A stretch of 64,000 nucleotides of DNA from Aquiflexum lacus (GTDB taxonomy: Bacteria; Bacteroidota; Bacteroidia; Cytophagales; Cyclobacteriaceae), in assembly GCF_015476655.1 (NCBI RefSeq), contig NZ_JABFHF010000006.1, positions 124,001 through 188,000 of the forward strand, in the 5' to 3' direction. Under the pieces are notes generated by a model, which worked only from the letters and a program-made list of their open reading frames with translations, did not search any database and was not told where the DNA came from. A program made the position numbers and the translations under genes. Below are positions 1 to 64,000 of the stretch, one piece after another. Within the stretch, counting starts at the first letter, position 1. Each line of letters opens with the position of its first letter.

Positions 1-1054
1 TCAGGGTACTTACCTCCCCAGCAAAGATGGATTGAACGTAAATGGTAAAAGCGTACCTCAAAAAGGATATATCACAGATGAATTGACAACATATGCTTTG
101 GATTGGCTCGAAAACAGGCAGGAGGATAAACCCTTTATGCTATACCTTTCCCATAAGGCGGTACATGCTGATTTCACTCCGGCCGAAAGGCATAAGGGTA
201 AATTCCGCGACCATGATTTTAAATTGCCGCCTACCTTGATGCATGGCACGCATAAAGGAGCTCCGATGTGGGTGCAGAATCAGAGGAATTCATGGCATGG
301 TGTAGAATTCCCTTATCACAGTGACCTGGATATCGGAGAATATTATAAAAAATATGGGGAAGCATTATTGGCTGTGGATGAATCTGTAGAGAAGGTGATA
401 AATTACCTGGAAAAGGAAAATCTTTTGTCTTCTACCCTGATCATCTATATGGGAGACAATGGATTTGCCTTTGGCGAACATGGTCTGATAGATAAGAGAA
501 ACGCCTACGAGGCATCGATGAGAGTGCCTATGTTGGCATTATCTCCAGGTCTGATCAAACCGGGAACTGTAGTCAATGAGGTAGTGGCCAACATAGATAT
601 TGGGGCAACAATACTTGAGGCCGCAGGGTTGAAGGCTCCGGAATATATGGATGGCGAAAGTTTCTTTCCCCTGCTTCAGGGAGAAAAAGTGTCGTGGCGA
701 ACAGGCCTTCTTTATGAGTATTACTGGGAAAGAAATTTTCCGCATACGCCCACCCTTCATGCCCTCAGGGGTGACCGCTATAAATACATCCATTACCATG
801 GAATTTGGGATACGGATGAATTGTATGATTTGGCCGAAGATCCTAATGAAGCGGTTAATCTGATCAGACATCCAGATTATCAGGATATTGTAAAGAAAAT
901 GAATGTGGAATTGTTCGAACAACTTTCGGCCACATCAGGGATGTATATCCCACTGTATCCGGATAGGGGTGGGAAACAAGACCTCAGAAATGAAAATGGA
1001 TCACCTGCGGCGGATTTCCCCTCCCATTTAAAACGCTCGGAAATCAAGCAATAA
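1..1054 (+). CDS. Sulfatase, C-terminal part (cut by the window edge)
   Basis: The frame is open to the left edge, so the N-terminus with the formylglycine motif lies outside the window; the TTG at 32 is only the first possible start codon inside it. What remains is the C-terminal half to two thirds of an alkaline-phosphatase-fold sulfatase. Visible are a YLSHKAVHADF segment, the metal-site region MGDNGF followed by GEHGLIDKRNAYE, and the late RVPM segment. It probably hydrolyses sulfate esters on glycans in the periplasm or at the cell surface. A second sulfatase follows on the same strand after a hairpin terminator, so the two are neighbours but probably separate units. Family certain, substrate unknown. 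Confidence 0.9.
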   Translation, partial: QGTYLPSKDGLNVNGKSVPQKGYITDELTTYALDWLENRQEDKPFMLYLSHKAVHADFTPAERHKGKFRDHDFKLPPTLMHGTHKGAPMWVQNQRNSWHGVEFPYHSDLDIGEYYKKYGEALLAVDESVEKVINYLEKENLLSSTLIIYMGDNGFAFGEHGLIDKRNAYEASMRVPMLALSPGLIKPGTVVNEVVANIDIGATILEAAGLKAPEYMDGESFFPLLQGEKVSWRTGLLYEYYWERNFPHTPTLHALRGDRYKYIHYHGIWDTDELYDLAEDPNEAVNLIRHPDYQDIVKKMNVELFEQLSATSGMYIPLYPDRGGKQDLRNENGSPAADFPSHLKRSEIKQ

Positions 1055-1267
1055 TAAATTGCTTCAGATTAAAGAGTTTTAAAAATCTAAGAGTCCTGAG
1101 TAATCCTTTAATTCCAAATGGTTTTTCTATGGGACTTGTTTTACACAATGATTCCAACTGTAGGGGATAGATGGTTTCCAGAAGGATGAAATCCAGTGAG
1201 AATTAACTCATACCAGATTAAGATGTGTCAAGGAAAACATATAAATTAAAATGGGATTATCGATAAC

Positions 1268-1300
1268 AAAACCAGTCCGCCCTCCGGGCTGGTTTTTTTG
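1268..1300 (+). terminator. Rho-independent terminator
   Basis: The arms ACCAGTCCG and CGGGCTGGT pair with one G-U and are followed by seven T. It lies about 210 bases after the first sulfatase, in the right orientation to end that transcript. Confidence 0.75.
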
Positions 1301-1547
1301 GTATGCAGTCTTTTAAAAATTCAAGATCTAAGTCCCAATTAATGGATGTAGATTTTTCCTAACTTAGATCAGGATTTGCAAAAGCAGGGACCATAGTAAT
1401 ATTTGCAGGAGCCCCACAGGGCAAGAGAGAGACATTTATGGCAGACTTAAGTAATACAATATGATGGCTTTAAAAGAAAATTTCTGATTTAAGCAGTTGT
1501 ACCTTAAAAACAAATCTCAATGGTTCAAATACCGAATCCGATCGTTT

Positions 1548-1555
1548 TATCTTTG
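1548..1555 (+). promoter_or_regulatory. Bacteroidota -7 promoter box (TATCTTTG)
   Basis: TATCTTTG matches the TAnnTTTG -7 consensus and sits 38 bases before the ATG of the second sulfatase. The -33 position about 20 bases upstream has only a poor TTTG match, so the promoter is plausible but incomplete. Confidence 0.45.
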
Positions 1556-1593
1556 CTAAATTGCATAAAATCCCCAAATCCGCAACCCAAATT

Positions 1594-3135
1594 ATGTATA
1601 AAAATCCACTGCCCCCCAAAATCACCTTTTGTCTTTTTTATTTGATATTTCTCATTTCTTGTCAAGAAAGCAAAGAAGAAAACCAATTAAATGAATTACC
1701 AAACATCATTCTTCTAATGGGTGACGATCATGGTTGGGATGAAACTGGTTATAATGGGCACCCGTATTTGCATACCCCTGTATTGGATGAGATGGCGGCC
1801 CAAGGATTGAGGATGGATCGCTTCTACTCAGCCTCTCCGACATGCTCGCCCACCCGGGGAAGCATCATCACCGGGCGTCACCCCAATCGCTATGGTACTT
1901 TTTCTCCGGGATTTTCCATCCGTCCTGAGGAAATCAGTATTGCACAAATCATGAAAAAGGCAGGCTATACCACGGCCCATTTTGGCAAGTGGCATCTGGG
2001 ACCCGTCAAGGCTGATTCACCCACCAATCCCAAGGCTATGGGTTTTGATGAATACCTCTCGCATGACAACTTTTTTGAAATGAACCCTCACCTTTCCCGA
2101 AATGGCAACAAAGAGGAACGCTATGAAGGTGAAAGTTCTGAAATCCTCATAACCGAAGCCATTCAATTTATAAAAACTTCGAGAGAAAAAGGAACGCCTT
2201 TCTTCGTCGTGATCTGGTATGGTTCCCCTCATGAGCCATATAGTGGTTTGCCCGAAGACTTGGCGCTTTATGACGATTTGCCCAAGGAATTTGGTGACAA
2301 AATGGTAAAACTGACTTCAAATGAAACAGGCTATCCAGTAGAAAGGCTGCAACGGGATGTATTGAAGGAGCGTTTTGCAGAAATCACGGCCATGGATAGA
2401 TCTATTGGAACCTTACGGGATTATCTGCGCAATGAGAAGATACGGGACAATACCCTGCTTTGGTATTTTGGGGATAACGGTACACCAAAAGAAGGGAACG
2501 CTACTGTTCCATTTAAAGGTGAAAAAGGAGATGTTTATGAAGGGGGTATCAGGGTGCCGAGTGTGCTTGAATGGCCTGTTCGGATTCCCCAACCTATGTT
2601 TAGCGCTGTCAATGCTGTCAGCACCGACTTGCTTCCGACAGTATGTGCCATTGTAGGCCAATCCTTGCCTGACCGACCTTTGGACGGTATCAACTTATTG
2701 CCTCTTTTTGATGGTAAAATGGTTGAGCGGGAAGAACCCATCCGATTTTGGAATGGCAGACCGAGAAGGCAAGCAGCAGGATCCAAGCCCTTGGATTATA
2801 TTAGTTCGGAATTACAGAAAGGAACGAGTCCCTTGGTCAAGTTGATGGAGGGAATAAATACAAGGGATTTCAAGAATTTTCATCACCCTGATATACAAGA
2901 GGAAGATTTTGGAGGACCCAGGGCTATTTTGGACAACCGTTATAAATTGGTGATCCATGGTGAAGCCAATTCAGGAGCGCTCAGGGAACTATATGATGTA
3001 AGGGAAGACCCTGCCGAGAAACACAACCTGATTGAAATAAAAGTGGAAATTGCAAATGAACTGGAAACCCGGCTTCGGACTTGGCAAGAATCGGTGCTGA
3101 GAAGTCTGATGGGAGAAGATTATCCAAAGAAATAA
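1594..3135 (+). CDS. Lipoprotein sulfatase, Cys-type (formylglycine)
   Basis: Arylsulfatase-family enzyme of about 513 residues that removes sulfate from glycans or related substrates. I chose the ATG at 1594 over the in-frame TTG at 1561 because it directly precedes a short signal peptide ending in the lipobox LISC, which predicts a lipid-anchored protein. Metal-binding MGDDHG follows the anchor, then CSPTRG, the C-x-P-x-R signature whose Cys is converted to formylglycine by a maturase, not encoded here. GKWHLG and FGDNGTPKEG are further family motifs, and the C-terminal ELYDVREDPAEKHNL segment is typical. No SusC/SusD pair is adjacent, so the substrate cannot be inferred. Confidence 0.93.
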   Translation: MYKNPLPPKITFCLFYLIFLISCQESKEENQLNELPNIILLMGDDHGWDETGYNGHPYLHTPVLDEMAAQGLRMDRFYSASPTCSPTRGSIITGRHPNRYGTFSPGFSIRPEEISIAQIMKKAGYTTAHFGKWHLGPVKADSPTNPKAMGFDEYLSHDNFFEMNPHLSRNGNKEERYEGESSEILITEAIQFIKTSREKGTPFFVVIWYGSPHEPYSGLPEDLALYDDLPKEFGDKMVKLTSNETGYPVERLQRDVLKERFAEITAMDRSIGTLRDYLRNEKIRDNTLLWYFGDNGTPKEGNATVPFKGEKGDVYEGGIRVPSVLEWPVRIPQPMFSAVNAVSTDLLPTVCAIVGQSLPDRPLDGINLLPLFDGKMVEREEPIRFWNGRPRRQAAGSKPLDYISSELQKGTSPLVKLMEGINTRDFKNFHHPDIQEEDFGGPRAILDNRYKLVIHGEANSGALRELYDVREDPAEKHNLIEIKVEIANELETRLRTWQESVLRSLMGEDYPKK

Positions 3136-3406
3136 ATGAAAATTCAATTTGTAAGTACTAAAAACGGTCAAATTGTGTTTTATGATACGTTTGTACCAAA
3201 GTGATTTAAATTGAATAAAAATCTCCATCACTCAAGTTCTATGATTTTTTCCCCATTAATAATTCCCATTCACTTTACTAAAATCACCAATTTCCTTTAA
3301 TAAATAGTGCGTTTACCTTAAAAATACCCTGTTTACGGGATAGGAATAAATAGGGTAAATGGACTAAATTAGCAGAATACAAATCTGTTATCATTAATTT
3401 AGAATA

Positions 3407-5035
3407 ATGCCCATCCAAAAAGAAGAGCCCGCCAACAAAGCGAAAAGAAAAGTAAAAGCAACCAAACAAACCCAAGATAAGCCCATTGAAGTCACCCTAT
3501 GGGATGCTGCCAATAAACTGAGAGGCAGTGTAGAACCTGCCGAATACAAGCACGTGGTGTTGAGTTTGATTTTTTTGAAGTTTGCCAGCGATAAGTTTGA
3601 AGACCACCGCGCCAAACTGATAGCTGAGGGCAAAGAGAAATACTTAGAGATGCCAGATTTCTACAATATGAGCAATGTCTTCTTTTTGGAAGAAAGCAGC
3701 CGCTGGGGTTTTCTGATCAAAAAGTCCAAGCAAAATGACATTGCCCTCCTTATTGATACCGCCCTGCATACCATTGAGAAAAACAACAAAGCACTGAAAG
3801 GTGCCTTACCTGATAATTACTTCTCCCGCTTGGGACTCGATATCACCAAGCTTGCCTCCCTTCTGGATACCATCAATGACATCGATACGCTCAAGGACCC
3901 CAAGCAGGATGTGGTAGGCAAAGTATATGAGTACTTCTTATCCAAATTTGCGCTCGCTGAAGGAAAAGGCAAAGGGGAATTTTATACACCCAAGAGTATT
4001 GTCAACCTGATTGCAGAAATGATAGAACCCTACAAAGGGATTATCTATGACCCTGCTTGCGGTTCGGGCGGTATGTTTGTGCAGAGTATCAAGTTTATCG
4101 AAGCCCATCATGGCAATAAAAAAGAGGTTTCTATCTACGGGCAGGAATATACCAACACCACTTACAAGCTTGCAAAGATGAACCTTGCCATCCGGGGCAT
4201 CAGCGGTAATCTGGGAGAAAAAGCTGCGGATACCTTTGCCGATGACCAACATAAGGACCTGAAGGCAGATTTTATCATGGCCAACCCTCCCTTTAACCAA
4301 AAAGACTGGCGGGCAGAAAATGAACTGAAAGATGATCCAAGATGGAGAGGTTATGATGTGCCGCCGAAGAGCAACGCCAATTATGGCTGGATTTTAAATA
4401 TGGTGTCAAAGCTTTCCGAAAACGGCATTGCAGGATTTATCCTAGCAAACGGTGCACTCAGTGGCGGAGGTGAAGAATACAAAATCCGGAGGAAGTTGGT
4501 TGAAAATAATCTGGTGGAAGCGATTTTGGTATTGCCACAAAACATGTTTTACACTACTAACATCAGCGTTACTTTGTGGATTTTAAATAAAAACAAAAAA
4601 GCCCATACCCGACAAATTGGAGATGAAACCCGAAACTACCGTGACAGGGAAAAAGAAATCTTATTTATGGACTTGCGCCAAATAGGTATTCCATTTGAGA
4701 AAAAATACATTCAATTTTCAAAAGAAGATTTAAGTAAGGTTACTGGCACTTACCACCAGTGGCAAACGGCTGGGTTAAATGAACCTCCAGCTTCATCCTA
4801 TTTAAATATCCCGGAATTCTGTTACTCTGCTTCCATTGAAGAAGTAGTCAAAAAAGATTTTTCCCTTGTCCCAAGCAAATATATAGAATTTGTAAACAGG
4901 GACGAGAATATTGATTTTGATGAAAAGATGAAAATCCTGAAAAGCGAGTTTGCAGACCTGCTAAAAGCCGAAGCCGCCTCCAAAAATGATTTCCTAACCG
5001 TTTTTAAAGAATTGGGTTATGAAATCGAATTATAG
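3407..5035 (+). CDS. hsdM: Type I restriction-modification DNA methyltransferase subunit
   Basis: Adenine-N6 methyltransferase subunit of a type I system, 542 residues. The N-terminal helical HsdM domain begins near residue 25. The SAM-binding motif I is DPACGSGG at residues 215-222 and the catalytic motif IV is NPPF at 293-296, both intact. It works with HsdS to methylate the host target and with HsdR to restrict DNA lacking the mark. Its 3' end overlaps hsdS by 17 bases, implying translational coupling. GC content is clearly higher than in the cargo genes at 6300-9018. No clear promoter was found in the 271-base gap upstream, apart from a weak TAAATTAG at 3365. Confidence 0.96.
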   Translation: MPIQKEEPANKAKRKVKATKQTQDKPIEVTLWDAANKLRGSVEPAEYKHVVLSLIFLKFASDKFEDHRAKLIAEGKEKYLEMPDFYNMSNVFFLEESSRWGFLIKKSKQNDIALLIDTALHTIEKNNKALKGALPDNYFSRLGLDITKLASLLDTINDIDTLKDPKQDVVGKVYEYFLSKFALAEGKGKGEFYTPKSIVNLIAEMIEPYKGIIYDPACGSGGMFVQSIKFIEAHHGNKKEVSIYGQEYTNTTYKLAKMNLAIRGISGNLGEKAADTFADDQHKDLKADFIMANPPFNQKDWRAENELKDDPRWRGYDVPPKSNANYGWILNMVSKLSENGIAGFILANGALSGGGEEYKIRRKLVENNLVEAILVLPQNMFYTTNISVTLWILNKNKKAHTRQIGDETRNYRDREKEILFMDLRQIGIPFEKKYIQFSKEDLSKVTGTYHQWQTAGLNEPPASSYLNIPEFCYSASIEEVVKKDFSLVPSKYIEFVNRDENIDFDEKMKILKSEFADLLKAEAASKNDFLTVFKELGYEIEL

Positions 5036-6251
5036 ACGGATTGGTGACCATATCCGGCAAGTGGATGAACGAAACAAAGGACTGAAGGTAAAAAATCTTT
5101 TGGGTTTGAGTATTTCTAAGCAGTTTATCCCTTCTGTTGCCAATATTATTGGAACAGATATGGAGAATTATAAGATAATTCGAAAGAACCAATTTGCTTG
5201 TAGTACCATGCAGGTAAGGCGTGATAAGAAAATGCCTGTGGCGCTTTTAAAGGAGGTAGATGAAGCCATTATTTCACAGGCTTATCCGATTTTTGAAGTA
5301 AAGGACAGTGAAGAACTTTTGCCAGAATATTTAATGATGTGGTTTACCCGGTCAGAGTTTGACCGAGAGGCTTGTTTCCATGCAGTTGGTGGGGTAAGAG
5401 GAAGTTTAGAATGGGAAGATTTTGAAAACATGGGTTTACCCATTCCCCCCATCACCAAACAAAGAGAAATCGTCAAGGAATACAATGTCATCCAAAACCG
5501 GATTGCCCTCAACCAACAACTGATCCAAAAACTCGAAGAAACCGCACAGGCGATATATAGGGAGTGGTTTGTGGATTTTGAGTTTCCTGATGCAAATGGC
5601 AAACCATATAAAAGCAATGGTGGGGAAATGGTTTGGAATGAGGAGATGGGGAAGGAGATTCCGAAGGGATGGGAAGTTGGAAAGCTTGGTGATGTATTAG
5701 AGTGCAATCCTGAAACTTTATCGAGCAATGATAATTTTAAATCCATCCTCTATCTGGACACCAGCAATATCACAAAAAATAGAATTAATGAATTACACGA
5801 ATTGGATTTAGAATACGATGAAATCCCAAGTCGAGCACGAAGAAAAGTAAAGAACAACGATATTATTTTTTCAACAGTTAGACCAATGTTAAAGCATTAT
5901 GGAATAATTAAAAATCTGCCAGATAATCTTATAGTTTCAACTGGATTTGCAGTTTTTAGAGTAAAAGAATTAAATCTTTTTCCTGAATTAGTTTATTCAT
6001 TTTTGACTGATGAGAAAACGGTAAATTTTCTCCAAGCTAAGGCTGAAATGAGTGTTTCAACATACCCTTCGGTAACTTCAGATGATATAATGAATCTTGA
6101 TTTTGCTAAACCAAATGATAAAGTTCTGGATATTGCAAGGGAAATTTTTAAAAGTAAAGATGATTTCATCAATCTGAAAAACAAAGAAAACCAAAAGCTA
6201 TCGCAACTGAAAGAATTGTTGCTTTCGAGGTTGGCGAAATTGAAAAATTAA
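5019..6251 (+). CDS. hsdS: Type I restriction-modification specificity subunit
   Basis: DNA target recognition subunit of 410 residues, normal for the family. It has the usual two target-recognition domains, each followed by a helical spacer. The first ends in PITKQREIVKEYN followed by a long helix reaching AIYREWFVDFEF around residue 190. The second begins after the IPKGWEVGKLGDV segment and ends in a helix ending KELLLSRLAKLKN. The ATG at 5019 lies inside the end of hsdM. Base composition falls sharply in the second half, towards the AT-rich cargo that follows, which fits domain exchange, a known way of changing HsdS specificity. Confidence 0.95.
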   Translation: MKSNYRRIGDHIRQVDERNKGLKVKNLLGLSISKQFIPSVANIIGTDMENYKIIRKNQFACSTMQVRRDKKMPVALLKEVDEAIISQAYPIFEVKDSEELLPEYLMMWFTRSEFDREACFHAVGGVRGSLEWEDFENMGLPIPPITKQREIVKEYNVIQNRIALNQQLIQKLEETAQAIYREWFVDFEFPDANGKPYKSNGGEMVWNEEMGKEIPKGWEVGKLGDVLECNPETLSSNDNFKSILYLDTSNITKNRINELHELDLEYDEIPSRARRKVKNNDIIFSTVRPMLKHYGIIKNLPDNLIVSTGFAVFRVKELNLFPELVYSFLTDEKTVNFLQAKAEMSVSTYPSVTSDDIMNLDFAKPNDKVLDIAREIFKSKDDFINLKNKENQKLSQLKELLLSRLAKLKN

Positions 6252-6307
6252 AATGAGGGTGGGCTAATAGGATTATGAAGGAAAAGAAAACATAAAAAAG
6301 TAAATTT

Positions 6308-7288
6308 ATGAATAGAAGAGATCAAACTTTGTTCTTAATTGGAAAAAATGAGGAAGAATATAAAAAATCAATTCCATCAAGAGTCTTTTTCAATCACTTT
6401 AATGCAATCAACTATCATATCATAAATGATAAGGATCGCTATAATCTAAAGCTGGTAAATTTTTATAATAACATCAAAGTAAAAAATCCTGTATTAAAAA
6501 TCGACGATTGTAGAAAATTACTCTGGAATGCATGGAGTACGGAATGTGCTTTCAACATGGCCTCTGATGCAGAGTCAGATGATTTTTACAAGTTTGCTCT
6601 TCATTGGCATTTTCCACAAGCGTACTATTCTGTATACCTTACAATGACAGCATTTCATGAATCTCAAGGAATTGCAAATGATAACCATGAAAAATCTATC
6701 AAACTTTTTGGTAATTCGATTAAGGATTCACATTATCCAAATGCTATTAGCTTTTATGCTAATGGAGAACATAAGGATTTTAAATATTTTGGTCTAAATC
6801 TTAAGAAAGATTTTGATAAAGGTTTTAATGGACTGAAAAGCATAGATTCTTTTGATAAAGCAGAAATTCAGATTGGAGTTTTTTTGAAATCAACACGAAA
6901 AGAAAATGCACTAAATAAAAGAAAAAGAGGAGAGAAGGAACATTCCAAAAGAAAGGAATTTCAAAATTCAAATGGCGATTTGGTAAAATCATTTAGTAAA
7001 AAACATTGGGATATTATTTACAAAACAATTCCCGAAACAACTCTTCTAAATATTTTATATAGACTAAGACTAAAAGCAAATTATAGGGATATTGAAACCT
7101 TCATGAATGCAGATATTAATTTTAAACAATTTCATACTTGTTTAGGTGAAATTGTTTCCTATTTGAATTTTGTTCATGAAGCGTATTTGCATAAAGCTAT
7201 AGGAAATTTAGAATACAAAAAAATTGTTGATGGCTTTAAGGGTGAATATCATAAAGAAAGATATCGAAATTTAATATTAGACATATAG
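6308..7288 (+). CDS. Hypothetical protein with a HEPN-like helix pattern, type I R-M cargo
   Basis: I do not recognise this 326-residue protein as a whole. Two segments recall HEPN proteins: QAYYSVYLTMTAFHESQG followed by a histidine and KLFGNSI (residues about 103-140), and RLRLKANYRDIETF (about 252-265), matching the AYYA..H..LFG and R..ADY ends of the common HEPN fold. A basic stretch rich in KRKRGEKEHSKRK lies between them. No clear R-x4-6-H ribonuclease motif is visible. The gene is AT-rich, unlike hsdM, and sits 56 bases after hsdS and 26 before the DUF262 gene. A defence-accessory role is inferred from context only. Confidence 0.6.
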   Translation: MNRRDQTLFLIGKNEEEYKKSIPSRVFFNHFNAINYHIINDKDRYNLKLVNFYNNIKVKNPVLKIDDCRKLLWNAWSTECAFNMASDAESDDFYKFALHWHFPQAYYSVYLTMTAFHESQGIANDNHEKSIKLFGNSIKDSHYPNAISFYANGEHKDFKYFGLNLKKDFDKGFNGLKSIDSFDKAEIQIGVFLKSTRKENALNKRKRGEKEHSKRKEFQNSNGDLVKSFSKKHWDIIYKTIPETTLLNILYRLRLKANYRDIETFMNADINFKQFHTCLGEIVSYLNFVHEAYLHKAIGNLEYKKIVDGFKGEYHKERYRNLILDI

Positions 7289-7314
7289 TAATATTTTAAA
7301 AACAATCATATCAT

Positions 7315-9018
7315 ATGGCAGATTTACATGTAAGTAAAAAGAATATTTCAAAGTTACTGACTGATATAAAAGGACGTAAATTTATAATTCCTGACTTTCA
7401 AAGACCTTATAAATGGAATATTGAAAAATGCGAAACATTATGGAATGATATAGAGAGTTTCTCTCAGTCTGAGGCACAAGATGGATCAGATTACTTTTTA
7501 GGAACAATTGTCTCCTATATTAATGAAGACAAAAACCAGGAGATTATCGATGGTCAGCAACGACTTACCTCTTTTTTTCTTTTACTTAGGGCTTTTTATA
7601 AAAAACTTGAGTCAATGCCTGAAGATGATGATGTAAAAGGATTGAAAAATCAAATAGCACCTTGCATTTGGGATATTGATCCAATTTCTCAAAAAGTAAA
7701 AGATTTCAAAAATATCCATATTGAGTCTATGGTGGCTACTGAAGAAGATAATGAAGTATTTCATCAAGTGTTAGAAACTGGCATAGCAGACTCTTCATTA
7801 ACAGATAACTATTCAAAGAATTACATTTTTTTTAAATTGAAGTGTGACTCATACGCAGAGTCTAATCCTTTGCAATGGAAGCAACTTTGCGTTACTATTT
7901 TAACACAATGTATAATTTTACCAATAGAGTGTGAAACCTCAGAAACTGCGTTGACAATATTCTCAACACTTAATGATAGAGGGTTACCTCTATCAGATTC
8001 AGACATTTTTAAAGCTCAAATCTACAAAAGTAAAGTCTCTAAGGAAGAACGAAAAGATTTTACAAATACATGGAAAGAATTAACTCAAACGTGTAAATAT
8101 GCTAATCTTCAAATAGATGACATCTTTAGATACTATTCTCATGTGCTTAGAGCAGAGGCAAATGATAAAACCAAGGAAGTTGGTTTAAGAAAATTTTATA
8201 GTATAGATTCTAACAAAAGGCTAAAAGAGGAGGGCTTAATGGATGATATAATCTTTTTGGCTAATTTTTGGTATTATGTTAACACACAAGAGAACCCTGA
8301 AGAGTATGAGGAGGAGTATAAAATTTCACAAGAATCTCAAAAGTATTTACATTGTTTATCATTATATCCGAATGACTTCTGGAAGTACCCTACCACAGTT
8401 TTCTTTTATGTAAATTATAGTTCTGAAGATTTTTCGAATGAATTTACAGAGTTTCTTAAACAACTGATTTCTAATCTTTTCACTAAGTTTATCAATTATC
8501 CATCAGTAAATGCAATTAAAGATGATACCTATAATACTTGCATTTCTATATTTAATGGAGACGGACTGAAATATAGACATGTTTTAAATAAAGAATTATT
8601 TAGATATGAAATTGTAAAACACTCCTCTTCTAGATTGTCACGTGCACTATTACTTTTGCACGCATATTTAAATCAAAAGCAACAAAACATAATTCCTTAT
8701 ACTTTTGATATTGAGCATATTTTTCCAAAAAAATGGCAAGATACAAATTACAATGGCTGGAATATTTCAGATGCTTTACAGTATTTAGATCGATTTGGAA
8801 ATAAAATCATATTTGAGAAAAAACTCAATATTCAGGCAGGAAATGGATATTTTGGTATTAAGAAAATTAAGTATGCACAAAGCCAAATAGCTACAGTTTT
8901 AGATTTAGGAAATTATCCGTTTAGTGATTGGGTAAAAAAGGACATAGAGCAAAGAGAGGAACAGTTTATTGGTGATATTCTGTCTTTTTTTGAAAAGTAT
9001 ATTCCAGTAGAAGTATAA
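7315..9018 (+). CDS. DUF262/DUF1524 protein (GmrSD-like type IV restriction family)
   Basis: Protein of 567 residues. The N-terminal DUF262 domain carries IPDFQRPYKW (about 25-34) and the diagnostic IIDGQQRLTS (77-86), a ParB/Srx-like nucleotide-binding motif. The C-terminal DUF1524 domain has DIEHIFPKKW with H468 and P471, an HNH-type nuclease motif, and a later RFGNKI segment with the expected Asn. This fused order is that of single-chain GmrSD-like enzymes, which cut modified DNA. The gene is AT-rich and lies in the type I operon between hsdS and hsdR. Its TAA is directly followed by the ATG of an hsdR start remnant. The restriction function is inferred from the family. Confidence 0.85.
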   Translation: MADLHVSKKNISKLLTDIKGRKFIIPDFQRPYKWNIEKCETLWNDIESFSQSEAQDGSDYFLGTIVSYINEDKNQEIIDGQQRLTSFFLLLRAFYKKLESMPEDDDVKGLKNQIAPCIWDIDPISQKVKDFKNIHIESMVATEEDNEVFHQVLETGIADSSLTDNYSKNYIFFKLKCDSYAESNPLQWKQLCVTILTQCIILPIECETSETALTIFSTLNDRGLPLSDSDIFKAQIYKSKVSKEERKDFTNTWKELTQTCKYANLQIDDIFRYYSHVLRAEANDKTKEVGLRKFYSIDSNKRLKEEGLMDDIIFLANFWYYVNTQENPEEYEEEYKISQESQKYLHCLSLYPNDFWKYPTTVFFYVNYSSEDFSNEFTEFLKQLISNLFTKFINYPSVNAIKDDTYNTCISIFNGDGLKYRHVLNKELFRYEIVKHSSSRLSRALLLLHAYLNQKQQNIIPYTFDIEHIFPKKWQDTNYNGWNISDALQYLDRFGNKIIFEKKLNIQAGNGYFGIKKIKYAQSQIATVLDLGNYPFSDWVKKDIEQREEQFIGDILSFFEKYIPVEV

Positions 9019-9114
9019 ATGGAATTCACTGAATCCCAATTAGAACAAGCCTTTATCTCGCTTCTGGAAGCGCAGGGATATCCGCATGGACAGGGTGAGG
9101 ATCTCTTTTATTGA
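9019..9114 (+). pseudogene. hsdR 5' remnant (scar 1)
   Basis: A 31-codon frame begins on the base after the DUF262 stop codon. It starts MEFTESQLEQAFISLLEAQG and goes on to YPH before a TGA. The real HsdR at 10952 starts MKFTEGKLESAFTELL and has GYSH at the same position, so M-FTE--LE-AF--LL---GY-H is shared. This reads as the surviving start of an older hsdR whose body has been replaced by the downstream cargo. It is too short for a functional protein. Confidence 0.75.
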
Positions 9115-9121
9115 AACCTAT

Positions 9122-9466
9122 ATGAACAGCGATATCCTTATCTACCAAAATCCCGATGGCAACATCAAAATCGATGTGCGCCTCAAGGAAGAGACTGTCT
9201 GGCTTACCCAGGCACAGATGGGGCTATTGTTTGGTAAGGACAAGCGGACTATCAGTGAGCATCTTGGCAATGTCTTTCAGGAAGGGGAATTGGACAAAAG
9301 TTCAACTGTCCGGAAATTCCGGATAGTTCAACTGGAAGGTTCCCGAGAAGTGGAAAGAGAAATCGATCATTATAATCTTGACGTCATCATTTCGGTAGGT
9401 TACCGTGTCAAATCCCCTCAGGAAACGCAGTCTCGCATTTGGGCGACACAGCGCAAAGCGTCATAG
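9122..9466 (+). pseudogene. RhuM-family gene, truncated
   Basis: The frame encodes the N-terminal third of a RhuM-type protein (full family members are roughly 330 residues). It has ILIYQNPDGNIKIDVRLKEE, then WLTQAQMGLLFGKDKRTISEH (an HTH-like region), and YRVKSPQETQ followed by RIWATQR. In the family this last motif continues into a long C-terminal domain. Here it is followed at once by KAS and a stop. Bases 9484-9530 read KEIETDIKKLRKSTK in another frame, which could be the tail left by an internal deletion. I placed the start at the ATG at 9122; the frame also extends up to an ATG at 9086 inside the hsdR remnant. Confidence 0.75.
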
Positions 9467-9527
9467 AAGAAGAGGAAAACTAAAAAGAGATCGAGACTGA
9501 CATTAAAAAACTAAGGAAATCAACGAA

Positions 9528-9560
9528 ATGAAAATCACTGAAGGAAAATCGGAAAGCTAA
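9528..9560 (+). pseudogene. hsdR 5' remnant (scar 2)
   Basis: Ten codons read MKITEGKSES and then TAA, directly before the ATG of the AlbA_2 gene. At base level the first 32 positions match the real hsdR start at 10952 at about 28 sites, with differences mostly in third positions. This is a second, shorter relic of an hsdR start behind another cargo gene. Confidence 0.75.
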
Positions 9561-10955
9561 ATGAGCGAACGCCAAAACATAGAATGGAAACAAAGTTGGC
9601 ACGATGACTACCTAAAATGGGTATGTGGTTTTGCCAATGCCATTGGCGGCACTATTTATATTGGCAAAGATGATAAGGGCAATGTGGTTGATCTGCCGGA
9701 TCATCAAAAGTTATTGGAAGATATCCCCAATAAAATCCGCAATACGATGGGCATTATCTGTGACATCAATTTGCAGGAAGAAGCCGGAAAGAAATTCATT
9801 GAAATAAAGGTAAACCCCTATTCGGTGCCCGTTTCGCTTCGGGGCAGATACTATTATCGCACTGGTAGTACCAAAATGGAATTGACAGGTGTGGAGCTCA
9901 ATGAATTTTTGCTCAAAAAAGCAGGTAAAACCTGGGATGATGTTGTGGAGGAAGGAGCCTCAATAAAAGACATTGATGAAGCAAGTATCGCTAAATTTAT
10001 ATCTGATAGTCAAGAAAAGAGCAGAATACCAATCACAAAGGGGCTTTCGGTGCTTCAAATCTTGGAGAAGCTTCAACTTACCGAAGGGAAAAAATTGAAA
10101 AGGGCTGCTATTTTACTGTTTGGGAAGCATCCGGGAAAGTTTTATCCCAATGTAGAAGTAAGAATTGGACGTTTTGGCGAAGACGCTACAGATTTGCGGT
10201 TTCAAGAAGTAATAGAAGGCAATCTGATTCAGATGTTGGATGAGGTTCAAACACAGCTTCATCATAAATTTTTAATCCGCCCGGTAGACTTTGTTGGGAT
10301 GCAGCGGGTAGAAAAAGACGCATACCCCTTGGCCGCACTGCGGGAAATGCTGCTCAATGCCCTAGTGCACAGAACCTATATGGGTGCTCATATTCAATTG
10401 CGGGTATTTGACGATAGGCTGTCTATTTGGAATGAAGGGTTGCTTCCTCATGGCTTAAGTCTGGATGATTTAAAAAAAGAACACAACTCCCGTCCACGTA
10501 ATCCAAAAATAGCCAAAGCTTGTTTTATGGCCGGTTATATCGAAACTTGGGGTCGAGGTACATTGAAAATTATAAATGCTTGTAAAGAAGCAGGTTTGCC
10601 TGAGCCTGAGATCAGGGAGATGAATGGCGGTATTGAAATCACACTGTTCAGTCGTTTGGTAGAAGAAGCTCAAAAGGGAACCCAAAGGGATGTTTCTACC
10701 ACGCAAGTCACCACGCAAGTCACCATGCAAGTCACCACGCAAGTCAGAAATTTGCTTGAGGTGTTTGAAGGTACACATAACCGTCAGGAACTGCAGGAGA
10801 AACTTGGTTTGGCTAACAGAGAGCATTTCCGAAAAGCTTATTTACAACCTGCCATTGACCTGGAATTTGTTGCATTAACCGTACCCGAAAAGCCCAAAAG
10901 CAGCAAACAGCGATACACATTAACAGAAAGAGGGAAAAACGTTTTGAGCCAATGA
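9561..10955 (+). CDS. AlbA_2 / HATPase_c_4 protein with C-terminal winged helix (COG2865-like)
   Basis: Protein of 464 residues with three parts. An N-terminal AlbA_2 (Schlafen-like) DNA-binding domain starts IEWKQSWHDDYLKWVCGFAN and includes GGTIYIGKDD and YYRTGSTKMEL. A GHKL-type ATPase-like domain has LREMLLNALVHR (about 260-272) and ETWGRGTLKI (about 331-340). After a four-fold TTQV repeat comes a winged-helix domain, NRQELQEKLGL. Such proteins are usually annotated as putative transcriptional regulators or helicases. The last four bases overlap the hsdR start (ATGA), so the two are translationally coupled, which suggests control of or cooperation with the restriction subunit. That role is inference. 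Confidence 0.85.
   Translation: MSERQNIEWKQSWHDDYLKWVCGFANAIGGTIYIGKDDKGNVVDLPDHQKLLEDIPNKIRNTMGIICDINLQEEAGKKFIEIKVNPYSVPVSLRGRYYYRTGSTKMELTGVELNEFLLKKAGKTWDDVVEEGASIKDIDEASIAKFISDSQEKSRIPITKGLSVLQILEKLQLTEGKKLKRAAILLFGKHPGKFYPNVEVRIGRFGEDATDLRFQEVIEGNLIQMLDEVQTQLHHKFLIRPVDFVGMQRVEKDAYPLAALREMLLNALVHRTYMGAHIQLRVFDDRLSIWNEGLLPHGLSLDDLKKEHNSRPRNPKIAKACFMAGYIETWGRGTLKIINACKEAGLPEPEIREMNGGIEITLFSRLVEEAQKGTQRDVSTTQVTTQVTMQVTTQVRNLLEVFEGTHNRQELQEKLGLANREHFRKAYLQPAIDLEFVALTVPEKPKSSKQRYTLTERGKNVLSQ
10698..10745 (+). repeat. Four 12-bp tandem repeats encoding TTQV
   Basis: The unit ACCACGCAAGTC occurs four times without gaps, the third copy having ATG for ACG. It encodes the linker TTQVTTQVTMQVTTQV between the ATPase and winged-helix domains. 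The unit is a multiple of three, so slippage would change linker length without breaking the frame. Confidence 0.9.
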
Positions 10956-13900
10956 AATTTACTGAAGGAAAATTGGAAAGTGCTTTTACCGAATTGTTGG
11001 GGATGGAAGGATATTCCCACCATTTGGGTTTTACCCTTATCCGTCAGCCAGACGAAGTATTGATAGAAGAAGATTTGATATGCTTTCTTTTGGAACAATA
11101 CAGTAGTTATGGCATCACGGTAAACGAAACCAAATCCATTGTTCTGCAACTCAAATCCCTTTCCGCTTCTGACCTCTATGAAAGCAATAAAACTTTTTTA
11201 AGGATGCTTTCAGATGGTTTTATTCTCAAAAGAGAAGATCGCAGCCAAAAGGACATTTATATTCAACTGATTGATTACAGCGGCTTGGACAATCAGCGCC
11301 AACCTGAGGCAATTGAATTGATATCCATAGCCGGTGAGGATGAAGAAAGGAACTTTACCTATGATGATAAAGCACCTTATCATAAGGACAACAATATTTA
11401 CAAGTTTGTCACCCAATGTGAAATCATCGGGACAGAAAAACGCATACCGGATGGTATTGTCTATGTCAATGGCTTGCCACTTGTGGTTATCGAATTTAAA
11501 AGTGCCATCAGAGAAGAAACCACCATCTATGATGCTTTCAAACAATTGACGGTTCGTTACCGAAGAGATATTCCTGAGCTTTTTAAATACAATGCCTTTT
11601 GTGTCATCAGTGACGGGGTAAACAACAAGGCCGGTTCGTTCTTTGCCCCGTATGAGTTTTTCTATGCGTGGCGTAGGATTGCCGGATTGGCCAAGGAGGT
11701 TGATGGGATTAACAGTATGTACACACTTATTCAGGGAATGTTTGATAAAGTCCGTTTCCGGGATATCCTCCGCAACTTTATTTACATTCCTGACAGCTCC
11801 AAAAAAAACGAGAAGATTGTCTGCCGCTACCCGCAGTATTATGCTGCAAGGGCATTGTATGACCATATAAAATTGGCACAAAAGCCCAATGGGAACGGAA
11901 AGGGCGGGACCTATTTTGGAGCAACAGGCTGCGGTAAGAGTTTTACCATGCTCTACCTTACGAGGTTGTTGATGAAGAGTGAATACTTCGAAAGTCCTAC
12001 CATCGTATTGATTACCGACCGCACCGACTTGGACGACCAACTTTCCGGGCAGTTTACCAATGCCAAAAAGTTCGTAGGGGATAATACCATTATTAGTGTG
12101 GAAAGCCGGGCCAATCTCCGGGAATTATTGGAGGGCAGACAAAGTGGAGGCGTTTTTTTAACTACCATCCACAAGTTTACTGAAGATACCGAATTGCTGA
12201 CTGACCGAACAAACGTGATCTGCATATCGGACGAGGCACACCGCAGTCAGGTCAATCTGGACCAAAAAGTTAAAGTAACAGACAAAGGCGTAACCAAGAC
12301 TTTTGGCTTTGCCAAGTATTTACATGATTCATTGCCCAATGCCACCTTTGTAGGTTTTACTGGAACTCCTATAGATGCCACGCTTGATGTGTTTGGAAAG
12401 GTGGTGGATGCTTATACCATGACCGAATCGGTGAAGGATGAAATCACCGTTAGGATCGTCTACGAAGGAAGGGCGGCCAAGGTATTGTTGAATAACACCA
12501 AACTGAAAGAGATTGAGGACTATTATGTCAAATGTGCGGAAATTGGGAGCAATGAAAATCAGATTGAACAAAGCAAAAAAGAAATGGCACAGATGTATGC
12601 CATTATCGGTGACCCTGACCGGTTGAAAGCAGTTGCCGAAGATTTTGTAACCCACTATGAAAACAGGGTTTCAGAGGGTTCGACTGTCAAAGGTAAGGCG
12701 ATGTTTGTATGCAGCACCCGTGAAATCGCCTATGAGTTATATAAAAATATCATTGCCCACCTGGGCTCTCGAAGCTCCAGCTTCGAGCACATTGAAAGCA
12801 CAAATTACGCTCAATATTTTACCAAAAACTTTGGATACCCGGAAGAGTGGCATTATGGAAATCTACCGCACCGAAATAAAGATGGTTTAATTCAATTTAT
12901 CACATTCAGATTAGCCGATAGCCTTCCACAGGAAGTATTAAAAGAAATCGAAGCTGAAATTAAAAATCTTTCTGATGATATAAGAGACGTAGAAAAGCGA
13001 AAAAAATATCAATATTGGCTTGACAAAGGATTAGGAAGTTGCGCTTTGGCAAATAGAGAAATGGCTCAAGTGGTGCAGGAAGCCTTATTGCACCACGACG
13101 GCGATAAATATAATTTATTGGCTTGGTCAATTATGCCAAATCATGTTCATGTTTTGATTAGGACAAGCGGTGATTTGGTCAGGATAATACAGTCTTGGAA
13201 ATCATTCACTGGGAAATGGGCCTTACAAAACAACAAAAGGTTTAATCTCGGAATTGACAAAGAGGCAGCACAGTTTTGGATGCCCGAATATTGGGATAGA
13301 TTTATCAGGGATGATGAACATTTTAACAATACTGTTAGGTATATTCTGAATAATCCTGTGAAGGCAAATTTGCCTGAAAATCATATCGCTTATTTGTTTA
13401 GGGGAGTGCAGCTGGATAAAGGGGCGAAGCAGGAGCTTCACCCCACCCAGATAAAACTCATCGCTACCAGAGGACAGGACGACCCGAAGGAACTTTACGA
13501 CTTATTGGGTACTAAAGAATACCGCAAGGAATTAGACAGGCAATTCAAAAATGAAAAGTCCAATTTCAAAATTGCCATCGTGGTGGATATGTGGCTGACG
13601 GGCTTTGATGTGCCGTTTTTGGATAGCATCTATATTGATAAACCAATACAGCGACATAATTTGATTCAGACCATATCAAGGGTAAACCGCAAATTTGAAG
13701 GAAAGATTAAGGGCTTGGTGGTGGATTATATTGGCATCAAAAAGCAAATGAATCTGGCGTTGAAGCAATACAGTGAAGGTGATAAGGACAACTTCGAAGA
13801 CATTAATGAATCGATCATCATTGTTAGGAACCACTTAGACCTCTTGGCCAAAATTTTCCACACCTTCGACAACTCCAAATATTTCCATGGAACGACCATT

Positions 13901-14797
13901 CAGCAACTGAATACTTTGAATATGGCGGCGGAGTATGTGCAAAAGACCAAAGAATTTGAAACCCGGTTTATGGGCTTGGTGAAGCGGTTGAAAGCTGCTT
14001 ATGATATCTGTGCAGGTAGTGAACAGTTGACGCAGGTAGAAAGAGATTATACCCATTTCTATTTGGCTGTGAGGTCCATAGTTTTCAAGCTTACCAAAGG
14101 TAATGCGCCTGATTCTTCCCAAATGAATGCAAAGGTCCGGGAAATGATCAAAGACGCGCTGCAAAGTGATGGTGTTGAGGAAATATTTAAACTTGGTAAT
14201 GAGGATGAAACCGAGCAGGACATTTTTGATGAAGATTATTTGGCGAAGATTGATAAAATCAAATTGCCGAATACGAAAATCAAATTGCTTCAACAGTTAT
14301 TGGCCAAAGTTATTGCAGAAATCAAAAAAGTAAACCGGGTCAAAGGGATTGACTTCAGCAAAAAAATGCAGGATTTGGTAGAACGCTATAACCAACGTGA
14401 CGAGAGTGATATTTTGAGAAGTGAAGTCTATGAGGAAATGGCCGAGGCACTTACCAATATGATTTGGGAAGTTCACAAGGAGTTTTCGGCTGGCGATATT
14501 TTGGGAATTGACTTTGAAGAAAAGGCGTTTTATGATATCCTGAAAGAATTGTGTATAAAATATGACTTCAAATACCCTGAAGAAAAACTGATTGAATTGG
14601 CAAAAGCTGTAAAAGAGTTAGTGGATGGCCAAGCCAAGTTCCCGGACTGGAATAAACGGGACGATATTAAATCTGCTTTGAAGGTAGGCCTGATTTTATT
14701 ACTCGATGAATTTGGATATCCTCCTGTTGAGAGGGATGAAGTTTATGTGGAGATTTTTGAGCAGGCGGAGAATTTTAAAAAGAATCAGGGGAGGTGA
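10952..14797 (+). CDS. hsdR: Type I restriction endonuclease subunit with an in-frame RAYT transposase insertion
   Basis: ATP-dependent translocase and nuclease of the type I complex. The nuclease region has RIPDGIVYVNG followed by VVIEFKSA (D..ExK, about residues 165-185). Walker A is GATGCGKS (about 323-330), motif II DEAH near 426 and motif III GFTGTPID near 470. Motif IV, MFVCSTREIAYELYKNI, ends near 602. Residues about 603-833 are foreign: a RAYT/TnpA_REP domain with NHVHVL (H731, H733) and Y797. HsdR then resumes with KLIATRGQDDPKELYDLLG, motif V (about 877), motif VI QTISRVNR (about 905) and a C-terminal DUF3387-like region. Without the insert the protein is about 1,050 residues, normal for the family. 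The frame stays open throughout, so an active enzyme with an extra domain is possible. Confidence 0.95.
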   Translation: MKFTEGKLESAFTELLGMEGYSHHLGFTLIRQPDEVLIEEDLICFLLEQYSSYGITVNETKSIVLQLKSLSASDLYESNKTFLRMLSDGFILKREDRSQKDIYIQLIDYSGLDNQRQPEAIELISIAGEDEERNFTYDDKAPYHKDNNIYKFVTQCEIIGTEKRIPDGIVYVNGLPLVVIEFKSAIREETTIYDAFKQLTVRYRRDIPELFKYNAFCVISDGVNNKAGSFFAPYEFFYAWRRIAGLAKEVDGINSMYTLIQGMFDKVRFRDILRNFIYIPDSSKKNEKIVCRYPQYYAARALYDHIKLAQKPNGNGKGGTYFGATGCGKSFTMLYLTRLLMKSEYFESPTIVLITDRTDLDDQLSGQFTNAKKFVGDNTIISVESRANLRELLEGRQSGGVFLTTIHKFTEDTELLTDRTNVICISDEAHRSQVNLDQKVKVTDKGVTKTFGFAKYLHDSLPNATFVGFTGTPIDATLDVFGKVVDAYTMTESVKDEITVRIVYEGRAAKVLLNNTKLKEIEDYYVKCAEIGSNENQIEQSKKEMAQMYAIIGDPDRLKAVAEDFVTHYENRVSEGSTVKGKAMFVCSTREIAYELYKNIIAHLGSRSSSFEHIESTNYAQYFTKNFGYPEEWHYGNLPHRNKDGLIQFITFRLADSLPQEVLKEIEAEIKNLSDDIRDVEKRKKYQYWLDKGLGSCALANREMAQVVQEALLHHDGDKYNLLAWSIMPNHVHVLIRTSGDLVRIIQSWKSFTGKWALQNNKRFNLGIDKEAAQFWMPEYWDRFIRDDEHFNNTVRYILNNPVKANLPENHIAYLFRGVQLDKGAKQELHPTQIKLIATRGQDDPKELYDLLGTKEYRKELDRQFKNEKSNFKIAIVVDMWLTGFDVPFLDSIYIDKPIQRHNLIQTISRVNRKFEGKIKGLVVDYIGIKKQMNLALKQYSEGDKDNFEDINESIIIVRNHLDLLAKIFHTFDNSKYFHGTTIQQLNTLNMAAEYVQKTKEFETRFMGLVKRLKAAYDICAGSEQLTQVERDYTHFYLAVRSIVFKLTKGNAPDSSQMNAKVREMIKDALQSDGVEEIFKLGNEDETEQDIFDEDYLAKIDKIKLPNTKIKLLQQLLAKVIAEIKKVNRVKGIDFSKKMQDLVERYNQRDESDILRSEVYEEMAEALTNMIWEVHKEFSAGDILGIDFEEKAFYDILKELCIKYDFKYPEEKLIELAKAVKELVDGQAKFPDWNKRDDIKSALKVGLILLLDEFGYPPVERDEVYVEIFEQAENFKKNQGR
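12768..12787 (+). repeat. REP-like hairpin, left side of the RAYT
   Basis: Perfect inverted repeat with 9-base arms CTCGAAGCT and AGCTTCGAG around a CC loop, translated in frame as part of HsdR. Its core GAAGCTCCAGCTTC returns, reverse-complemented with one change, on the other side of the RAYT. Confidence 0.85.
13421..13444 (-). repeat. REP-like hairpin, right side of the RAYT (inverted orientation)
   Basis: Arms GGGGCGAAGC and GCTTCACCCC pair with one mismatch around an AGGA loop. On the minus strand the core reads GAAGCTCCTGCTTC, 13 of 14 bases identical to the left hairpin core. The two therefore form an inverted pair, as in bacterial interspersed mosaic elements. Confidence 0.85.
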
Positions 14798-14943
14798 GGA
14801 GTGAGTAGGGGAATAACAGGGATTATTCAGAATTTGTCATTTGAGGACGTCACCATTGATTATAGTTTTATTGAAAATGACTGATTTCCAGAATAAGATA
14901 ATAGAATTCTAGCTATTTCAAAAAACATGAATTTAAAACTAAT

Positions 14944-16299
14944 TCAAACCCGCTTCACCTTCAGCGAAGTCCCCTCCGTACTGATCACCTTTATTTTCTC
15001 ACCCTTATCAATAAACTCTCCTCTGGAATAAGCATCATAGACTTCATCATCAATGATTATTTTTCCACTTGGCATTAATCGGGTATGTGTGATACCCTCT
15101 TTATCCAAAAGACTGTCGGCATAAGAAGTTGAGGTATATCCTTCAGTACTTTGTTGGGTGTTGGCCAAAGAAATGGAGCTGAAAGCTTTCCATTGATTGA
15201 CCTTTGGGGCAAAAATAAAAATAATGGATATGGCAGCTATAGCAGCCAATATGACTGTCAATAAAGCGGCAAATAAATCTCCTGAAGGAACAAATGTAAA
15301 ATCAAAGGCATCATTGGGTATCATGCCCAATGTGAGTCCGGTAAGGATTCCTATAATCCCTAAGATTCCAAAAACCCCAAACCCGGGAATCACAAAAATT
15401 TCCACTAACAGCAGGATACAGCCTACGACAAAAACAGCGATTTCCCAATTTTGGGCCAAGCCTGTGAGGTAATAAGGAATAAAATAGAGAATCATAGCGG
15501 TCAAAGAAGCAGCTAAGGGAAATCCAACACCGGGTGTTTGGATTTCAAAGTAAATCCCTGCAAATATGACCAGAATCAAAAACCCACTGACAGCTGGATT
15601 GAGGAAGAAAGCGATTACCTGTTCTACAGCTGCCGTATCATATTCCACGATTTCGAAATCTTCCAACCCTTGCTTTTCAACCACTTCAGCGACAGAATTG
15701 ACCTGACCTTCACTAAAACCATTTGCTATGGCCTCAGATACCGAAAATGTAATTACAGTTCCTTTTTCACTGATGCCTTCTATTTCCAGATTTTGGTCTA
15801 CCATGGCTTCAGCTATTTTAGGATCTCTGCCTTTGGCCTCAGCAGTGCTTCGCATCATCGAACGCATATAGGATTGGTATTTGTCAGGTGCGGCATCACC
15901 TCCTCCGCCCATGACGACTGTAGCAGAACCGATGCTTGCGCCCGGTGCCATATAAATACTGTCACAAGCAATTGAAATCAACGCACCGGCTGAAGCTGCA
16001 TCTTTATTGATCCATACATGAATAGGAGTTTTTGTCTCAAGTATCATCGTGCGGATATCATCTGCATCGTTTACTGCACCGCCATAGGTATCCATTTCGA
16101 TGACAATTAAATCAGCATTCTGCTTCTGCGCATCTTCCAAAGCCAGTTTCACCTTCCGGTTCATTCTGGGATCTATGTTATCGTCAATTTTAAAAGTGTA
16201 GACCTTTTGTTTGGTAGATTTGAGGCTGTCCTGTTGAAAAGCAAAGCAAAATCCGGGTAATGCAAGTAAAAATATGGAAAGTATCAGAAGCTGTTTCAT
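14944..16299 (-). CDS. NfeD-family membrane-bound serine protease (ClpP-class)
   Basis: Long-form NfeD protein of about 451 residues. I chose the ATG at 16299, which gives the signal peptide MKQLLILSIFLLALPGFCFA; the frame is open upstream, but that extension is not hydrophobic. The ClpP-like protease domain has TYGGAVNDA and the nucleophile motif DAASAGALIS, followed by DSIYMAPGASIG. Four or so membrane helices follow (AVSGFLILVIF and IAVFVVGCILLLV among them), then a small C-terminal OB-fold NfeD domain with SGKIIIDDEVYDAYSRGEFI. Such proteins cleave or organise membrane proteins, often with stomatin partners; no stomatin gene is adjacent here. Confidence 0.9.
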   Translation of the reverse strand: MKQLLILSIFLLALPGFCFAFQQDSLKSTKQKVYTFKIDDNIDPRMNRKVKLALEDAQKQNADLIVIEMDTYGGAVNDADDIRTMILETKTPIHVWINKDAASAGALISIACDSIYMAPGASIGSATVVMGGGGDAAPDKYQSYMRSMMRSTAEAKGRDPKIAEAMVDQNLEIEGISEKGTVITFSVSEAIANGFSEGQVNSVAEVVEKQGLEDFEIVEYDTAAVEQVIAFFLNPAVSGFLILVIFAGIYFEIQTPGVGFPLAASLTAMILYFIPYYLTGLAQNWEIAVFVVGCILLLVEIFVIPGFGVFGILGIIGILTGLTLGMIPNDAFDFTFVPSGDLFAALLTVILAAIAAISIIFIFAPKVNQWKAFSSISLANTQQSTEGYTSTSYADSLLDKEGITHTRLMPSGKIIIDDEVYDAYSRGEFIDKGEKIKVISTEGTSLKVKRV

Positions 16300-16422
16300 G
16301 TAGTAATCTGTTTGTGCTATGAATATACCAAAATATCTTAAATCTGGCACATAGGATAATTTTATCAACGGTTTATGTATGGAACTAATTTTGGTCTATT
16401 TTAGCTGAAAAATAAGTTGATT

Positions 16423-18285
16423 ATGATTAAAAAAACAGTAACCTCAGCTCTGCTGACGATTGTGTTTGGAACTTTCTCCTTGGTAAATGGCCAATCAGAT
16501 AGATGGCAACAAAAGGTAAAATATGATATGGAAGTGACCATGGATGTCAATAGAAATATTTATAAAGGAACCCAAAAACTCCATTACACAAATAATTCTA
16601 CCGATACCTTGACAAGGGCTTTTTACCATCTTTACTATAATGCTTTTCAGCCTAACAGTATGATGGATGTTAGGTCTAGGACCATAGCCGACCCTGACAG
16701 GAGGGTGTTGGATAGGATTCAGAACCTGAGTCCGGTTGAGATAGGATATTTGAAGGTAAGTTCATTATTGATGAATGGCAAGAAGGTTGAATATAAGCAT
16801 GTGGAGACTATCCTTGAAGTAAATTTGGGGGAATCTATATTACCTGGACAAACTGTCGTTTTTGATATGGAATTCGAAGGTCAGGTCCCTTTACAGGTAA
16901 GGAGAGCAGGTAGGGACAATGCTGAAGGAATCCGATATTCTATGTCACAATGGTACCCGAAAATGGCAGCTTACGATGTCAGAGGTTGGCATGCAAATCC
17001 ATATGTAGGAAGAGAGTTTTATGGTAATTTTGGTGATTTTGATGTCAAAATTACCATTGACAAAAGCTATACGCTAGGCGGGACAGGATATCTTCAAAAT
17101 GCCAATGAAATCGGACATGGGTATGAAGAACCTGGAGTAAAGGTATCCAATCCTAAAGGCAGTACTTTGACCTGGCATTTTTTCGCTCCTAATGTGCATG
17201 ATTTTATGTGGGCAGCTGATCCGAATTATACCCATGAGAAAGTAAAAATGGAAGATGGGCCAATGGTTCATTTTCTTTATGTGAAAAGTGAAAAAACTGA
17301 AGAGAACTGGGGTAAGTTAAAAGATTATACCGTCAATGCCATTCAATATATGAGTGACAATTTCGGGAAATATCCCTACGATCAATACTCTGTTATTCAA
17401 GGTGGGGATGGAGGAATGGAATATCCGATGTCTACGCTGATTACAGGACACAGAAACCTCAGAAGCCTAGTAGGGGTGACTGTACATGAACTTATCCATA
17501 GTTGGTATTATGGTGTTTTGGGATTCAATGAATCTTCCGAGCCTTGGTTGGATGAAGGTTTTACTACTTGGGGCACAAGTGTGGTCATGGATGCTGTATT
17601 TGAAAACGACAATAAATTTATCCATGATGGCAGTTACAAATCCTATTTTAGATTGGCCACTGCGGGCTATGAAGAGCCTTTGACGACTCATGGTGATCAT
17701 TACAATCTCAATTCGGCATATGGGCCCGGGACCTATAACAAAGGAGCTGTATTCGTTGAGCAATTGACTTATGTGATAGGTAAGGAAAATTTCGATAGAG
17801 CCATGTTGAGGTTATGGAATGATTGGAAATTCAAACATCCAAATGGTAATGATGTCATCAGGATAATGGAGAAAGAAAGTGGCTTGGAACTGGATTGGTA
17901 TTATGATTATTTTATAGCTTCCACCAAAAGTATAGATTATGGAATCAAGGCTGTAGAAGGAGATGGTAACAATACTAAAATTTCTTTGGAAAGAGTGGGT
18001 ATGATGCCCATGCCTTTGGATGTAGTGGTGACATATACGGATGGTTCACAGGAAATGATCTATTTGCCCCTTGTGATTCAAAGAGGCGACAAACCTGAAG
18101 AAAAGGGAATGCCCAAAAGAACCATGACTGAAAAATGGCCCTGGACGAGTAAATCCAAAGAAGTAACTTTGGCTAGACCTGTTTCAGAGGTGAAAAGTGT
18201 AGAAATTGATCCGAGTTTGAGGTTAGCGGATGTTAACAGGTCAAACAATAAAGTTGAGGTTTCTACTTTGATTCAGAAAAATTAA
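16423..18285 (+). CDS. M1-family zinc aminopeptidase, secreted
   Basis: Gluzincin peptidase of about 620 residues. I start at the ATG at 16423 rather than the TTG at 16417, giving the signal peptide MIKKTVTSALL to VNGQ. The zinc site is HELIH with H355, E356 and H359, and the third ligand E378 lies in WLDEGFTTW. GGMEYPMSTLITG is the GxMEN-type substrate motif. The N-terminal beta domain contains the TQKLHYTNNSTDTL segment. It is divergent from nfeD, with only about 120 bases between the two starts, and is followed by a bidirectional terminator. It probably degrades peptides in the periplasm or outside the cell. Confidence 0.93.
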   Translation: MIKKTVTSALLTIVFGTFSLVNGQSDRWQQKVKYDMEVTMDVNRNIYKGTQKLHYTNNSTDTLTRAFYHLYYNAFQPNSMMDVRSRTIADPDRRVLDRIQNLSPVEIGYLKVSSLLMNGKKVEYKHVETILEVNLGESILPGQTVVFDMEFEGQVPLQVRRAGRDNAEGIRYSMSQWYPKMAAYDVRGWHANPYVGREFYGNFGDFDVKITIDKSYTLGGTGYLQNANEIGHGYEEPGVKVSNPKGSTLTWHFFAPNVHDFMWAADPNYTHEKVKMEDGPMVHFLYVKSEKTEENWGKLKDYTVNAIQYMSDNFGKYPYDQYSVIQGGDGGMEYPMSTLITGHRNLRSLVGVTVHELIHSWYYGVLGFNESSEPWLDEGFTTWGTSVVMDAVFENDNKFIHDGSYKSYFRLATAGYEEPLTTHGDHYNLNSAYGPGTYNKGAVFVEQLTYVIGKENFDRAMLRLWNDWKFKHPNGNDVIRIMEKESGLELDWYYDYFIASTKSIDYGIKAVEGDGNNTKISLERVGMMPMPLDVVVTYTDGSQEMIYLPLVIQRGDKPEEKGMPKRTMTEKWPWTSKSKEVTLARPVSEVKSVEIDPSLRLADVNRSNNKVEVSTLIQKN

Positions 18286-18290
18286 ATAAA

Positions 18291-18333
18291 AAATAGCTCA
18301 TCAACTGAGGTTTTCCTTAATTGATGAGCTATT
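18291..18333. terminator. Hairpin terminator
   Basis: The inverted repeat AATAGCTCATCAA / TTGATGAGCTATT begins six bases after the M1 peptidase stop codon. The flanking A and T runs are short, but position and stem length support a terminator. Confidence 0.75.
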
Positions 18334-18343
18334 TGATACTTTT

Positions 18344-18387
18344 CAACATAAAAAAAGGTGATCATTTGATCACCTTTTTTTATGTTG
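18344..18387. terminator. Bidirectional terminator with a 20-base perfect stem
   Basis: Arms CAACATAAAAAAGGTGATCA and its exact complement close a two-base loop, with A and T runs built into the stem. It sits between the M1 peptidase gene and the convergent histone-H1-like gene and can stop transcription from both sides. Confidence 0.88.
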
Positions 18388-18388
18388 A

Positions 18389-18565
18389 TTATCCTTCGTT
18401 TTTCTTGTCCTGAACTTCTTTTCGGATGTCCTGTGCCAAATTCTTTAGATCCTGCATACCTTTTCTTACTCGGGTACCTGCAGCTTGATTGCTCTTGTCG
18501 TAAAACTTCTCGAAGTCTCCTTCCAAGCCTAGGATAAGATCTTTTATTTCGCTAAATCTGCTCAT
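18389..18565 (-). CDS. Histone-H1-like basic protein (Hc1-type), 58 residues
   Basis: Small frame that begins MSRFSEIKDLILGLEGDFEK and continues with FYDKSNQAAGTRVRKGMQ and a lysine-rich end, stopping just before the terminator hairpin. This is the short histone H1-like protein found across Bacteroidota, thought to bind DNA or RNA through its basic C-terminal half. The ATG at 18565 is the only good start. The molecular role is little known; the family assignment comes from the strongly conserved N-terminal pattern. Confidence 0.88.
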   Translation of the reverse strand: MSRFSEIKDLILGLEGDFEKFYDKSNQAAGTRVRKGMQDLKNLAQDIRKEVQDKKNEG

Positions 18566-18667
18566 AGTAAAAGTTAATTTTATTGGTTGATGATAAGTTT
18601 AATTGTGCGGTCAATATAGCTAAAATGTTTATAAAACAACAGTATAACGCCTTTTTTTGAATTATTT

Positions 18668-19918
18668 TTATTCTCCGAAGGAAACCGCGAACGCTGTATT
18701 CTTGTAATATCCACTCGTTAATTTTTCTTTGACAGCTTCAAAAGCCGCAATGGTTTCATCGACATCAGCCAATGTATGGACTGCAGTAGGGATTAATCTC
18801 AAGATGATCATCCCCTTTGGAATTACAGGATAAATCACTACAGAACAGAAGATTTTATACGTCTCTCTTAAGTCTTTACTTAAGGTAGCCGCTTCACCTA
18901 TGGTACCATTAAGAACAACAGGTGTCACCGGAGAATTGGATTTGCCAATGCTGAATCCTTTTTCAATCAGGCCTTTTTTCAATGCATTGACTATTTTCCA
19001 CAGGTTGTCTTTCAATTCGGGCTGACCTTTGAGTAATTCCAATCTTTTCAGTGCTCCTTCAACAAAGATCATGGGGAGTGATTTTGCGAAAATCTGTGAT
19101 CGCATGTTATATTTCAAGAAGCGAATGACATTGGTATCCCCTGCAATGAAGGCACCAATAGAAGCCATTGATTTGGCAAATGTGGAAAAATACAAATCTA
19201 CTTGTTCCTGCACGCCTTGCTCTTCGGCTGTTCCTGCCCCTGTTTTTCCCATAGTACCAAATCCATGGGCATCGTCAACCAACAGTCTGAAGTCGAATCT
19301 CTCCTTTAATTTGACAATCTCTGCAAGTTTGCCCTGATCGCCTGTCATTCCAAAAACACCTTCGGTAATGACTAGTATGCCACCACCGGTTTCTTCCACC
19401 AATTTGGAAGCGCGCTGAAGTTGTTTTTCACAGTTTTCTATATCGTTGTGCGGAAACACATAACGTTTTCCCAAATGCATCCTCAGTGCATCAATGATAC
19501 AGGCATGGCATTCGCTATCATAGACGACCACATCTTTTCTGTCCAACAAGGAATCAATGACTGACATGATGCCTTGATAGCCGTAATTCAAAAGATAAGC
19601 ACTTTCCTTTCCAACAAATTCGGCCAATTCTCTTTCCAATTGCTCGTGTTGGTCAGTCTGACCTGACATCATTCTTGCGCCCATTGGGTATGCTGCGCCC
19701 CATTTTGCAGCAGATTCGGCATCTGCTTTTCGGACTTCGGGATGGTTTGCCAATCCAAGGTAGTTGTTCAAACTCCAGGTAAGGACTTCCTTACCTTGAA
19801 ATTTCATTCTAGGAGCAATCTCTCCTTCTAATTTTGGGAAAGCGAAATACCCTTCAGCAAGTTCAGAATGCTTGCCCAAAGGACCAAGATTGGTTTGTAA
19901 TTTTGCAAATAAATCCAA
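18668..19918 (-). CDS. Alpha-oxoamine synthase family PLP enzyme (SPT/KBL/cysteate-acyltransferase-like)
   Basis: Fold-type I PLP enzyme of 416 residues that condenses an amino acid with an acyl thioester. Conserved features are NNYLGLANHP (51-60), GARMMSGQTDQHEQLE (80-95), DDAHGFG (215-221) and the Schiff-base lysine K249 in STFAKSMASIGAF. Relatives include serine palmitoyltransferase, 2-amino-3-ketobutyrate CoA ligase and the cysteate acyltransferase of sulfonolipid synthesis; the sequence alone does not separate them. In Bacteroidota a link to sphingolipid- or sulfonolipid-type lipids is reasonable inference. It is monocistronic and divergent from accC. Confidence 0.88.
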   Translation of the reverse strand: MDLFAKLQTNLGPLGKHSELAEGYFAFPKLEGEIAPRMKFQGKEVLTWSLNNYLGLANHPEVRKADAESAAKWGAAYPMGARMMSGQTDQHEQLERELAEFVGKESAYLLNYGYQGIMSVIDSLLDRKDVVVYDSECHACIIDALRMHLGKRYVFPHNDIENCEKQLQRASKLVEETGGGILVITEGVFGMTGDQGKLAEIVKLKERFDFRLLVDDAHGFGTMGKTGAGTAEEQGVQEQVDLYFSTFAKSMASIGAFIAGDTNVIRFLKYNMRSQIFAKSLPMIFVEGALKRLELLKGQPELKDNLWKIVNALKKGLIEKGFSIGKSNSPVTPVVLNGTIGEAATLSKDLRETYKIFCSVVIYPVIPKGMIILRLIPTAVHTLADVDETIAAFEAVKEKLTSGYYKNTAFAVSFGE

Positions 19919-20098
19919 GGTTTAAAACGTTTAGGTTTTACAATTTTATAATGATGATTTCATCCAATAAATCTGGTAAAACTAACATAATTTGTTCATC
20001 CCTGCAAAAATCCCATTTCAATTCAAGTATTCTTTTCAGATACTGACTTTATTTTGTTTACTTCGCAGTTGTTGTTTTTTTATGAAATAAACCCCTAT

Positions 20099-21601
20099 AT
20101 GCACAAGATCAAAAAGCTTTTGGTAGCCAATCGTGGAGAGATAAGTCTCAGGATCATGAGAACTGCCAGACAGATGGGAATAAAGACGGTAGCAGTATTC
20201 AGTGAAGCCGACCGAAATGCACCACATGTCAAATTTGCTGATGAGGCGGTATGCTTGGGCCCTCCGCCTTCCAATCAGTCTTATCTGCTTTCTGATAGGA
20301 TTATTGATGCCTGTAAAAAGCTTAAAGTTGATGCCATTCATCCAGGTTATGGGTTTTTATCTGAAAATGCTGCATTTGCAAAAATGGTAACTGAGGCCGG
20401 AATAATTTTTATTGGGCCATCTCCAGCATCCATAGAGGTGATGGGAAGCAAACTGGCTGCAAAGAATGCAGTTTCAAAATACGGGATTCCAATGGTACCC
20501 GGGACGGATGAGGCCATTTCTGATATTCCTGCTGCAAAATTGAAAGCTGTAGAAATAGGCTATCCCATATTGATCAAAGCCAGTGCAGGTGGTGGAGGCA
20601 AAGGGATGAGGATCGTGGAAAATGAAGCTGAGTTTGAAGAACAGATGCAAAGGGCCATTTCAGAAGCCCAGTCTGCATTCGGTGATGGAGCGGTTTTTAT
20701 TGAGAAATACATTACATCTCCAAAACACATAGAAATACAAGTGCTGGGCGACCAAAAAGGAAATGTTGTTTATCTTTTCGAAAGAGAGTGTTCTATACAA
20801 CGGAGGCATCAAAAAGTCATTGAGGAAGCCCCATCTCCCGTAGTGTCACCTGAAATGAGAAAAGCAATGGGAGAGGCAGCAGTAAAAGTGGCTAAAGCAT
20901 GCGATTATTTTGGTGCAGGAACTGTTGAATTCATAGTGGATGAAAAATTGGATTTTTACTTTCTCGAAATGAATACCCGATTGCAGGTTGAGCATCCTGT
21001 CACAGAAATGATTACCAATAAAGACCTTGTAAAAGAGCAGATATTGATTGCTGAGGGTTTGCCTTTGTCTTTCTCTCAGGAAGACTTGAAAATCAATGGT
21101 CATGCTGTAGAGGTCAGGGTGTATGCTGAAGATCCAAAGAATAATTTTCTTCCTGACATTGGCAATCTTCAAACATACATCAGACCCCACGGCCCGGGAA
21201 TCAGGGTGGATGATGGGTTTGAGCAAGGAATGGATATACCAATTTATTATGATCCCATGATTGCCAAATTGATCGTTCATGATGAAAGCAGAGAAAAGGC
21301 CATCCAAAAAATGATCAATGCGATCGATGATTATCAGATCACAGGAATAGAAACTACGTTGCCTTTTTGCAAGTTTGTAATGGAACATGCAGAATTTAAA
21401 AGCGGTAGGTTTGATACAAAATTTGTGGAAAAATTTTTCACTCCAGAAATGCTGCAGATCAAATGGACGGACAAGGAATTGGAACTTCTTGCGGGTCTTG
21501 CAGTAGATGTTTTTGATAAAAAGAAGGAAAGTTTGAAAATTTCCCAAAGCCAAGAAGATGCGCTGTCGAATCGCTCTAACTGGAAAAACAGATTGATCTG
21601 A
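20099..21601 (+). CDS. accC: Biotin carboxylase subunit of an acyl-CoA carboxylase
   Basis: ATP-grasp biotin carboxylase of about 500 residues. I start at the ATG at 20099 (MHKIKKLLVANRGEISLRIM); upstream codons in frame do not look like part of the domain. Conserved segments are HPGYGFLSENA, the ATP-binding loop GGGGKGMR, FIEKYI followed by PKHIEIQVLGD, the active-site EMNTRLQVEHPVTE and the C-terminal VEVRVYAEDP. It stops before a biotin carrier domain, so BCCP and the carboxyltransferase are encoded elsewhere. It is followed by DUF1015 and maf with one-base and four-base overlaps, one operon. Acetyl- or propionyl-CoA as substrate cannot be decided. Confidence 0.92.
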   Translation: MHKIKKLLVANRGEISLRIMRTARQMGIKTVAVFSEADRNAPHVKFADEAVCLGPPPSNQSYLLSDRIIDACKKLKVDAIHPGYGFLSENAAFAKMVTEAGIIFIGPSPASIEVMGSKLAAKNAVSKYGIPMVPGTDEAISDIPAAKLKAVEIGYPILIKASAGGGGKGMRIVENEAEFEEQMQRAISEAQSAFGDGAVFIEKYITSPKHIEIQVLGDQKGNVVYLFERECSIQRRHQKVIEEAPSPVVSPEMRKAMGEAAVKVAKACDYFGAGTVEFIVDEKLDFYFLEMNTRLQVEHPVTEMITNKDLVKEQILIAEGLPLSFSQEDLKINGHAVEVRVYAEDPKNNFLPDIGNLQTYIRPHGPGIRVDDGFEQGMDIPIYYDPMIAKLIVHDESREKAIQKMINAIDDYQITGIETTLPFCKFVMEHAEFKSGRFDTKFVEKFFTPEMLQIKWTDKELELLAGLAVDVFDKKKESLKISQSQEDALSNRSNWKNRLI

Positions 21602-22902
21602 TGGCGGAGATATTACCTTTAAAAGGCTGGAGGTATGATTCACGGTTTAATAATAACCTTGATGAGCTTACTTCACCCTTGTTCGATGTAGTTTCAGAGA
21701 AGCAAAGAATTGCTTTGTATGAGAACCCTTACAACAGTATTCATATTTCGGTGCCATTGGGAGATAATCCCTCATTAAGAGCAAAGGAAGTTTTGGAAAA
21801 ATGGAAATCCGAAAAGGTGATCGTTCAAGATCAAATTCCAGGTATCTATGTCTATTACCAATATTTCAGGCTTCCCGGTCAGGAGCATGAATCCTGCAGG
21901 AAAGGGTTTATTGCACAGATCAAAGCATATGATTGGGATGAAGAACTGGTATTGCGGCATGAAAATACCATAGTTAAGGCAGTAACGGACAGGACAGAAC
22001 TTTTAAGAAGTACTGAATTTCAATCTAGTCCTACTCATGGTCTTTACGAAGATTCCAATCATCTTCTCGATCGATATATGGACGCAGCCATTGAAGATCC
22101 CATTTATGATTTGGAAGATTATCAAGGAGTCCGGGAAGTCATGGGCCTTATTCAAGATGCCAGGATTATCAAAAAGTTTTTGGAAGTGATGAAAGATAAG
22201 GTAATAATTTTAGCTGATGGTCATCATAGGTATCAAAGTGCCATTGATTTTAGGAAAGAAAGGACTGAAGCAAATTCCAATCATACCGGTAGAGAAGCAT
22301 ATAATTTTCACATGATGTACTTTACCAATGCTTTGTCACATGATCTCAAAATTCTCCCTACGCATAGACTGTTCTTTGATCTGGAAATAAATGAGGAGGA
22401 GATTCTGCAAAAGACGCAAGAGTTTTTTATCATCAAAAAGCTCAATGATGTAGAAGAAATAGGAGAACTTATTCTTCAAAAAAAATGGGCATTTGGATTG
22501 GTATTCAAGAATAATGCTTACAAGATCAGGTTGATTCCTGAGAAAATAGAAAGTTTTGGCTTGGATATGCCCGAGGTGGTAAGGGAAGTAGATTTGATGG
22601 TTCTCCATTATTTTTTTATTGAAAAGGTATTGGGCATCCCATATAATGACCAAAGACTTTCTGATAAAATTGCTTACGAGAGGAACATAAATCGCTGTTT
22701 TTCAAAAGTAAATTCAGGAACAGCAACATGTGCTGTCATCGCCAAAGAAGTACCGATGTCTCAGGTATTGAATGTCTGCAAATCAGGATATACCATGCCC
22801 CAAAAGTCAACCTATTTTTACCCTAAAGCATTATCAGGATTGTTATTTGGTTCTGTAAACCAATTGGATTTTGAATTTCCTTATCAAGCTTTTCAATCAT
22901 GA
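21601..22902 (+). CDS. DUF1015 family protein
   Basis: Protein of 433 residues of the DUF1015 family, unknown in detail. The N-terminus MAEILPLKGWRYD, the VPLGDNPS region and the hallmark ILADGHHRYQSAI (around 201-213) are typical. It starts on the last base of the accC stop codon (TGATG), so translation is coupled. The conserved position between a carboxylase subunit and maf looks like a housekeeping arrangement. No signal peptide or membrane helix is present, so it is cytoplasmic. Confidence 0.9.
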   Translation: MAEILPLKGWRYDSRFNNNLDELTSPLFDVVSEKQRIALYENPYNSIHISVPLGDNPSLRAKEVLEKWKSEKVIVQDQIPGIYVYYQYFRLPGQEHESCRKGFIAQIKAYDWDEELVLRHENTIVKAVTDRTELLRSTEFQSSPTHGLYEDSNHLLDRYMDAAIEDPIYDLEDYQGVREVMGLIQDARIIKKFLEVMKDKVIILADGHHRYQSAIDFRKERTEANSNHTGREAYNFHMMYFTNALSHDLKILPTHRLFFDLEINEEEILQKTQEFFIIKKLNDVEEIGELILQKKWAFGLVFKNNAYKIRLIPEKIESFGLDMPEVVREVDLMVLHYFFIEKVLGIPYNDQRLSDKIAYERNINRCFSKVNSGTATCAVIAKEVPMSQVLNVCKSGYTMPQKSTYFYPKALSGLLFGSVNQLDFEFPYQAFQS

Positions 22903-23471
22903 TTGATATTGGTAAAAAGATCATTCTTGCTTCCAAATCACCGAGGCGGAAAGAACTTATGGAGGGCCTCGGAATTGCATTTGAGCAAAGGACAAAAGAA
23001 ACAGAAGAAAGTTTCCCTGATTCTTTACCCTCGGAGGAAGTTGCCGGATATTTATCCGAAAAGAAAGCAAAGGCCTTTTTAGGAGAATTGGAAAACTCCG
23101 AGTTGATTATCTCATCTGATACCATTGTGGTGATAGATGGGCAGATTATTGGTAAACCAAAGGATGATGAGGATGCAAAAAAAATGCTTCAAAAACTTTC
23201 TGGCAAAATGCACCAAGTGTATACCGCGGTCACTTTAATGGATGATATAAAAATCCAGACCTTGACAGATATGACCAAGGTGTATATGAAGGAGTTATCC
23301 GATGTGGAAATTGATCATTATATAAACCAATATCGGCCATTTGATAAGGCAGGGGCATATGGTATTCAGGAATGGATTGGATTCATAGCTGTTGAGAAAA
23401 TTGAAGGTTCGTATTTTACCGTAATGGGATTCCCTATTCACTTGGTATATAAACTTTTGAATAATTGGTAA
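22899..23471 (+). CDS. maf: Maf-family nucleotide pyrophosphatase
   Basis: Nucleoside triphosphate pyrophosphatase of 190 residues thought to remove modified or non-canonical nucleotides. The signature ILASKSPRRKELME lies at residues 10-23. The catalytic ISSDTIVVIDGQIIGKP segment follows, and later KAGAYGIQEW is conserved in the dTTP/UTP-type Maf subgroup. It overlaps the DUF1015 gene by four bases (ATGA) and is the last gene of the operon, ended by a hairpin terminator. Confidence 0.93.
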   Translation: MIDIGKKIILASKSPRRKELMEGLGIAFEQRTKETEESFPDSLPSEEVAGYLSEKKAKAFLGELENSELIISSDTIVVIDGQIIGKPKDDEDAKKMLQKLSGKMHQVYTAVTLMDDIKIQTLTDMTKVYMKELSDVEIDHYINQYRPFDKAGAYGIQEWIGFIAVEKIEGSYFTVMGFPIHLVYKLLNNW

Positions 23472-23473
23472 AC

Positions 23474-23510
23474 AAAAAAAGCTGCCTAAAATGAATCAGA
23501 CAGCTTTTTA
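23474..23510. terminator. Bidirectional hairpin terminator
   Basis: AAAAAGCTG and CAGCTTTTT pair around a loop of about 16 bases, with the A and T runs as the stem base. It lies between the convergent maf and hlyD-type genes. Confidence 0.75.
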
Positions 23511-23527
23511 AGTTTATTTTCTTGGTT

Positions 23528-24835
23528 TTATTTTTCCTCTTTAGCAGGTACTTCTGTTATCTTGATAGCGTCGTCATCCTTCAATTGTTTACTGACAACG
23601 AAGTAAGGACCTGAGATTATTTCTTCTCCTTCACTTATACCTTCAAGTATTTCGATGTTGTCAAAATCAGAAATCCCTGTTTTGATCTCTTTTATTTTAG
23701 CTCTTCCATTTTCGACTATAAAAACCAATTCTTTTGATTTTGTTGTTCCATCTGAAGCAGTATTGACTTGGTCCTCCCTGGTTGTAACAGCCGATAATGG
23801 GACTGATAATACATTGTCCTTTTTCTGGGTGATGATGTCTACACTTGCAGTCATTCCAGGTCTAAATGGGTATTTCACTTTTTCAGAAATCAAATCAGCA
23901 TAAGATTCATTGATGATTCTGATTTTGACTTCAAATTCTGTCACAGCATCCGGACTGGCTTTTACATTGGCAGAGTTGGCTATGGAGGTGACCACGCCTT
24001 TGAATTTTTTACCGGAATAGGAGTAGGAGTCTACATCAATGATGGTTGTATCTCCCAAGCTTATCCTAACGATATCATTTTCGTTGACATTGACCCGGAC
24101 TTCCATTTTGGAAAGGTCGGCAAGTCTTAGCATTTCGGTACCTGCCATTTGCTGTGTACCTACCACTCTTTCTCCTTGTTCTACCAATAATTGGGACACT
24201 ATTCCACTGACTGGAGCATATACATTGGTCAATCTCAAATTTTCAGCAGCTTCATTGACTGTGGCCTGAGCACTTTTAACAATATATTCTGCTGCTAGTA
24301 CAGACTGCTGTGCTGCTTCAAGGTCATTTTTTGCTGTTAGGAATGTGGATTGGATTTGTTCCCAATCTGCATCCGAAATCACCTTATCCTGATGTAATTT
24401 TTCGTTTCTTTCGAAATCCAATTCTGCCCTGACAAATTGAGCCTCAGATCTTTTTAGATTTGCCCTGGATTGGGCGAGATTTGCTTGGTTCTGATTTAAA
24501 TTAGCCCTTGATCTATCTAAAGCCGAAATGAAATTGTCAGGACGGATTTTAACCAAAAGATCTCCGATTTTTACTGAATCGCCTTCGGCCACATTCAGTT
24601 CGATAATTTCCCCGGCAACATCAGGACTCATTTTCACTTCTATTTCAGGTTCAACTACCCCGGAGGCACTGACTTTTTCAACGATTGCGGTTTTTTTGGC
24701 CTTTGCTGTTTCTACACCGATTTCTTTTTCTCCGCCAATCCAACCGGCAGATCTTCCAATGATTGCGAAAATGATGACTATTGCCAATATACCTAAAAGG
24801 ATATATATTAATTTGTTTGATTTTTTCTTTGCCAT
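23528..24835 (-). CDS. Periplasmic adaptor of a tripartite efflux system (HlyD/MacA-like)
   Basis: Membrane-fusion protein of 435 residues. An N-terminal helix (LIYILLGILAIVIIFAII) anchors it in the inner membrane. Next come a biotinyl-lipoyl half (VAGEIIELNVAEGDSVKIGD), a long alpha hairpin rich in Asn, Gln and Ala with NLNQNQANLAQSRANLKRSE, the second lipoyl half (VYAPVSGIV) and a beta barrel. It is the third gene of the sdaAB-tolC-hlyD set, 15 bases after tolC. The operon ends here without an ABC permease or RND pump, so its energised partner must be elsewhere. Confidence 0.92.
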   Translation of the reverse strand: MAKKKSNKLIYILLGILAIVIIFAIIGRSAGWIGGEKEIGVETAKAKKTAIVEKVSASGVVEPEIEVKMSPDVAGEIIELNVAEGDSVKIGDLLVKIRPDNFISALDRSRANLNQNQANLAQSRANLKRSEAQFVRAELDFERNEKLHQDKVISDADWEQIQSTFLTAKNDLEAAQQSVLAAEYIVKSAQATVNEAAENLRLTNVYAPVSGIVSQLLVEQGERVVGTQQMAGTEMLRLADLSKMEVRVNVNENDIVRISLGDTTIIDVDSYSYSGKKFKGVVTSIANSANVKASPDAVTEFEVKIRIINESYADLISEKVKYPFRPGMTASVDIITQKKDNVLSVPLSAVTTREDQVNTASDGTTKSKELVFIVENGRAKIKEIKTGISDFDNIEILEGISEGEEIISGPYFVVSKQLKDDDAIKITEVPAKEEK

Positions 24836-24850
24836 AATGGTAAGGGTAAT

Positions 24851-26194
24851 TTATAGTTTAAGTGGGTTTCCTAAATAAAAATCTAAAACTTTTACTCTGA
24901 AGATATAGGTGTATTTTGCTGTGACCAAGTCAGCTTGCGCATTGAAGAAATTATTTTGACCAAGTTGATAATCCGCAAAATTGATGGCACCGGCATCAAA
25001 CCGTTGCTGTGCGATCCTAAATGCTTCCTCCAAAGAAGCAACACGGATCTGAGATGCTTGGTAGGATTGTCGTGCTGCATAAGCATCTGTATAGGCAGAT
25101 TCAATATCCTGTCTCAACTGAAGGTTGGTTTCCCATTCCTGAATTTCACTCAGTCGTTTTTGAAGTCTTGCACGTTGAACATTTGATCTATTCCTCATAT
25201 TGGAAAGTATTGGGATATTCAATTGTAAGTTGGCTGAATTGGAGAAATTGTTTCTGATCTGCGTACCAAATTCAGGTCTAACGCCCATAAAGTATTGATC
25301 GATATAGTTGGAAAATGCACTTATACCCATTCCCAAAGTCGGCATATAGCCTCCTTTAGCGACCCTTTCACCGTATTCGGCACTGAGTACACCTAAATCT
25401 GCAGCCTTAATTTGAGGCATCAATTCTCTTGAAATTTCATAGATCTCCTCAGGTTCCTTTTGCGTAAGCAAGTAATCTTCTGGATCAAGATCGGGCGTAT
25501 ACACATCAAGATCATTGTTAAATGGAATGGCCATTGCTTGAGATAAATTCAATTTGGCAATTCTAAGCGTATTAGAAGCATTGATAACTTCCAGTTCATT
25601 GGTGGCATTTTGTGCCTGAATGTCCAGCCTATTTGCCAATGGAAGAGAACCTGCATCTACCAACTTAGAAGTGATGATCATCTGTTCTTTGGTTGTAGAC
25701 AATTGGTTTTGGGCGATCTTCAATTGCTCTTTGGCAAAAACCACATTGATAAATAGGTTGATCACATTCAAGGTGATGTTGTTCTCTGTAGTTTCTACAT
25801 TGTATTTCTCAGCCTCAATATTGGTTTTGGTCTGCTTGATCGTATTGGTGATCTGCTGTCCTGCAAAAAGCGTTACATTTGAATTTGCAAAAAGATTGAT
25901 ATTTCCGATTCTATTATTTTCGAAAAGGTTCGTCACAGGGTTAATAGACCTTCCCCAACGGTAACCTGAACTTGCACCGCTCGAAAGGGTAGGTATTCTT
26001 TGGCCTTGGTCACCAATTAGTGTCGCTTCAGCGATACCCAAATTAGTCTGACTTCTCTTCAATGTCAGGTTGTTTTCCAATGCTGTTTCAATGCAGGTTT
26101 CTAAATCAAGTGAGGAGATGTCATTGATCTGTGCTTTGACCTCGGCACGGATAAAAAACAAAATGGCAAGCGTAATTAAGTACAGTTTTTTCAT
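24851..26194 (-). CDS. TolC-family outer membrane efflux protein
   Basis: Outer-membrane channel subunit of 447 residues with signal peptide MKKLYLITLAILFFIRAEVKA. Two OEP repeats are visible, each with long coiled-coil helices; the first starts DLETCIETALENNLTLK and the second lies around YGERVAKGGYMPTLG onward. Its ATG shares a base with the sdaAB stop (TAATG). It pairs naturally with the adaptor encoded next, forming the channel and adaptor parts of a tripartite exporter. Confidence 0.93.
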   Translation of the reverse strand: MKKLYLITLAILFFIRAEVKAQINDISSLDLETCIETALENNLTLKRSQTNLGIAEATLIGDQGQRIPTLSSGASSGYRWGRSINPVTNLFENNRIGNINLFANSNVTLFAGQQITNTIKQTKTNIEAEKYNVETTENNITLNVINLFINVVFAKEQLKIAQNQLSTTKEQMIITSKLVDAGSLPLANRLDIQAQNATNELEVINASNTLRIAKLNLSQAMAIPFNNDLDVYTPDLDPEDYLLTQKEPEEIYEISRELMPQIKAADLGVLSAEYGERVAKGGYMPTLGMGISAFSNYIDQYFMGVRPEFGTQIRNNFSNSANLQLNIPILSNMRNRSNVQRARLQKRLSEIQEWETNLQLRQDIESAYTDAYAARQSYQASQIRVASLEEAFRIAQQRFDAGAINFADYQLGQNNFFNAQADLVTAKYTYIFRVKVLDFYLGNPLKL

Positions 26195-26871
26195 TATTTA
26201 TCTATTTCAGGGATATATATCAACTCTTTTATCCAGGTAAGACTGTTTAAGTATTCGATTGTGGTTTTTCTTATACCACTGTCCATTTCGATCACATGAC
26301 AGGCAATATCGTATTTTCCTTTTCTGGATACAGACATGGTAGCAATATTGGTTTTTTCTTGAGTAATGACAGCGGATATGAAGGCTATTGCTCCGGAAAT
26401 ATCTTCAGCTTTGATAATTAAAGTAAAGGAATTGGCGGAAAAGTTAGCTTTAAATCCATCCACCGCTGCAATATTGATGATCCCACCACCAAGACTTTCT
26501 CCTATGACCTCCACTTCTTTACTTCCGTTTTTCAAATTCAATTTAATGGTGTTGGGATGGTATACTGAAGCATTTCCAATGGATTTGAAGGTATATTCAA
26601 GGCCTTTTTCTTTTGCAATTTCGAATGATTGCTTGATGCGTTGATCGTCAGTTTTGAGGTCCAAAAGGCCTCCGATAATAGCCTTGTCACTGCCATGCCC
26701 TTCATAGGTGCGGGCAAAGGAATTGTAGAAAGTGATGACCACCGAATCGGGTACTGCTCCCAAAACCCTTATGGCAGCCCTTGCAATCCTGACAACTCCG
26801 GCAGTATGTGAGGATGATGGTCCTATCATAATAGGTCCGATCATGTCAAAAATACTGCTTTTAGTTCCCAT
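26194..26871 (-). CDS. sdaAB: L-serine ammonia-lyase, beta subunit (iron-sulfur type)
   Basis: Beta subunit (225 residues) of the two-subunit [4Fe-4S] L-serine dehydratase, which converts serine to pyruvate and ammonia. IGPIMIGPSSSHTAG near the N-terminus is the family signature, followed by FYNSFARTYEGHGSDKA. A C-terminal ACT domain (FTLIIKAEDISGAIAFIS) binds the regulatory amino acid. The alpha subunit with the cluster-binding cysteines is not in the window. The gene leads a three-gene unit with tolC and the efflux adaptor, an odd functional pairing. Confidence 0.92.
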   Translation of the reverse strand: MGTKSSIFDMIGPIMIGPSSSHTAGVVRIARAAIRVLGAVPDSVVITFYNSFARTYEGHGSDKAIIGGLLDLKTDDQRIKQSFEIAKEKGLEYTFKSIGNASVYHPNTIKLNLKNGSKEVEVIGESLGGGIINIAAVDGFKANFSANSFTLIIKAEDISGAIAFISAVITQEKTNIATMSVSRKGKYDIACHVIEMDSGIRKTTIEYLNSLTWIKELIYIPEIDK

Positions 26872-27038
26872 TTGGTTTATAGTTTCAATTAGCGTGCTAA
26901 AGTAATAACTAATTTGGCACGAAATACTGTTTTTCTCCCCACATAGTTAACTAAAAGGGTTAAATAGTTATAATTTAATTATTTTTAACCTTGCTAATGT
27001 GTTCTTAAAAATCAAAATGTTCGTTAGTGAACAGTTAT

Positions 27039-27845
27039 ATGAACGGAAACAATACATATTTTCTTTTTAAAAGTAAAGGGTCAAACTTTAATGAAACGCC
27101 TGATGATTTTCATAACAGAGGTTTTCTGTTTGGAGATGGCCTGTTTGAAACAATGATATATTTCAATGGAAAATTAAGGTTCAGTGCATTTCATGTTGAA
27201 AGATTAATAGAGGGATGCAGGGTTTTGAATCTTGACTTTTCCACTTTGAGTACTATTGAAATGATAGAAAATGTTTTGATCAAAAAATTCGGGTCAGCCA
27301 ATAGTTTAAGAGTCAGATGGAATGTTTACAGGATGGGAGAGGGGAAATATACCCCTGAATCAAAAGGCTTGAGTGAAACTCTTCAAATACAAACTTTTAT
27401 ACCAACCCACAGCATCAAGGAAAAAGCTTATTTCTCAGATTCCATCACTGTTCCTAAATCTGCATGGAGTCATTGTAAAACCTTGAATGCACTCACTTAT
27501 GTGATGGCCAATCTGGAAAGAAAGAAGAACTCCATGGATGAAGTGATTTTATTTAATTCAGATGGATATGTTTCTGAAGCCGGTGCTTCCAATATATTCT
27601 GGATAAAGAATGGAATCTATTTCACTCCCTCCCTGGATTGTTCCTGTATAGCAGGAGTTGGAAGAAGGGCCATAATGACGAAACTCAAAGCATCATCAAA
27701 AGGCATCATGGAGGGAAATTTTCTACCCAAAGATGTAATGGAAGCAGATTATGTTTTCACCACCAATGTGACCGGGGTCAGTTTTATCAGACAGATTGAA
27801 AGTAAGATTTTTCAAACGAACTCTGACTTTGAACTTGATTTTTGA
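27039..27845 (+). CDS. Aminotransferase class IV (BCAT/ADC-lyase fold)
   Basis: PLP enzyme of about 268 residues. NRGFLFGDGLFETMIYFNG near residue 30 is the class IV entry motif. The Schiff-base lysine is in SHCKTLNALTYVMA, and DGYVSEAGASNIFWIKNG near 185 binds the cofactor phosphate. Members make branched-chain amino acids (IlvE), p-aminobenzoate (PabC) or D-amino acids (Dat). The short length and lone position fit a PabC-like role, but this is a guess. The frame also allows a GTG start at 27027; I prefer the ATG at 27039. It converges with thyA. Confidence 0.85.
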   Translation: MNGNNTYFLFKSKGSNFNETPDDFHNRGFLFGDGLFETMIYFNGKLRFSAFHVERLIEGCRVLNLDFSTLSTIEMIENVLIKKFGSANSLRVRWNVYRMGEGKYTPESKGLSETLQIQTFIPTHSIKEKAYFSDSITVPKSAWSHCKTLNALTYVMANLERKKNSMDEVILFNSDGYVSEAGASNIFWIKNGIYFTPSLDCSCIAGVGRRAIMTKLKASSKGIMEGNFLPKDVMEADYVFTTNVTGVSFIRQIESKIFQTNSDFELDF

Positions 27846-27859
27846 ATATTGACTCCTTG

Positions 27860-28654
27860 TCAAATCGCTACAGCTGCTTTGATATGTGGATGCGGGTCAT
27901 AATTGATCAATTCAAAATCTTCATATTTGAACTGAAAGATATCCTTTACTTCAGGATTGATTTTCATGATAGGAAGGGGACGCAATTCTCTCCCTAACTG
28001 TAAATTGGCCTGTTCCAAATGATTGCTATACAGGTGTGCATCTCCAAAAGTATGGATGAATTCTCCCGGTTCTAAATCACAGACCTGGGCGATCATCATG
28101 GTAAACAAGGCATAAGAAGCGATATTAAATGGAACACCCAAAAATACATCAGCACTACGCTGATACAACTGGCAGGAAAGTTTACCTTCGGCTACATAAA
28201 ACTGAAATATGGTATGACAAGGGGGGAGGGCCATGTGGTCTACGTCTGCCACATTCCAAGCACTCACGATATGCCTTCTGCTATCAGGTTTTGTTTTGAT
28301 CTGATGAATCAGGTTTTTGATCTGATCAATTTCACCACCCTTTCCGTCAGGCCAATGCCTCCATTGGTATCCATATACAGGACCTAAATCCCCATTCTCA
28401 TCAGCCCACTCATCCCATATACTTACCTTATTTTCATTCAGGTATCCGATATTGCTATCACCCTTTAAAAACCACAATAACTCAATGATGATAGATCTGA
28501 GGTGTAATTTTTTAGTAGTGACCACAGGAAATCCTTCCTTCAGATCGAAGCGCATCTGATAGCCAAAAACGCTCAATGTCCCCGTACCTGTCCTATCTTC
28601 TTTTTTGACACCCTTGTCCAAAATATGCTGCATCAAATCGTGATATTGCTTCAT
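27860..28654 (-). CDS. thyA: Thymidylate synthase
   Basis: Folate-dependent enzyme converting dUMP to dTMP. Starting at the ATG at 28654 gives 264 residues, the same length as the E. coli enzyme; the frame is open further upstream but without homology. Catalytic C146 sits in [25 protein letters not shown], the [11 protein letters not shown] region, [11 protein letters not shown] and [18 protein letters not shown] are all conserved, and it ends [12 protein letters not shown]. The dihydrofolate reductase gene often found next to it is not present. Confidence 0.97.
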
Positions 28655-28823
28655 AACCTTATTAGTTTTAATGGCTGGCAAGATAGGAAGATATATAAAA
28701 ATAGGAAAGCAGGATTTGCTATTCCCGGAAAATAAGTAGGAACTCAATTCTGCAAAAATAACTTGCTATTTTGCGACACTTGAAAAACATTTTGGTTTCT
28801 ATCAAGTATCTTTCACAAGACTT

Positions 28824-31079
28824 ATGTTTAAAAAAAACAACTCCTTTTTTCTTCTGGGCATTTCGATGACACTGACATTGGCCATTTTTCTTTTTCAGCC
28901 AAAGGTTGCATTTGATTATGATTTTGAAAGCTTTTTTCCACAAGATGACAATGAACTGTTTTTCTATCAATCGTTTAGGGAAAACTTTGAGAACGATAAC
29001 GATTACCTGTTGATTGCATTGGGCAGGAATCCAGACGTATTTGATTCAGGGTTTTTAAATGCATCCATGGCACTTGTCCAAGAAATGAAACAGTTGAAAG
29101 ATGTTGATGATGTAATTTCACTTTTGGACCTTGAAGAACCTATTATCAGTCCTTTTGGTATCAGTAATGCCAAAGTGCTGGATTGGAATGGTCAGGAAGC
29201 CCTCAATAAATCACAAAAGCAGATTCTGAATTCTGAACAATGGAATGGAAACCTCATCAGTAAGGATTCAAAATATCTTTTAGTGATCGTCAAAAACCGA
29301 CAACAAATCAAAAAAGAGGATGGTGATTTATTGTATCAAAACATCCAAGCTTTGTTGGCTGATTCGGATATTGAATTGATTCATTCAGCAGGAAAAATTA
29401 AAGCTCAGGGAGAATTTGTATCGTTATTGCAAGCAGAGTTTTCATTTTTTTTAGGATTATCTTTTTTGTTGATCGTGGTTGTCCTATTTCTTGTTTTTAG
29501 ATCTTGGTGGGGAATCTTAATACCCGTTATCGCTTTGGCTATCGGAATAATTTGGACAATTTCCTTCTCACTATACACTGGAAAAGCGCTGGATATCATG
29601 TCGGTGATGCAGCCGACCATTCTATCGGTTATCGGATTGGCGGCCTTAGTTCATTTCTTCAATTATTTCATTAACCTATCAAGAAAAGGTTTGCCAAAGC
29701 ATCAAGCTATAGAACAAGCTTTTTCTCAATTGGTATTTGCTGTTTTTTTGACTTGTCTGACCACAGCTTTGGGATTTATTTCTCTTTATTTTACAAGTAT
29801 TCCAAGCTTGAAATATTTTGGGCTATATACAGGTATTGGGGTCATGTTGATGTTTGTATCCGTAATTACAGTGGGACCGGGGCTTCTTTATATCTTTTCT
29901 CCTCAAAATCCAGCCCTTCTTTCTTATAATGAAAATAGATGGAGGATTGGAATGAGGAGGATTTTTATTTGGATACTTGGGCATCAAAGAACCGTGCTTG
30001 TTTCATTTACTATAATTTCCATACTTTTTTTATTCGCAGCCAGTAGGGTACAGATCAATGGTTATATTCTGGATAATTTACCCCGTGACCATGAACTCAT
30101 GGAAGAGTTTAGATTTTTTGATGAGGAGTTTGGTGGGTCAAAACCTTTGGAGTTTTATTTGGAAGTGGGTGAAAAGGCAGAGGATTTATTAGAGCTTGAA
30201 GTACTTCGGGAATTGAATAGGCTGGAGGATTTCATCAAGCATAATTATCAAAGTGCCGCTCTTTTATCGCCTTTGACAATCGTCAAAAAATTGAATCAGT
30301 CCCAGAATTCAGGAAATGAGAAGGCTTATACTATCCCAAGTCAGGGTCAGTTTCTGAGATTGAAGGATTACATTCCCAATGCCATAGGAGTTTTTCCTTC
30401 AAAAGTGCTCTCAGAGGATTTTAGACAGGGAAGAATTTCCACAAGAACGGAAGATTTTGGCAGTAAAAAGTCAAAACAATTGAATGAGGAGTTTTTTGAA
30501 TTTTTTGACAGTGAAATAAACTCAGAAGTTTTGAAAGTGAAATTGACGGGCACTTCGCATTTAATTGATATCAGTCATGAAAGTGTTACCTGGCAAATGG
30601 CAAAAGGTTTGGGTTTGGCTTTTTTGATTGTTGCCATCATCATGGGTTTTTTATTTAAATCATGGAGGATTTCAACCATCGTTCTTGTGCCTAATATTAT
30701 TCCGCTGCTTTGGATGTTGGGAATGATGGGGATTTTGGGTATCGAAATGAAATTGACCACAGCTATTTTGTTTACAGTGGCCTTTGGAATTGCGGTAGAC
30801 GATAGTATTCATTTCATGTCCAAGTTCAAGATTGAATTGAATAAAGGAAGTTCATGGATTTATGCCATCAAAAGGACTTTTATTGAAACTGGCAAAGCGA
30901 TTATTTTAACATCAGCTATTTTGGTTTCAGGATTTTCAATATTGGTATTCAGTCAGTTTGGCGTCACCTATTATTCGGGATTGTTGATCAGTATGGCCTT
31001 GGTATTTGCAGTGCTGGCTGACCTGATTCTCCTTCCGGTTTTGTTGATCCAACTACAAAATAATTTAAAAAGAAAATAA
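28824..31079 (+). CDS. RND/MMPL-superfamily transporter
   Basis: Inner-membrane protein of 751 residues with the duplicated RND topology: one helix, a periplasmic domain and five to six helices, repeated. The first half has SFFLGLSFLLIVVVLFLVF. The second has AKGLGLAFLIVAIIMGFLF and the proton-relay segment FGIAVDDSIHFMSKF with the Asp pair. At this size and with a sterol-sensing-like middle it belongs to the MMPL/HpnN-type exporters, which move lipids or hydrophobic molecules rather than acting as drug pumps with TolC. No adaptor is adjacent. Its stop codon is three bases from the convergent EEP gene. Confidence 0.88.
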   Translation: MFKKNNSFFLLGISMTLTLAIFLFQPKVAFDYDFESFFPQDDNELFFYQSFRENFENDNDYLLIALGRNPDVFDSGFLNASMALVQEMKQLKDVDDVISLLDLEEPIISPFGISNAKVLDWNGQEALNKSQKQILNSEQWNGNLISKDSKYLLVIVKNRQQIKKEDGDLLYQNIQALLADSDIELIHSAGKIKAQGEFVSLLQAEFSFFLGLSFLLIVVVLFLVFRSWWGILIPVIALAIGIIWTISFSLYTGKALDIMSVMQPTILSVIGLAALVHFFNYFINLSRKGLPKHQAIEQAFSQLVFAVFLTCLTTALGFISLYFTSIPSLKYFGLYTGIGVMLMFVSVITVGPGLLYIFSPQNPALLSYNENRWRIGMRRIFIWILGHQRTVLVSFTIISILFLFAASRVQINGYILDNLPRDHELMEEFRFFDEEFGGSKPLEFYLEVGEKAEDLLELEVLRELNRLEDFIKHNYQSAALLSPLTIVKKLNQSQNSGNEKAYTIPSQGQFLRLKDYIPNAIGVFPSKVLSEDFRQGRISTRTEDFGSKKSKQLNEEFFEFFDSEINSEVLKVKLTGTSHLIDISHESVTWQMAKGLGLAFLIVAIIMGFLFKSWRISTIVLVPNIIPLLWMLGMMGILGIEMKLTTAILFTVAFGIAVDDSIHFMSKFKIELNKGSSWIYAIKRTFIETGKAIILTSAILVSGFSILVFSQFGVTYYSGLLISMALVFAVLADLILLPVLLIQLQNNLKRK

Positions 31080-31082
31080 GTA

Positions 31083-32159
31083 TCATTCCTCAGATTCCTG
31101 AGCATATTTTCTCAATGGTTTTTCCCAAGTGAATACCGCTGAAACGGGATAATGATCGGAATAGTCAACTTCCTTATGCGTTTTGAAACCTTTGACTTCA
31201 AAAAGATCATCTGAAAAAATATGGTCAATTCTCAGAAAAAACAGCACCTTATTATAGGTGAATCCAAAACCACTTCCTGCTTTTTCGAAGGCATTCTGCA
31301 TAATTCCCCGCAAAGTAAAATAAGTGTAACTGTAAGGAACGTCATTGAAGTCACCTACAAGAATATTGGCATAGGGACTATTTTCCATGTGTTCCATTAA
31401 AATATCCAACTGAGACGCCCGGGCAACCTGACCCCTTTTGAGTTTTCTAAGTGTCACCTTATAATTGTCTTTGATTCCGTCAAGATTATTTAATCCTTCT
31501 GAGGGAATATTCATGGATTCTAAGTGGACATTGTAGATCCTGATGGTATCTTTTTCGACTTTTACGTCCGCAAACATAATTCCGTTGGTGCTTCTTGAAT
31601 CCAATACAACGCCATCATTCACAATTGGGTATTTACTGAAAATGGCCATTCCAAATGACCTGCGTTTTGGATTGCCTTGGATGATTTGAAAAGAGTGATT
31701 GTAGCCTGTCTCTGTTCCCAATAACTTCAAGGTATTTCTGGAAGGGGTGGTTAGGTCTTGGTAAAATTCTTGATAACATTTGATATCGGCAGGATTATCC
31801 TGAAGCCATTTGATCAGATTTTGTCCCCTCAAAGCCCGATCTCCTCCATTTTTGGAATAAGTAAACATATGGACATTGTAAGTCAAAACAGAAAGCCCTT
31901 CTTCCTGCCCTACACTTGGTCTGAATTGAAACGTTACACCGACAAACTTCCAACCAACAATCAGGGCTATCAAGGGTAGTATGAGTAATTTTCTTTTGGC
32001 AAACAGTAAGGCTATAAAGAGAAAAGCATTGATAACAAGAAGGATGGGAATAGTGAGTGTGACAACACCCACGTAAGGGAAAAATTCCGGAGAAATATAA
32101 ACACTGAAAAATAAAGCTAATGAAACCAAAAAAAAGAAAGAGGTGATAAATCTGACCAT
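31083..32159 (-). CDS. Membrane-anchored endonuclease/exonuclease/phosphatase family protein
   Basis: Protein of 358 residues. Two or three N-terminal membrane helices (ITSFFFLVSLALFFSVYI, then VINAFLFIALLFAK and LPLIALIVGWKFVGV) precede an EEP catalytic domain. Active-site features are LTYNVHMF, CYQEFYQ with the metal-binding Glu, NVHLES, VGDFNDVPYSYTY, and the C-terminal DHIFS and YSDHYPVSAVF with the catalytic Asp-His pair. Members cleave phosphodiesters in nucleic acids, lipids or inositides; the membrane anchor suggests a lipid or extracytoplasmic substrate, which is inference. Confidence 0.9.
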   Translation of the reverse strand: MVRFITSFFFLVSLALFFSVYISPEFFPYVGVVTLTIPILLVINAFLFIALLFAKRKLLILPLIALIVGWKFVGVTFQFRPSVGQEEGLSVLTYNVHMFTYSKNGGDRALRGQNLIKWLQDNPADIKCYQEFYQDLTTPSRNTLKLLGTETGYNHSFQIIQGNPKRRSFGMAIFSKYPIVNDGVVLDSRSTNGIMFADVKVEKDTIRIYNVHLESMNIPSEGLNNLDGIKDNYKVTLRKLKRGQVARASQLDILMEHMENSPYANILVGDFNDVPYSYTYFTLRGIMQNAFEKAGSGFGFTYNKVLFFLRIDHIFSDDLFEVKGFKTHKEVDYSDHYPVSAVFTWEKPLRKYAQESEE

Positions 32160-32253
32160 TGATATCCGGAGTTTGAAACGAAATTATGTCTTAATCCTAC
32201 TTATTCCAAATGGTACAGGATTTAACCTCTTTCTTGTTGATTTTTTGTTTTAT

Positions 32254-33591
32254 TTATTTTATTAGAATCAATTCTTCTTGAGGAGAAATCAAATACCGGG
32301 CCCCATCTTTGGTGACCACAGCGGTTTCTTCAACAGACATCGTTTTTGTCCCACCATCAGGCAGTTTCCAAGCGTGAAAGCCATCAAAAGCGAATAACAT
32401 CCCTTCCTTCAAAGGTTTCATAGCAGCAGGTCTCACACTTGGGTCAGGAAGTAATCCACCGCCCAAACTGGGACCAATGTCGTGGGCAACATATCCTACA
32501 GGATGTCCGGTGCTCCACATGACGTATTCAGAACCCCTTTCGGCCATCCAATCTCTCTGAGCTTTATCTACCTGATAACCCAAAACTCCTGGCTTCATTG
32601 CTGCCAAGGCTATTCTGTTTCCACCAATGGAAGATTCAAAATAGAACTGAACCGAATCAGGGGCCTGTGTTTCACCATCTCTCAAGACGTAGGCAAACCT
32701 TTGAATATCAGATACCCACATATCCCAAACCCTAACGCCAAAATCCGTTTGGATGACATCACCGGGCATGATTACTTTTTCTGTAGAATGGGAGTGACCT
32801 CTATCGGGACCGGAATTAACATTAGGATTTTGGTCTGGGGACCATCCGTCTTTTAGTCCATATTCAGCTAATTTGTTTTTGAGAAACGTCGCCACGTCCG
32901 CATCGGTGCTTTTGCCGGGTACTACTTGTTTGTAGGCTTCATATTGCCATTTTGCTGTCAACTCAGCTGCCTTAGTCATGATTTCCACTTCCGCAGGAAG
33001 TTTCACCGATAACCATTCATAAACAAGGTCATCAGAAGAAACCATGTTTTGGCCGGCAAGTGTATTCTCCAGTGAGATTCTCTGGGTATAGCTAAGGCCG
33101 TCTGATAATGCGTTTTCAAAAGAACTATTGACTGCGATTTTTTTCAAGTTTTTAGAAAGAATAAATGTTGAGGCATCATTGATAGCATTATTTCCTCTTT
33201 CAACAGGGATGACCTCATCATGAATCTTAAGATCTGCAAGTGCCGTTGCTTCTCCTATTGGAGAAAAAACCACTGATCTGACGTTATCACCTTCCAAATG
33301 GAAAAGGAAAAGTGCAGTTCCACCGGCATTTTCACCTCCAATATGGTGTGCAATGGGATCGTTGTTGTTTTCCCTACAAATAATTACCCAAGCATCTACG
33401 CCTGCTGACTTCATGGCTTCTGGCAATAGTTTTTGAATCCTTTCTTTTCTTATCTCAGGCCAGGGACTAGGGCCTGAAAAGGGATTATCAAGTTTTTCTG
33501 TTTTGACACCTTCCTGCTGGCAAGAGCAAAATATTAATGTGGTTAACAGCAATATTATTCCTGTTTTTAATTCGTAAAATACGGCTTTCAT
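32254..33591 (-). CDS. M24-family metallopeptidase lipoprotein (Xaa-Pro peptidase-like)
   Basis: Pita-bread-fold peptidase of about 445 residues. I start at the ATG at 33591, giving a signal peptide that ends in the lipobox FCSC. Metal-ligand motifs are visible as TDFG and VSDIQRFA (two Asp), GHPVGYVAHDIGPSLGG (His) and MSVEETAVVTKDG (Glu). At the place where the family has TIEPG the sequence reads FAFDGF, so one Glu ligand seems to be Asp. It probably trims proline-containing peptides in the periplasm. The frame is open upstream, but that stretch does not resemble the family. Confidence 0.87.
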   Translation of the reverse strand: MKAVFYELKTGIILLLTTLIFCSCQQEGVKTEKLDNPFSGPSPWPEIRKERIQKLLPEAMKSAGVDAWVIICRENNNDPIAHHIGGENAGGTALFLFHLEGDNVRSVVFSPIGEATALADLKIHDEVIPVERGNNAINDASTFILSKNLKKIAVNSSFENALSDGLSYTQRISLENTLAGQNMVSSDDLVYEWLSVKLPAEVEIMTKAAELTAKWQYEAYKQVVPGKSTDADVATFLKNKLAEYGLKDGWSPDQNPNVNSGPDRGHSHSTEKVIMPGDVIQTDFGVRVWDMWVSDIQRFAYVLRDGETQAPDSVQFYFESSIGGNRIALAAMKPGVLGYQVDKAQRDWMAERGSEYVMWSTGHPVGYVAHDIGPSLGGGLLPDPSVRPAAMKPLKEGMLFAFDGFHAWKLPDGGTKTMSVEETAVVTKDGARYLISPQEELILIK

Positions 33592-33811
33592 GTTTGGAGT
33601 AATAAATGGTGAATCATAAAATAATGCTGAATAAACAATATACGGATCAAAATAAAAAGCCTTTTTTTTTCGTGGATTTATATTTTGGTTTTTCCCCAGT
33701 CTCAAAAGATTCATAACCGCTAGCTTTTGAATCTTCAGAAAAGTCAAAAAAGAAGATTTTGTTTTTGTTGGAAAAAAAATATTTATCTTCGAGTCCGAAA
33801 ATTACTATTCT

Positions 33812-34387
33812 ATGAAAAAATCGAACGTATTAATGTTAGCTGTTTTTGCAGCTGGAACAATGCTTTTGTCAGGATGTGGTGCTGAGAAAAGCACCGAATC
33901 TTCTGATTCCGAAGAAATGTCCATGGAAGAGAAACCTGCCGCTGAAACCCGGGCAAGTCCTCTTAGAACATTGGAGGGAACCGCTGGAAGTTCAAAACTT
34001 ATGATGCAATATGGTGCCCCTTCTGTAAAAGGTAGAGTGGTCTGGGGAGATTTGGTGCCTTACAATGAAGTTTGGAGAACTGGTGCAAATGAATCTACAT
34101 TCGTTGATTTTGAATCAGACGTAACTGTTGAAGGTCAAACGCTTCCTGCGGGAAGATATTCCTTATTCACCATACCCAAGGCTTCTGGAAAATGGACTGT
34201 TATTTTCAATTCGGAATGGGATCTTGAACACGGCCATTTTCAATACAAGGAGGAAAACGATGTTTTGCGGGTAGAATCAACTCCTGAGTGGGTAAACGAA
34301 AGTCAGGAGCAATTGAGTATTGCCATCGAATCTCCGGGAATTGTTGTGAGATGGGAGAAATTGAAACTGCCTATAGTCATTCAGTAA
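33812..34387 (+). CDS. DUF2911 lipoprotein
   Basis: Predicted lipoprotein of 191 residues. The signal peptide ends LLSGC with the acylated Cys at about 22, followed by an acidic, Ser/Glu-rich linker. The DUF2911 domain covers VVWGDLVPYNEVWRTGANE, LPAGRYSLFTIP and WTVIFNSEWDL, its best conserved segments. The function of the family is not known. A candidate -7 box TATCTTCG (one mismatch) lies 20 bases before the ATG. It ends just before a strong terminator. Confidence 0.9.
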   Translation: MKKSNVLMLAVFAAGTMLLSGCGAEKSTESSDSEEMSMEEKPAAETRASPLRTLEGTAGSSKLMMQYGAPSVKGRVVWGDLVPYNEVWRTGANESTFVDFESDVTVEGQTLPAGRYSLFTIPKASGKWTVIFNSEWDLEHGHFQYKEENDVLRVESTPEWVNESQEQLSIAIESPGIVVRWEKLKLPIVIQ

Positions 34388-34404
34388 ACAAATTTAAAAA
34401 ATTA

Positions 34405-34448
34405 AAAAAAAAGAGCCACTTGATCGATCAAGTGGCTCTTTTTTTTAA
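34405..34448. terminator. Perfectly palindromic terminator
   Basis: AAAAAGAGCCACTTGATC is followed directly by its exact complement, with A and T runs on either side. It starts about 20 bases after the DUF2911 stop and separates that gene from the penicillin-acylase gene. Confidence 0.88.
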
Positions 34449-34512
34449 AATTAAACTAGAAAATCATTTTATAAATGCTAATTTCAATGCTGGTTTTTAT
34501 ACCTCTAATTTT

Positions 34513-36936
34513 ATGAGATATTTTGGTTTCCTGCTTGCCTTTTCAATCACCCTTGCATTAGGCGTTGCTCTTTCATTACAAATTGGTTCTATACCTCCAA
34601 TAGGAAAATTATTGGATCCGCATCGGGGTTTCTGGCAAAACGCCTATAGTGAAGATCAGCTCAAAGAGGAAGAAATCAATATACCGGGACTGACAGGCAC
34701 AGTAAAAGTTGTATACGATGAAAATCTGATACCGCACATTTTTGCGGAAAATGAGGAGGATTTGTATATGGTACAAGGATATGTCACTGCGCAACATAGG
34801 TTATGGCAGATGGAATTTCAGACTATGGCTGCCGCAGGAAGAGTTTCGGAAATTGTTGGACCTGTAGCTTTGGAGCTGGATAGGATGACCCGAAGGAAAG
34901 GTCTCCCTTACAGTGCTGAAATTTCAGAGACATATATTCAGAACAATTATCCAGATACATATACTTTATTAGTGGCTTATGCTGAAGGTGTCAATCAATA
35001 TATCCAAAACCTAAAAGAATCAAGGCTTCCCATTGAATACAAAATTTTGGATTATAAGCCTGAAAACTGGAATCCCTATAAATCACTGCTGCTGCTAAAG
35101 TATATGGCAGATATGTTGGTCAATGACAGAGACTTGGAATATACCAATCTCAGAAATCAGATCGGCAAAGAAATGATGGATCGATTATATCCGGAATTTC
35201 CCGCGGAAAATGATCCTGTGATTGAAGCAGAAAGAATTTGGGATTTTGAACCGCTTGAAATAGAAGTTCCTGAAGATATTGTTTATCCTGAGGAAGATAT
35301 TTTTGTTAAAACCTTACCACAGCCTGAGGACGGAATAGGTTCAAACAATTGGGCTGTTTCAGGATCAAAAACCAAAAATGGAAACCCCATTTTGGCAAAT
35401 GATCCGCATCTGAGTTTAAATCTTCCTTCTTTATGGTATTCCATGCAGTTGACCTCACCTAGCCACAGTTCAAAAGGAGCAACTTTACCCGGTGCTTTGG
35501 GGATTATCTCCGGGTTCAATGAAGATATTGCATGGGGAGTTACCAATGCCACCAGAGATACAAGAGATTGGTACGCTATTCAGTTTAAAAATGATGAAAG
35601 AATAGATTATCTCTACAATGATCAGTGGATACCAAGTAATTTCAGATTGGAGGAGATAAAAATAAAAGGAGAACCCAGTTTTATTGACTCAGTAGTTTAC
35701 ACACACCATGGACCTGTGGTATATGATAAAAACTTTAGGGCCAATAGGCAGGATGTGAATTTTTCACTCAAGTGGACAGCCCATATGGAGTCCAATGAAC
35801 AACTTACCTTCTTACTTTTGAACAAAGCGAAAAATCATGAAGATTACATTCTTGCTTTGAACAACTACACCTCACCCGCACAAAACTTTGTCTTTGCTTC
35901 AAAAAGTGGAGATATAGCCATGAAGGTTCAGGGAAGATTTCCATTAAAATGGGAAGGTCAGGGCAAGTTTTTGATGGATGGTAATGACCCTGATTTTGAG
36001 TGGAAGGGTTTTATTCCAAACGAACACAATCCTTCTACATTAAACCCGTCAAGAGGCTTTGTCTCCTCCGCTAACCAACATTCAACAGATCCGTCATATC
36101 CCTATTATATCTTTGACAATAGTTTTGAACATTACAGAAACAGAAGGATAAACAAAAGGCTTTACGAAATGGAAAATATCACTATTGAAGATATGATGGC
36201 GCTTCAATTTGATAATTTCCATCTTCATGCCTCAGAAATATTGCCTGTGATGTTGGATTTATTGACCAATGAAAACTCTGAACAACTGGATCTGAAGGCC
36301 AAAAAATATTTAAAGCAATTACAGGAATGGAATTACTACACTTTTCCCAACCAGGAAGAACCTGCCTTATTTCATACTTGGTGGAAACACTTCTCTGATG
36401 GGGTTTGGTCAAAATGGGAGCAAAGTGAAAAATCCATCGTTCTGCCCAATAAATATGAGACAGGGCGCTTATTGATTAATTTCCCGGATGATGCGCTATT
36501 TGACAATCCTGAGACTGAAGTTATAGAGACTGCCTCGGATATAGTTTGGTCATCTTTCCAAGCTATGTCAGCAGAAATAAATGAATGGGAAGAAGAAAAA
36601 GGGGGATATTCATGGGCCAATTTCAAGGGAACATCCATTATGCATCTTGTACCAAATTTCAAATCTTTCAGCTACACCAATATTTATACAGGAGGTGGTA
36701 GGGGCATATTGAACGCCACCAGCGAAAGAAGCGGTGCTAGTTGGCGGTTTGTGGTCGAATTGGGGGAAGAAAATAAAGCTTTTGGAATTTATCCAGGAGG
36801 TCAATCCGGAAACCCTGGGAGTAAGTACTATAATAATTTCCTTAAAAAGTGGGCAAATGGAGAGTATGTTAATTTTGATTTGAGGAATGAGAATGGAAAT
36901 GAAAATGTATTATTTACTACGATATTTGAAAATTGA
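34513..36936 (+). CDS. Penicillin acylase family protein (Ntn hydrolase)
   Basis: Large N-terminal-nucleophile amidase of about 807 residues, made as a precursor that splits itself. I start at the ATG at 34513, which yields the signal/anchor MRYFGFLLAFSITLALGVAL; the open frame reaches back to 34288 but runs through the terminator. The A chain has VYDENLIPHIFAENEED and GYVTAQHRLWQMEFQ. The cleavage site and nucleophile is S277 in GIGSNNWAVSG, followed by ILANDPHL. Family members hydrolyse N-acyl homoserine lactones, cyclic imides or beta-lactams, so quorum-signal or lipid-amide removal is possible. The small membrane protein gene follows after three bases. Confidence 0.92.
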   Translation: MRYFGFLLAFSITLALGVALSLQIGSIPPIGKLLDPHRGFWQNAYSEDQLKEEEINIPGLTGTVKVVYDENLIPHIFAENEEDLYMVQGYVTAQHRLWQMEFQTMAAAGRVSEIVGPVALELDRMTRRKGLPYSAEISETYIQNNYPDTYTLLVAYAEGVNQYIQNLKESRLPIEYKILDYKPENWNPYKSLLLLKYMADMLVNDRDLEYTNLRNQIGKEMMDRLYPEFPAENDPVIEAERIWDFEPLEIEVPEDIVYPEEDIFVKTLPQPEDGIGSNNWAVSGSKTKNGNPILANDPHLSLNLPSLWYSMQLTSPSHSSKGATLPGALGIISGFNEDIAWGVTNATRDTRDWYAIQFKNDERIDYLYNDQWIPSNFRLEEIKIKGEPSFIDSVVYTHHGPVVYDKNFRANRQDVNFSLKWTAHMESNEQLTFLLLNKAKNHEDYILALNNYTSPAQNFVFASKSGDIAMKVQGRFPLKWEGQGKFLMDGNDPDFEWKGFIPNEHNPSTLNPSRGFVSSANQHSTDPSYPYYIFDNSFEHYRNRRINKRLYEMENITIEDMMALQFDNFHLHASEILPVMLDLLTNENSEQLDLKAKKYLKQLQEWNYYTFPNQEEPALFHTWWKHFSDGVWSKWEQSEKSIVLPNKYETGRLLINFPDDALFDNPETEVIETASDIVWSSFQAMSAEINEWEEEKGGYSWANFKGTSIMHLVPNFKSFSYTNIYTGGGRGILNATSERSGASWRFVVELGEENKAFGIYPGGQSGNPGSKYYNNFLKKWANGEYVNFDLRNENGNENVLFTTIFEN

Positions 36937-36939
36937 CTT

Positions 36940-37320
36940 ATGAGTAGGTTTTTCGCATTATTTATATTGACTGCATTGATAGTGTTTTTCATTGGTCCTT
37001 ATTTTCCATTTTGGGGGATAATGATCATTGTAGCATCCCTCGCATACTTGCTTGGGGCCTCTCCAGCAACATCTTTTTTTAGTTCAGGATTATCTTTTGG
37101 TTTGGTATGGTTAGCATTATCGATTTGGATATCTATAGACTCCGGTTCAGAGCTTCCTATTAAAATGGCTGAGTTGATGGGGCTATCAAATGATAATTTG
37201 TTATGGTTGGCTACTGGACTGATTGGCTTTATGATTGGGGCCTTTAGTGGATTGACCGGTTCTCTTTTCAAAAAAGTATTTGAAAAGCGAGATCAGGGGA
37301 TTTATAAAAGCCATATGTGA
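36940..37320 (+). CDS. Small hypothetical membrane protein
   Basis: Unrecognised protein of 126 residues with about four membrane segments, the first FFALFILTALIVFFIG and the last LLWLATGLIGFMIGAFSGL, and a charged C-terminal tail KKVFEKRDQG. It begins three bases after the penicillin-acylase stop and is most likely co-transcribed with it. Hydrophobicity and spacing support a real gene; no function can be given. Confidence 0.8.
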   Translation: MSRFFALFILTALIVFFIGPYFPFWGIMIIVASLAYLLGASPATSFFSSGLSFGLVWLALSIWISIDSGSELPIKMAELMGLSNDNLLWLATGLIGFMIGAFSGLTGSLFKKVFEKRDQGIYKSHM

Positions 37321-37422
37321 TCTAAGAATGTATATTTAAAAAATTGTTTTTAGCTAACTATTTGTATTAATAATACAAAAAATTACCTCTTGAAATATTC
37401 TAATTAAAATAACTGAAAATAT

Positions 37423-37453
37423 TTTGCTTTTATTGGTCATGCGAGTACTTTTG
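37423..37453 (+). promoter_or_regulatory. Bacteroidota housekeeping promoter (TTTG-N19-TACTTTTG)
   Basis: A -33 TTTG at 37423-37426 and a -7 TACTTTTG at 37446-37453 are separated by 19 bases, matching the phylum consensus exactly. Transcription would begin near 37460, about 20 bases before the ATG of the regulator gene at the head of the capsule locus. Confidence 0.75.
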
Positions 37454-37479
37454 TTGCTCGTTTTGTGCCTGTCACTTTT

Positions 37480-37986
37480 ATGTTAGATTACTTAATCACA
37501 TCAAAAACCAGATTAAAATTATTGATCAAGTTTTTCAGTAATTCCAAAAATCAAGGACACTTGAGGGGATTGGCTGAGGAATTTGGTGAATCAACAAATG
37601 CCATCAGAAAGGAATTGAATAACCTAACTGAGGCAGGGTTTTTGTTAAAAGTGGCAGAAAAAAACAGGATTGAATATCAGGCTAACCCAAAACATCCCCT
37701 TTTTTCAAATTTGCAGGACCTTATCCGAAAATACCTGGGCTTTGACAGGCTATTGGAAACGGTGCTTGAAAGGATGGGAGATGTAAATGAGGTGGTGTTG
37801 ACAGGAGACTATGCCCAAGGCATTGACTCGGGGACCATTGAGGTGCTGATCAAAGGAGAGGAACTCAATGGTGATTACCTCGACCATTTGGGAATAAGGA
37901 TTGAGCAACTGATAGATAGAAAAGTCATATTCAACATCAACGGCAAGTCCAACGCCGATGAAGAGCTGGTTCTTTTTAAGAAGTAG
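37480..37986 (+). CDS. Winged-helix regulator with a degenerate nucleotidyltransferase-like C-terminus
   Basis: Protein of 168 residues from the ATG at 37480 (a GTG at 37465 is in frame but too close to the predicted transcription start). The N-terminal winged helix includes LRGLAEEFGESTNAIRKELN and TEAGFLLKV. The C-terminal half has LTGDYAQGIDSGTIEVLI (107-124), aligning with the GSxARG...SDxDLLV motif of minimal nucleotidyltransferases. The catalytic Ser is D110 here and the first Asp is T119, so catalysis is unlikely. It lies just upstream of the SLBB/Wzz genes and probably regulates the capsule locus; this is inference from position. Confidence 0.8.
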   Translation: MLDYLITSKTRLKLLIKFFSNSKNQGHLRGLAEEFGESTNAIRKELNNLTEAGFLLKVAEKNRIEYQANPKHPLFSNLQDLIRKYLGFDRLLETVLERMGDVNEVVLTGDYAQGIDSGTIEVLIKGEELNGDYLDHLGIRIEQLIDRKVIFNINGKSNADEELVLFKK

Positions 37987-38089
37987 CTTTAATTTTTTTT
38001 GGTCTTTACCGCTAAGTCATTTATCAAAAATGTGACTGAAAGGGCGAAGCTGTAAACGTCAATTTATGCTAAAATTTTATTCCAATAGC

Positions 38090-38097
38090 TAAATTTG
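38090..38097 (+). promoter_or_regulatory. Candidate -7 box (TAAATTTG) before the capsule export genes
   Basis: TAAATTTG fits TAnnTTTG. About 20 bases upstream there is only TTTA, so the -33 element is weak. It would give a leader of roughly 110 bases before the SLBB gene, which lies 197-230 bases after the regulator gene. Confidence 0.4.
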
Positions 38098-38216
38098 CTC
38101 AAATAAGCCTAATTTGCTGGCTTGCATTATTAAACACAATTCATTGACTCCAATTTTAAGATAAGACTGTACTTACATCGTTCATGTATCTTGCTATCCA
38201 AACAAAAAACTCAACC

Positions 38217-40832
38217 ATGACCTCTAGTATCAGAGAATCATCAAACCCTATCAAACTATTTTTAGCACTGTTTATACTGCTAATTACGGTTTCTTTAGTC
38301 CAAGGCCAATCCCTATCTGATATCCAAAATGTAAAAGTTGACAATCTTACTGATGCTCAGATTGAGCAATTGATCAAGAGGGCCGAGTCATCGGGTATGT
38401 CCGAACAGCAACTTGAAGCCATGGCGAGAGAAAGAGGCATGCCGGCAACTGAAGTAGCAAAATTGCGGATTAGGATTAATCAAATCAGAAACAAAGGTGG
38501 CATACAATCTGAATCCACTAGTCCCCAAACATCTCAAAGCAGACAGTGGATTCAGGAAGGTGATTTTAGTGATGATATTATCGAAGAAGAGAAACCTTTG
38601 ACAGAAGAGGAAGAAAAGATATTTGGCTATCAATTGTTCAGAAATTCTAAATTGACTTTTTCACCCAACATGAATATCCCAACCCCAAAGAATTATATCT
38701 TGGGATCAGGGGATCAGTTGTTGGTAGATATTTATGGTGCTTCCCAATTTACTTATGATTTAAATATCAATAGTGAAGGAATGGTTTTCATTCCAAATGT
38801 AGGACCTATTAATCTTTCAGGCTTAAGTGTGGAGGCTGCGACAAGCAGGTTAACAAATGCATTGGGGAATATTTATTCAGGCTTAAGAGGCTCATCCCCC
38901 AACACCTTTATGCAATTACGGGTAGGCAATATCCGGTCGATTCAGATTTCAATGGTAGGAGAGGTTTTTGCACCCGGAAATTATACCCTTTCATCATTTG
39001 CGAGTGTTTTCAATGCACTTTATGCAGCAGGAGGCATCAAGCAAAACGGTTCATTTAGAAATATAAGGGTCTACAGAAACAGCAAAATGGTTGCTGAGAT
39101 GGATATTTATGATTTCTTGGTCAATGGTAACCAATCCGCCAACATCAGGTTGGAAGACAGTGATGTGGTATTGATACCTCCGGTAGAGAAAAGGGTAGAG
39201 ATTTCAGGTCCTGTCAGAAGACCCGGATTGTTTGAAATGAAAAGTGACGAAAATCTCGAGGACCTCATTCGATTTGCAGGGGGATTTGCCAGTTCAGCAT
39301 ATCCTGGAGTGGCTACTGTTTATAGGACAACCGATCAGGAGTTTAAAGTAGAGAATATAGACAGACAGAATTTTGGTTCTTTTGAGCCGAAGGAAGGTGA
39401 CAAGTTTATTTTTGGAGAATTATTGGACAGGTATGAAAACAGGGTTCAGATTTCAGGAGCATTGATGCGTCCGGGAACTTTTGCCTTGGAACCGGGAATG
39501 GGAGTAAAAGATTTGGTGAATAGGGCGGAGGGTATAAGAGACGACGCATTTATGAATCGAGCTGCACTATATAGAACAAGACCGGACTTTTCACTGGAAA
39601 TTGTATCTGTAAATATTGGCGCCATTTTGAATGGTGAGGAAGAAGACATTGTGCTCCAAAGAGAAGATGTATTGAACATTCCGAGCATTTATGACTTGAG
39701 GGAGGAATTCTATGTGATTATCAGTGGAGAGGTAAATAAACCCGGTGCATTTGCATTTGGTGAAAACATGAAGGTGGCTGATTTGGTATTGAGAGCAGGC
39801 GGTTTTAAAGAATCAGCTACCTCAGCGCAGATTGAAATTGCCAGAAGGGTCAAGGATGATGTTTCGGGAAAGTTGGCTGAAATTTTCCACATAGATATTG
39901 ATAGGAATCTTAAAATTACAGGTGACAATGCAGATATGGTCTTGACCCCATTTGACCATGTCATTGTGCGGAGAAGTCCGGGTTTTCAAAGGGAAAGATT
40001 GGTAAGGGTGGAAGGAGAGGTGTTCTTTCCCGGTGAATATACCATAGCCCATGCCAATGAAAGAATCTCAGATTTACTGAAAAGGTCAGGGGGCTTAAAT
40101 CAGTTTGCATATCCAAAAGGTGCCACTTTGATCAGAAGAAATGAGTTTTATTCCAGCCCAAGTGAAAATCAGATAAAATCAACAAATTTGACAGAAGTCA
40201 AACAAAATTTACAAAGGATACAAAGAGATACGACTGAAGCTGAAAAAATCTTACTTTCCAGAATTGATCAAAAAATCACCCAAAAGGGAGGAGATTTGTC
40301 CAATAAACAAGGAGGCTTGCTAATTGACGATTTTAGAAGAGAGACCATAGAAAGTTTAATTGTTGAGGATAGTGTAGATGGTAAACCTGTTTCCATTAAA
40401 ACACAAGAAATGATAGGAATTGATTTGAATGCCATTCTTTCTAATCCTGGGGGAAATAACGATTTGATTATTCAGGAAGGAGATGTACTGAGTATTCCCA
40501 AACAATTGCAAACAGTCAGGATGAGGGGAGAAGTATTGTTTCCGACCACATCCAGGTACCGGGAAAATGCCGGATTCAAGAGTTATATTTCCAGGGCAGG
40601 TGGATTTACCGATCGATCAAGGAAAAAGCGCTCGTACGTAGTATATGCCAATGGGGATGTCAGGAGGACAAAAAATTTCGTGTTTTTTAAAATTTATCCG
40701 ACTATTGAACAGGGTTCAGAGATCATTGTACCGGCAAAGCCTGATAGAGAACCTATGCCACTTCAAGGTTGGTTAGCCATAGCTACTAGTTTGGCAACAC
40801 TGGGTTTATTGGTGAATAATATTATTCAATAA
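38217..40832 (+). CDS. SLBB-domain polysaccharide export protein (Wza-like)
   Basis: Capsule/EPS export protein of about 871 residues. I use the ATG at 38217, followed by the signal peptide core LFLALFILLITVSLVQGQ; an in-frame ATG at 38184 exists. A polysaccharide export (PES) domain has NYILGSGDQLLVDIYGASQ, followed by a series of about six SLBB repeats recognisable by V.I.G.V..PG.Y patterns (VGEVFAPGNYTL, ISGPVRRPGLFE, VEGEVFFPGEYTI). It ends with a hydrophobic helix, WLAIATSLATLGLLV. It is much longer than enterobacterial Wza (about 380 residues), as is usual in Bacteroidota, and likely forms the periplasmic/outer-membrane conduit. Confidence 0.92.
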   Translation: MTSSIRESSNPIKLFLALFILLITVSLVQGQSLSDIQNVKVDNLTDAQIEQLIKRAESSGMSEQQLEAMARERGMPATEVAKLRIRINQIRNKGGIQSESTSPQTSQSRQWIQEGDFSDDIIEEEKPLTEEEEKIFGYQLFRNSKLTFSPNMNIPTPKNYILGSGDQLLVDIYGASQFTYDLNINSEGMVFIPNVGPINLSGLSVEAATSRLTNALGNIYSGLRGSSPNTFMQLRVGNIRSIQISMVGEVFAPGNYTLSSFASVFNALYAAGGIKQNGSFRNIRVYRNSKMVAEMDIYDFLVNGNQSANIRLEDSDVVLIPPVEKRVEISGPVRRPGLFEMKSDENLEDLIRFAGGFASSAYPGVATVYRTTDQEFKVENIDRQNFGSFEPKEGDKFIFGELLDRYENRVQISGALMRPGTFALEPGMGVKDLVNRAEGIRDDAFMNRAALYRTRPDFSLEIVSVNIGAILNGEEEDIVLQREDVLNIPSIYDLREEFYVIISGEVNKPGAFAFGENMKVADLVLRAGGFKESATSAQIEIARRVKDDVSGKLAEIFHIDIDRNLKITGDNADMVLTPFDHVIVRRSPGFQRERLVRVEGEVFFPGEYTIAHANERISDLLKRSGGLNQFAYPKGATLIRRNEFYSSPSENQIKSTNLTEVKQNLQRIQRDTTEAEKILLSRIDQKITQKGGDLSNKQGGLLIDDFRRETIESLIVEDSVDGKPVSIKTQEMIGIDLNAILSNPGGNNDLIIQEGDVLSIPKQLQTVRMRGEVLFPTTSRYRENAGFKSYISRAGGFTDRSRKKRSYVVYANGDVRRTKNFVFFKIYPTIEQGSEIIVPAKPDREPMPLQGWLAIATSLATLGLLVNNIIQ

Positions 40833-40863
40833 TATTTAAATTAATTTTATTTAAAGAGGTTTT

Positions 40864-41973
40864 ATGGAATCAATCAATAAGCAGACAACCCATGACAACG
40901 ATGAAATAGATTTGTTGGAATTGGCAAAAACTGTTTGGGATAAAAAAAGGCTCTTAGTTTCAATTGTTGCTGTATCTGCTATCCTCGGTATTTTTGTTGC
41001 ATTAGTCATGCAAAATGAATATACCGCTGGATCTACTTTTGTTCCCCAGACGTCAGAACAAGGAAAGGTTGGCGGGAATTTGGGGGGGCTTGCTTCATTG
41101 GCAGGGATTAATTTGGGTGGATTGGCAGGTGGAAGTGAAATTCCTCCAAGTTTATACCCTAAAATAGTTTCTTCTGTAAGCTTTAGGAAAGACTTATTGA
41201 ATGCGACATTTAATATCCAAGGCAATAGCCAACCAATAACCTATCAATATTATTATGATAGCATTTATCGTCCGGGATTGATACCCTCAATTTCAAAATA
41301 CACAGTTGGATTACCTGGATTATTGATAAAAGCTATCAAAGGGAATAAAGAAAATAGTACTTCTTCAAATGATTTTGGTTTGATCAATGTTTCAGAAACT
41401 GAATTTGAACATTTTAAAAGATTGGACAAACAGGTTTCCATTCAATTCAATGAAAAAGAAGGATTTGTTTCACTGTCTTTTTCCATGCCGGAACGCTTGA
41501 TGTCGGCACAAATGGCTAAATTTGCAGAGGAACTGCTTCAAAAAGAAGTCATTGAATTCAAAATACAAAATGCAAGAGAGCAGTTGAAATTTACGGAAGA
41601 AAGGTTTGAAGAGAAAAAAGTCGAATTTGAAGAAATTCAAAAAAAATTAGCCAGCTTTAGGGATAGAAATCAGAATCTTTCTTCTGCCCTGGTTTTAAAT
41701 CAGTTAGAAAAATTAGAGGCCGAGTATAATTTTGCTTTTAATATTTATACCGAATTGGCAAAGCAACTGGAACAGGCCAAACTTCAAGTCAGTAAAGACA
41801 CTCCTATTTTTTCCATTATCCAGCCTGTAACCATTCCTATTGAAAAATCAGCACCAAAAAGACCACTTATAGTGATTGTCTTTGTGTTTTTGGGCTTGAT
41901 ATTGGCCTTAGGCTATATTTTTGGGAGAGAGTTCTTGATAGGGGTTAAGGAGCAGTGGGATACGAAAGGATAA
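40864..41973 (+). CDS. Wzz-domain chain-length/co-polymerase protein
   Basis: Polysaccharide co-polymerase of 369 residues. Helix one is LVSIVAVSAILGIFVALVM (about residues 35-53) and helix two LIVIVFVFLGLILALGYIF near the C-terminus, with a periplasmic coiled-coil between them (EERFEEKKVEFEEIQKKL). The Gly-rich LGGLASLAGINLGGLAGG stretch after the first beta strand is common in Bacteroidota members. No Walker motifs or tyrosine tail follow the second helix, so this is a kinase-less Wzz rather than a Wzc. It lies 31 bases after the SLBB gene, probably one operon. Confidence 0.92.
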   Translation: MESINKQTTHDNDEIDLLELAKTVWDKKRLLVSIVAVSAILGIFVALVMQNEYTAGSTFVPQTSEQGKVGGNLGGLASLAGINLGGLAGGSEIPPSLYPKIVSSVSFRKDLLNATFNIQGNSQPITYQYYYDSIYRPGLIPSISKYTVGLPGLLIKAIKGNKENSTSSNDFGLINVSETEFEHFKRLDKQVSIQFNEKEGFVSLSFSMPERLMSAQMAKFAEELLQKEVIEFKIQNAREQLKFTEERFEEKKVEFEEIQKKLASFRDRNQNLSSALVLNQLEKLEAEYNFAFNIYTELAKQLEQAKLQVSKDTPIFSIIQPVTIPIEKSAPKRPLIVIVFVFLGLILALGYIFGREFLIGVKEQWDTKG

Positions 41974-42132
41974 GAAAGATTATTTAACCAAAAAGATTAA
42001 CTTAAAATATTTTTTTATGAAATACAAAAAATAATATTCAAATTTCTTTTTTATGTATTTATAAATTATTTTATTTGCGATATCATTAATAGTTCATCCA
42101 TTTAAATTTACCCAAAATAAATAATTCTATCT

Positions 42133-42150
42133 CAATAGATGTTTCTATTG
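42133..42150 (+). promoter_or_regulatory. Small hairpin in the leader before ugd
   Basis: CAATAGA and TCTATTG pair perfectly around TGTT. It lies in the 234-base AT-rich gap between wzz and ugd. No T run follows, so it is not a standard terminator; an RNA leader structure or simple chance are both possible. Confidence 0.3.
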
Positions 42151-42207
42151 GGTCCCGATCATTAGAAAAATCAAAATTTAATTTATTAATCATTAAACTT
42201 TTATAAA

Positions 42208-43524
42208 ATGAAAATTACAGTAGTAGGTACAGGATACGTTGGTTTGGTATCAGGCGCATGTTTTTCTGAAGTTGGTATTGAAGTGGTGTGTGTTGACATC
42301 GATCAGAAGAAAATTGACAACCTCAAAAATGGCATTATGCCTATTTATGAGCCGGGCTTAGAAGAAATCGTCAAAAGAAATTTCGCAAGTGGCAGGCTTC
42401 AGTTTTCCACTAACTTGGGCGAAGCTATCCAAGGCTCCCAAGTAGCATTTATCGCAGTAGGCACACCTCCCGGAGAGGATGGTTCTGCGGATTTGAAATA
42501 TGTTTTGGCCGTTGCAGATGAAATCGGTAGAACGATGACAGATTATATTGTAGTGGCTACCAAAAGTACTGTGCCGGTTACCACGGGTGAGAAAGTAAAA
42601 GCTGCGATCCAATCAGCCTTGGATGAAAGGGCTTCTGATTTACCATTCGCAGTTGCTTCCAATCCTGAATTTTTGAAGGAAGGCGCAGCAGTGGAGGATT
42701 TTATGAAACCTGATCGAATAGTCATCGGAATTGATGATGAGAGGGCTGAAGAAATCATGAAGCGTTTATATAAACCATTTCAATTGAATGGGGATAGAAT
42801 CATCTATATGGACATCCCATCAGCTGAGATGACAAAATATACAGCCAATGCCATGTTGGCCACCAAAATTTCATTTATGAATGATATCGCCAATCTATGT
42901 GAATTGGTAGGTGCTGATGCCAATATGGTAAGAAAGGGTATTGGTGCTGATCCTAGAATTGGCAACAAGTTTATTTATCCCGGAGTCGGTTATGGAGGAT
43001 CATGTTTTCCAAAAGATGTCAAGGCTATTATCAAGACCGGTAAAAAATATGGCTATGACCTGAGGGTATTACAGGCTGTAGAAGATGTCAATGATGATCA
43101 GAAACATGTTCTTGTACAGAAAATCAAAAAACATTTTGGAGATGATTTAAGTGGTAAAACTTTTGCCATGTGGGGATTGAGTTTTAAACCCAATACGGAT
43201 GATATGCGAGAGTCACCGGCTATTGTCATTATCGATGAATTGATAGAGGCGGGCGCTAAAGTAAAAGCCTATGATCCCATTGCGATGAAAGAAGCGCAAC
43301 ACATATATGTAGGCGATAAAATTACTTATGCTAAGGATGCTTATGATGCCTGTGTAGATACTGATGCCTTATTGCTAGTGACTGAATGGTCAGAATTCAG
43401 AATTCCAAGTTGGTCAGCTATAGGTAAATTATTGCATGATAAAGTGGTTTTTGATGGTAGAAATATTTATGACAAAAAGTATCTTTCCGAAATGGGATTC
43501 ACACATTATGGAATAGGTGTATAA
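42208..43524 (+). CDS. ugd: UDP-glucose 6-dehydrogenase
   Basis: NAD-dependent enzyme (438 residues) that oxidises UDP-glucose to UDP-glucuronate. The Rossmann start is ITVVGTGYVGLVSGACFSE, and VGTPPGEDGSADLKYV and VVATKSTVPVTTG are conserved. The catalytic Cys lies in GVGYGGSCFPKDVKA. WGLSFKPNTDDMRESP marks the C-terminal domain. It supplies glucuronic acid or derived sugars for the capsule. A nucleotide-sugar dehydrogenase of a different subgroup follows 173 bases later. Confidence 0.94.
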   Translation: MKITVVGTGYVGLVSGACFSEVGIEVVCVDIDQKKIDNLKNGIMPIYEPGLEEIVKRNFASGRLQFSTNLGEAIQGSQVAFIAVGTPPGEDGSADLKYVLAVADEIGRTMTDYIVVATKSTVPVTTGEKVKAAIQSALDERASDLPFAVASNPEFLKEGAAVEDFMKPDRIVIGIDDERAEEIMKRLYKPFQLNGDRIIYMDIPSAEMTKYTANAMLATKISFMNDIANLCELVGADANMVRKGIGADPRIGNKFIYPGVGYGGSCFPKDVKAIIKTGKKYGYDLRVLQAVEDVNDDQKHVLVQKIKKHFGDDLSGKTFAMWGLSFKPNTDDMRESPAIVIIDELIEAGAKVKAYDPIAMKEAQHIYVGDKITYAKDAYDACVDTDALLLVTEWSEFRIPSWSAIGKLLHDKVVFDGRNIYDKKYLSEMGFTHYGIGV

Positions 43525-43697
43525 GAGGTTAGGTGTCTATAGTTTTCAAATTAGGTTAATTTCTAAAAACATTCAAAAAAATGCTTGAATGTAAAAGAGA
43601 TGGCAACATCGGACTTCGGACATCCGAATTCCTACAGTTTATCTAATAAAACTTCCATCCTGCAGAAAAGCGTATAACCAAATTAAATATTTTTAAA

Positions 43698-45008
43698 ATG
43701 TTGAAATCATTATCAGAATCAAAAATAGCTATAGTTGGCCTAGGATATGTGGGACTTCCTTTGGCAGTAGCCTTTGGGGAAAAATTTGCCACGGTAGGTT
43801 ATGACATTGACCCCAAGAGAGTCGACCAACTTCAAAAAGGACACGATAGAACACTAGAAGTTGAAGATGAAGACCTTAAAAAAGTATTGGTGAATACAGT
43901 CATTGAACTGGAAGAAAAGAAAAAGGGACTTTTAGTATCCGATGCGATCATACCAATTTCATCCTGTAATATTTACATCGTTACGGTGCCAACACCAACT
44001 GATAAACACAACAAACCAGTTTTGACCCCCATGTTGAGGGCCTCCGAAATGATCGGAAGAATCCTTACAAAGGGTGATGTGGTCATTTATGAATCCACCG
44101 TGTACCCAGGGGTTACCGAAGAGGAATGTGTGCCGGTTTTGGAAAAAGTATCAGGTTTAAAATTCAATGAGGATTTCTATGTGGGATATTCACCTGAGCG
44201 GATCAATCCGGGAGATAAAGAACATACAGTTACCAAAATCCTAAAAGTTACTTCAGGAAGTACCCCTGAAGTGGCGGAATATGTTGATCAGTTGTATAAA
44301 TCTGTCATCACAGCCGGAACCCACAAAGCTTCTTCCATCAAAGTAGCCGAAGCTGCAAAAGTGATAGAAAACTCCCAAAGAGATATCAATATCGCTTTTG
44401 TGAATGAATTGTCAAAGATATTCAATCTCTTGGGTATAGATACCCAAGAGGTCTTGGAAGCGGCTGGAACTAAATGGAATTTTCTTTCATTCAAGCCCGG
44501 ATTAGTTGGAGGCCATTGTATTGGTGTAGATCCATTTTATCTTGCCCAAAAAGCCCAAGAAGTTGGGTATCATCCGGAAATCATTTTGGCAGGTAGAAGG
44601 TTAAATGATTCCATGGGCAAGCATGTCGCCACTGAGGTAATCAAACATATGATGCGTAAGGATTTGAAGGTAATTGATTCCAAGGTATTGATTTTGGGTT
44701 TTACCTTTAAAGAAGATTGCCCTGATGTAAGAAATACCCGAGTTATAGATATTTACAAAGAGTTGAAATCTTTTGATATAGAGGTAGATGTCTATGACCA
44801 TTGGGCAGACCCTGCTGAGGTGATGCATGAGTATGGAATCGAAATTATCAATGGAAAAACCAAAGAAAATTTAGACCAATATTCTGCGATTATTTTGGCA
44901 GTTGCGCATAAGGAGTTTAGAGATTGGAATATAAGAAAATCAGAAAGCCAAGTTGTTTTTGATGTCAAAGGTTTAATAGACAAATCACTTGTAGATTCAA
45001 GGTTATAA
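43698..45008 (+). CDS. Nucleotide-sugar dehydrogenase, TviB/WbpO-like (UDP-HexNAc 6-dehydrogenase)
   Basis: Enzyme of 436 residues oxidising C6 of a UDP-N-acetylhexosamine to the uronic acid. The Rossmann motif is [38 protein letters not shown] and the Cys-containing [20 protein letters not shown] are characteristic of the TviB/WbpO branch rather than the WecC branch, though close relatives blur this. With the WecB epimerase at 60202 it might instead contribute to ManNAcA-type sugars. A short hairpin (ACATTCAA/TTGAATGT, 43569-43592) and a TTCGGA/TCCGAA palindrome (43615-43628) lie in the spacer before it. Confidence 0.9.
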
Positions 45009-45053
45009 TAATTTTTAAAAAAACCATTTAATTGAAGAAATGATTGTTGAATC

Positions 45054-45092
45054 ATATGGGACCAAAAGGCTTTGGGTCCCATATTTTTTTAG
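45054..45092 (+). terminator. Rho-independent terminator
   Basis: ATATGGGACC and GGTCCCATAT pair perfectly, with a T run after the right arm. It lies 45 bases after the dehydrogenase gene and divides the capsule locus before the flippase/polymerase part. Confidence 0.85.
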
Positions 45093-45239
45093 TACATTTT
45101 CTTAAATGTACCTTTTAAATTCCCACTTTATAATTTTATAGAGAAATTATCAAAAAAAATTATCTAAAAATTTATTTTATTTAACGATAAATAGAAAATT
45201 TAAATTTTTTTTTGATTATATCTTACCTATCTGAATTTA

Positions 45240-46580
45240 ATGAACATTCCGTTTTTAAAAAATGCAAGTGTTAGAACTGAGAAGTTCATTAAAAATTCAT
45301 TTTTGATACTATTGTTTCAGGGATTTAATATAATCTCGAATTTTTTATTAGTATCAATTACCTTAGACTTTTTAGGAGTTGAAGAATATGGAGTTTGGAT
45401 TACATTGACTTCATTCGTTACATGGTTCAGCTTTTTGGATATAGGATTAGCTCATGGTTTAAGGAATAAGTACGCCGAAGCAAAAACAGAAAATGATTTT
45501 CTTAAAATAAAAAGTCTAGTTAGTACTGCTTTTTTTTCTCTTTTGTTAATTAGTACTATAGGGTTTTCAATAGTTTTCTTGATTGGGTATAACCTTAATT
45601 GGGCAATTTTATTAAACGGACCTGAACATCTCAAAGATGAGCTAAAAAATGTAGGTCTATTTATGGTCTTTACTTTTTTTTTAAGACTGGTTTTAAATAT
45701 TGTTGCTGTTTTAAAGACGGCTGAGCAACAGCCTTCGGTAGCTACTTTTTTAACCACAAGTGGTAATTTACTATCTCTATTAGGTATTTTTTTAATAATT
45801 GAATTTTACAACCCGTCTTTTTTGCAACTAGGTGTCGTACTTTCAATTTCCCAAGTTTTACCAATTTTTTTAGCGTTTATATTTTATTTTTCTAGTTCCT
45901 ATAAAATCATCTTTCCCAGAGTAGAATATTTCTCTAAATCTAATCTTAATTCAATTTTTTCAATTGGGTTTAAATTTTTTGTTATCCAACTGTTAAATCT
46001 GGTAATTCTTCAGTCAAATATTTTAATTATTGCACATGTATGTGGACCGGAATCAGTTGCCGATTATAGTATTGCATTCAAATATTTATGGTTATTGATG
46101 ATTTTACACGGTGCAGTTATTACGCCTCTTTGGTCTGCATCTACAGAAGCTTATGCTAAAAAAGATAAGGTATGGTTAAAAAATATAATGTCAAGATTGA
46201 ATACCGTTTTTTTAGGGTTAGTTTTAATTGGAATTTTATTGATTTTTGGATCTTCATTTTTTTACAAACTATGGTTGAAGGGAAATGTGGAAGTCGATTA
46301 TTTATTGCTTTTTTTGATATTTCTGAATTTTACTTTTACAATGAGGTATTCTACATTTAGAATGTTTATGAATGGTGTTGGGAAAATTAGACTCCAACTT
46401 TTTGTGACAACCATTCAGGCTGTTTTACACATTCCATTAGCTATTGTAGCAGCAAATTATTTTGATGTGTATGGAGTAATTATAGTCTCAATAACTTGGA
46501 CATTCCTTAATTCCATATGGGAACCTATACAATTTAAAAAGATAATCTCTGAAAGCGCAGAAGGTATTTGGTCGCTATAG
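45240..46580 (+). CDS. Wzx-type polysaccharide flippase (MOP superfamily)
   Basis: Integral membrane protein of 446 residues with about 12 to 14 helices. It is likely to flip the lipid-linked repeat unit across the inner membrane. The N-terminal FLILLFQGFNIISNFLLVSITLDF region and the following LGVEEYGVWITLTSF are typical of polysaccharide-synthesis MOP proteins. Codon use is strongly AT-rich, unlike ugd, as is often seen in flippase/polymerase genes acquired by transfer. The polymerase gene starts six bases after its stop. Confidence 0.88.
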   Translation: MNIPFLKNASVRTEKFIKNSFLILLFQGFNIISNFLLVSITLDFLGVEEYGVWITLTSFVTWFSFLDIGLAHGLRNKYAEAKTENDFLKIKSLVSTAFFSLLLISTIGFSIVFLIGYNLNWAILLNGPEHLKDELKNVGLFMVFTFFLRLVLNIVAVLKTAEQQPSVATFLTTSGNLLSLLGIFLIIEFYNPSFLQLGVVLSISQVLPIFLAFIFYFSSSYKIIFPRVEYFSKSNLNSIFSIGFKFFVIQLLNLVILQSNILIIAHVCGPESVADYSIAFKYLWLLMILHGAVITPLWSASTEAYAKKDKVWLKNIMSRLNTVFLGLVLIGILLIFGSSFFYKLWLKGNVEVDYLLLFLIFLNFTFTMRYSTFRMFMNGVGKIRLQLFVTTIQAVLHIPLAIVAANYFDVYGVIIVSITWTFLNSIWEPIQFKKIISESAEGIWSL

Positions 46581-46586
46581 GTTGTT

Positions 46587-47906
46587 ATGATAGCATTAAT
46601 TCTTGTATTCCTCTTATTATCTATTTCAATTATATTGATTAGATTTAAAGGGCTGTTAGGTTGGGGAATATTTTTTATGCTTTGTGGTTCGGTAACAGAT
46701 TCAGCAGGGATTTTATATTTCATTGATTCGTTTTTCCCCTATTATAAAATTTTTATATGGCTTACTACTTTTATTTTAATGTTTTATTCTGTTTACTATA
46801 TTACATCTAAGATTAGAAAGAAAGAAGTAATTTATTGGTATGTTTTACCTTTTTTATTCTCTTTATTTTTTATTATTGGCTCAAAATTTATAAATAATTA
46901 TAGTTGGGCTGAAATAACAACAACACTGATAATGAGTGGAATCCCCTATTTTTTTATTTGGTATGCAGGGAGATATTATAAAGGACAAAATCAATTGATA
47001 GTTTTTTTGATTCTATTTCATAGTATTGTGGCTTTAATTGTAATAATTGGCAAATCAAATTTATCAGAAATTAATGGAGTAACATATGTTTATAGAGTGG
47101 ATGAAAATTTTGAATTATACGATTTAGAAAAATTAATTAATTCAAAGTTATATTTTTTTAATTTCAATAAATATGAAGTTCAAAAATTTGGACAATTTCA
47201 TAATAGTAATGCCTTAGGTTTTTTTTCTATAGTATCATTTTGTGTTGCACTAGCCGGATTTTTTAAAATAGGAGATTTTGCTAACGTTAAAAGTCAAAAA
47301 ATTATAGCATTAGTCATTTTGATCATTTCAATAATCTTATGGTTTAACTCTTTAACAAGGGGGCCTGTAGTTTTTTTACTTTTGGTTTTCGCATACATAT
47401 ATTCAAGGCCGTGGAAGATTAGAAAAAATAAAACTCCAATTTTATTTTTTCTACTTTTAAGCCTCTTTGTTTTTGTAAGTATTGAAATTGATGTTTTGAG
47501 TTTTATAATTCCAGACAAAGATAATGTGTCGGTAACTTCCAGATTTGTAGGGTATATTAACGGATTCAATGCAATCTCAAACAATCCGTTATGGGGTCAG
47601 AATTTTGAAGGTTCTCCACCACACATTTTTCCATTGAAAATCGCTTCGTACTATGGACTTCCCGCAGGATTATTAATTTTCATTCCAATAATTCATCTAA
47701 CAAATAGTACAACCCGGATTTTTTTTAAAGATATATCTGAGAAAAGGATCAATGAATCAACATTTACAATGATGTTGCTAGCAGCTTTGCTAGGAGTCTA
47801 TTTTACAAATGGCATTGTGAGCAATGTCTTATTTGGCATAACAATGGCCGAAATCTTAATTAGAATAAGCATAGTTAAGGTGGGAAAATATGGAAATTCT
47901 GACTAA
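46587..47906 (+). CDS. Wzy-type O-antigen/capsule polymerase
   Basis: Membrane protein of 439 residues with about ten or more helices and a larger extracytoplasmic loop around residues 165-210. A segment near residue 250, WFNSLTRGPVVFLLLVFAYI, resembles the Wzy_C/O-antigen ligase motif. Sequence identity in this family is always low, so the call rests on topology, that motif and its place right after the flippase. It is very AT-rich. It would join repeat units in the periplasm. Confidence 0.8.
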   Translation: MIALILVFLLLSISIILIRFKGLLGWGIFFMLCGSVTDSAGILYFIDSFFPYYKIFIWLTTFILMFYSVYYITSKIRKKEVIYWYVLPFLFSLFFIIGSKFINNYSWAEITTTLIMSGIPYFFIWYAGRYYKGQNQLIVFLILFHSIVALIVIIGKSNLSEINGVTYVYRVDENFELYDLEKLINSKLYFFNFNKYEVQKFGQFHNSNALGFFSIVSFCVALAGFFKIGDFANVKSQKIIALVILIISIILWFNSLTRGPVVFLLLVFAYIYSRPWKIRKNKTPILFFLLLSLFVFVSIEIDVLSFIIPDKDNVSVTSRFVGYINGFNAISNNPLWGQNFEGSPPHIFPLKIASYYGLPAGLLIFIPIIHLTNSTTRIFFKDISEKRINESTFTMMLLAALLGVYFTNGIVSNVLFGITMAEILIRISIVKVGKYGNSD

Positions 47907-48340
47907 AAATTAATATCATTAAGCATTGTTAATTCATGTATCCTTGTAAAGGATAAATTAGTATTCTAAAAATTGACCTTCGATATTTATGCAAACCAGA
48001 CCAACAAAAAAAATATATTTGTTATTTTCAATACTTTAAATTTATCCGTAGCAAAACAAAACGATTCTATTTATTTAGGCAAATCTATTGGCTTTAAAGT
48101 TGAAAGATAATATATTTCAACCCTATTAATACTTTAATTCTTAATATATTTCGATGTATTTGATTGAGGCAATTGATGCTTATTTAGGGCAAGAAAAAAA
48201 AGATTTTTTTGAAATTAGATCATATATTAAAGCAAATTAGGTTGATTTTTTTTTGTAGATGCGAAATAAAAAACGGTTGTTTAGATGGTCCTTATTAAGT
48301 TAAATATGATTTTGTTTATTTCTAAACCAATAAAACTAAG
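47907..48340. other. AT-rich gap after the polymerase gene
   Basis: These 434 bases contain no normal gene. A 28-codon frame at 48154-48240 (MYLIEAIDAYLGQEKKDFFE followed by eight residues) is open but has no recognised relative, and other frames are broken by stops. The stretch looks like decayed coding DNA left by gene turnover rather than a regulatory region. No hairpin terminator or consensus promoter was seen. Confidence 0.5.
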
Positions 48341-49480
48341 TTGAAAATCATTTATATAGGGGAATTTGATTTTGAGGAGAATCTAACTGCATCCACAGTT
48401 CGGATAATTAACAATTGTAAATCAATCCGTTTGGATAAAAACCTTGACATTAAGATTTTGGGGTATTCCAATACTCCCCATTTAAGTTTAGAGGGATTTG
48501 ACATAATTAATGTAAAAAGAGGAAAACGATTATTTGAGAAATTTTTTCTTTTTCTTTTTCGTGGAATAGCATTCAGTTGGCTATTTCAAAAAAAACAATT
48601 GAATCCAGAAGTATTAGTATATTACGGATCTTCTTTAAGGATACTTGTTCCTTTATGGATTTATAGTAGAGCTAAGGGAATAAAATTGGTTGTAGACATA
48701 GTAGAATGGTATGATTATTCCCATCTCCCATTCGGCAAATATGGGCCGATGGCCTGGGATGTCCATGTTTCTATGACTTTTATGATTCCTAAATGCGATG
48801 GAGTTATTGCCATCAGTACTCTTCTTGAAAAATATTATCAAAATAAAGGACTGCCTACGGTAAGAGTTCCTATTCTTTTTGATAAAGATATAGCCTCACA
48901 AAATCAACTTTCAGAGATCAAATTGAATCCCAATTTCCTTAATTTAGTTTACGCTGGATTTCCTGGAAAAAAAGACTTGATTTTTAATGTGATAGATGCT
49001 ATTCGCTTAATCAATTCCGACAAAAAAAAAATAGAATTTCATATTCTTGGTATGAATGGCAAAGAATTAGAAATGACTTATGGGAAGTATCCTGGAAATA
49101 GTGTCAAAACTTATGGAAAACAACCAAGATCATTTGTGAATAATTTTCTTAGGTCTGCAGATTTTTCAGTACTTTTCAGGCCTTCCAAACGCTATGCTAT
49201 GGCTGGGTTTCCTACAAAATTTGTTGAAAGCCTAAGCATGGGATTACCCGTCTTGGCAAATATATCAAGTGATTTAGGCATGTACCTCGAAGAGGGTTTT
49301 AATGGTTTAATTGCAAAAGACCATCAAGTGGATTCAATTATTTTAACCCTCAAGAGGGCATTGGAATTAGACCGAGAAAGTTATGAGAAAATGAAAGTAA
49401 ATGCACGAGCCTCAGCTGAAATTCATTTTAACTATAGAAATTTTACAAAGAAATTTTCAGATTTTTTCTTAGAGATTTAG
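48341..49480 (+). CDS. Glycosyltransferase, GT4-like
   Basis: Protein of 379 residues of the GT-B fold. It seems to start at TTG (48341), because MKIIYIGEFDFEENLTAST is the natural first strand and no ATG precedes it. The N-terminal acceptor half holds a segment LVVDIVEWYDYSHLPFG. The C-terminal half has VYAGFPGKKDLIFNVIDAI, then FSVLFRPSKRYAMAGFPTKFVE followed by GLPVLAN, a GT4-type E-x7-E region in which part of the motif is replaced. It likely adds one sugar of the repeat unit on the cytoplasmic face. Confidence 0.85.
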   Translation: MKIIYIGEFDFEENLTASTVRIINNCKSIRLDKNLDIKILGYSNTPHLSLEGFDIINVKRGKRLFEKFFLFLFRGIAFSWLFQKKQLNPEVLVYYGSSLRILVPLWIYSRAKGIKLVVDIVEWYDYSHLPFGKYGPMAWDVHVSMTFMIPKCDGVIAISTLLEKYYQNKGLPTVRVPILFDKDIASQNQLSEIKLNPNFLNLVYAGFPGKKDLIFNVIDAIRLINSDKKKIEFHILGMNGKELEMTYGKYPGNSVKTYGKQPRSFVNNFLRSADFSVLFRPSKRYAMAGFPTKFVESLSMGLPVLANISSDLGMYLEEGFNGLIAKDHQVDSIILTLKRALELDRESYEKMKVNARASAEIHFNYRNFTKKFSDFFLEI

Positions 49481-49498
49481 CCGATTTCAGGATTTTAA

Positions 49499-50614
49499 AT
49501 GAAACAAGATATTAAACAAAGGAGAGTTTTGATTATGTCACCATTGCCCCCCCCAGTTGGCGGCATTGCTTCTTGGTCCTCTCATGTTTTGACTTATTTG
49601 AAAGAATCCGGATATCAGGAGAAGTATCACTTGGATACAGCTATTAAGTTTCGGGATATCACAGATATTGGTAATTTGGCTAGGATTACCTCAGGAGTTT
49701 TAGATGCAGGTCGTATAGTTGGTTTGGCGTTTAGCAAAATCTGGAAAATACGACCATACTCCGTCCATTTAACGACTTCTGGATCTTTTGGGCTTGTAAG
49801 AGATATTCTAGTGTCTTTGATCTGCAAGATTTCTAAATCTAAATTGATTGTTCATTTTAGATTTGGCCGCATCCCTGAATTGTCACAACTTAGAAATTGG
49901 GAGTGGTATATGTTGGTTTTATTAACTAAAATTTCAAACGAAGTCATAGTATTGGATAGAAAATCATTTAATGCTCTCACAGATATTAAACAAAAATCGA
50001 ATGTTCATCAAATTCCGAATCCATGTTCTTCAGATTTGGAAGAAATCTCAAAGATCAAATCCAATCCTAATAGAAATAAAGACTTTGTTTTTATAGGCCA
50101 TATTATCAAAGAAAAAGGTGTATTTGAGCTTGTTGAAGCCTTTTCTAATTTTCATAATCCTCCCAATCTCAAACTAATTGGACCTGTGGAACCTGCGATA
50201 AAGGAAAAACTTTTAGTAATTACAAAAAAAAATAATCAAACAAATTGGTTGTCATTTGAGGGAGTTTTAGGAAAATTTGAAATCTTTGCAATCCTGAAAA
50301 CCAGTATGGCTTTGATTCTCCCATCCTATTCAGAAGGATTTCCAAATGTAGTACTTGAAGCCATGGCTTGTGGGTGTCCTGTTTTAGCAACAGATGTGGG
50401 GGCAATTTCTGAGATGTTGGATTTCCCTGGAGACTTTGCTTCAGGTATCTGTTTTAAACCAAGGGATGTAAAAGAAATTCAGGAAGCTGTTCAAAAAGCT
50501 ATTGAAGGCGAAGTTGATCTTAATCATATGTCAAAAATGGGCAAAAGAAAGGTATTGGAAGCTTATACCATGGAATCAATAATTGTTGAATATGAAAAAA
50601 TCTGGCATAAATAA
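49499..50614 (+). CDS. Glycosyltransferase, GT4 family
   Basis: Retaining glycosyltransferase of 371 residues. VLIMSPLPPPVGGIASWSSH forms the first strand and Gly-rich loop. FIGHIIKEKGVFELVEAF opens the C-terminal Rossmann half, and LPSYSEGFPNVVLEAMACG is the nucleotide-sugar-binding E-x7-E motif, followed by CPVLATDVGAISEML. It begins 18 bases after the previous glycosyltransferase stop and is followed 17 bases later by capE, so co-transcription is likely. Donor sugar unknown. Confidence 0.93.
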   Translation: MKQDIKQRRVLIMSPLPPPVGGIASWSSHVLTYLKESGYQEKYHLDTAIKFRDITDIGNLARITSGVLDAGRIVGLAFSKIWKIRPYSVHLTTSGSFGLVRDILVSLICKISKSKLIVHFRFGRIPELSQLRNWEWYMLVLLTKISNEVIVLDRKSFNALTDIKQKSNVHQIPNPCSSDLEEISKIKSNPNRNKDFVFIGHIIKEKGVFELVEAFSNFHNPPNLKLIGPVEPAIKEKLLVITKKNNQTNWLSFEGVLGKFEIFAILKTSMALILPSYSEGFPNVVLEAMACGCPVLATDVGAISEMLDFPGDFASGICFKPRDVKEIQEAVQKAIEGEVDLNHMSKMGKRKVLEAYTMESIIVEYEKIWHK

Positions 50615-50631
50615 TTAAATTTAAATCTACA

Positions 50632-51672
50632 ATGTTAAAAAATAAAAAACTACTTATCACCGGTGGTACCGGTTCTTTTGGAAATGCCGTACTCAATAGG
50701 TTCGTCCATTTGGATACTTTTAGCGAGATCAGAATTTTCAGCAGAGATGAAAAAAAACAAGATGACCTTAGAAAAAAAATCAATAATAAAAAGGTTAAAT
50801 TTTACATCGGAGATGCTAGGGATTTAGCTAGCGTTGAAAATGCGGTGAAAGGAGTTGATTATATATTTCATGCAGCTGCTTTGAAACAAGTTCCTTCCTG
50901 CGAATTTTTCCCCCTTGAGGCAGTTAAAACCAATATCTTAGGCACTGACAATGTCCTCTCAGCGGCCGAGAAATTTGAAGTAAATAGGGTGGTGGTATTA
51001 AGTACAGACAAAGCCGCCTATCCCATCAATGCAATGGGAATGTCCAAAGCGATGATGGAAAAAGTTATGGTAGCAAAATCACGAAATCTTGATGATTCGA
51101 AATCTATATTTTGCGGGACAAGGTATGGGAATGTGATGGCATCAAGAGGTTCCGTTATTCCTTTATTTATTGATCAGATAAAATCAGGAAATCCTTTAAC
51201 TATCACAGATCCCAATATGACAAGGTTTATGATGACTTTGGAGGATGCTGTTGACCTGGTATGGTTTGCCTTTGAAAATAGTCAACAAGGGGATTTGTTT
51301 GTTCAAAAAGCTCCGGCTGCTACTATTGAGGTTTTGGCCAAAGCGCTTTTAGAGCTGTATGATGCGTCCAATGAGATTAAGGTCATAGGAACCCGTCATG
51401 GTGAAAAGTTGTATGAAACTTTGGTCAATAGGGAAGATATGGTTAAAGCAATAGATATGGGTGATTATTATAGAATTCCTGCTGATACAAGAGACCTTAA
51501 TTATGCCCAATTTTTTTCAGAAGGAGAACCAAATGTTTCCAACTTTGAAGAATATCACTCCCATAATACAGGAAGGTTGGATATTGAGGGAATGAAAAAA
51601 TTGCTTTTCAAACTCCCTATCATAAGAAAAGAGATCTTGGGAGAAACAAATGTCGAACAATATCCGGATTGA
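50632..51672 (+). CDS. capE: UDP-GlcNAc 4,6-dehydratase/5-epimerase (CapE/FnlA type)
   Basis: Short SDR enzyme of 346 residues that starts the UDP-L-FucNAc pathway by forming the 4-keto-6-deoxy-L-arabino intermediate. LITGGTGSFGNAVLNRF binds NADP. The active site has the STDKAAYPINAMGMSK segment, where the usual Tyr of Y-x3-K is replaced by M135 with K139, a mark of the FlaA1/CapE dehydratases. The following two genes match CapF and CapG, making the pathway assignment strong. Confidence 0.93.
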   Translation: MLKNKKLLITGGTGSFGNAVLNRFVHLDTFSEIRIFSRDEKKQDDLRKKINNKKVKFYIGDARDLASVENAVKGVDYIFHAAALKQVPSCEFFPLEAVKTNILGTDNVLSAAEKFEVNRVVVLSTDKAAYPINAMGMSKAMMEKVMVAKSRNLDDSKSIFCGTRYGNVMASRGSVIPLFIDQIKSGNPLTITDPNMTRFMMTLEDAVDLVWFAFENSQQGDLFVQKAPAATIEVLAKALLELYDASNEIKVIGTRHGEKLYETLVNREDMVKAIDMGDYYRIPADTRDLNYAQFFSEGEPNVSNFEEYHSHNTGRLDIEGMKKLLFKLPIIRKEILGETNVEQYPD

Positions 51673-51679
51673 TATCAAT

Positions 51680-52801
51680 ATGGCTAAAAAAATTGGAATT
51701 ACCGGACAAAATGGTTTTGTCGGAACCCACCTTTTTAATACGCTGGGTTTGTTTCCCGATGAATTTGAGAGAATTGAGTTTAATAGAGATTGGTTTTCAG
51801 ATGAAGAACTTCTTGATTCATTTGTACAAAAGTGCGACGTCATTGTTCATTTGGCAGCCCTAAACAGGCACAATGATCCTGAGGTAATTTTTTCCACTAA
51901 CATTAATCTTGTTGAACTACTAATAAGCTCTTTTGAAAGGACAGGAACTAAGCCCCATGTTTTGATTTCATCTTCAACCCAAGAGGAAAAGGATAATCCA
52001 TATGGAAAATCAAAAAAAGCTGGAAGGAAACTATTTGCTGATTGGGCAAAAAAGAATAATGCTGTTTTTTCTGGATTGATTATACCCAATGTTTTTGGAC
52101 CATTTGGTAATCCATTCTATAATTCAGTTGTGGCGACTTTCGCCCATCAGATAAGTAGAGGGGAAATTCCTAAAATAGAAGTAGATGGAGATTTGAAATT
52201 GATTTATGTAGGCGAGTTGGTAAATACTCTCCTTGAGTTTATCAGAACAAGAAAAGATGGTCCCTCAATCCTCGTGGAACATACTGCAAAGGCGAAAGTT
52301 TCCGAACTCCTGTTTATGCTCCAAAAGTTCAAATCAGAATATCAAGAATCTGGTATAATTCCGCAAATTTCAAGCGTTTTTGAACATAACCTGTTCAATA
52401 CCTATAGGTGCTATATGGATGTTGAAAATTATTTCCCCCGAAAATTTACCCAACATAAAGATCCGAGGGGTGCATTTGTTGAAGTTATCCGATTGGGAAT
52501 AGGAGGGCAAGTTTCTTTCTCCACTACTGTACCAGGGATTACGAGGGGAAATCATTTTCATACCAGAAAAATTGAGCGTTTCGCAGTTATCAAAGGTAAG
52601 GCCCTCATTCAACTTAGGAAAATAGGGACAGACAAGGTTTTTGATTATTATTTGGATGGAAATGAGCCTGCTTATGTCGATATGCCAATATGGTTCACTC
52701 ATAATATCAAAAACATTGGAGAAGAAGAACTGTATACTATTTTCTGGATAAATGAGCATTATGACCCATCTGATCATGATACCTATTTTGAAACTGTCTG
52801 A
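51680..52801 (+). CDS. capF: UDP-2-acetamido-2,6-dideoxy-hexose C4 reductase/epimerase (CapF/FnlB/WbjC)
   Basis: Bifunctional second enzyme of UDP-L-FucNAc synthesis, about 373 residues. The N-terminal SDR part has IGITGQNGFVGTHLFNTLG and NPYGKSKKAGRKLF (Y-x3-K). The C-terminal cupin begins near residue 250 and has GNHFHTRKIERFAVIKGKA, with metal-binding histidines. The combination SDR plus cupin is diagnostic. I use the ATG at 51680, eight bases after capE; an in-frame ATG at 51650 would overlap capE by 23 bases. Confidence 0.93.
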   Translation: MAKKIGITGQNGFVGTHLFNTLGLFPDEFERIEFNRDWFSDEELLDSFVQKCDVIVHLAALNRHNDPEVIFSTNINLVELLISSFERTGTKPHVLISSSTQEEKDNPYGKSKKAGRKLFADWAKKNNAVFSGLIIPNVFGPFGNPFYNSVVATFAHQISRGEIPKIEVDGDLKLIYVGELVNTLLEFIRTRKDGPSILVEHTAKAKVSELLFMLQKFKSEYQESGIIPQISSVFEHNLFNTYRCYMDVENYFPRKFTQHKDPRGAFVEVIRLGIGGQVSFSTTVPGITRGNHFHTRKIERFAVIKGKALIQLRKIGTDKVFDYYLDGNEPAYVDMPIWFTHNIKNIGEEELYTIFWINEHYDPSDHDTYFETV

Positions 52802-52840
52802 ATTTTCTGAATCTAAAATTAAAAAACTGGCAAAACTTAT

Positions 52841-53974
52841 ATGAAGAGGTTAAAAGTAATGACCGTAGTCGGAACCAGACCAGAAATCATTCGATTGTCA
52901 AGGGTATTGACTGCCTTGGATGAATCTGAAGCTATTGATCATATTTTGGTTCATACCGGTCAGAATTATGATTATGAATTGAACCAAATATTTTTCGAAG
53001 ATCTTCAAATCAGAAAGCCGGATTATTTTTTGGATGCAGCGGGGTCTACAGCCATAGAAACAGTGGGACAAATTTTAATAAAAATTGACCCTTTGTTGGA
53101 ACTATTAAAACCCGATGCCTTTTTGGTTTTGGGAGATACCAACAGTTGTCTTTGTGCCATTCCAGCCAAAAAGAGGCATATACCCATTTTCCATATGGAA
53201 GCAGGAAACAGGTGTTTTGATCAAAGAGTACCTGAGGAGACCAACAGGAAAATAGTTGATCATATTTCTGACATCAATCTTACTTATAGTGATATAGCAA
53301 GAGAATATCTATTACGTGAAGGCCTTTCTGCTGACAGGATTATCAAAACAGGTTCTCCAATGTACGAGGTTTTGAATTATCATTTGGAAAGAATTATTGA
53401 TTCCGATGTTGTATCAAGGTTAGGTTTGGATACAGGGAAATTCTTCGTGGTATCTTCTCATCGGGAAGAAAACATAAACAGTGAAAAGAACTTTAAAGGA
53501 TTGATTGAAAGTCTTAATTTCTTGGCTGAAAAATATCAATATCCTATAATTGTCAGCACCCATCCAAGGACAAGAAAAATGATTGAATCAAAAGGAATTG
53601 AAATTCATCCCTTAATTCAACTATTAAAACCGCTTGGATTTATTGATTATAATGCTTTGCAGATGAACTCATTTGCGGTACTTTCTGACAGTGGGACTAT
53701 TTCTGAAGAATCTTCAATTCTGAACTTTCGGGCATTGAATATTAGAGATGCCCACGAAAGGCCCGAAGCAATGGAAGAGGCATCTGTAATGATGGTAGGG
53801 ATGAATACTGAAAGGATTATCCAAGGTATCATTCAACTTGAAAAACAGGAAATTGGTGAAAATAGAAATTTTAGAAAGGTTGCTGATTATAGTATGCCAA
53901 ATGTATCTGCCAAAATGGTCAGAATAATAATTTCTTATGTTGATTATGTAAAAAGGGTAGTTTGGAGCGAGTGA
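52841..53974 (+). CDS. capG: UDP-N-acetyl hexosamine 2-epimerase (CapG/FnlC/WbjD)
   Basis: Non-hydrolysing 2-epimerase of 377 residues, the last step giving UDP-L-FucNAc. It has VVGTRPEIIRLSRVL, HTGQNYDYELNQIFFEDL, FHMEAGNRCFDQRVPEE, SSHREENI and SDSGTISEESSIL, all typical of the WecB fold. The place directly after capE and capF separates it from the second 2-epimerase of the window at 60202. Its stop overlaps the start of the WbuB-like transferase gene (GTGA). Confidence 0.93.
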   Translation: MKRLKVMTVVGTRPEIIRLSRVLTALDESEAIDHILVHTGQNYDYELNQIFFEDLQIRKPDYFLDAAGSTAIETVGQILIKIDPLLELLKPDAFLVLGDTNSCLCAIPAKKRHIPIFHMEAGNRCFDQRVPEETNRKIVDHISDINLTYSDIAREYLLREGLSADRIIKTGSPMYEVLNYHLERIIDSDVVSRLGLDTGKFFVVSSHREENINSEKNFKGLIESLNFLAEKYQYPIIVSTHPRTRKMIESKGIEIHPLIQLLKPLGFIDYNALQMNSFAVLSDSGTISEESSILNFRALNIRDAHERPEAMEEASVMMVGMNTERIIQGIIQLEKQEIGENRNFRKVADYSMPNVSAKMVRIIISYVDYVKRVVWSE

Positions 53975-55179
53975 AAAAAAGAGTTTTAATCCATTCATTA
54001 ATTTTCCCACCTGATCAAGTTAGTACAAGCTACCTTTATGGTGACATTGCACAAAAAATAATTAACAGCGGTTATGAGGTGGTGGTATTGACTACCTATC
54101 CCCATTACAATTTTAATAAAAATTTCAAAAAAGATTCAAAATGGGGATTTTTTTGGAGAAAAACCGATTTTTTTGGAGCAACAGTTTATCACTTTCCCCA
54201 AAAAAAATCTAATTCCAGTGTTGTAAGAGGAGGCTATTTATTGCTTTTTCATTTGGCTTTTTTTGTAAAAGTAATGGCGATGAAAAAATTCCATTTTATA
54301 CTAACTCCTTCTCCGCCTATCACCTCAGGTTTATTGAGTGGGATAGTAGCGAAATTAAGAGGCGCAAAGGCAATATATAATGTACAGGAGGTTTACCCTG
54401 ATGTTTTAATCAAACAAGGGTCGATCAAAAATAAATCGATTATAAAATTCCTCCAGCTTATTGAAAAATATACTTATCTATTTTCAGATAAAGTGGTTAC
54501 AATTGATGAATTATTTTCAAGAAAAATCGAAGGAAGACTTCCGAATGAAAAACTACTATGTATACCTAACTTTATTGACACGGAGTTGTATAAGCCATAT
54601 ATGGGAGATTTTTCTGAAGAATTGATTTTTGATAATAAATTCATTATTGGCTATGTAGGGAATTTAGGAAAAGTCCAGGATTGGGACTTGATTTTAAGAG
54701 TTGTTGAAATTCTAAAGAATGATTTTGATAAACATTTTTTGATTATAGGGGGAGGAAGTGAATATGAAAAATTAAAGGCTAAAGAAGCTATTTTTCCTAA
54801 TCTTACAGTATGGTCTTACCAATCGAGAGAAAAAATCCCACAAATTAATTTTAGAATAGACTTGCATGTAATTGCGATGACAAAGGCTTCAGATTATGAT
54901 GGTTTACCATCAAAAGTTTTTGCAATTCTTTCAACAGGAAGACCCATATTAGCATCCACCAATGTTGATTCCCCCCTTTCAGGAATACTTAAAAGGAGTA
55001 AAAATGGAGTCGTTGTACCTTTAGGAGATGCTGAAGGGATGTCAGAAAAAATACAAAAAATATCAAACGGTTATTTATTAAATGGCACCAATGAATTGGG
55101 GAGGGAATTTGTTATTAATGAATTTAGCAAAGAAGTGGTTACTTCAAGATATGTAAACTTAATTAAAGAATTGAAGTGA
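53971..55179 (+). CDS. Glycosyltransferase, WbuB-like (predicted L-FucNAc transferase)
   Basis: GT4 transferase of about 402 residues. I start at the GTG at 53971 overlapping the capG stop; a TTG at 53962 is also in frame. The N-terminus has IFPPDQVSTSYLYGDIA and VVVLTTYPHYN, followed by LTPSPPITSGLLSGIVAK and the YNVQEVYPDV segment typical of WbuB. The C-terminal half has IIGYVGNLGKVQDWDLIL and DYDGLPSKVFAILSTGRPIL. WbuB relatives follow fnlABC in O-antigen clusters and transfer L-FucNAc; the same order here supports that role. Confidence 0.87.
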   Translation: MKKRVLIHSLIFPPDQVSTSYLYGDIAQKIINSGYEVVVLTTYPHYNFNKNFKKDSKWGFFWRKTDFFGATVYHFPQKKSNSSVVRGGYLLLFHLAFFVKVMAMKKFHFILTPSPPITSGLLSGIVAKLRGAKAIYNVQEVYPDVLIKQGSIKNKSIIKFLQLIEKYTYLFSDKVVTIDELFSRKIEGRLPNEKLLCIPNFIDTELYKPYMGDFSEELIFDNKFIIGYVGNLGKVQDWDLILRVVEILKNDFDKHFLIIGGGSEYEKLKAKEAIFPNLTVWSYQSREKIPQINFRIDLHVIAMTKASDYDGLPSKVFAILSTGRPILASTNVDSPLSGILKRSKNGVVVPLGDAEGMSEKIQKISNGYLLNGTNELGREFVINEFSKEVVTSRYVNLIKELK

Positions 55180-56090
55180 AAATTCTAATTTCTGGTGGTA
55201 CAGGATTTGTTGGGAAAAATTTAGTTAGTTTTCTTTCCTTATATGGCTATGATTTAATTTTTGTTGGTAGAGAAAATGGTGAAAACCAAGTTTCTTGGCG
55301 GGATTTGGAAAATAAAGAATTTAATGTTGATGTATTTATTCATCTAGCAGGAAAAGCACATGACCTTAAAAATGTTTCTAATTCTCAGGAATATTATAAT
55401 GTTAATACAGTTCTGACTCAAAAGTTTTTTGATGCCTATTTGAGGTCTAAAGCCTACCTTTTCATTATGTTGAGTTCAGTAAAAGCTGTAGCAGATGAAG
55501 TCAAAGGGATTCTAACTGAGGATCAAATACCCGACCCGAAGACTCATTACGGAAAAAGTAAATTAGAGGCTGAAAATTATTTATTAAAAAATACTCAAAA
55601 TCAAAACGGAAGAGTCATCATCCTCAGGCCATGTATGATTCATGGCCCACACAATAAGGGGAATTTAAATGCATTGAATATTTTAGTAAAAAAACACATT
55701 CCATGGCCTTTAGGGGCATTTGAAAATAAAAGGTCATTTTTATCTATAGATAATCTTTTGTTTGTGATCCACGAACTGATTGAAAATGAGAAGGTGCCTT
55801 CTGGAATTTATAACATTTCTGATGATGAGGCTGTTTCCACAAACGATCTTATTAAAATAATTGCAGATGCAAACGGTAACTCTCCTGAAATATGGAATCT
55901 TCATCCAAAAATAATTCATTTTTTTGCATGGATAGGAGATGTTTTCGGACTCGGTTTCAACTCTGAAAAAATTCAGAAACTCACCGAAAATTATGTGGTT
56001 TCAAATTTTAAATTGAAATTGGCTCTAGGCAAATCGCTTCCTGTAGATGCTCGGTCAGGCTTGGTCAAAACAATAAAGTCTTTTAAATGA
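55176..56090 (+). CDS. NAD-dependent sugar reductase/epimerase (WbpV/WcaG-like SDR)
   Basis: Extended SDR of 304 residues starting at GTG in a four-base overlap with the transferase before it. It has ILISGGTGFVGKNLVSFLS, IHLAGKAHD, the catalytic Y-x3-K in THYGKSKLEAE, and ILRPCMIHGPHNKGN. It resembles the 4-keto reductases that turn UDP-4-keto-6-deoxy-GlcNAc into UDP-QuiNAc or UDP-FucNAc. The 4,6-dehydratase that would make its substrate is the next gene. The product cannot be decided from sequence. Confidence 0.85.
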   Translation: MKILISGGTGFVGKNLVSFLSLYGYDLIFVGRENGENQVSWRDLENKEFNVDVFIHLAGKAHDLKNVSNSQEYYNVNTVLTQKFFDAYLRSKAYLFIMLSSVKAVADEVKGILTEDQIPDPKTHYGKSKLEAENYLLKNTQNQNGRVIILRPCMIHGPHNKGNLNALNILVKKHIPWPLGAFENKRSFLSIDNLLFVIHELIENEKVPSGIYNISDDEAVSTNDLIKIIADANGNSPEIWNLHPKIIHFFAWIGDVFGLGFNSEKIQKLTENYVVSNFKLKLALGKSLPVDARSGLVKTIKSFK

Positions 56091-56128
56091 AAAATTTTAA
56101 ATACTAAAATCAAACTAAATCATAATTT

Positions 56129-57328
56129 ATGGATTTAAATAAATTTATTCTAAGATATTTAAAAAGGAGAAATAGTATGTTTTCAGAAGATATACTGAAA
56201 AATAAAAATGTTCTTTCGGAAAATATTAAAAATAAAAATTTTTTAGTTATCGGGGGTGCCGGGACTATTGGTTCATCATTTATTAAAGCTGCATTGCAGT
56301 TCAAACCAAAAAAATTGGTGGTTATTGATACCAATGAAAATGGCTTAACAGAGTTGGTAAGGGATTTAAGAAGTATTGATGGGCAGTACATTCCTGAAGA
56401 GTTTTATACTTATCCACTTTCTTTTGATAGTCCCGCATTTAAGAAATTGTTTATTGCCCATGGCCCATTTGATATTGTTGCCAATTTTGCAGCACACAAA
56501 CATGTAAGAAGTGAAAAGGATATTTTTTCAATTGAGGCATTATTGGAAAATAATCTTGTAAAAGCAAAAGGGTTATTGGACCTTTTAGTGGAGTATCCGC
56601 CAAAACATTTTTTTTGTGTATCTACTGACAAGGCAGCGAATCCGGTGAATATCATGGGGGCCAGCAAAAAAATGATGGAAGAACTCATTATGTCCTATGG
56701 AGATAAATTCAAGGTTTCTACCGCAAGATTTGCCAATGTGGCATTTTCAAATGGGTCTTTATTGGAAGGTTTTTTAAAGAGAATTGAAAAAAACCAACCG
56801 CTTTCTTGTCCTAGTGATGTCAAAAGATTTTTTGTAGCACCCCAAGAATCCGGGGAAATTTGTTTATTGGCCTGCATTCTTGGGAAAAATAGGGAAATCT
56901 TCTTTCCAAAACTCGATATGGAAAAAGACTTGGTGAATTTTGCTGATATTTTCCCGGTTTTGTTGAATGAATTGGGTTTTGAACCCGTTATTTTTGATTC
57001 AGATCAAAAAGCAAGGGAGAGTATAAATCTCATAGATCAAAAAAAATATCCTGTGTATGTATTCAAAACAGAAACTTCAGGTGAAAAACTATACGAAGAA
57101 TTTTATACGGATTCTGAAATATTTGATTTGGATAAATTCAATGCTCTTGGTGTAATATCCAAAAAAACAACTTATTCCTCCAGTCAATTTTCTCCAATAT
57201 TTGAAGAGCTTTATAATTTGTTGGAAAAAAAGAACCTAGAGAAATCAGATATTGTAACATGGCTCAAAAAATATATTCCCGAATTTGAGCATATTGAAAC
57301 TGGAATAAGCTTGGATAAAAAAATGTAA
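56129..57328 (+). CDS. UDP-GlcNAc 4,6-dehydratase-like enzyme (soluble FlaA1/CapD family)
   Basis: Short-form dehydratase of 399 residues without the membrane helices of WbpM/CapD. FLVIGGAGTIGSSFIKAAL binds the cofactor, and STDKAANPVNIMGASKKMME has M176 and K180 in place of Y-x3-K. FKTETSGEKLYEEFYT near the end matches the family's GEK-EE motif. With the reductase before it and the phosphosugar transferase after it, it probably supplies a 6-deoxy-HexNAc that starts the repeat unit. The N-terminal 30 residues are longer than usual; a start at the ATG at 56177 is possible. Confidence 0.85.
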   Translation: MDLNKFILRYLKRRNSMFSEDILKNKNVLSENIKNKNFLVIGGAGTIGSSFIKAALQFKPKKLVVIDTNENGLTELVRDLRSIDGQYIPEEFYTYPLSFDSPAFKKLFIAHGPFDIVANFAAHKHVRSEKDIFSIEALLENNLVKAKGLLDLLVEYPPKHFFCVSTDKAANPVNIMGASKKMMEELIMSYGDKFKVSTARFANVAFSNGSLLEGFLKRIEKNQPLSCPSDVKRFFVAPQESGEICLLACILGKNREIFFPKLDMEKDLVNFADIFPVLLNELGFEPVIFDSDQKARESINLIDQKKYPVYVFKTETSGEKLYEEFYTDSEIFDLDKFNALGVISKKTTYSSSQFSPIFEELYNLLEKKNLEKSDIVTWLKKYIPEFEHIETGISLDKKM

Positions 57329-57332
57329 GGGC

Positions 57333-57989
57333 ATGATAAAACGAATATTTGATATAATTTCTTCTGGAGTATTGATTTTGCTCATTTCCCCCTTACTTAT
57401 ACCATTAATGGTTTTATTAAGACTTACTGGAGAAGGGAAAATTTTTTACGTGCAACAAAGAATTGGAAAAAACGGTAAGCACTTCGGTTTATTGAAGTTT
57501 GCTACTATGTTGGAAAATAGTCCAAACTTGCCAGGTGGTGATGTGACTATGGGAAGAGATCCCAGGGTTTTACCAGTTGGAAGGGTGTTAAGGAAAACTA
57601 AAATAAATGAATTGCCTCAATTACTGAATATTTTCAAGGGAGACATCAGTGTAATAGGCCCCAGGCCATTAACCCCGAAAACTTTTGCTTTTTATTCAAA
57701 GCACATCCAAGACAAAATTAAAGATTTGAAACCTGGATTAACTGGAATTGGTTCAATCGTTTTCAGAGATGAAGAAAGTATTTTGGCCAATTCTCCTAAA
57801 CCACATCTCCAATGCTATGAAGAAGATATTGCACCTTACAAAGGCGAATTGGAAGTTTGGTACAAAAAACATCAAAGTTTTGGATTGGATATGTTGTTAA
57901 TATTTTTAACTATTTGGGTTATATTTTTCCCGAATTCAAAAGTTTATGAGCAATTATTCAAAGATTTGCCCAAGCGGAAGTTAGGATAA
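57333..57989 (+). CDS. Initiating phosphosugar transferase (PglC/WbaP-type)
   Basis: Monotopic bacterial sugar transferase of 218 residues that loads the first phospho-sugar onto undecaprenyl phosphate. The re-entrant helix is MIKRIFDIISSGVLILLISP. Catalytic and binding motifs are FYVQQRIGKNGKHF, LRKTKINELPQLLNIFKGD and SVIGPRPLTPKT. The length matches the minimal PglC core rather than long WbaP. It begins four bases after the dehydratase gene. A second, unrelated candidate initiating enzyme (WecA/MraY type) lies at 62736. Confidence 0.92.
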   Translation: MIKRIFDIISSGVLILLISPLLIPLMVLLRLTGEGKIFYVQQRIGKNGKHFGLLKFATMLENSPNLPGGDVTMGRDPRVLPVGRVLRKTKINELPQLLNIFKGDISVIGPRPLTPKTFAFYSKHIQDKIKDLKPGLTGIGSIVFRDEESILANSPKPHLQCYEEDIAPYKGELEVWYKKHQSFGLDMLLIFLTIWVIFFPNSKVYEQLFKDLPKRKLG

Positions 57990-58077
57990 AATATTGTAAT
58001 TTCCCCCAGTTAAACACTTGGAGTAACTTTAAATTAATTGTTGAGTATTTATCTGAATAAAGTATTTGGTTAAAAAG

Positions 58078-58515
58078 ATGGATATAAAACCTAAAGTTAT
58101 AAACACTGAAAGTTTTCAAAATGAGACTGGTACTCTCATAGCATTCAATGAATTTTCTTTGCTACCAATCAAAAGGTTATATTCAATAGAAAACACCAAT
58201 CCTGAAGTTGTAAGAGCTTGGCAAGGGCATAAAATCGAAAATAAATGGTTTTATGTTATAGAAGGTGCATTTGTGATTGCATGGGTTGGTATAGATGATT
58301 TCGAAAATCCTTCTACTGATCTATCTTCAGAATTTAAAATTATAGAAGCATCTGAAAATGTTGTATTGCATATACCAAGAGGTTTTGCCAATGGATTAAA
58401 AGCGATTAAACCAAATTCGAGAGTTTTGGTTTTTTCAGATCTATCCTTGATTGAAGCAGAGAATGATAATTTCAAATATATCAGCAGGAACTGGTTGGAT
58501 TGGGATAAACTTTGA
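58078..58515 (+). CDS. WxcM/FdtA-like cupin (sugar isomerase or reductase-associated)
   Basis: Small beta-helix protein of about 145 residues. I use the ATG at 58078; a TTG at 58066 is in frame. The RLYSIENTNPEVVRAWQGHK motif and the Arg/Trp/His pattern, then KWFYVIEGAFVIAW and VLHIPRGFANGL, resemble WxcM-like C-terminal cupins and FdtA-type 3,4-ketoisomerases. The usual second histidines are only partly conserved. It could act on a nucleotide sugar such as a dTDP-4-keto sugar, for which RfbA at 61487 would provide the precursor. Confidence 0.75.
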   Translation: MDIKPKVINTESFQNETGTLIAFNEFSLLPIKRLYSIENTNPEVVRAWQGHKIENKWFYVIEGAFVIAWVGIDDFENPSTDLSSEFKIIEASENVVLHIPRGFANGLKAIKPNSRVLVFSDLSLIEAENDNFKYISRNWLDWDKL

Positions 58516-58521
58516 AATCAA

Positions 58522-60198
58522 ATGAGAAAATTTTCACTTTTGTTTCTTATGTTGATTTTTTGCATTCAATTGCCGTCTTCATCACAGTCACTGCCAGCTA
58601 GTTTCCCAATATTCGAAGAATATCTAAGAAGAAAACAACTAATAGATTTGGATAGCTCAAACAATGCTTCTTTTTTATATAGACCGCTCCAATTTGATCG
58701 TTTAAATACTCATACTAACGGAATGGTGAGCAAAAATTCATTTGGAGACTTGTCACTTTCATTTCTTCCGATATTAGGCACATCCCGATTCAATACAAAC
58801 AGGCCATACGGTTGGGGGGATTATGGAATGATTCCCAATGTAGGTCTTCAGCAATATTTGAGTGGGGGAGTATATGCAGAATGGAAGTTTTTGTCTTTGC
58901 AATTCCAACCGGAAATTGTCATAGCAGAAAATCAATTATATTTTGGATTTAGACCTGGATTTTCTGATTCAGAAACAAGGGCAAGATTTATATATTGGAA
59001 CCAAGGAGATTATCCTGAAAGATTTGGAGATTCCGTTTACAGCAGTGTTTGGTGGGGACAGTCAAAATTAACCGGAAAATTTGGCGCATTTGAAACGGGA
59101 TTATCTACACAGAACATTTGGTGGGGACCAGGCCAATGGAATGCACTTACTTTTTCAAATAATGCACAAGGATTTGCGCATTTCACATTTAATACCATAA
59201 AGCCGGCCAAAACTTTTTTGGGAAACTTTGAGGGCCAATTATTAAGCGGGAGAATTGATGAATCAGGTTTTGCCCCGACGCAGGTTCCGGATTTGAATAG
59301 TCGGTTTTTCAGAGATTTTAGTGGAGATTGGAAATATGTAAACGCTTTGACGATTTCCTACAATCCCAAATGGATTCCAAATATTTTTCTTGGTTTTGCG
59401 AGAACTTTCCAAGTTTACAGAGAAAAAATGGGCAATTCATTCAGGGATTATTTTCCCGTATTTACAGGGGTTACCAAGGAACAATTTTTTGAAGATGGTA
59501 ATTCGGTTGCATTCGATAGTGATGGGTCAGATCAGCAAATCAGTGTTTTTTTGAGATGGGTTGTGCCAAAAAGTCATCTTGAATTTTATGGTGAGTTCGG
59601 AAGAAGAGACCATGCCTTAAATTGGAGAGAGTTTATTTTGAATCCCGAACACGCAAGGGCATATTTAATGGGATTTAAGAAACTCATCCCCATGCAAGGT
59701 GAAAATAAGTTTTTTCAAGTTAGGGGTGAAATTACCCATCAACAAGAATCCATTAACAGATATATCAGGTATCCTGGATTAACTGGAGGAATTACATGGC
59801 ATACTCATTTTCCAACGAGAGGATTTGCCAATTTAGGGCAGCCTTTAGGAGTAGGAATTGGAATTGGATCAAATGTTCAATCCCTTGAAATGGCCATGGT
59901 TCAGAATTTCAATAAATTTGGTTTTCTCTTTGAAAGATTGGAAAACCATCAGGATTTCTACTATAGAGCTCAAATGCAAAATACTGAGCACAGGCCTTGG
60001 ATTGATTTAAGTTTGGGTTTTCTATTTGACCATCGATGGAATAATTTCTTGTTAAGTTCAAAAGTTCAATTTATCAATAGCAGAAATTATCAGTGGCAGT
60101 TGCATGATTTCAGTATAGAAGATTTCACAAGAGGTAAAAATTTGACATCATTTTATTCCCAAATTAGCCTCATATATTTAATCAGTCAAAAACAATAG
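58522..60198 (+). CDS. wzi: Capsule assembly protein, Wzi family
   Basis: Outer-membrane beta-barrel protein of 558 residues with a signal peptide (LLFLMLIFCIQLPSSSQS). It contains many short amphipathic strands and aromatic motifs (WWGQSKLTGKFGAFETGLS, NIWWGPGQWN) that mark the Wzi/Wzi-like family. Wzi helps attach or organise capsule at the cell surface, so the polymer is probably a surface capsule and not only a released slime. The wecB gene follows after three bases. Confidence 0.9.
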   Translation: MRKFSLLFLMLIFCIQLPSSSQSLPASFPIFEEYLRRKQLIDLDSSNNASFLYRPLQFDRLNTHTNGMVSKNSFGDLSLSFLPILGTSRFNTNRPYGWGDYGMIPNVGLQQYLSGGVYAEWKFLSLQFQPEIVIAENQLYFGFRPGFSDSETRARFIYWNQGDYPERFGDSVYSSVWWGQSKLTGKFGAFETGLSTQNIWWGPGQWNALTFSNNAQGFAHFTFNTIKPAKTFLGNFEGQLLSGRIDESGFAPTQVPDLNSRFFRDFSGDWKYVNALTISYNPKWIPNIFLGFARTFQVYREKMGNSFRDYFPVFTGVTKEQFFEDGNSVAFDSDGSDQQISVFLRWVVPKSHLEFYGEFGRRDHALNWREFILNPEHARAYLMGFKKLIPMQGENKFFQVRGEITHQQESINRYIRYPGLTGGITWHTHFPTRGFANLGQPLGVGIGIGSNVQSLEMAMVQNFNKFGFLFERLENHQDFYYRAQMQNTEHRPWIDLSLGFLFDHRWNNFLLSSKVQFINSRNYQWQLHDFSIEDFTRGKNLTSFYSQISLIYLISQKQ

Positions 60199-60201
60199 AT
60201 T

Positions 60202-61296
60202 TTGATTAACCTTACCATTGTCGCAGGCGCCCGCCCAAACTTTATGAAAATTGCTCCTATTCTGAAAGCCATTCAAAACAAGAAAGAGAATGGGACTGCA
60301 ATATACTTCAGACTGGTTCATACTGGTCAGCACTATGACAAGAAAATGTCGGGTGATTTTTTTGAGCAATTGAATATTCCTGAACCTGATATTAACCTAG
60401 AAGCTGGGGGAGGAAGTCAGGCCGAACAAACAGCAGCCATCATGGTGGCTTTTGAAAAAGAATTGATAGCCAACAGGCCTGATTTAGTTATTGTGGTGGG
60501 AGATGTAACTTCGACATTGGCCTGTTCTATTGCAGCCAAGAAATTGGTCATAGATGTGGCACATGTGGAAGGGGGTATCCGTTCCGGAGATATGAGTATG
60601 CCGGAAGAAGTGAATAGGATTGTAACAGATAGTATCACAAACCATTTTTTTACTACCTCGGAAGTCGCCAACCAACACCTAAAGTTTATAGGAGTGGCCG
60701 AGAATAGAATTCATTTCGTAGGGAATACCATGATTGACACGCTGCTTTCCAATCAAGATAGATTTATAAGTCCAATAGGAGAGATGTTCGATGATCTTGA
60801 ACCAAAGAATTATTTTGTAATCACAATGCACAGGCCTGCAAATGTAGATGGGGAGCAACAGCTTAAAGCCTTGATAGATGCCATCATGATAGGGACTGGT
60901 AATTTTCCCGTGATATTTCCGGTTCATCCCAGAACTGCTAAAAATCTGGAAAAGATTGGTGTCAAGCATCCAAGATTGAGAATAGTGGAACCCTTGTCCT
61001 ACCTGGAATTCAACTACTTGGTAAATAACGCAATGGGGGTTATCACCGACTCCGGTGGAATTACTGAGGAGGCTTCCGTGATGAATGTTCCTTGTATTAC
61101 CATGAGAAATAATACCGAGCGCCCCGAAACAGTTACCCTTGGTACAAATGAATTGATCGGAACCGATCCTGCAAATCTAAAAGCGCCATTGGAAAAACTG
61201 CTTAATGGTGATTGGAAATCTTACAAGGGAATACCCTTATGGGATGGAAAAGCAGCTGAAAGAATTGTGGATAAAATAATTGAAATTTACAGTTGA
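60202..61296 (+). CDS. wecB: UDP-N-acetylglucosamine 2-epimerase (non-hydrolysing)
   Basis: Enzyme of 364 residues interconverting UDP-GlcNAc and UDP-ManNAc. It appears to start at TTG (60202), since INLTIVAGARPNFMKIAPIL is the conserved first strand and no ATG lies before it. HTGQHYDKKMSGDFFEQL, HVEGGIRSGDMSMPEEVNR, MHRPANVD, PVHPRT and ITDSGGITEEASVM are intact. With a C6 dehydrogenase it would yield UDP-ManNAcA; the TviB/WbpO-like gene at 43698 is the only candidate here. Confidence 0.92.
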   Translation: MINLTIVAGARPNFMKIAPILKAIQNKKENGTAIYFRLVHTGQHYDKKMSGDFFEQLNIPEPDINLEAGGGSQAEQTAAIMVAFEKELIANRPDLVIVVGDVTSTLACSIAAKKLVIDVAHVEGGIRSGDMSMPEEVNRIVTDSITNHFFTTSEVANQHLKFIGVAENRIHFVGNTMIDTLLSNQDRFISPIGEMFDDLEPKNYFVITMHRPANVDGEQQLKALIDAIMIGTGNFPVIFPVHPRTAKNLEKIGVKHPRLRIVEPLSYLEFNYLVNNAMGVITDSGGITEEASVMNVPCITMRNNTERPETVTLGTNELIGTDPANLKAPLEKLLNGDWKSYKGIPLWDGKAAERIVDKIIEIYS

Positions 61297-61486
61297 TTTT
61301 TGGATTCAATTCTAAAAATTTACTTTATAAAATATTGTTATGTCAGCAAATATTAAATTTCATATCGATTTTAGGAATAATACGCTACGTCAAACAAATT
61401 TCAAGTAATTTCCAAATATCCATCAATATCTATTTGACCAGAATTTGAGGAATAAATAATTTAAACGCATCATATAAATTAAACCC

Positions 61487-62365
61487 ATGAAAGGAATCAT
61501 CCTAGCCGGCGGCTCCGGAACTAGACTTTATCCCATCACCAAAGGTACCTCAAAACAGCTTTTGGCGATTTATGATAAACCCATGATATATTATCCATTG
61601 TCCGTATTGATGTTGGCAGGGATTCGGGAGATTTTGATCATCAGTACCCCACATGATCTACCAAATTTTGAAAAGCTTTTTGGGGATGGGTCTGATTTGG
61701 GTTTGCAGATTTCCTATGCGGAACAACCAAGCCCTGATGGATTGGCCCAAGCCTTTATTATTGGAGAGGAATTTATTGGGGGTGATTCGGTTTGTCTTGT
61801 CTTGGGAGATAATATTTTCTATGGTCACGGATTTACCAAACTACTGCAAAAGTCTGTTGACTCGGTGGAAAGTGATGGAAATGCCAGTGTTTTTGGATAT
61901 TACGTTCAGGATCCCCAAAGGTATGGGGTAGTGGAATTTGATGATTCAGGAACGGTCAAAAGTATTGAGGAAAAGCCAAATGATCCCAAAAGCAATTATG
62001 CGGTAATTGGATTGTATTTTTACCCTAATTCGGTTGTGGATATTGCAAAAAAAATCAAACCCAGCAAAAGAGGCGAACTTGAAATCACAACAGTCAATCA
62101 AGAATATCTAAATCTAGGTAGACTAAAAGTAGAACTGATGGGAAGGGGATATGCATGGTTGGATACAGGTACACATGAGTCCATGTTGGAGGCTTCCAAT
62201 TTTATCCAAACCATTGAAAAAAGACAAGGGCTAAAGGTCGCTTGCTTGGAAGAAATAGCTTATGACATGGGATATATCAATAGTGATCAACTTTTGGAAT
62301 TGGCTAATCAGCTTCGAAAAAATGATTATGGGGAGTATTTATTGAAGAAAATCAAATCAAGGTAA
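61487..62365 (+). CDS. rfbA: Glucose-1-phosphate thymidylyltransferase
   Basis: Enzyme of 292 residues making dTDP-glucose from glucose-1-phosphate and d[23 protein letters not shown] is the nucleotide-binding start, [17 protein letters not shown] follows, and [12 protein letters not shown] and [18 protein letters not shown] are diagnostic. The rest of the dTDP-rhamnose set (rfbB, rfbC, rfbD) is not in the window, so dTDP-glucose must feed enzymes encoded elsewhere. It stands alone, 190 bases after wecB and before a long gap. Confidence 0.95.
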
Positions 62366-62735
62366 GGGGAAATTCAGGAAAATCTATGATATCAGTATCC
62401 AGACAGGACAGAAGACCGAAGTACCGGATATTTCAGGCTCCTGTAATGAATTATATCGAATTACCATTTACCTTGTATAATTGGGCACACCCATGTAATA
62501 GAAAGAGGCTAACATCAGTCATCCGTCATCGGTCATCCAACAAATAATTCTTAATGGTAGAAAGGTGATTGACCAGAAATTTTCCAAAAAAACGAAATAT
62601 ATAGTTCATTTTTCAATGAATTTCGTAATACACAAAATGAACTTCAGATTATTATAAATTAATAACATCACTTTAATTCATGAAATTTTGATAAAAGAAT
62701 AGCTTATCGCTAACTTTGTCACAAAATTAATTTTT
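62366..62735. other. Gap between rfbA and the wecA-like gene
   Basis: A 370-base stretch without an open reading frame of note. It has short iterated words such as GTCATCCGTCATCGGTCATC (62518-62538) and ends in the promoter of the next gene. I see no terminator after rfbA. Confidence 0.55.
62687..62718 (+). promoter_or_regulatory. Bacteroidota housekeeping promoter (TTTG-N20-TAACTTTG)
   Basis: TTTG at 62687-62690 and TAACTTTG at 62711-62718 are 20 bases apart, an exact match to the phylum consensus. It lies 17 bases before the ATG of the wecA-like gene, so the leader would be about ten bases. Confidence 0.78.
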
Positions 62736-63890
62736 ATGGTCATTTTTCTTGCAGTAAGCACCGCTTTCCTCATAGGTTTTCTCCTTACACCTATCGTCAT
62801 ACTTGTCTTAAAAAAAATGGAGTTGATGGATTCACCTGGTGGAAGAAAAATCCATAGTGGTTACATTCCTTCCATGGGAGGGATCGCTTTTGTGATTGCT
62901 ACATTTATTGCTGTTCTTTCTTGGTTGGATGCCCAATATATCATGGAGATCAGGTTTCTGTTGGCAGCATTTGGTTTGATGTTTTTTGTTGGTCTCCGGG
63001 ATGATATGGTCAATATGAGTGCCATTCAAAAACTTGCCGGTCAATTTATCTCAGCTTATTTGGTGGTCGTGATGGCAGATATCCGTTTTACCAGTCTCTA
63101 TGGTTTCATGGGGATTTATGACCTTCCCCTTTGGATTAGCTATGGCTTATCTTTCTTCACCATTCTTGTTTTGACCAACTCCTTTAATTTGATCGATGGA
63201 CTGGATGGCTTGGCAGGCTCAATCAGCTTGGTGACATTCTTGTTTTTGGGATGGTGGTTCTTTGAAGCGGAATTGATGAGTTATGCCATTTTTTCGCTTA
63301 TCCTTGTGGGAGCTGTTTTATCATTTTTGGTTTACAATTGGCATCCCGCCAAAATCTTTATGGGAGACACCGGTTCCCTGAGTTTAGGATTTGCACTATC
63401 TGTACTTACTGTTTTATTTATAGATAAAAACGGGACAATGGCTTCTTTTGAAGGGTGGAAATTCAATGCGCCCATTGCTTCAGGAGTGGCTTTACTGATC
63501 ATTCCCATTTATGATACTTCCAGGATTTTTATCAAAAGAACTTTAAAAGGCAAGTCTCCCATGGCTCCGGATAAAAGCCATGTTCATCATTTTCTGTTAA
63601 GAATGGGATTGAGACATGATCAGGTTACACTTTCGTTGGTGTTTATTAAATGTGCATTTATAGGATTGATTTTTCTAGGGTCAAGTTTGAGTGACTATAT
63701 CTTGTTGCCAATAGTAGTATTGGGTGCAATTACACTTGGCCTGAGATTAGATACCATGACCTTGAAAAGGGTGAAAAAAATTAATAAAAATGAGCCACCT
63801 ATACTGTCCAAAAGAGGTAAGAAAAAATCAGGTTCCAAGCCGGATATTCAGGGAAGTGTTTTGGAAAAGGTAAACATCAGTGACAATTAA
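62736..63890 (+). CDS. Undecaprenyl-phosphate phospho-HexNAc transferase (WecA/TagO/MraY family)
   Basis: Polytopic transferase of 384 residues with about ten helices that links a phospho-HexNAc to undecaprenyl phosphate. GGRKIHSGYIPSMGGIAFV, GLRDDMVNMSAIQKL (the Asp pair), NSFNLIDGLDGLAG and NWHPAKIFMGDTGSLSLGF are the conserved cytoplasmic loops; PDKSHVHHFLLRMG is the His-rich loop of the WecA/TagO branch. A charged cytoplasmic tail follows. It has its own promoter and terminator, so it may serve O-antigen or another polymer and not only this capsule. Confidence 0.92.
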   Translation: MVIFLAVSTAFLIGFLLTPIVILVLKKMELMDSPGGRKIHSGYIPSMGGIAFVIATFIAVLSWLDAQYIMEIRFLLAAFGLMFFVGLRDDMVNMSAIQKLAGQFISAYLVVVMADIRFTSLYGFMGIYDLPLWISYGLSFFTILVLTNSFNLIDGLDGLAGSISLVTFLFLGWWFFEAELMSYAIFSLILVGAVLSFLVYNWHPAKIFMGDTGSLSLGFALSVLTVLFIDKNGTMASFEGWKFNAPIASGVALLIIPIYDTSRIFIKRTLKGKSPMAPDKSHVHHFLLRMGLRHDQVTLSLVFIKCAFIGLIFLGSSLSDYILLPIVVLGAITLGLRLDTMTLKRVKKINKNEPPILSKRGKKKSGSKPDIQGSVLEKVNISDN

Positions 63891-63918
63891 ACGGTTCCTT
63901 ACAATAATGGAAGATTTT

Positions 63919-63948
63919 TAACTCCGGAAATCCCCGGAGTTTTTTTAT
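63919..63948 (+). terminator. Rho-independent terminator
   Basis: AACTCCGG and CCGGAGTT pair perfectly around a short loop and are followed by a T run. It lies 29 bases after the wecA-like stop codon. Confidence 0.88.
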
Positions 63949-64000
63949 GTTTTTATTTCTTCAATCTTTTCTTATAAAGTGCATCACATTTTTTTTCTTT

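Follow-up and report, generated by a model that had tools for sequence, protein, structure and literature searches.

The hsd locus and its embedded domain

The 64,000-nucleotide stretch of Aquiflexum lacus DNA analyzed here (hereafter, the window) carries a type I restriction locus on its forward strand. The genes hsdM (3407-5035; PADLOC MTase_I, 9.7e-143) and hsdS (5019-6251; PADLOC Specificity_I, 4.6e-56) lie upstream of hsdR (10952-14797), an open frame whose 1281-residue product matches HsdR families on both sides of an embedded RAYT domain. The HsdR protein was retrieved by the NCBIfam hsdR model (TIGR00348, 3e-125) and by PADLOC REase_I, and its Pfam matches to HSDR_N, SWI2_SNF2, T1R_D3-like, and T1RH-like_C surround a match to Y1_Tnp. 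With nuclease, motor, and C-terminal domains and with hsdM and hsdS nearby, the protein is a type I HsdR. EcoR124I HsdR (PDB 2w00) has the same plan, a nuclease joined to an SNF2-type motor and C-terminal domains, in a locus that also contains hsdM and hsdS; the window protein departs from it in that a HUH nuclease domain occupies the position of a loop in the second motor domain. Two other frames were observed within the locus. The gene at 7315-9018 matches the PADLOC HEC-06 / Orf5 models and is a further candidate defense gene, and a 126-residue frame at 9086-9466 matches PADLOC PDC-S05 models that are mostly longer than the frame, giving it the appearance of a truncated gene.

The embedded domain is a RAYT cassette comprising HsdR residues 604-833 (12761-13450, forward strand), delimited by alignment with empty and occupied hsdR alleles and assigned by family and fold matches. 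Residues 604-832 matched Pfam Y1_Tnp with 30.4 bits, above the cut-off of 23, and narrowly missed the NCBIfam REP_Tyr_transpos cut-off of 80 (NF047646; 76.2 bits, 2.4e-21). When the insert was modeled alone (pLDDT 76, pTM 0.74), the top PDB match was 4er8, the E. coli TnpA_REP with a bound REP hairpin (E 1.2e-6), which was also recovered by a sequence search that used no structure. A model of the whole motor with its insert was too weak for interpretation (pLDDT 57), and only the insert-alone model was relied upon. The HUH motif (His-Val-His, codons 731-733, 13142-13150) and the codon of the catalytic tyrosine (Y797, 13340-13342) do not vary among the relatives (17 of 17). The domain thus unites the HUH residues (H731 and H733) and the catalytic tyrosine expected of a RAYT with the Y1 fold represented by 4er8. 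Two free-standing RAYT relatives (L042 and L043), each with its own ATG, are 62-63% identical to the insert.

The RAYT also appears not to be made alone. No in-frame ATG, GTG, or TTG was found ahead of the RAYT core in the window allele or in seven other occupied ones; unless translation begins at a rare start, the complete RAYT is therefore predicted to be made only within HsdR. The predicted fusion protein would have a mass of about 145 kDa.

Borders, replaced loop, and terminal palindromes

Alignment of the occupied alleles with 26 empty HsdRs revealed what the cassette had displaced. Occupied alleles read ...YKNIIA-(H/Y/L)LG.RSS...[RAYT]...K.ELHP(T/S)Q-IK..., and empty alleles read ...YKNIIA-LRPEW...KPIER-IK.... 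Approximately 231 residues in occupied alleles correspond to 30 in empty ones, and the cassette therefore replaces host sequence instead of simply adding to it; the roughly 30 codons of the empty alleles (LRPEW...KPIER) are gone from every occupied allele. The DNA of the cassette begins with CTGGG (12761) and ends with CCCAG (13450).

These results bear on a preliminary description of the locus, made from the window alone, which had proposed that a complete-looking TnpA_REP domain with H731, H733, and Y797 lies in a variable loop of HsdR, in a frame open on both sides and with the flanking HsdR intact. The domain was confirmed at residues ~604-833 by the family models and the 4er8 fold, no stop interrupts the frame between 10952 and 14797, and the flanking domains are matched and conserved. 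Of the checks that the description suggested, fold prediction returned TnpA_REP, and the homologue alignment fixed the borders at about 12761-13450, with at least 15 other genomes carrying the insert at the identical two junctions. The replacement of a host loop of ~30 residues had been missed.

Palindromes are found at both ends of the cassette, as in other RAYT elements. The left-end palindrome (CTCGAAGC-TCCA-GCTTCGAG, 12768-12787, forward strand) lies in a stretch with a DNA fold z of -4.8 and displays compensatory changes, while the right-end palindrome (GGGGCGAAGC-AGGA-GCTTCACCCC, 13421-13444, forward strand) folds weakly as DNA (z -1.9) and takes two alternative forms in other occupied alleles. 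Given that similar hairpins flank the free-standing L042 and L043 outside their gene, we read the palindromes as the ends of the element, which in the window HsdR would be translated. Left-end stems among the occupied alleles are CTCGAAGC/GCTTCGAG, AACGTAGC/GCTGCGTT, AACGCAGC/GCTGCGTT, or CACGGAGC/GCTCCGTG. Across the alignment of this hairpin, 94.3% of cells pair, and changes occur on both sides in 12 cells, against a mean of 4.3 in shuffles. The covariation score of 0.37 (shuffled mean, 0.11; none of 500 shuffles as high; maximum of slid controls, 0.094) derives from a small set, with the L039 and L032 rows omitted, in which kinship can push sequences above shuffles; the distinct compensated forms were therefore given more weight than the count. 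Together, these forms indicate that the left-end DNA hairpin is maintained through compensatory changes. The right-end hairpin is less conserved and less secure. Reading by eye for the GT[AG]G foot, we located a GTGG adjoining the right hairpin on the minus strand and none at the left end. Dispersed cognate REPs were sought with the pattern GAAGCTNNAGCTTC, which occurs nowhere in the window's genome except in this element. Cognate REPs are absent for some RAYTs.

Distribution and exchange between hsdR alleles

The same insert was observed at the same site in at least 16 HsdRs, including that of the window, from two phyla. Bacteroidota examples come from Cyclobacteriaceae, Prolixibacteraceae, Marinilabiliaceae, a Chitinophagales MAG, and several other members; those of Verrucomicrobiota come from Akkermansiaceae, Rubritaleaceae, and another Verrucomicrobiales MAG. 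A distribution of this breadth rules out an assembly artefact or a singleton. The insert is nonetheless rare: apart from the window's genome, 3 of 296 genomes in the family and 1 of 395 in the class carry it. Among occupied HsdRs, insert identities fall to ~53%. By a simple counting method, under which many pairs were saturated, dN/dS in the measurable pairs was mostly 0.04-0.15 for the insert and ~0.02-0.1 for the flanks, values indicating that both are under strong purifying selection. Insert and host gene differ in third-position GC, with the clearest gap in Verrucomicrobiota (0.46-0.65 for the insert, 0.75-0.83 for the gene).

The window's genome has a single copy of the cassette, as does every other occupied Bacteroidota genome tested, which rules out a multi-copy insertion sequence. 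Plasmids, phages, and viral contigs yielded no match to the cassette, in collections that may under-sample such hosts. Elsewhere in the window's genome, outside the window, a second member of the RAYT family (G000:C40:28341-28808) contains an internal TAA. In the occupied hsdR of L032 (Cognataquiflexum nitidum LQ15W), a TAA falls within the insert, and the gene is either broken there or misread.

Analysis of the HsdR flanks with the insert removed (16 occupied and 26 empty alleles) revealed interleaved states, with 9 changes across the tree, at least 8 of which are forced by well-supported branches. The closest row to the window is an empty allele from the same genus that is 96% identical. The flank and insert trees were quick and the groups tested were chosen after the trees had been seen; with that understood, a single clade of all occupied alleles is rejected on the flank tree (AU test, p 8e-10), and the grouping of L038, L039, and L041, which the insert tree unites (support 87), is rejected by the flanks (p 1e-53). 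Simple vertical inheritance from one insertion is ruled out by these AU tests. Synonymous divergence varies with distance, the insert being younger than its flanks in close pairs and not in more distant ones. Between L031 and L032, insert dS is 0.02 versus 0.45 and 0.29 for the two flanks; between the window and L031, it is 0.45 versus 0.90 and 1.33.

Allele-specific sites in the window gene mostly resemble those of L057, an empty allele, up to residue 601, are occupied-like to about residue 857, and then mostly resemble L057 again. A tract of ~25 codons linked to the occupied state (13451-13525, forward strand) thus adjoins the cassette on its right, with sites reverting to the empty neighbor after about residue 858. 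The sites around the window insert, with their sharp boundary, show exchange between alleles, which may have run in either direction. Because the alternative stretch is common to L057 and L060, both directions fit, and near the window the empty neighbors rather than the occupied allele could be the recombinants. Given that the replaced loop is absent from every occupied allele, we infer that the insert spread when alleles recombined with others already carrying it, rather than through a new transposition in each case. The preliminary description had offered two alternatives, a very recent landing or an extra domain of HsdR. The former is contradicted by the shared junctions in Bacteroidota and Verrucomicrobiota and by the depth of insert divergence; the latter came closer but was incomplete, as it took in neither the retained left hairpin nor the repeated passage between hsdR alleles, features that still give the element the look of a cassette and not of a domesticated domain alone.

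Persistence of the cassette and related RAYTs in other genes

No earlier description of a RAYT inside HsdR, or inside any other restriction protein, was found in the open-access literature. The nearest relatives are the TnpA_REP REPtrons of the TnpA_Y1 family, which have the same HUH motif with a single tyrosine, the 4er8 fold, and hairpins at both ends, and which are usually present in one copy per genome (Quentin et al. 2018, PMC6006769). Unlike REPtrons, the HsdR RAYT lacks an ordinary start codon, is predicted to be translated as a domain of HsdR, and has its hairpins embedded in the coding sequence of its host, with no copies of them dispersed through the genome. The same study set aside a few TnpA_Y1 proteins that were longer than expected, treating them as fusions or annotation errors, and REPs within tnpA_REP genes that leave the frame unbroken were already known (Quentin et al. 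2018, PMC6006769). REP and RPE palindromes are also translated in frame inside working genes, many of them for DNA repair or replication (PMC3733652); those are short, geneless repeats, whereas in HsdR a whole transposase gene would be translated together with its ends. IS200/IS605 elements (IS608, ISDra2) have the Y1 HUH transposase fold and end hairpins in common with the cassette. Unlike them, the HsdR RAYT is single-copy, matches the IS200 family model weakly, and probably spreads by allelic recombination.

We consider it probable, if by no wide measure, that the HsdR-embedded RAYT is a translated-through cassette that persists by leaving HsdR functional and is passed between alleles. A complete RAYT element, consisting of terminal hairpins and a HUH/Y1 nuclease gene, would have become fixed long ago in a loop of type I HsdR, landing in frame in the second RecA-like part with the loss of 30 residues. 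The RAYT would since have been translated straight through, existing in complete form only as a fusion domain of an HsdR that still works. With the host gene unharmed and the restriction locus much exchanged, the cassette would ride along and be handed as a unit between divergent hsdR alleles through recombination at one site. The in-frame fusion, the conserved borders and catalytic residues, the purifying selection, the left hairpin, and the allele exchange find direct support in the sequences compared here; the activity of HsdR and of the HUH nuclease, and the view that the element mainly benefits itself by persisting, are our inferences. A function useful to the host might explain equally well why a long-lived copy is under purifying selection and keeps its catalytic residues invariant. 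RAYTs have long been seen as puzzling single-copy transposases, and the HsdR case bears directly on how they persist: a bacterial transposase element, ends included, would here be a long-standing translated domain of a conserved enzyme that is still moving between alleles.

Inteins and WHO/HO elements are likewise gene-embedded cassettes that are patchy at one site and accompanied by exchange of flanking sequence, and WHO elements, which do not splice, take the place of a part of their host gene, inviting a homing analogy (PMC7282813). The HsdR cassette displays these traits, being patchy at a single site with neighboring sequence exchanged over ~25 codons on the right. An intein proper is ruled out, as no Hint splicing domain was found in the Pfam scan. 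Homing would require the HUH nuclease, either HsdR-borne or alone, to cut the empty hsdR loop, with repair copying the cassette and neighboring sequence; such an entity would amount to an intein-like element without splicing. Recurrent gain or loss at one site, a loop replaced every time as in gene conversion, a left boundary adjoining the element with exchange on the right, and invariant nuclease residues are all consistent with this process, which we nevertheless regard as unlikely. The same pattern is expected from ordinary homologous recombination between exchanged restriction loci, the empty loop has no known cleavage site, and exchange could have run in either direction. In addition, where inteins and WHO/HO elements use LAGLIDADG-type enzymes, the HsdR cassette encodes a single-strand nuclease, an unobvious homing enzyme whose cutting of empty alleles is putative. 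We attach similarly low probability to a wider class of splicing-free homing cassettes, in which a HUH nuclease would reach and convert empty alleles as a domain of the translocase and related RAYTs would do likewise in several other restriction and DNA-processing genes.

A role for the HUH nuclease in restriction itself, such as nicking or capturing the single strands that the HsdR motor exposes on phage DNA, is also doubtful. Such domestication would fit the long retention of a domain whose catalytic residues are invariant and whose dN/dS is low, the half of occupied alleles that lack an independent start, and the related RAYTs in several restriction or defense proteins. Empty alleles, however, are common, 90-94% identical in the C-terminal part, and evidently sufficient, and the insert is rare. 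A purely protein role would not need a compensated DNA hairpin, and valyl-tRNA synthetase and RecG host RAYTs as well. It is highly improbable that the insert arrived recently and is neutral, or that it is a pseudogene left open by chance: a stop does occur in the insert of one relative, but the window copy, for which the preliminary description had named a stop as contrary evidence, has none, and there are 15 other occupied alleles in two phyla with insert and flanks under strong purifying selection. That the region is an ordinary HsdR domain, which the same description had listed as grounds for abandoning its claim, is ruled out to near certainty by the empty alleles with their 30-residue loop, with family models and fold pointing to a RAYT and free-standing RAYTs ~62% identical.

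Beyond this insertion site, we observed RAYTs in frame in other genes. A second HsdR family carries one between HSDR_N and the ATPase (L103, L104, L111, and, from Verrucomicrobiota, L117). Comparison of occupied L111:1863-5858 with the empty L119 revealed flanks of 96.5% and 98.5% DNA identity and a net difference of 963 bp (321 codons) in the linker, direct sequence evidence that an hsdR can gain or lose a stretch bearing a RAYT cleanly and in frame. In-frame RAYTs also occur in HmaB/DUF1156 methyltransferases at two sites (L100; L101 and L102), in a type IIG restriction enzyme (L105), and in PglX (L112). Restriction and defense genes account for 6 of the 8 host-site combinations, in a small sample that was not drawn as a test of enrichment. 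The frames of most RAYTs listed in a 296-genome survey are ~130-280 residues long, so embedding is the exception. The presence of in-frame RAYTs in several restriction and defense genes suggests either an unrecognized route of spread or an unrecognized nuclease activity in phage defense.

Several further examples were noted. RecG (L109:3-1556, at a contig end) contains an in-frame RAYT with REP-like peptides, and in a planctomycete MAG the essential valyl-tRNA synthetase gene (L051:2263-6018) contains one between REP-derived peptides. L111 and L119 also differ in a short REP-like stretch farther along. Lastly, one Akkermansiaceae genome (UBA1315) encodes members of both HsdR families (L045 and L117), and in each a separate RAYT lies in frame at the site where that family usually carries one.
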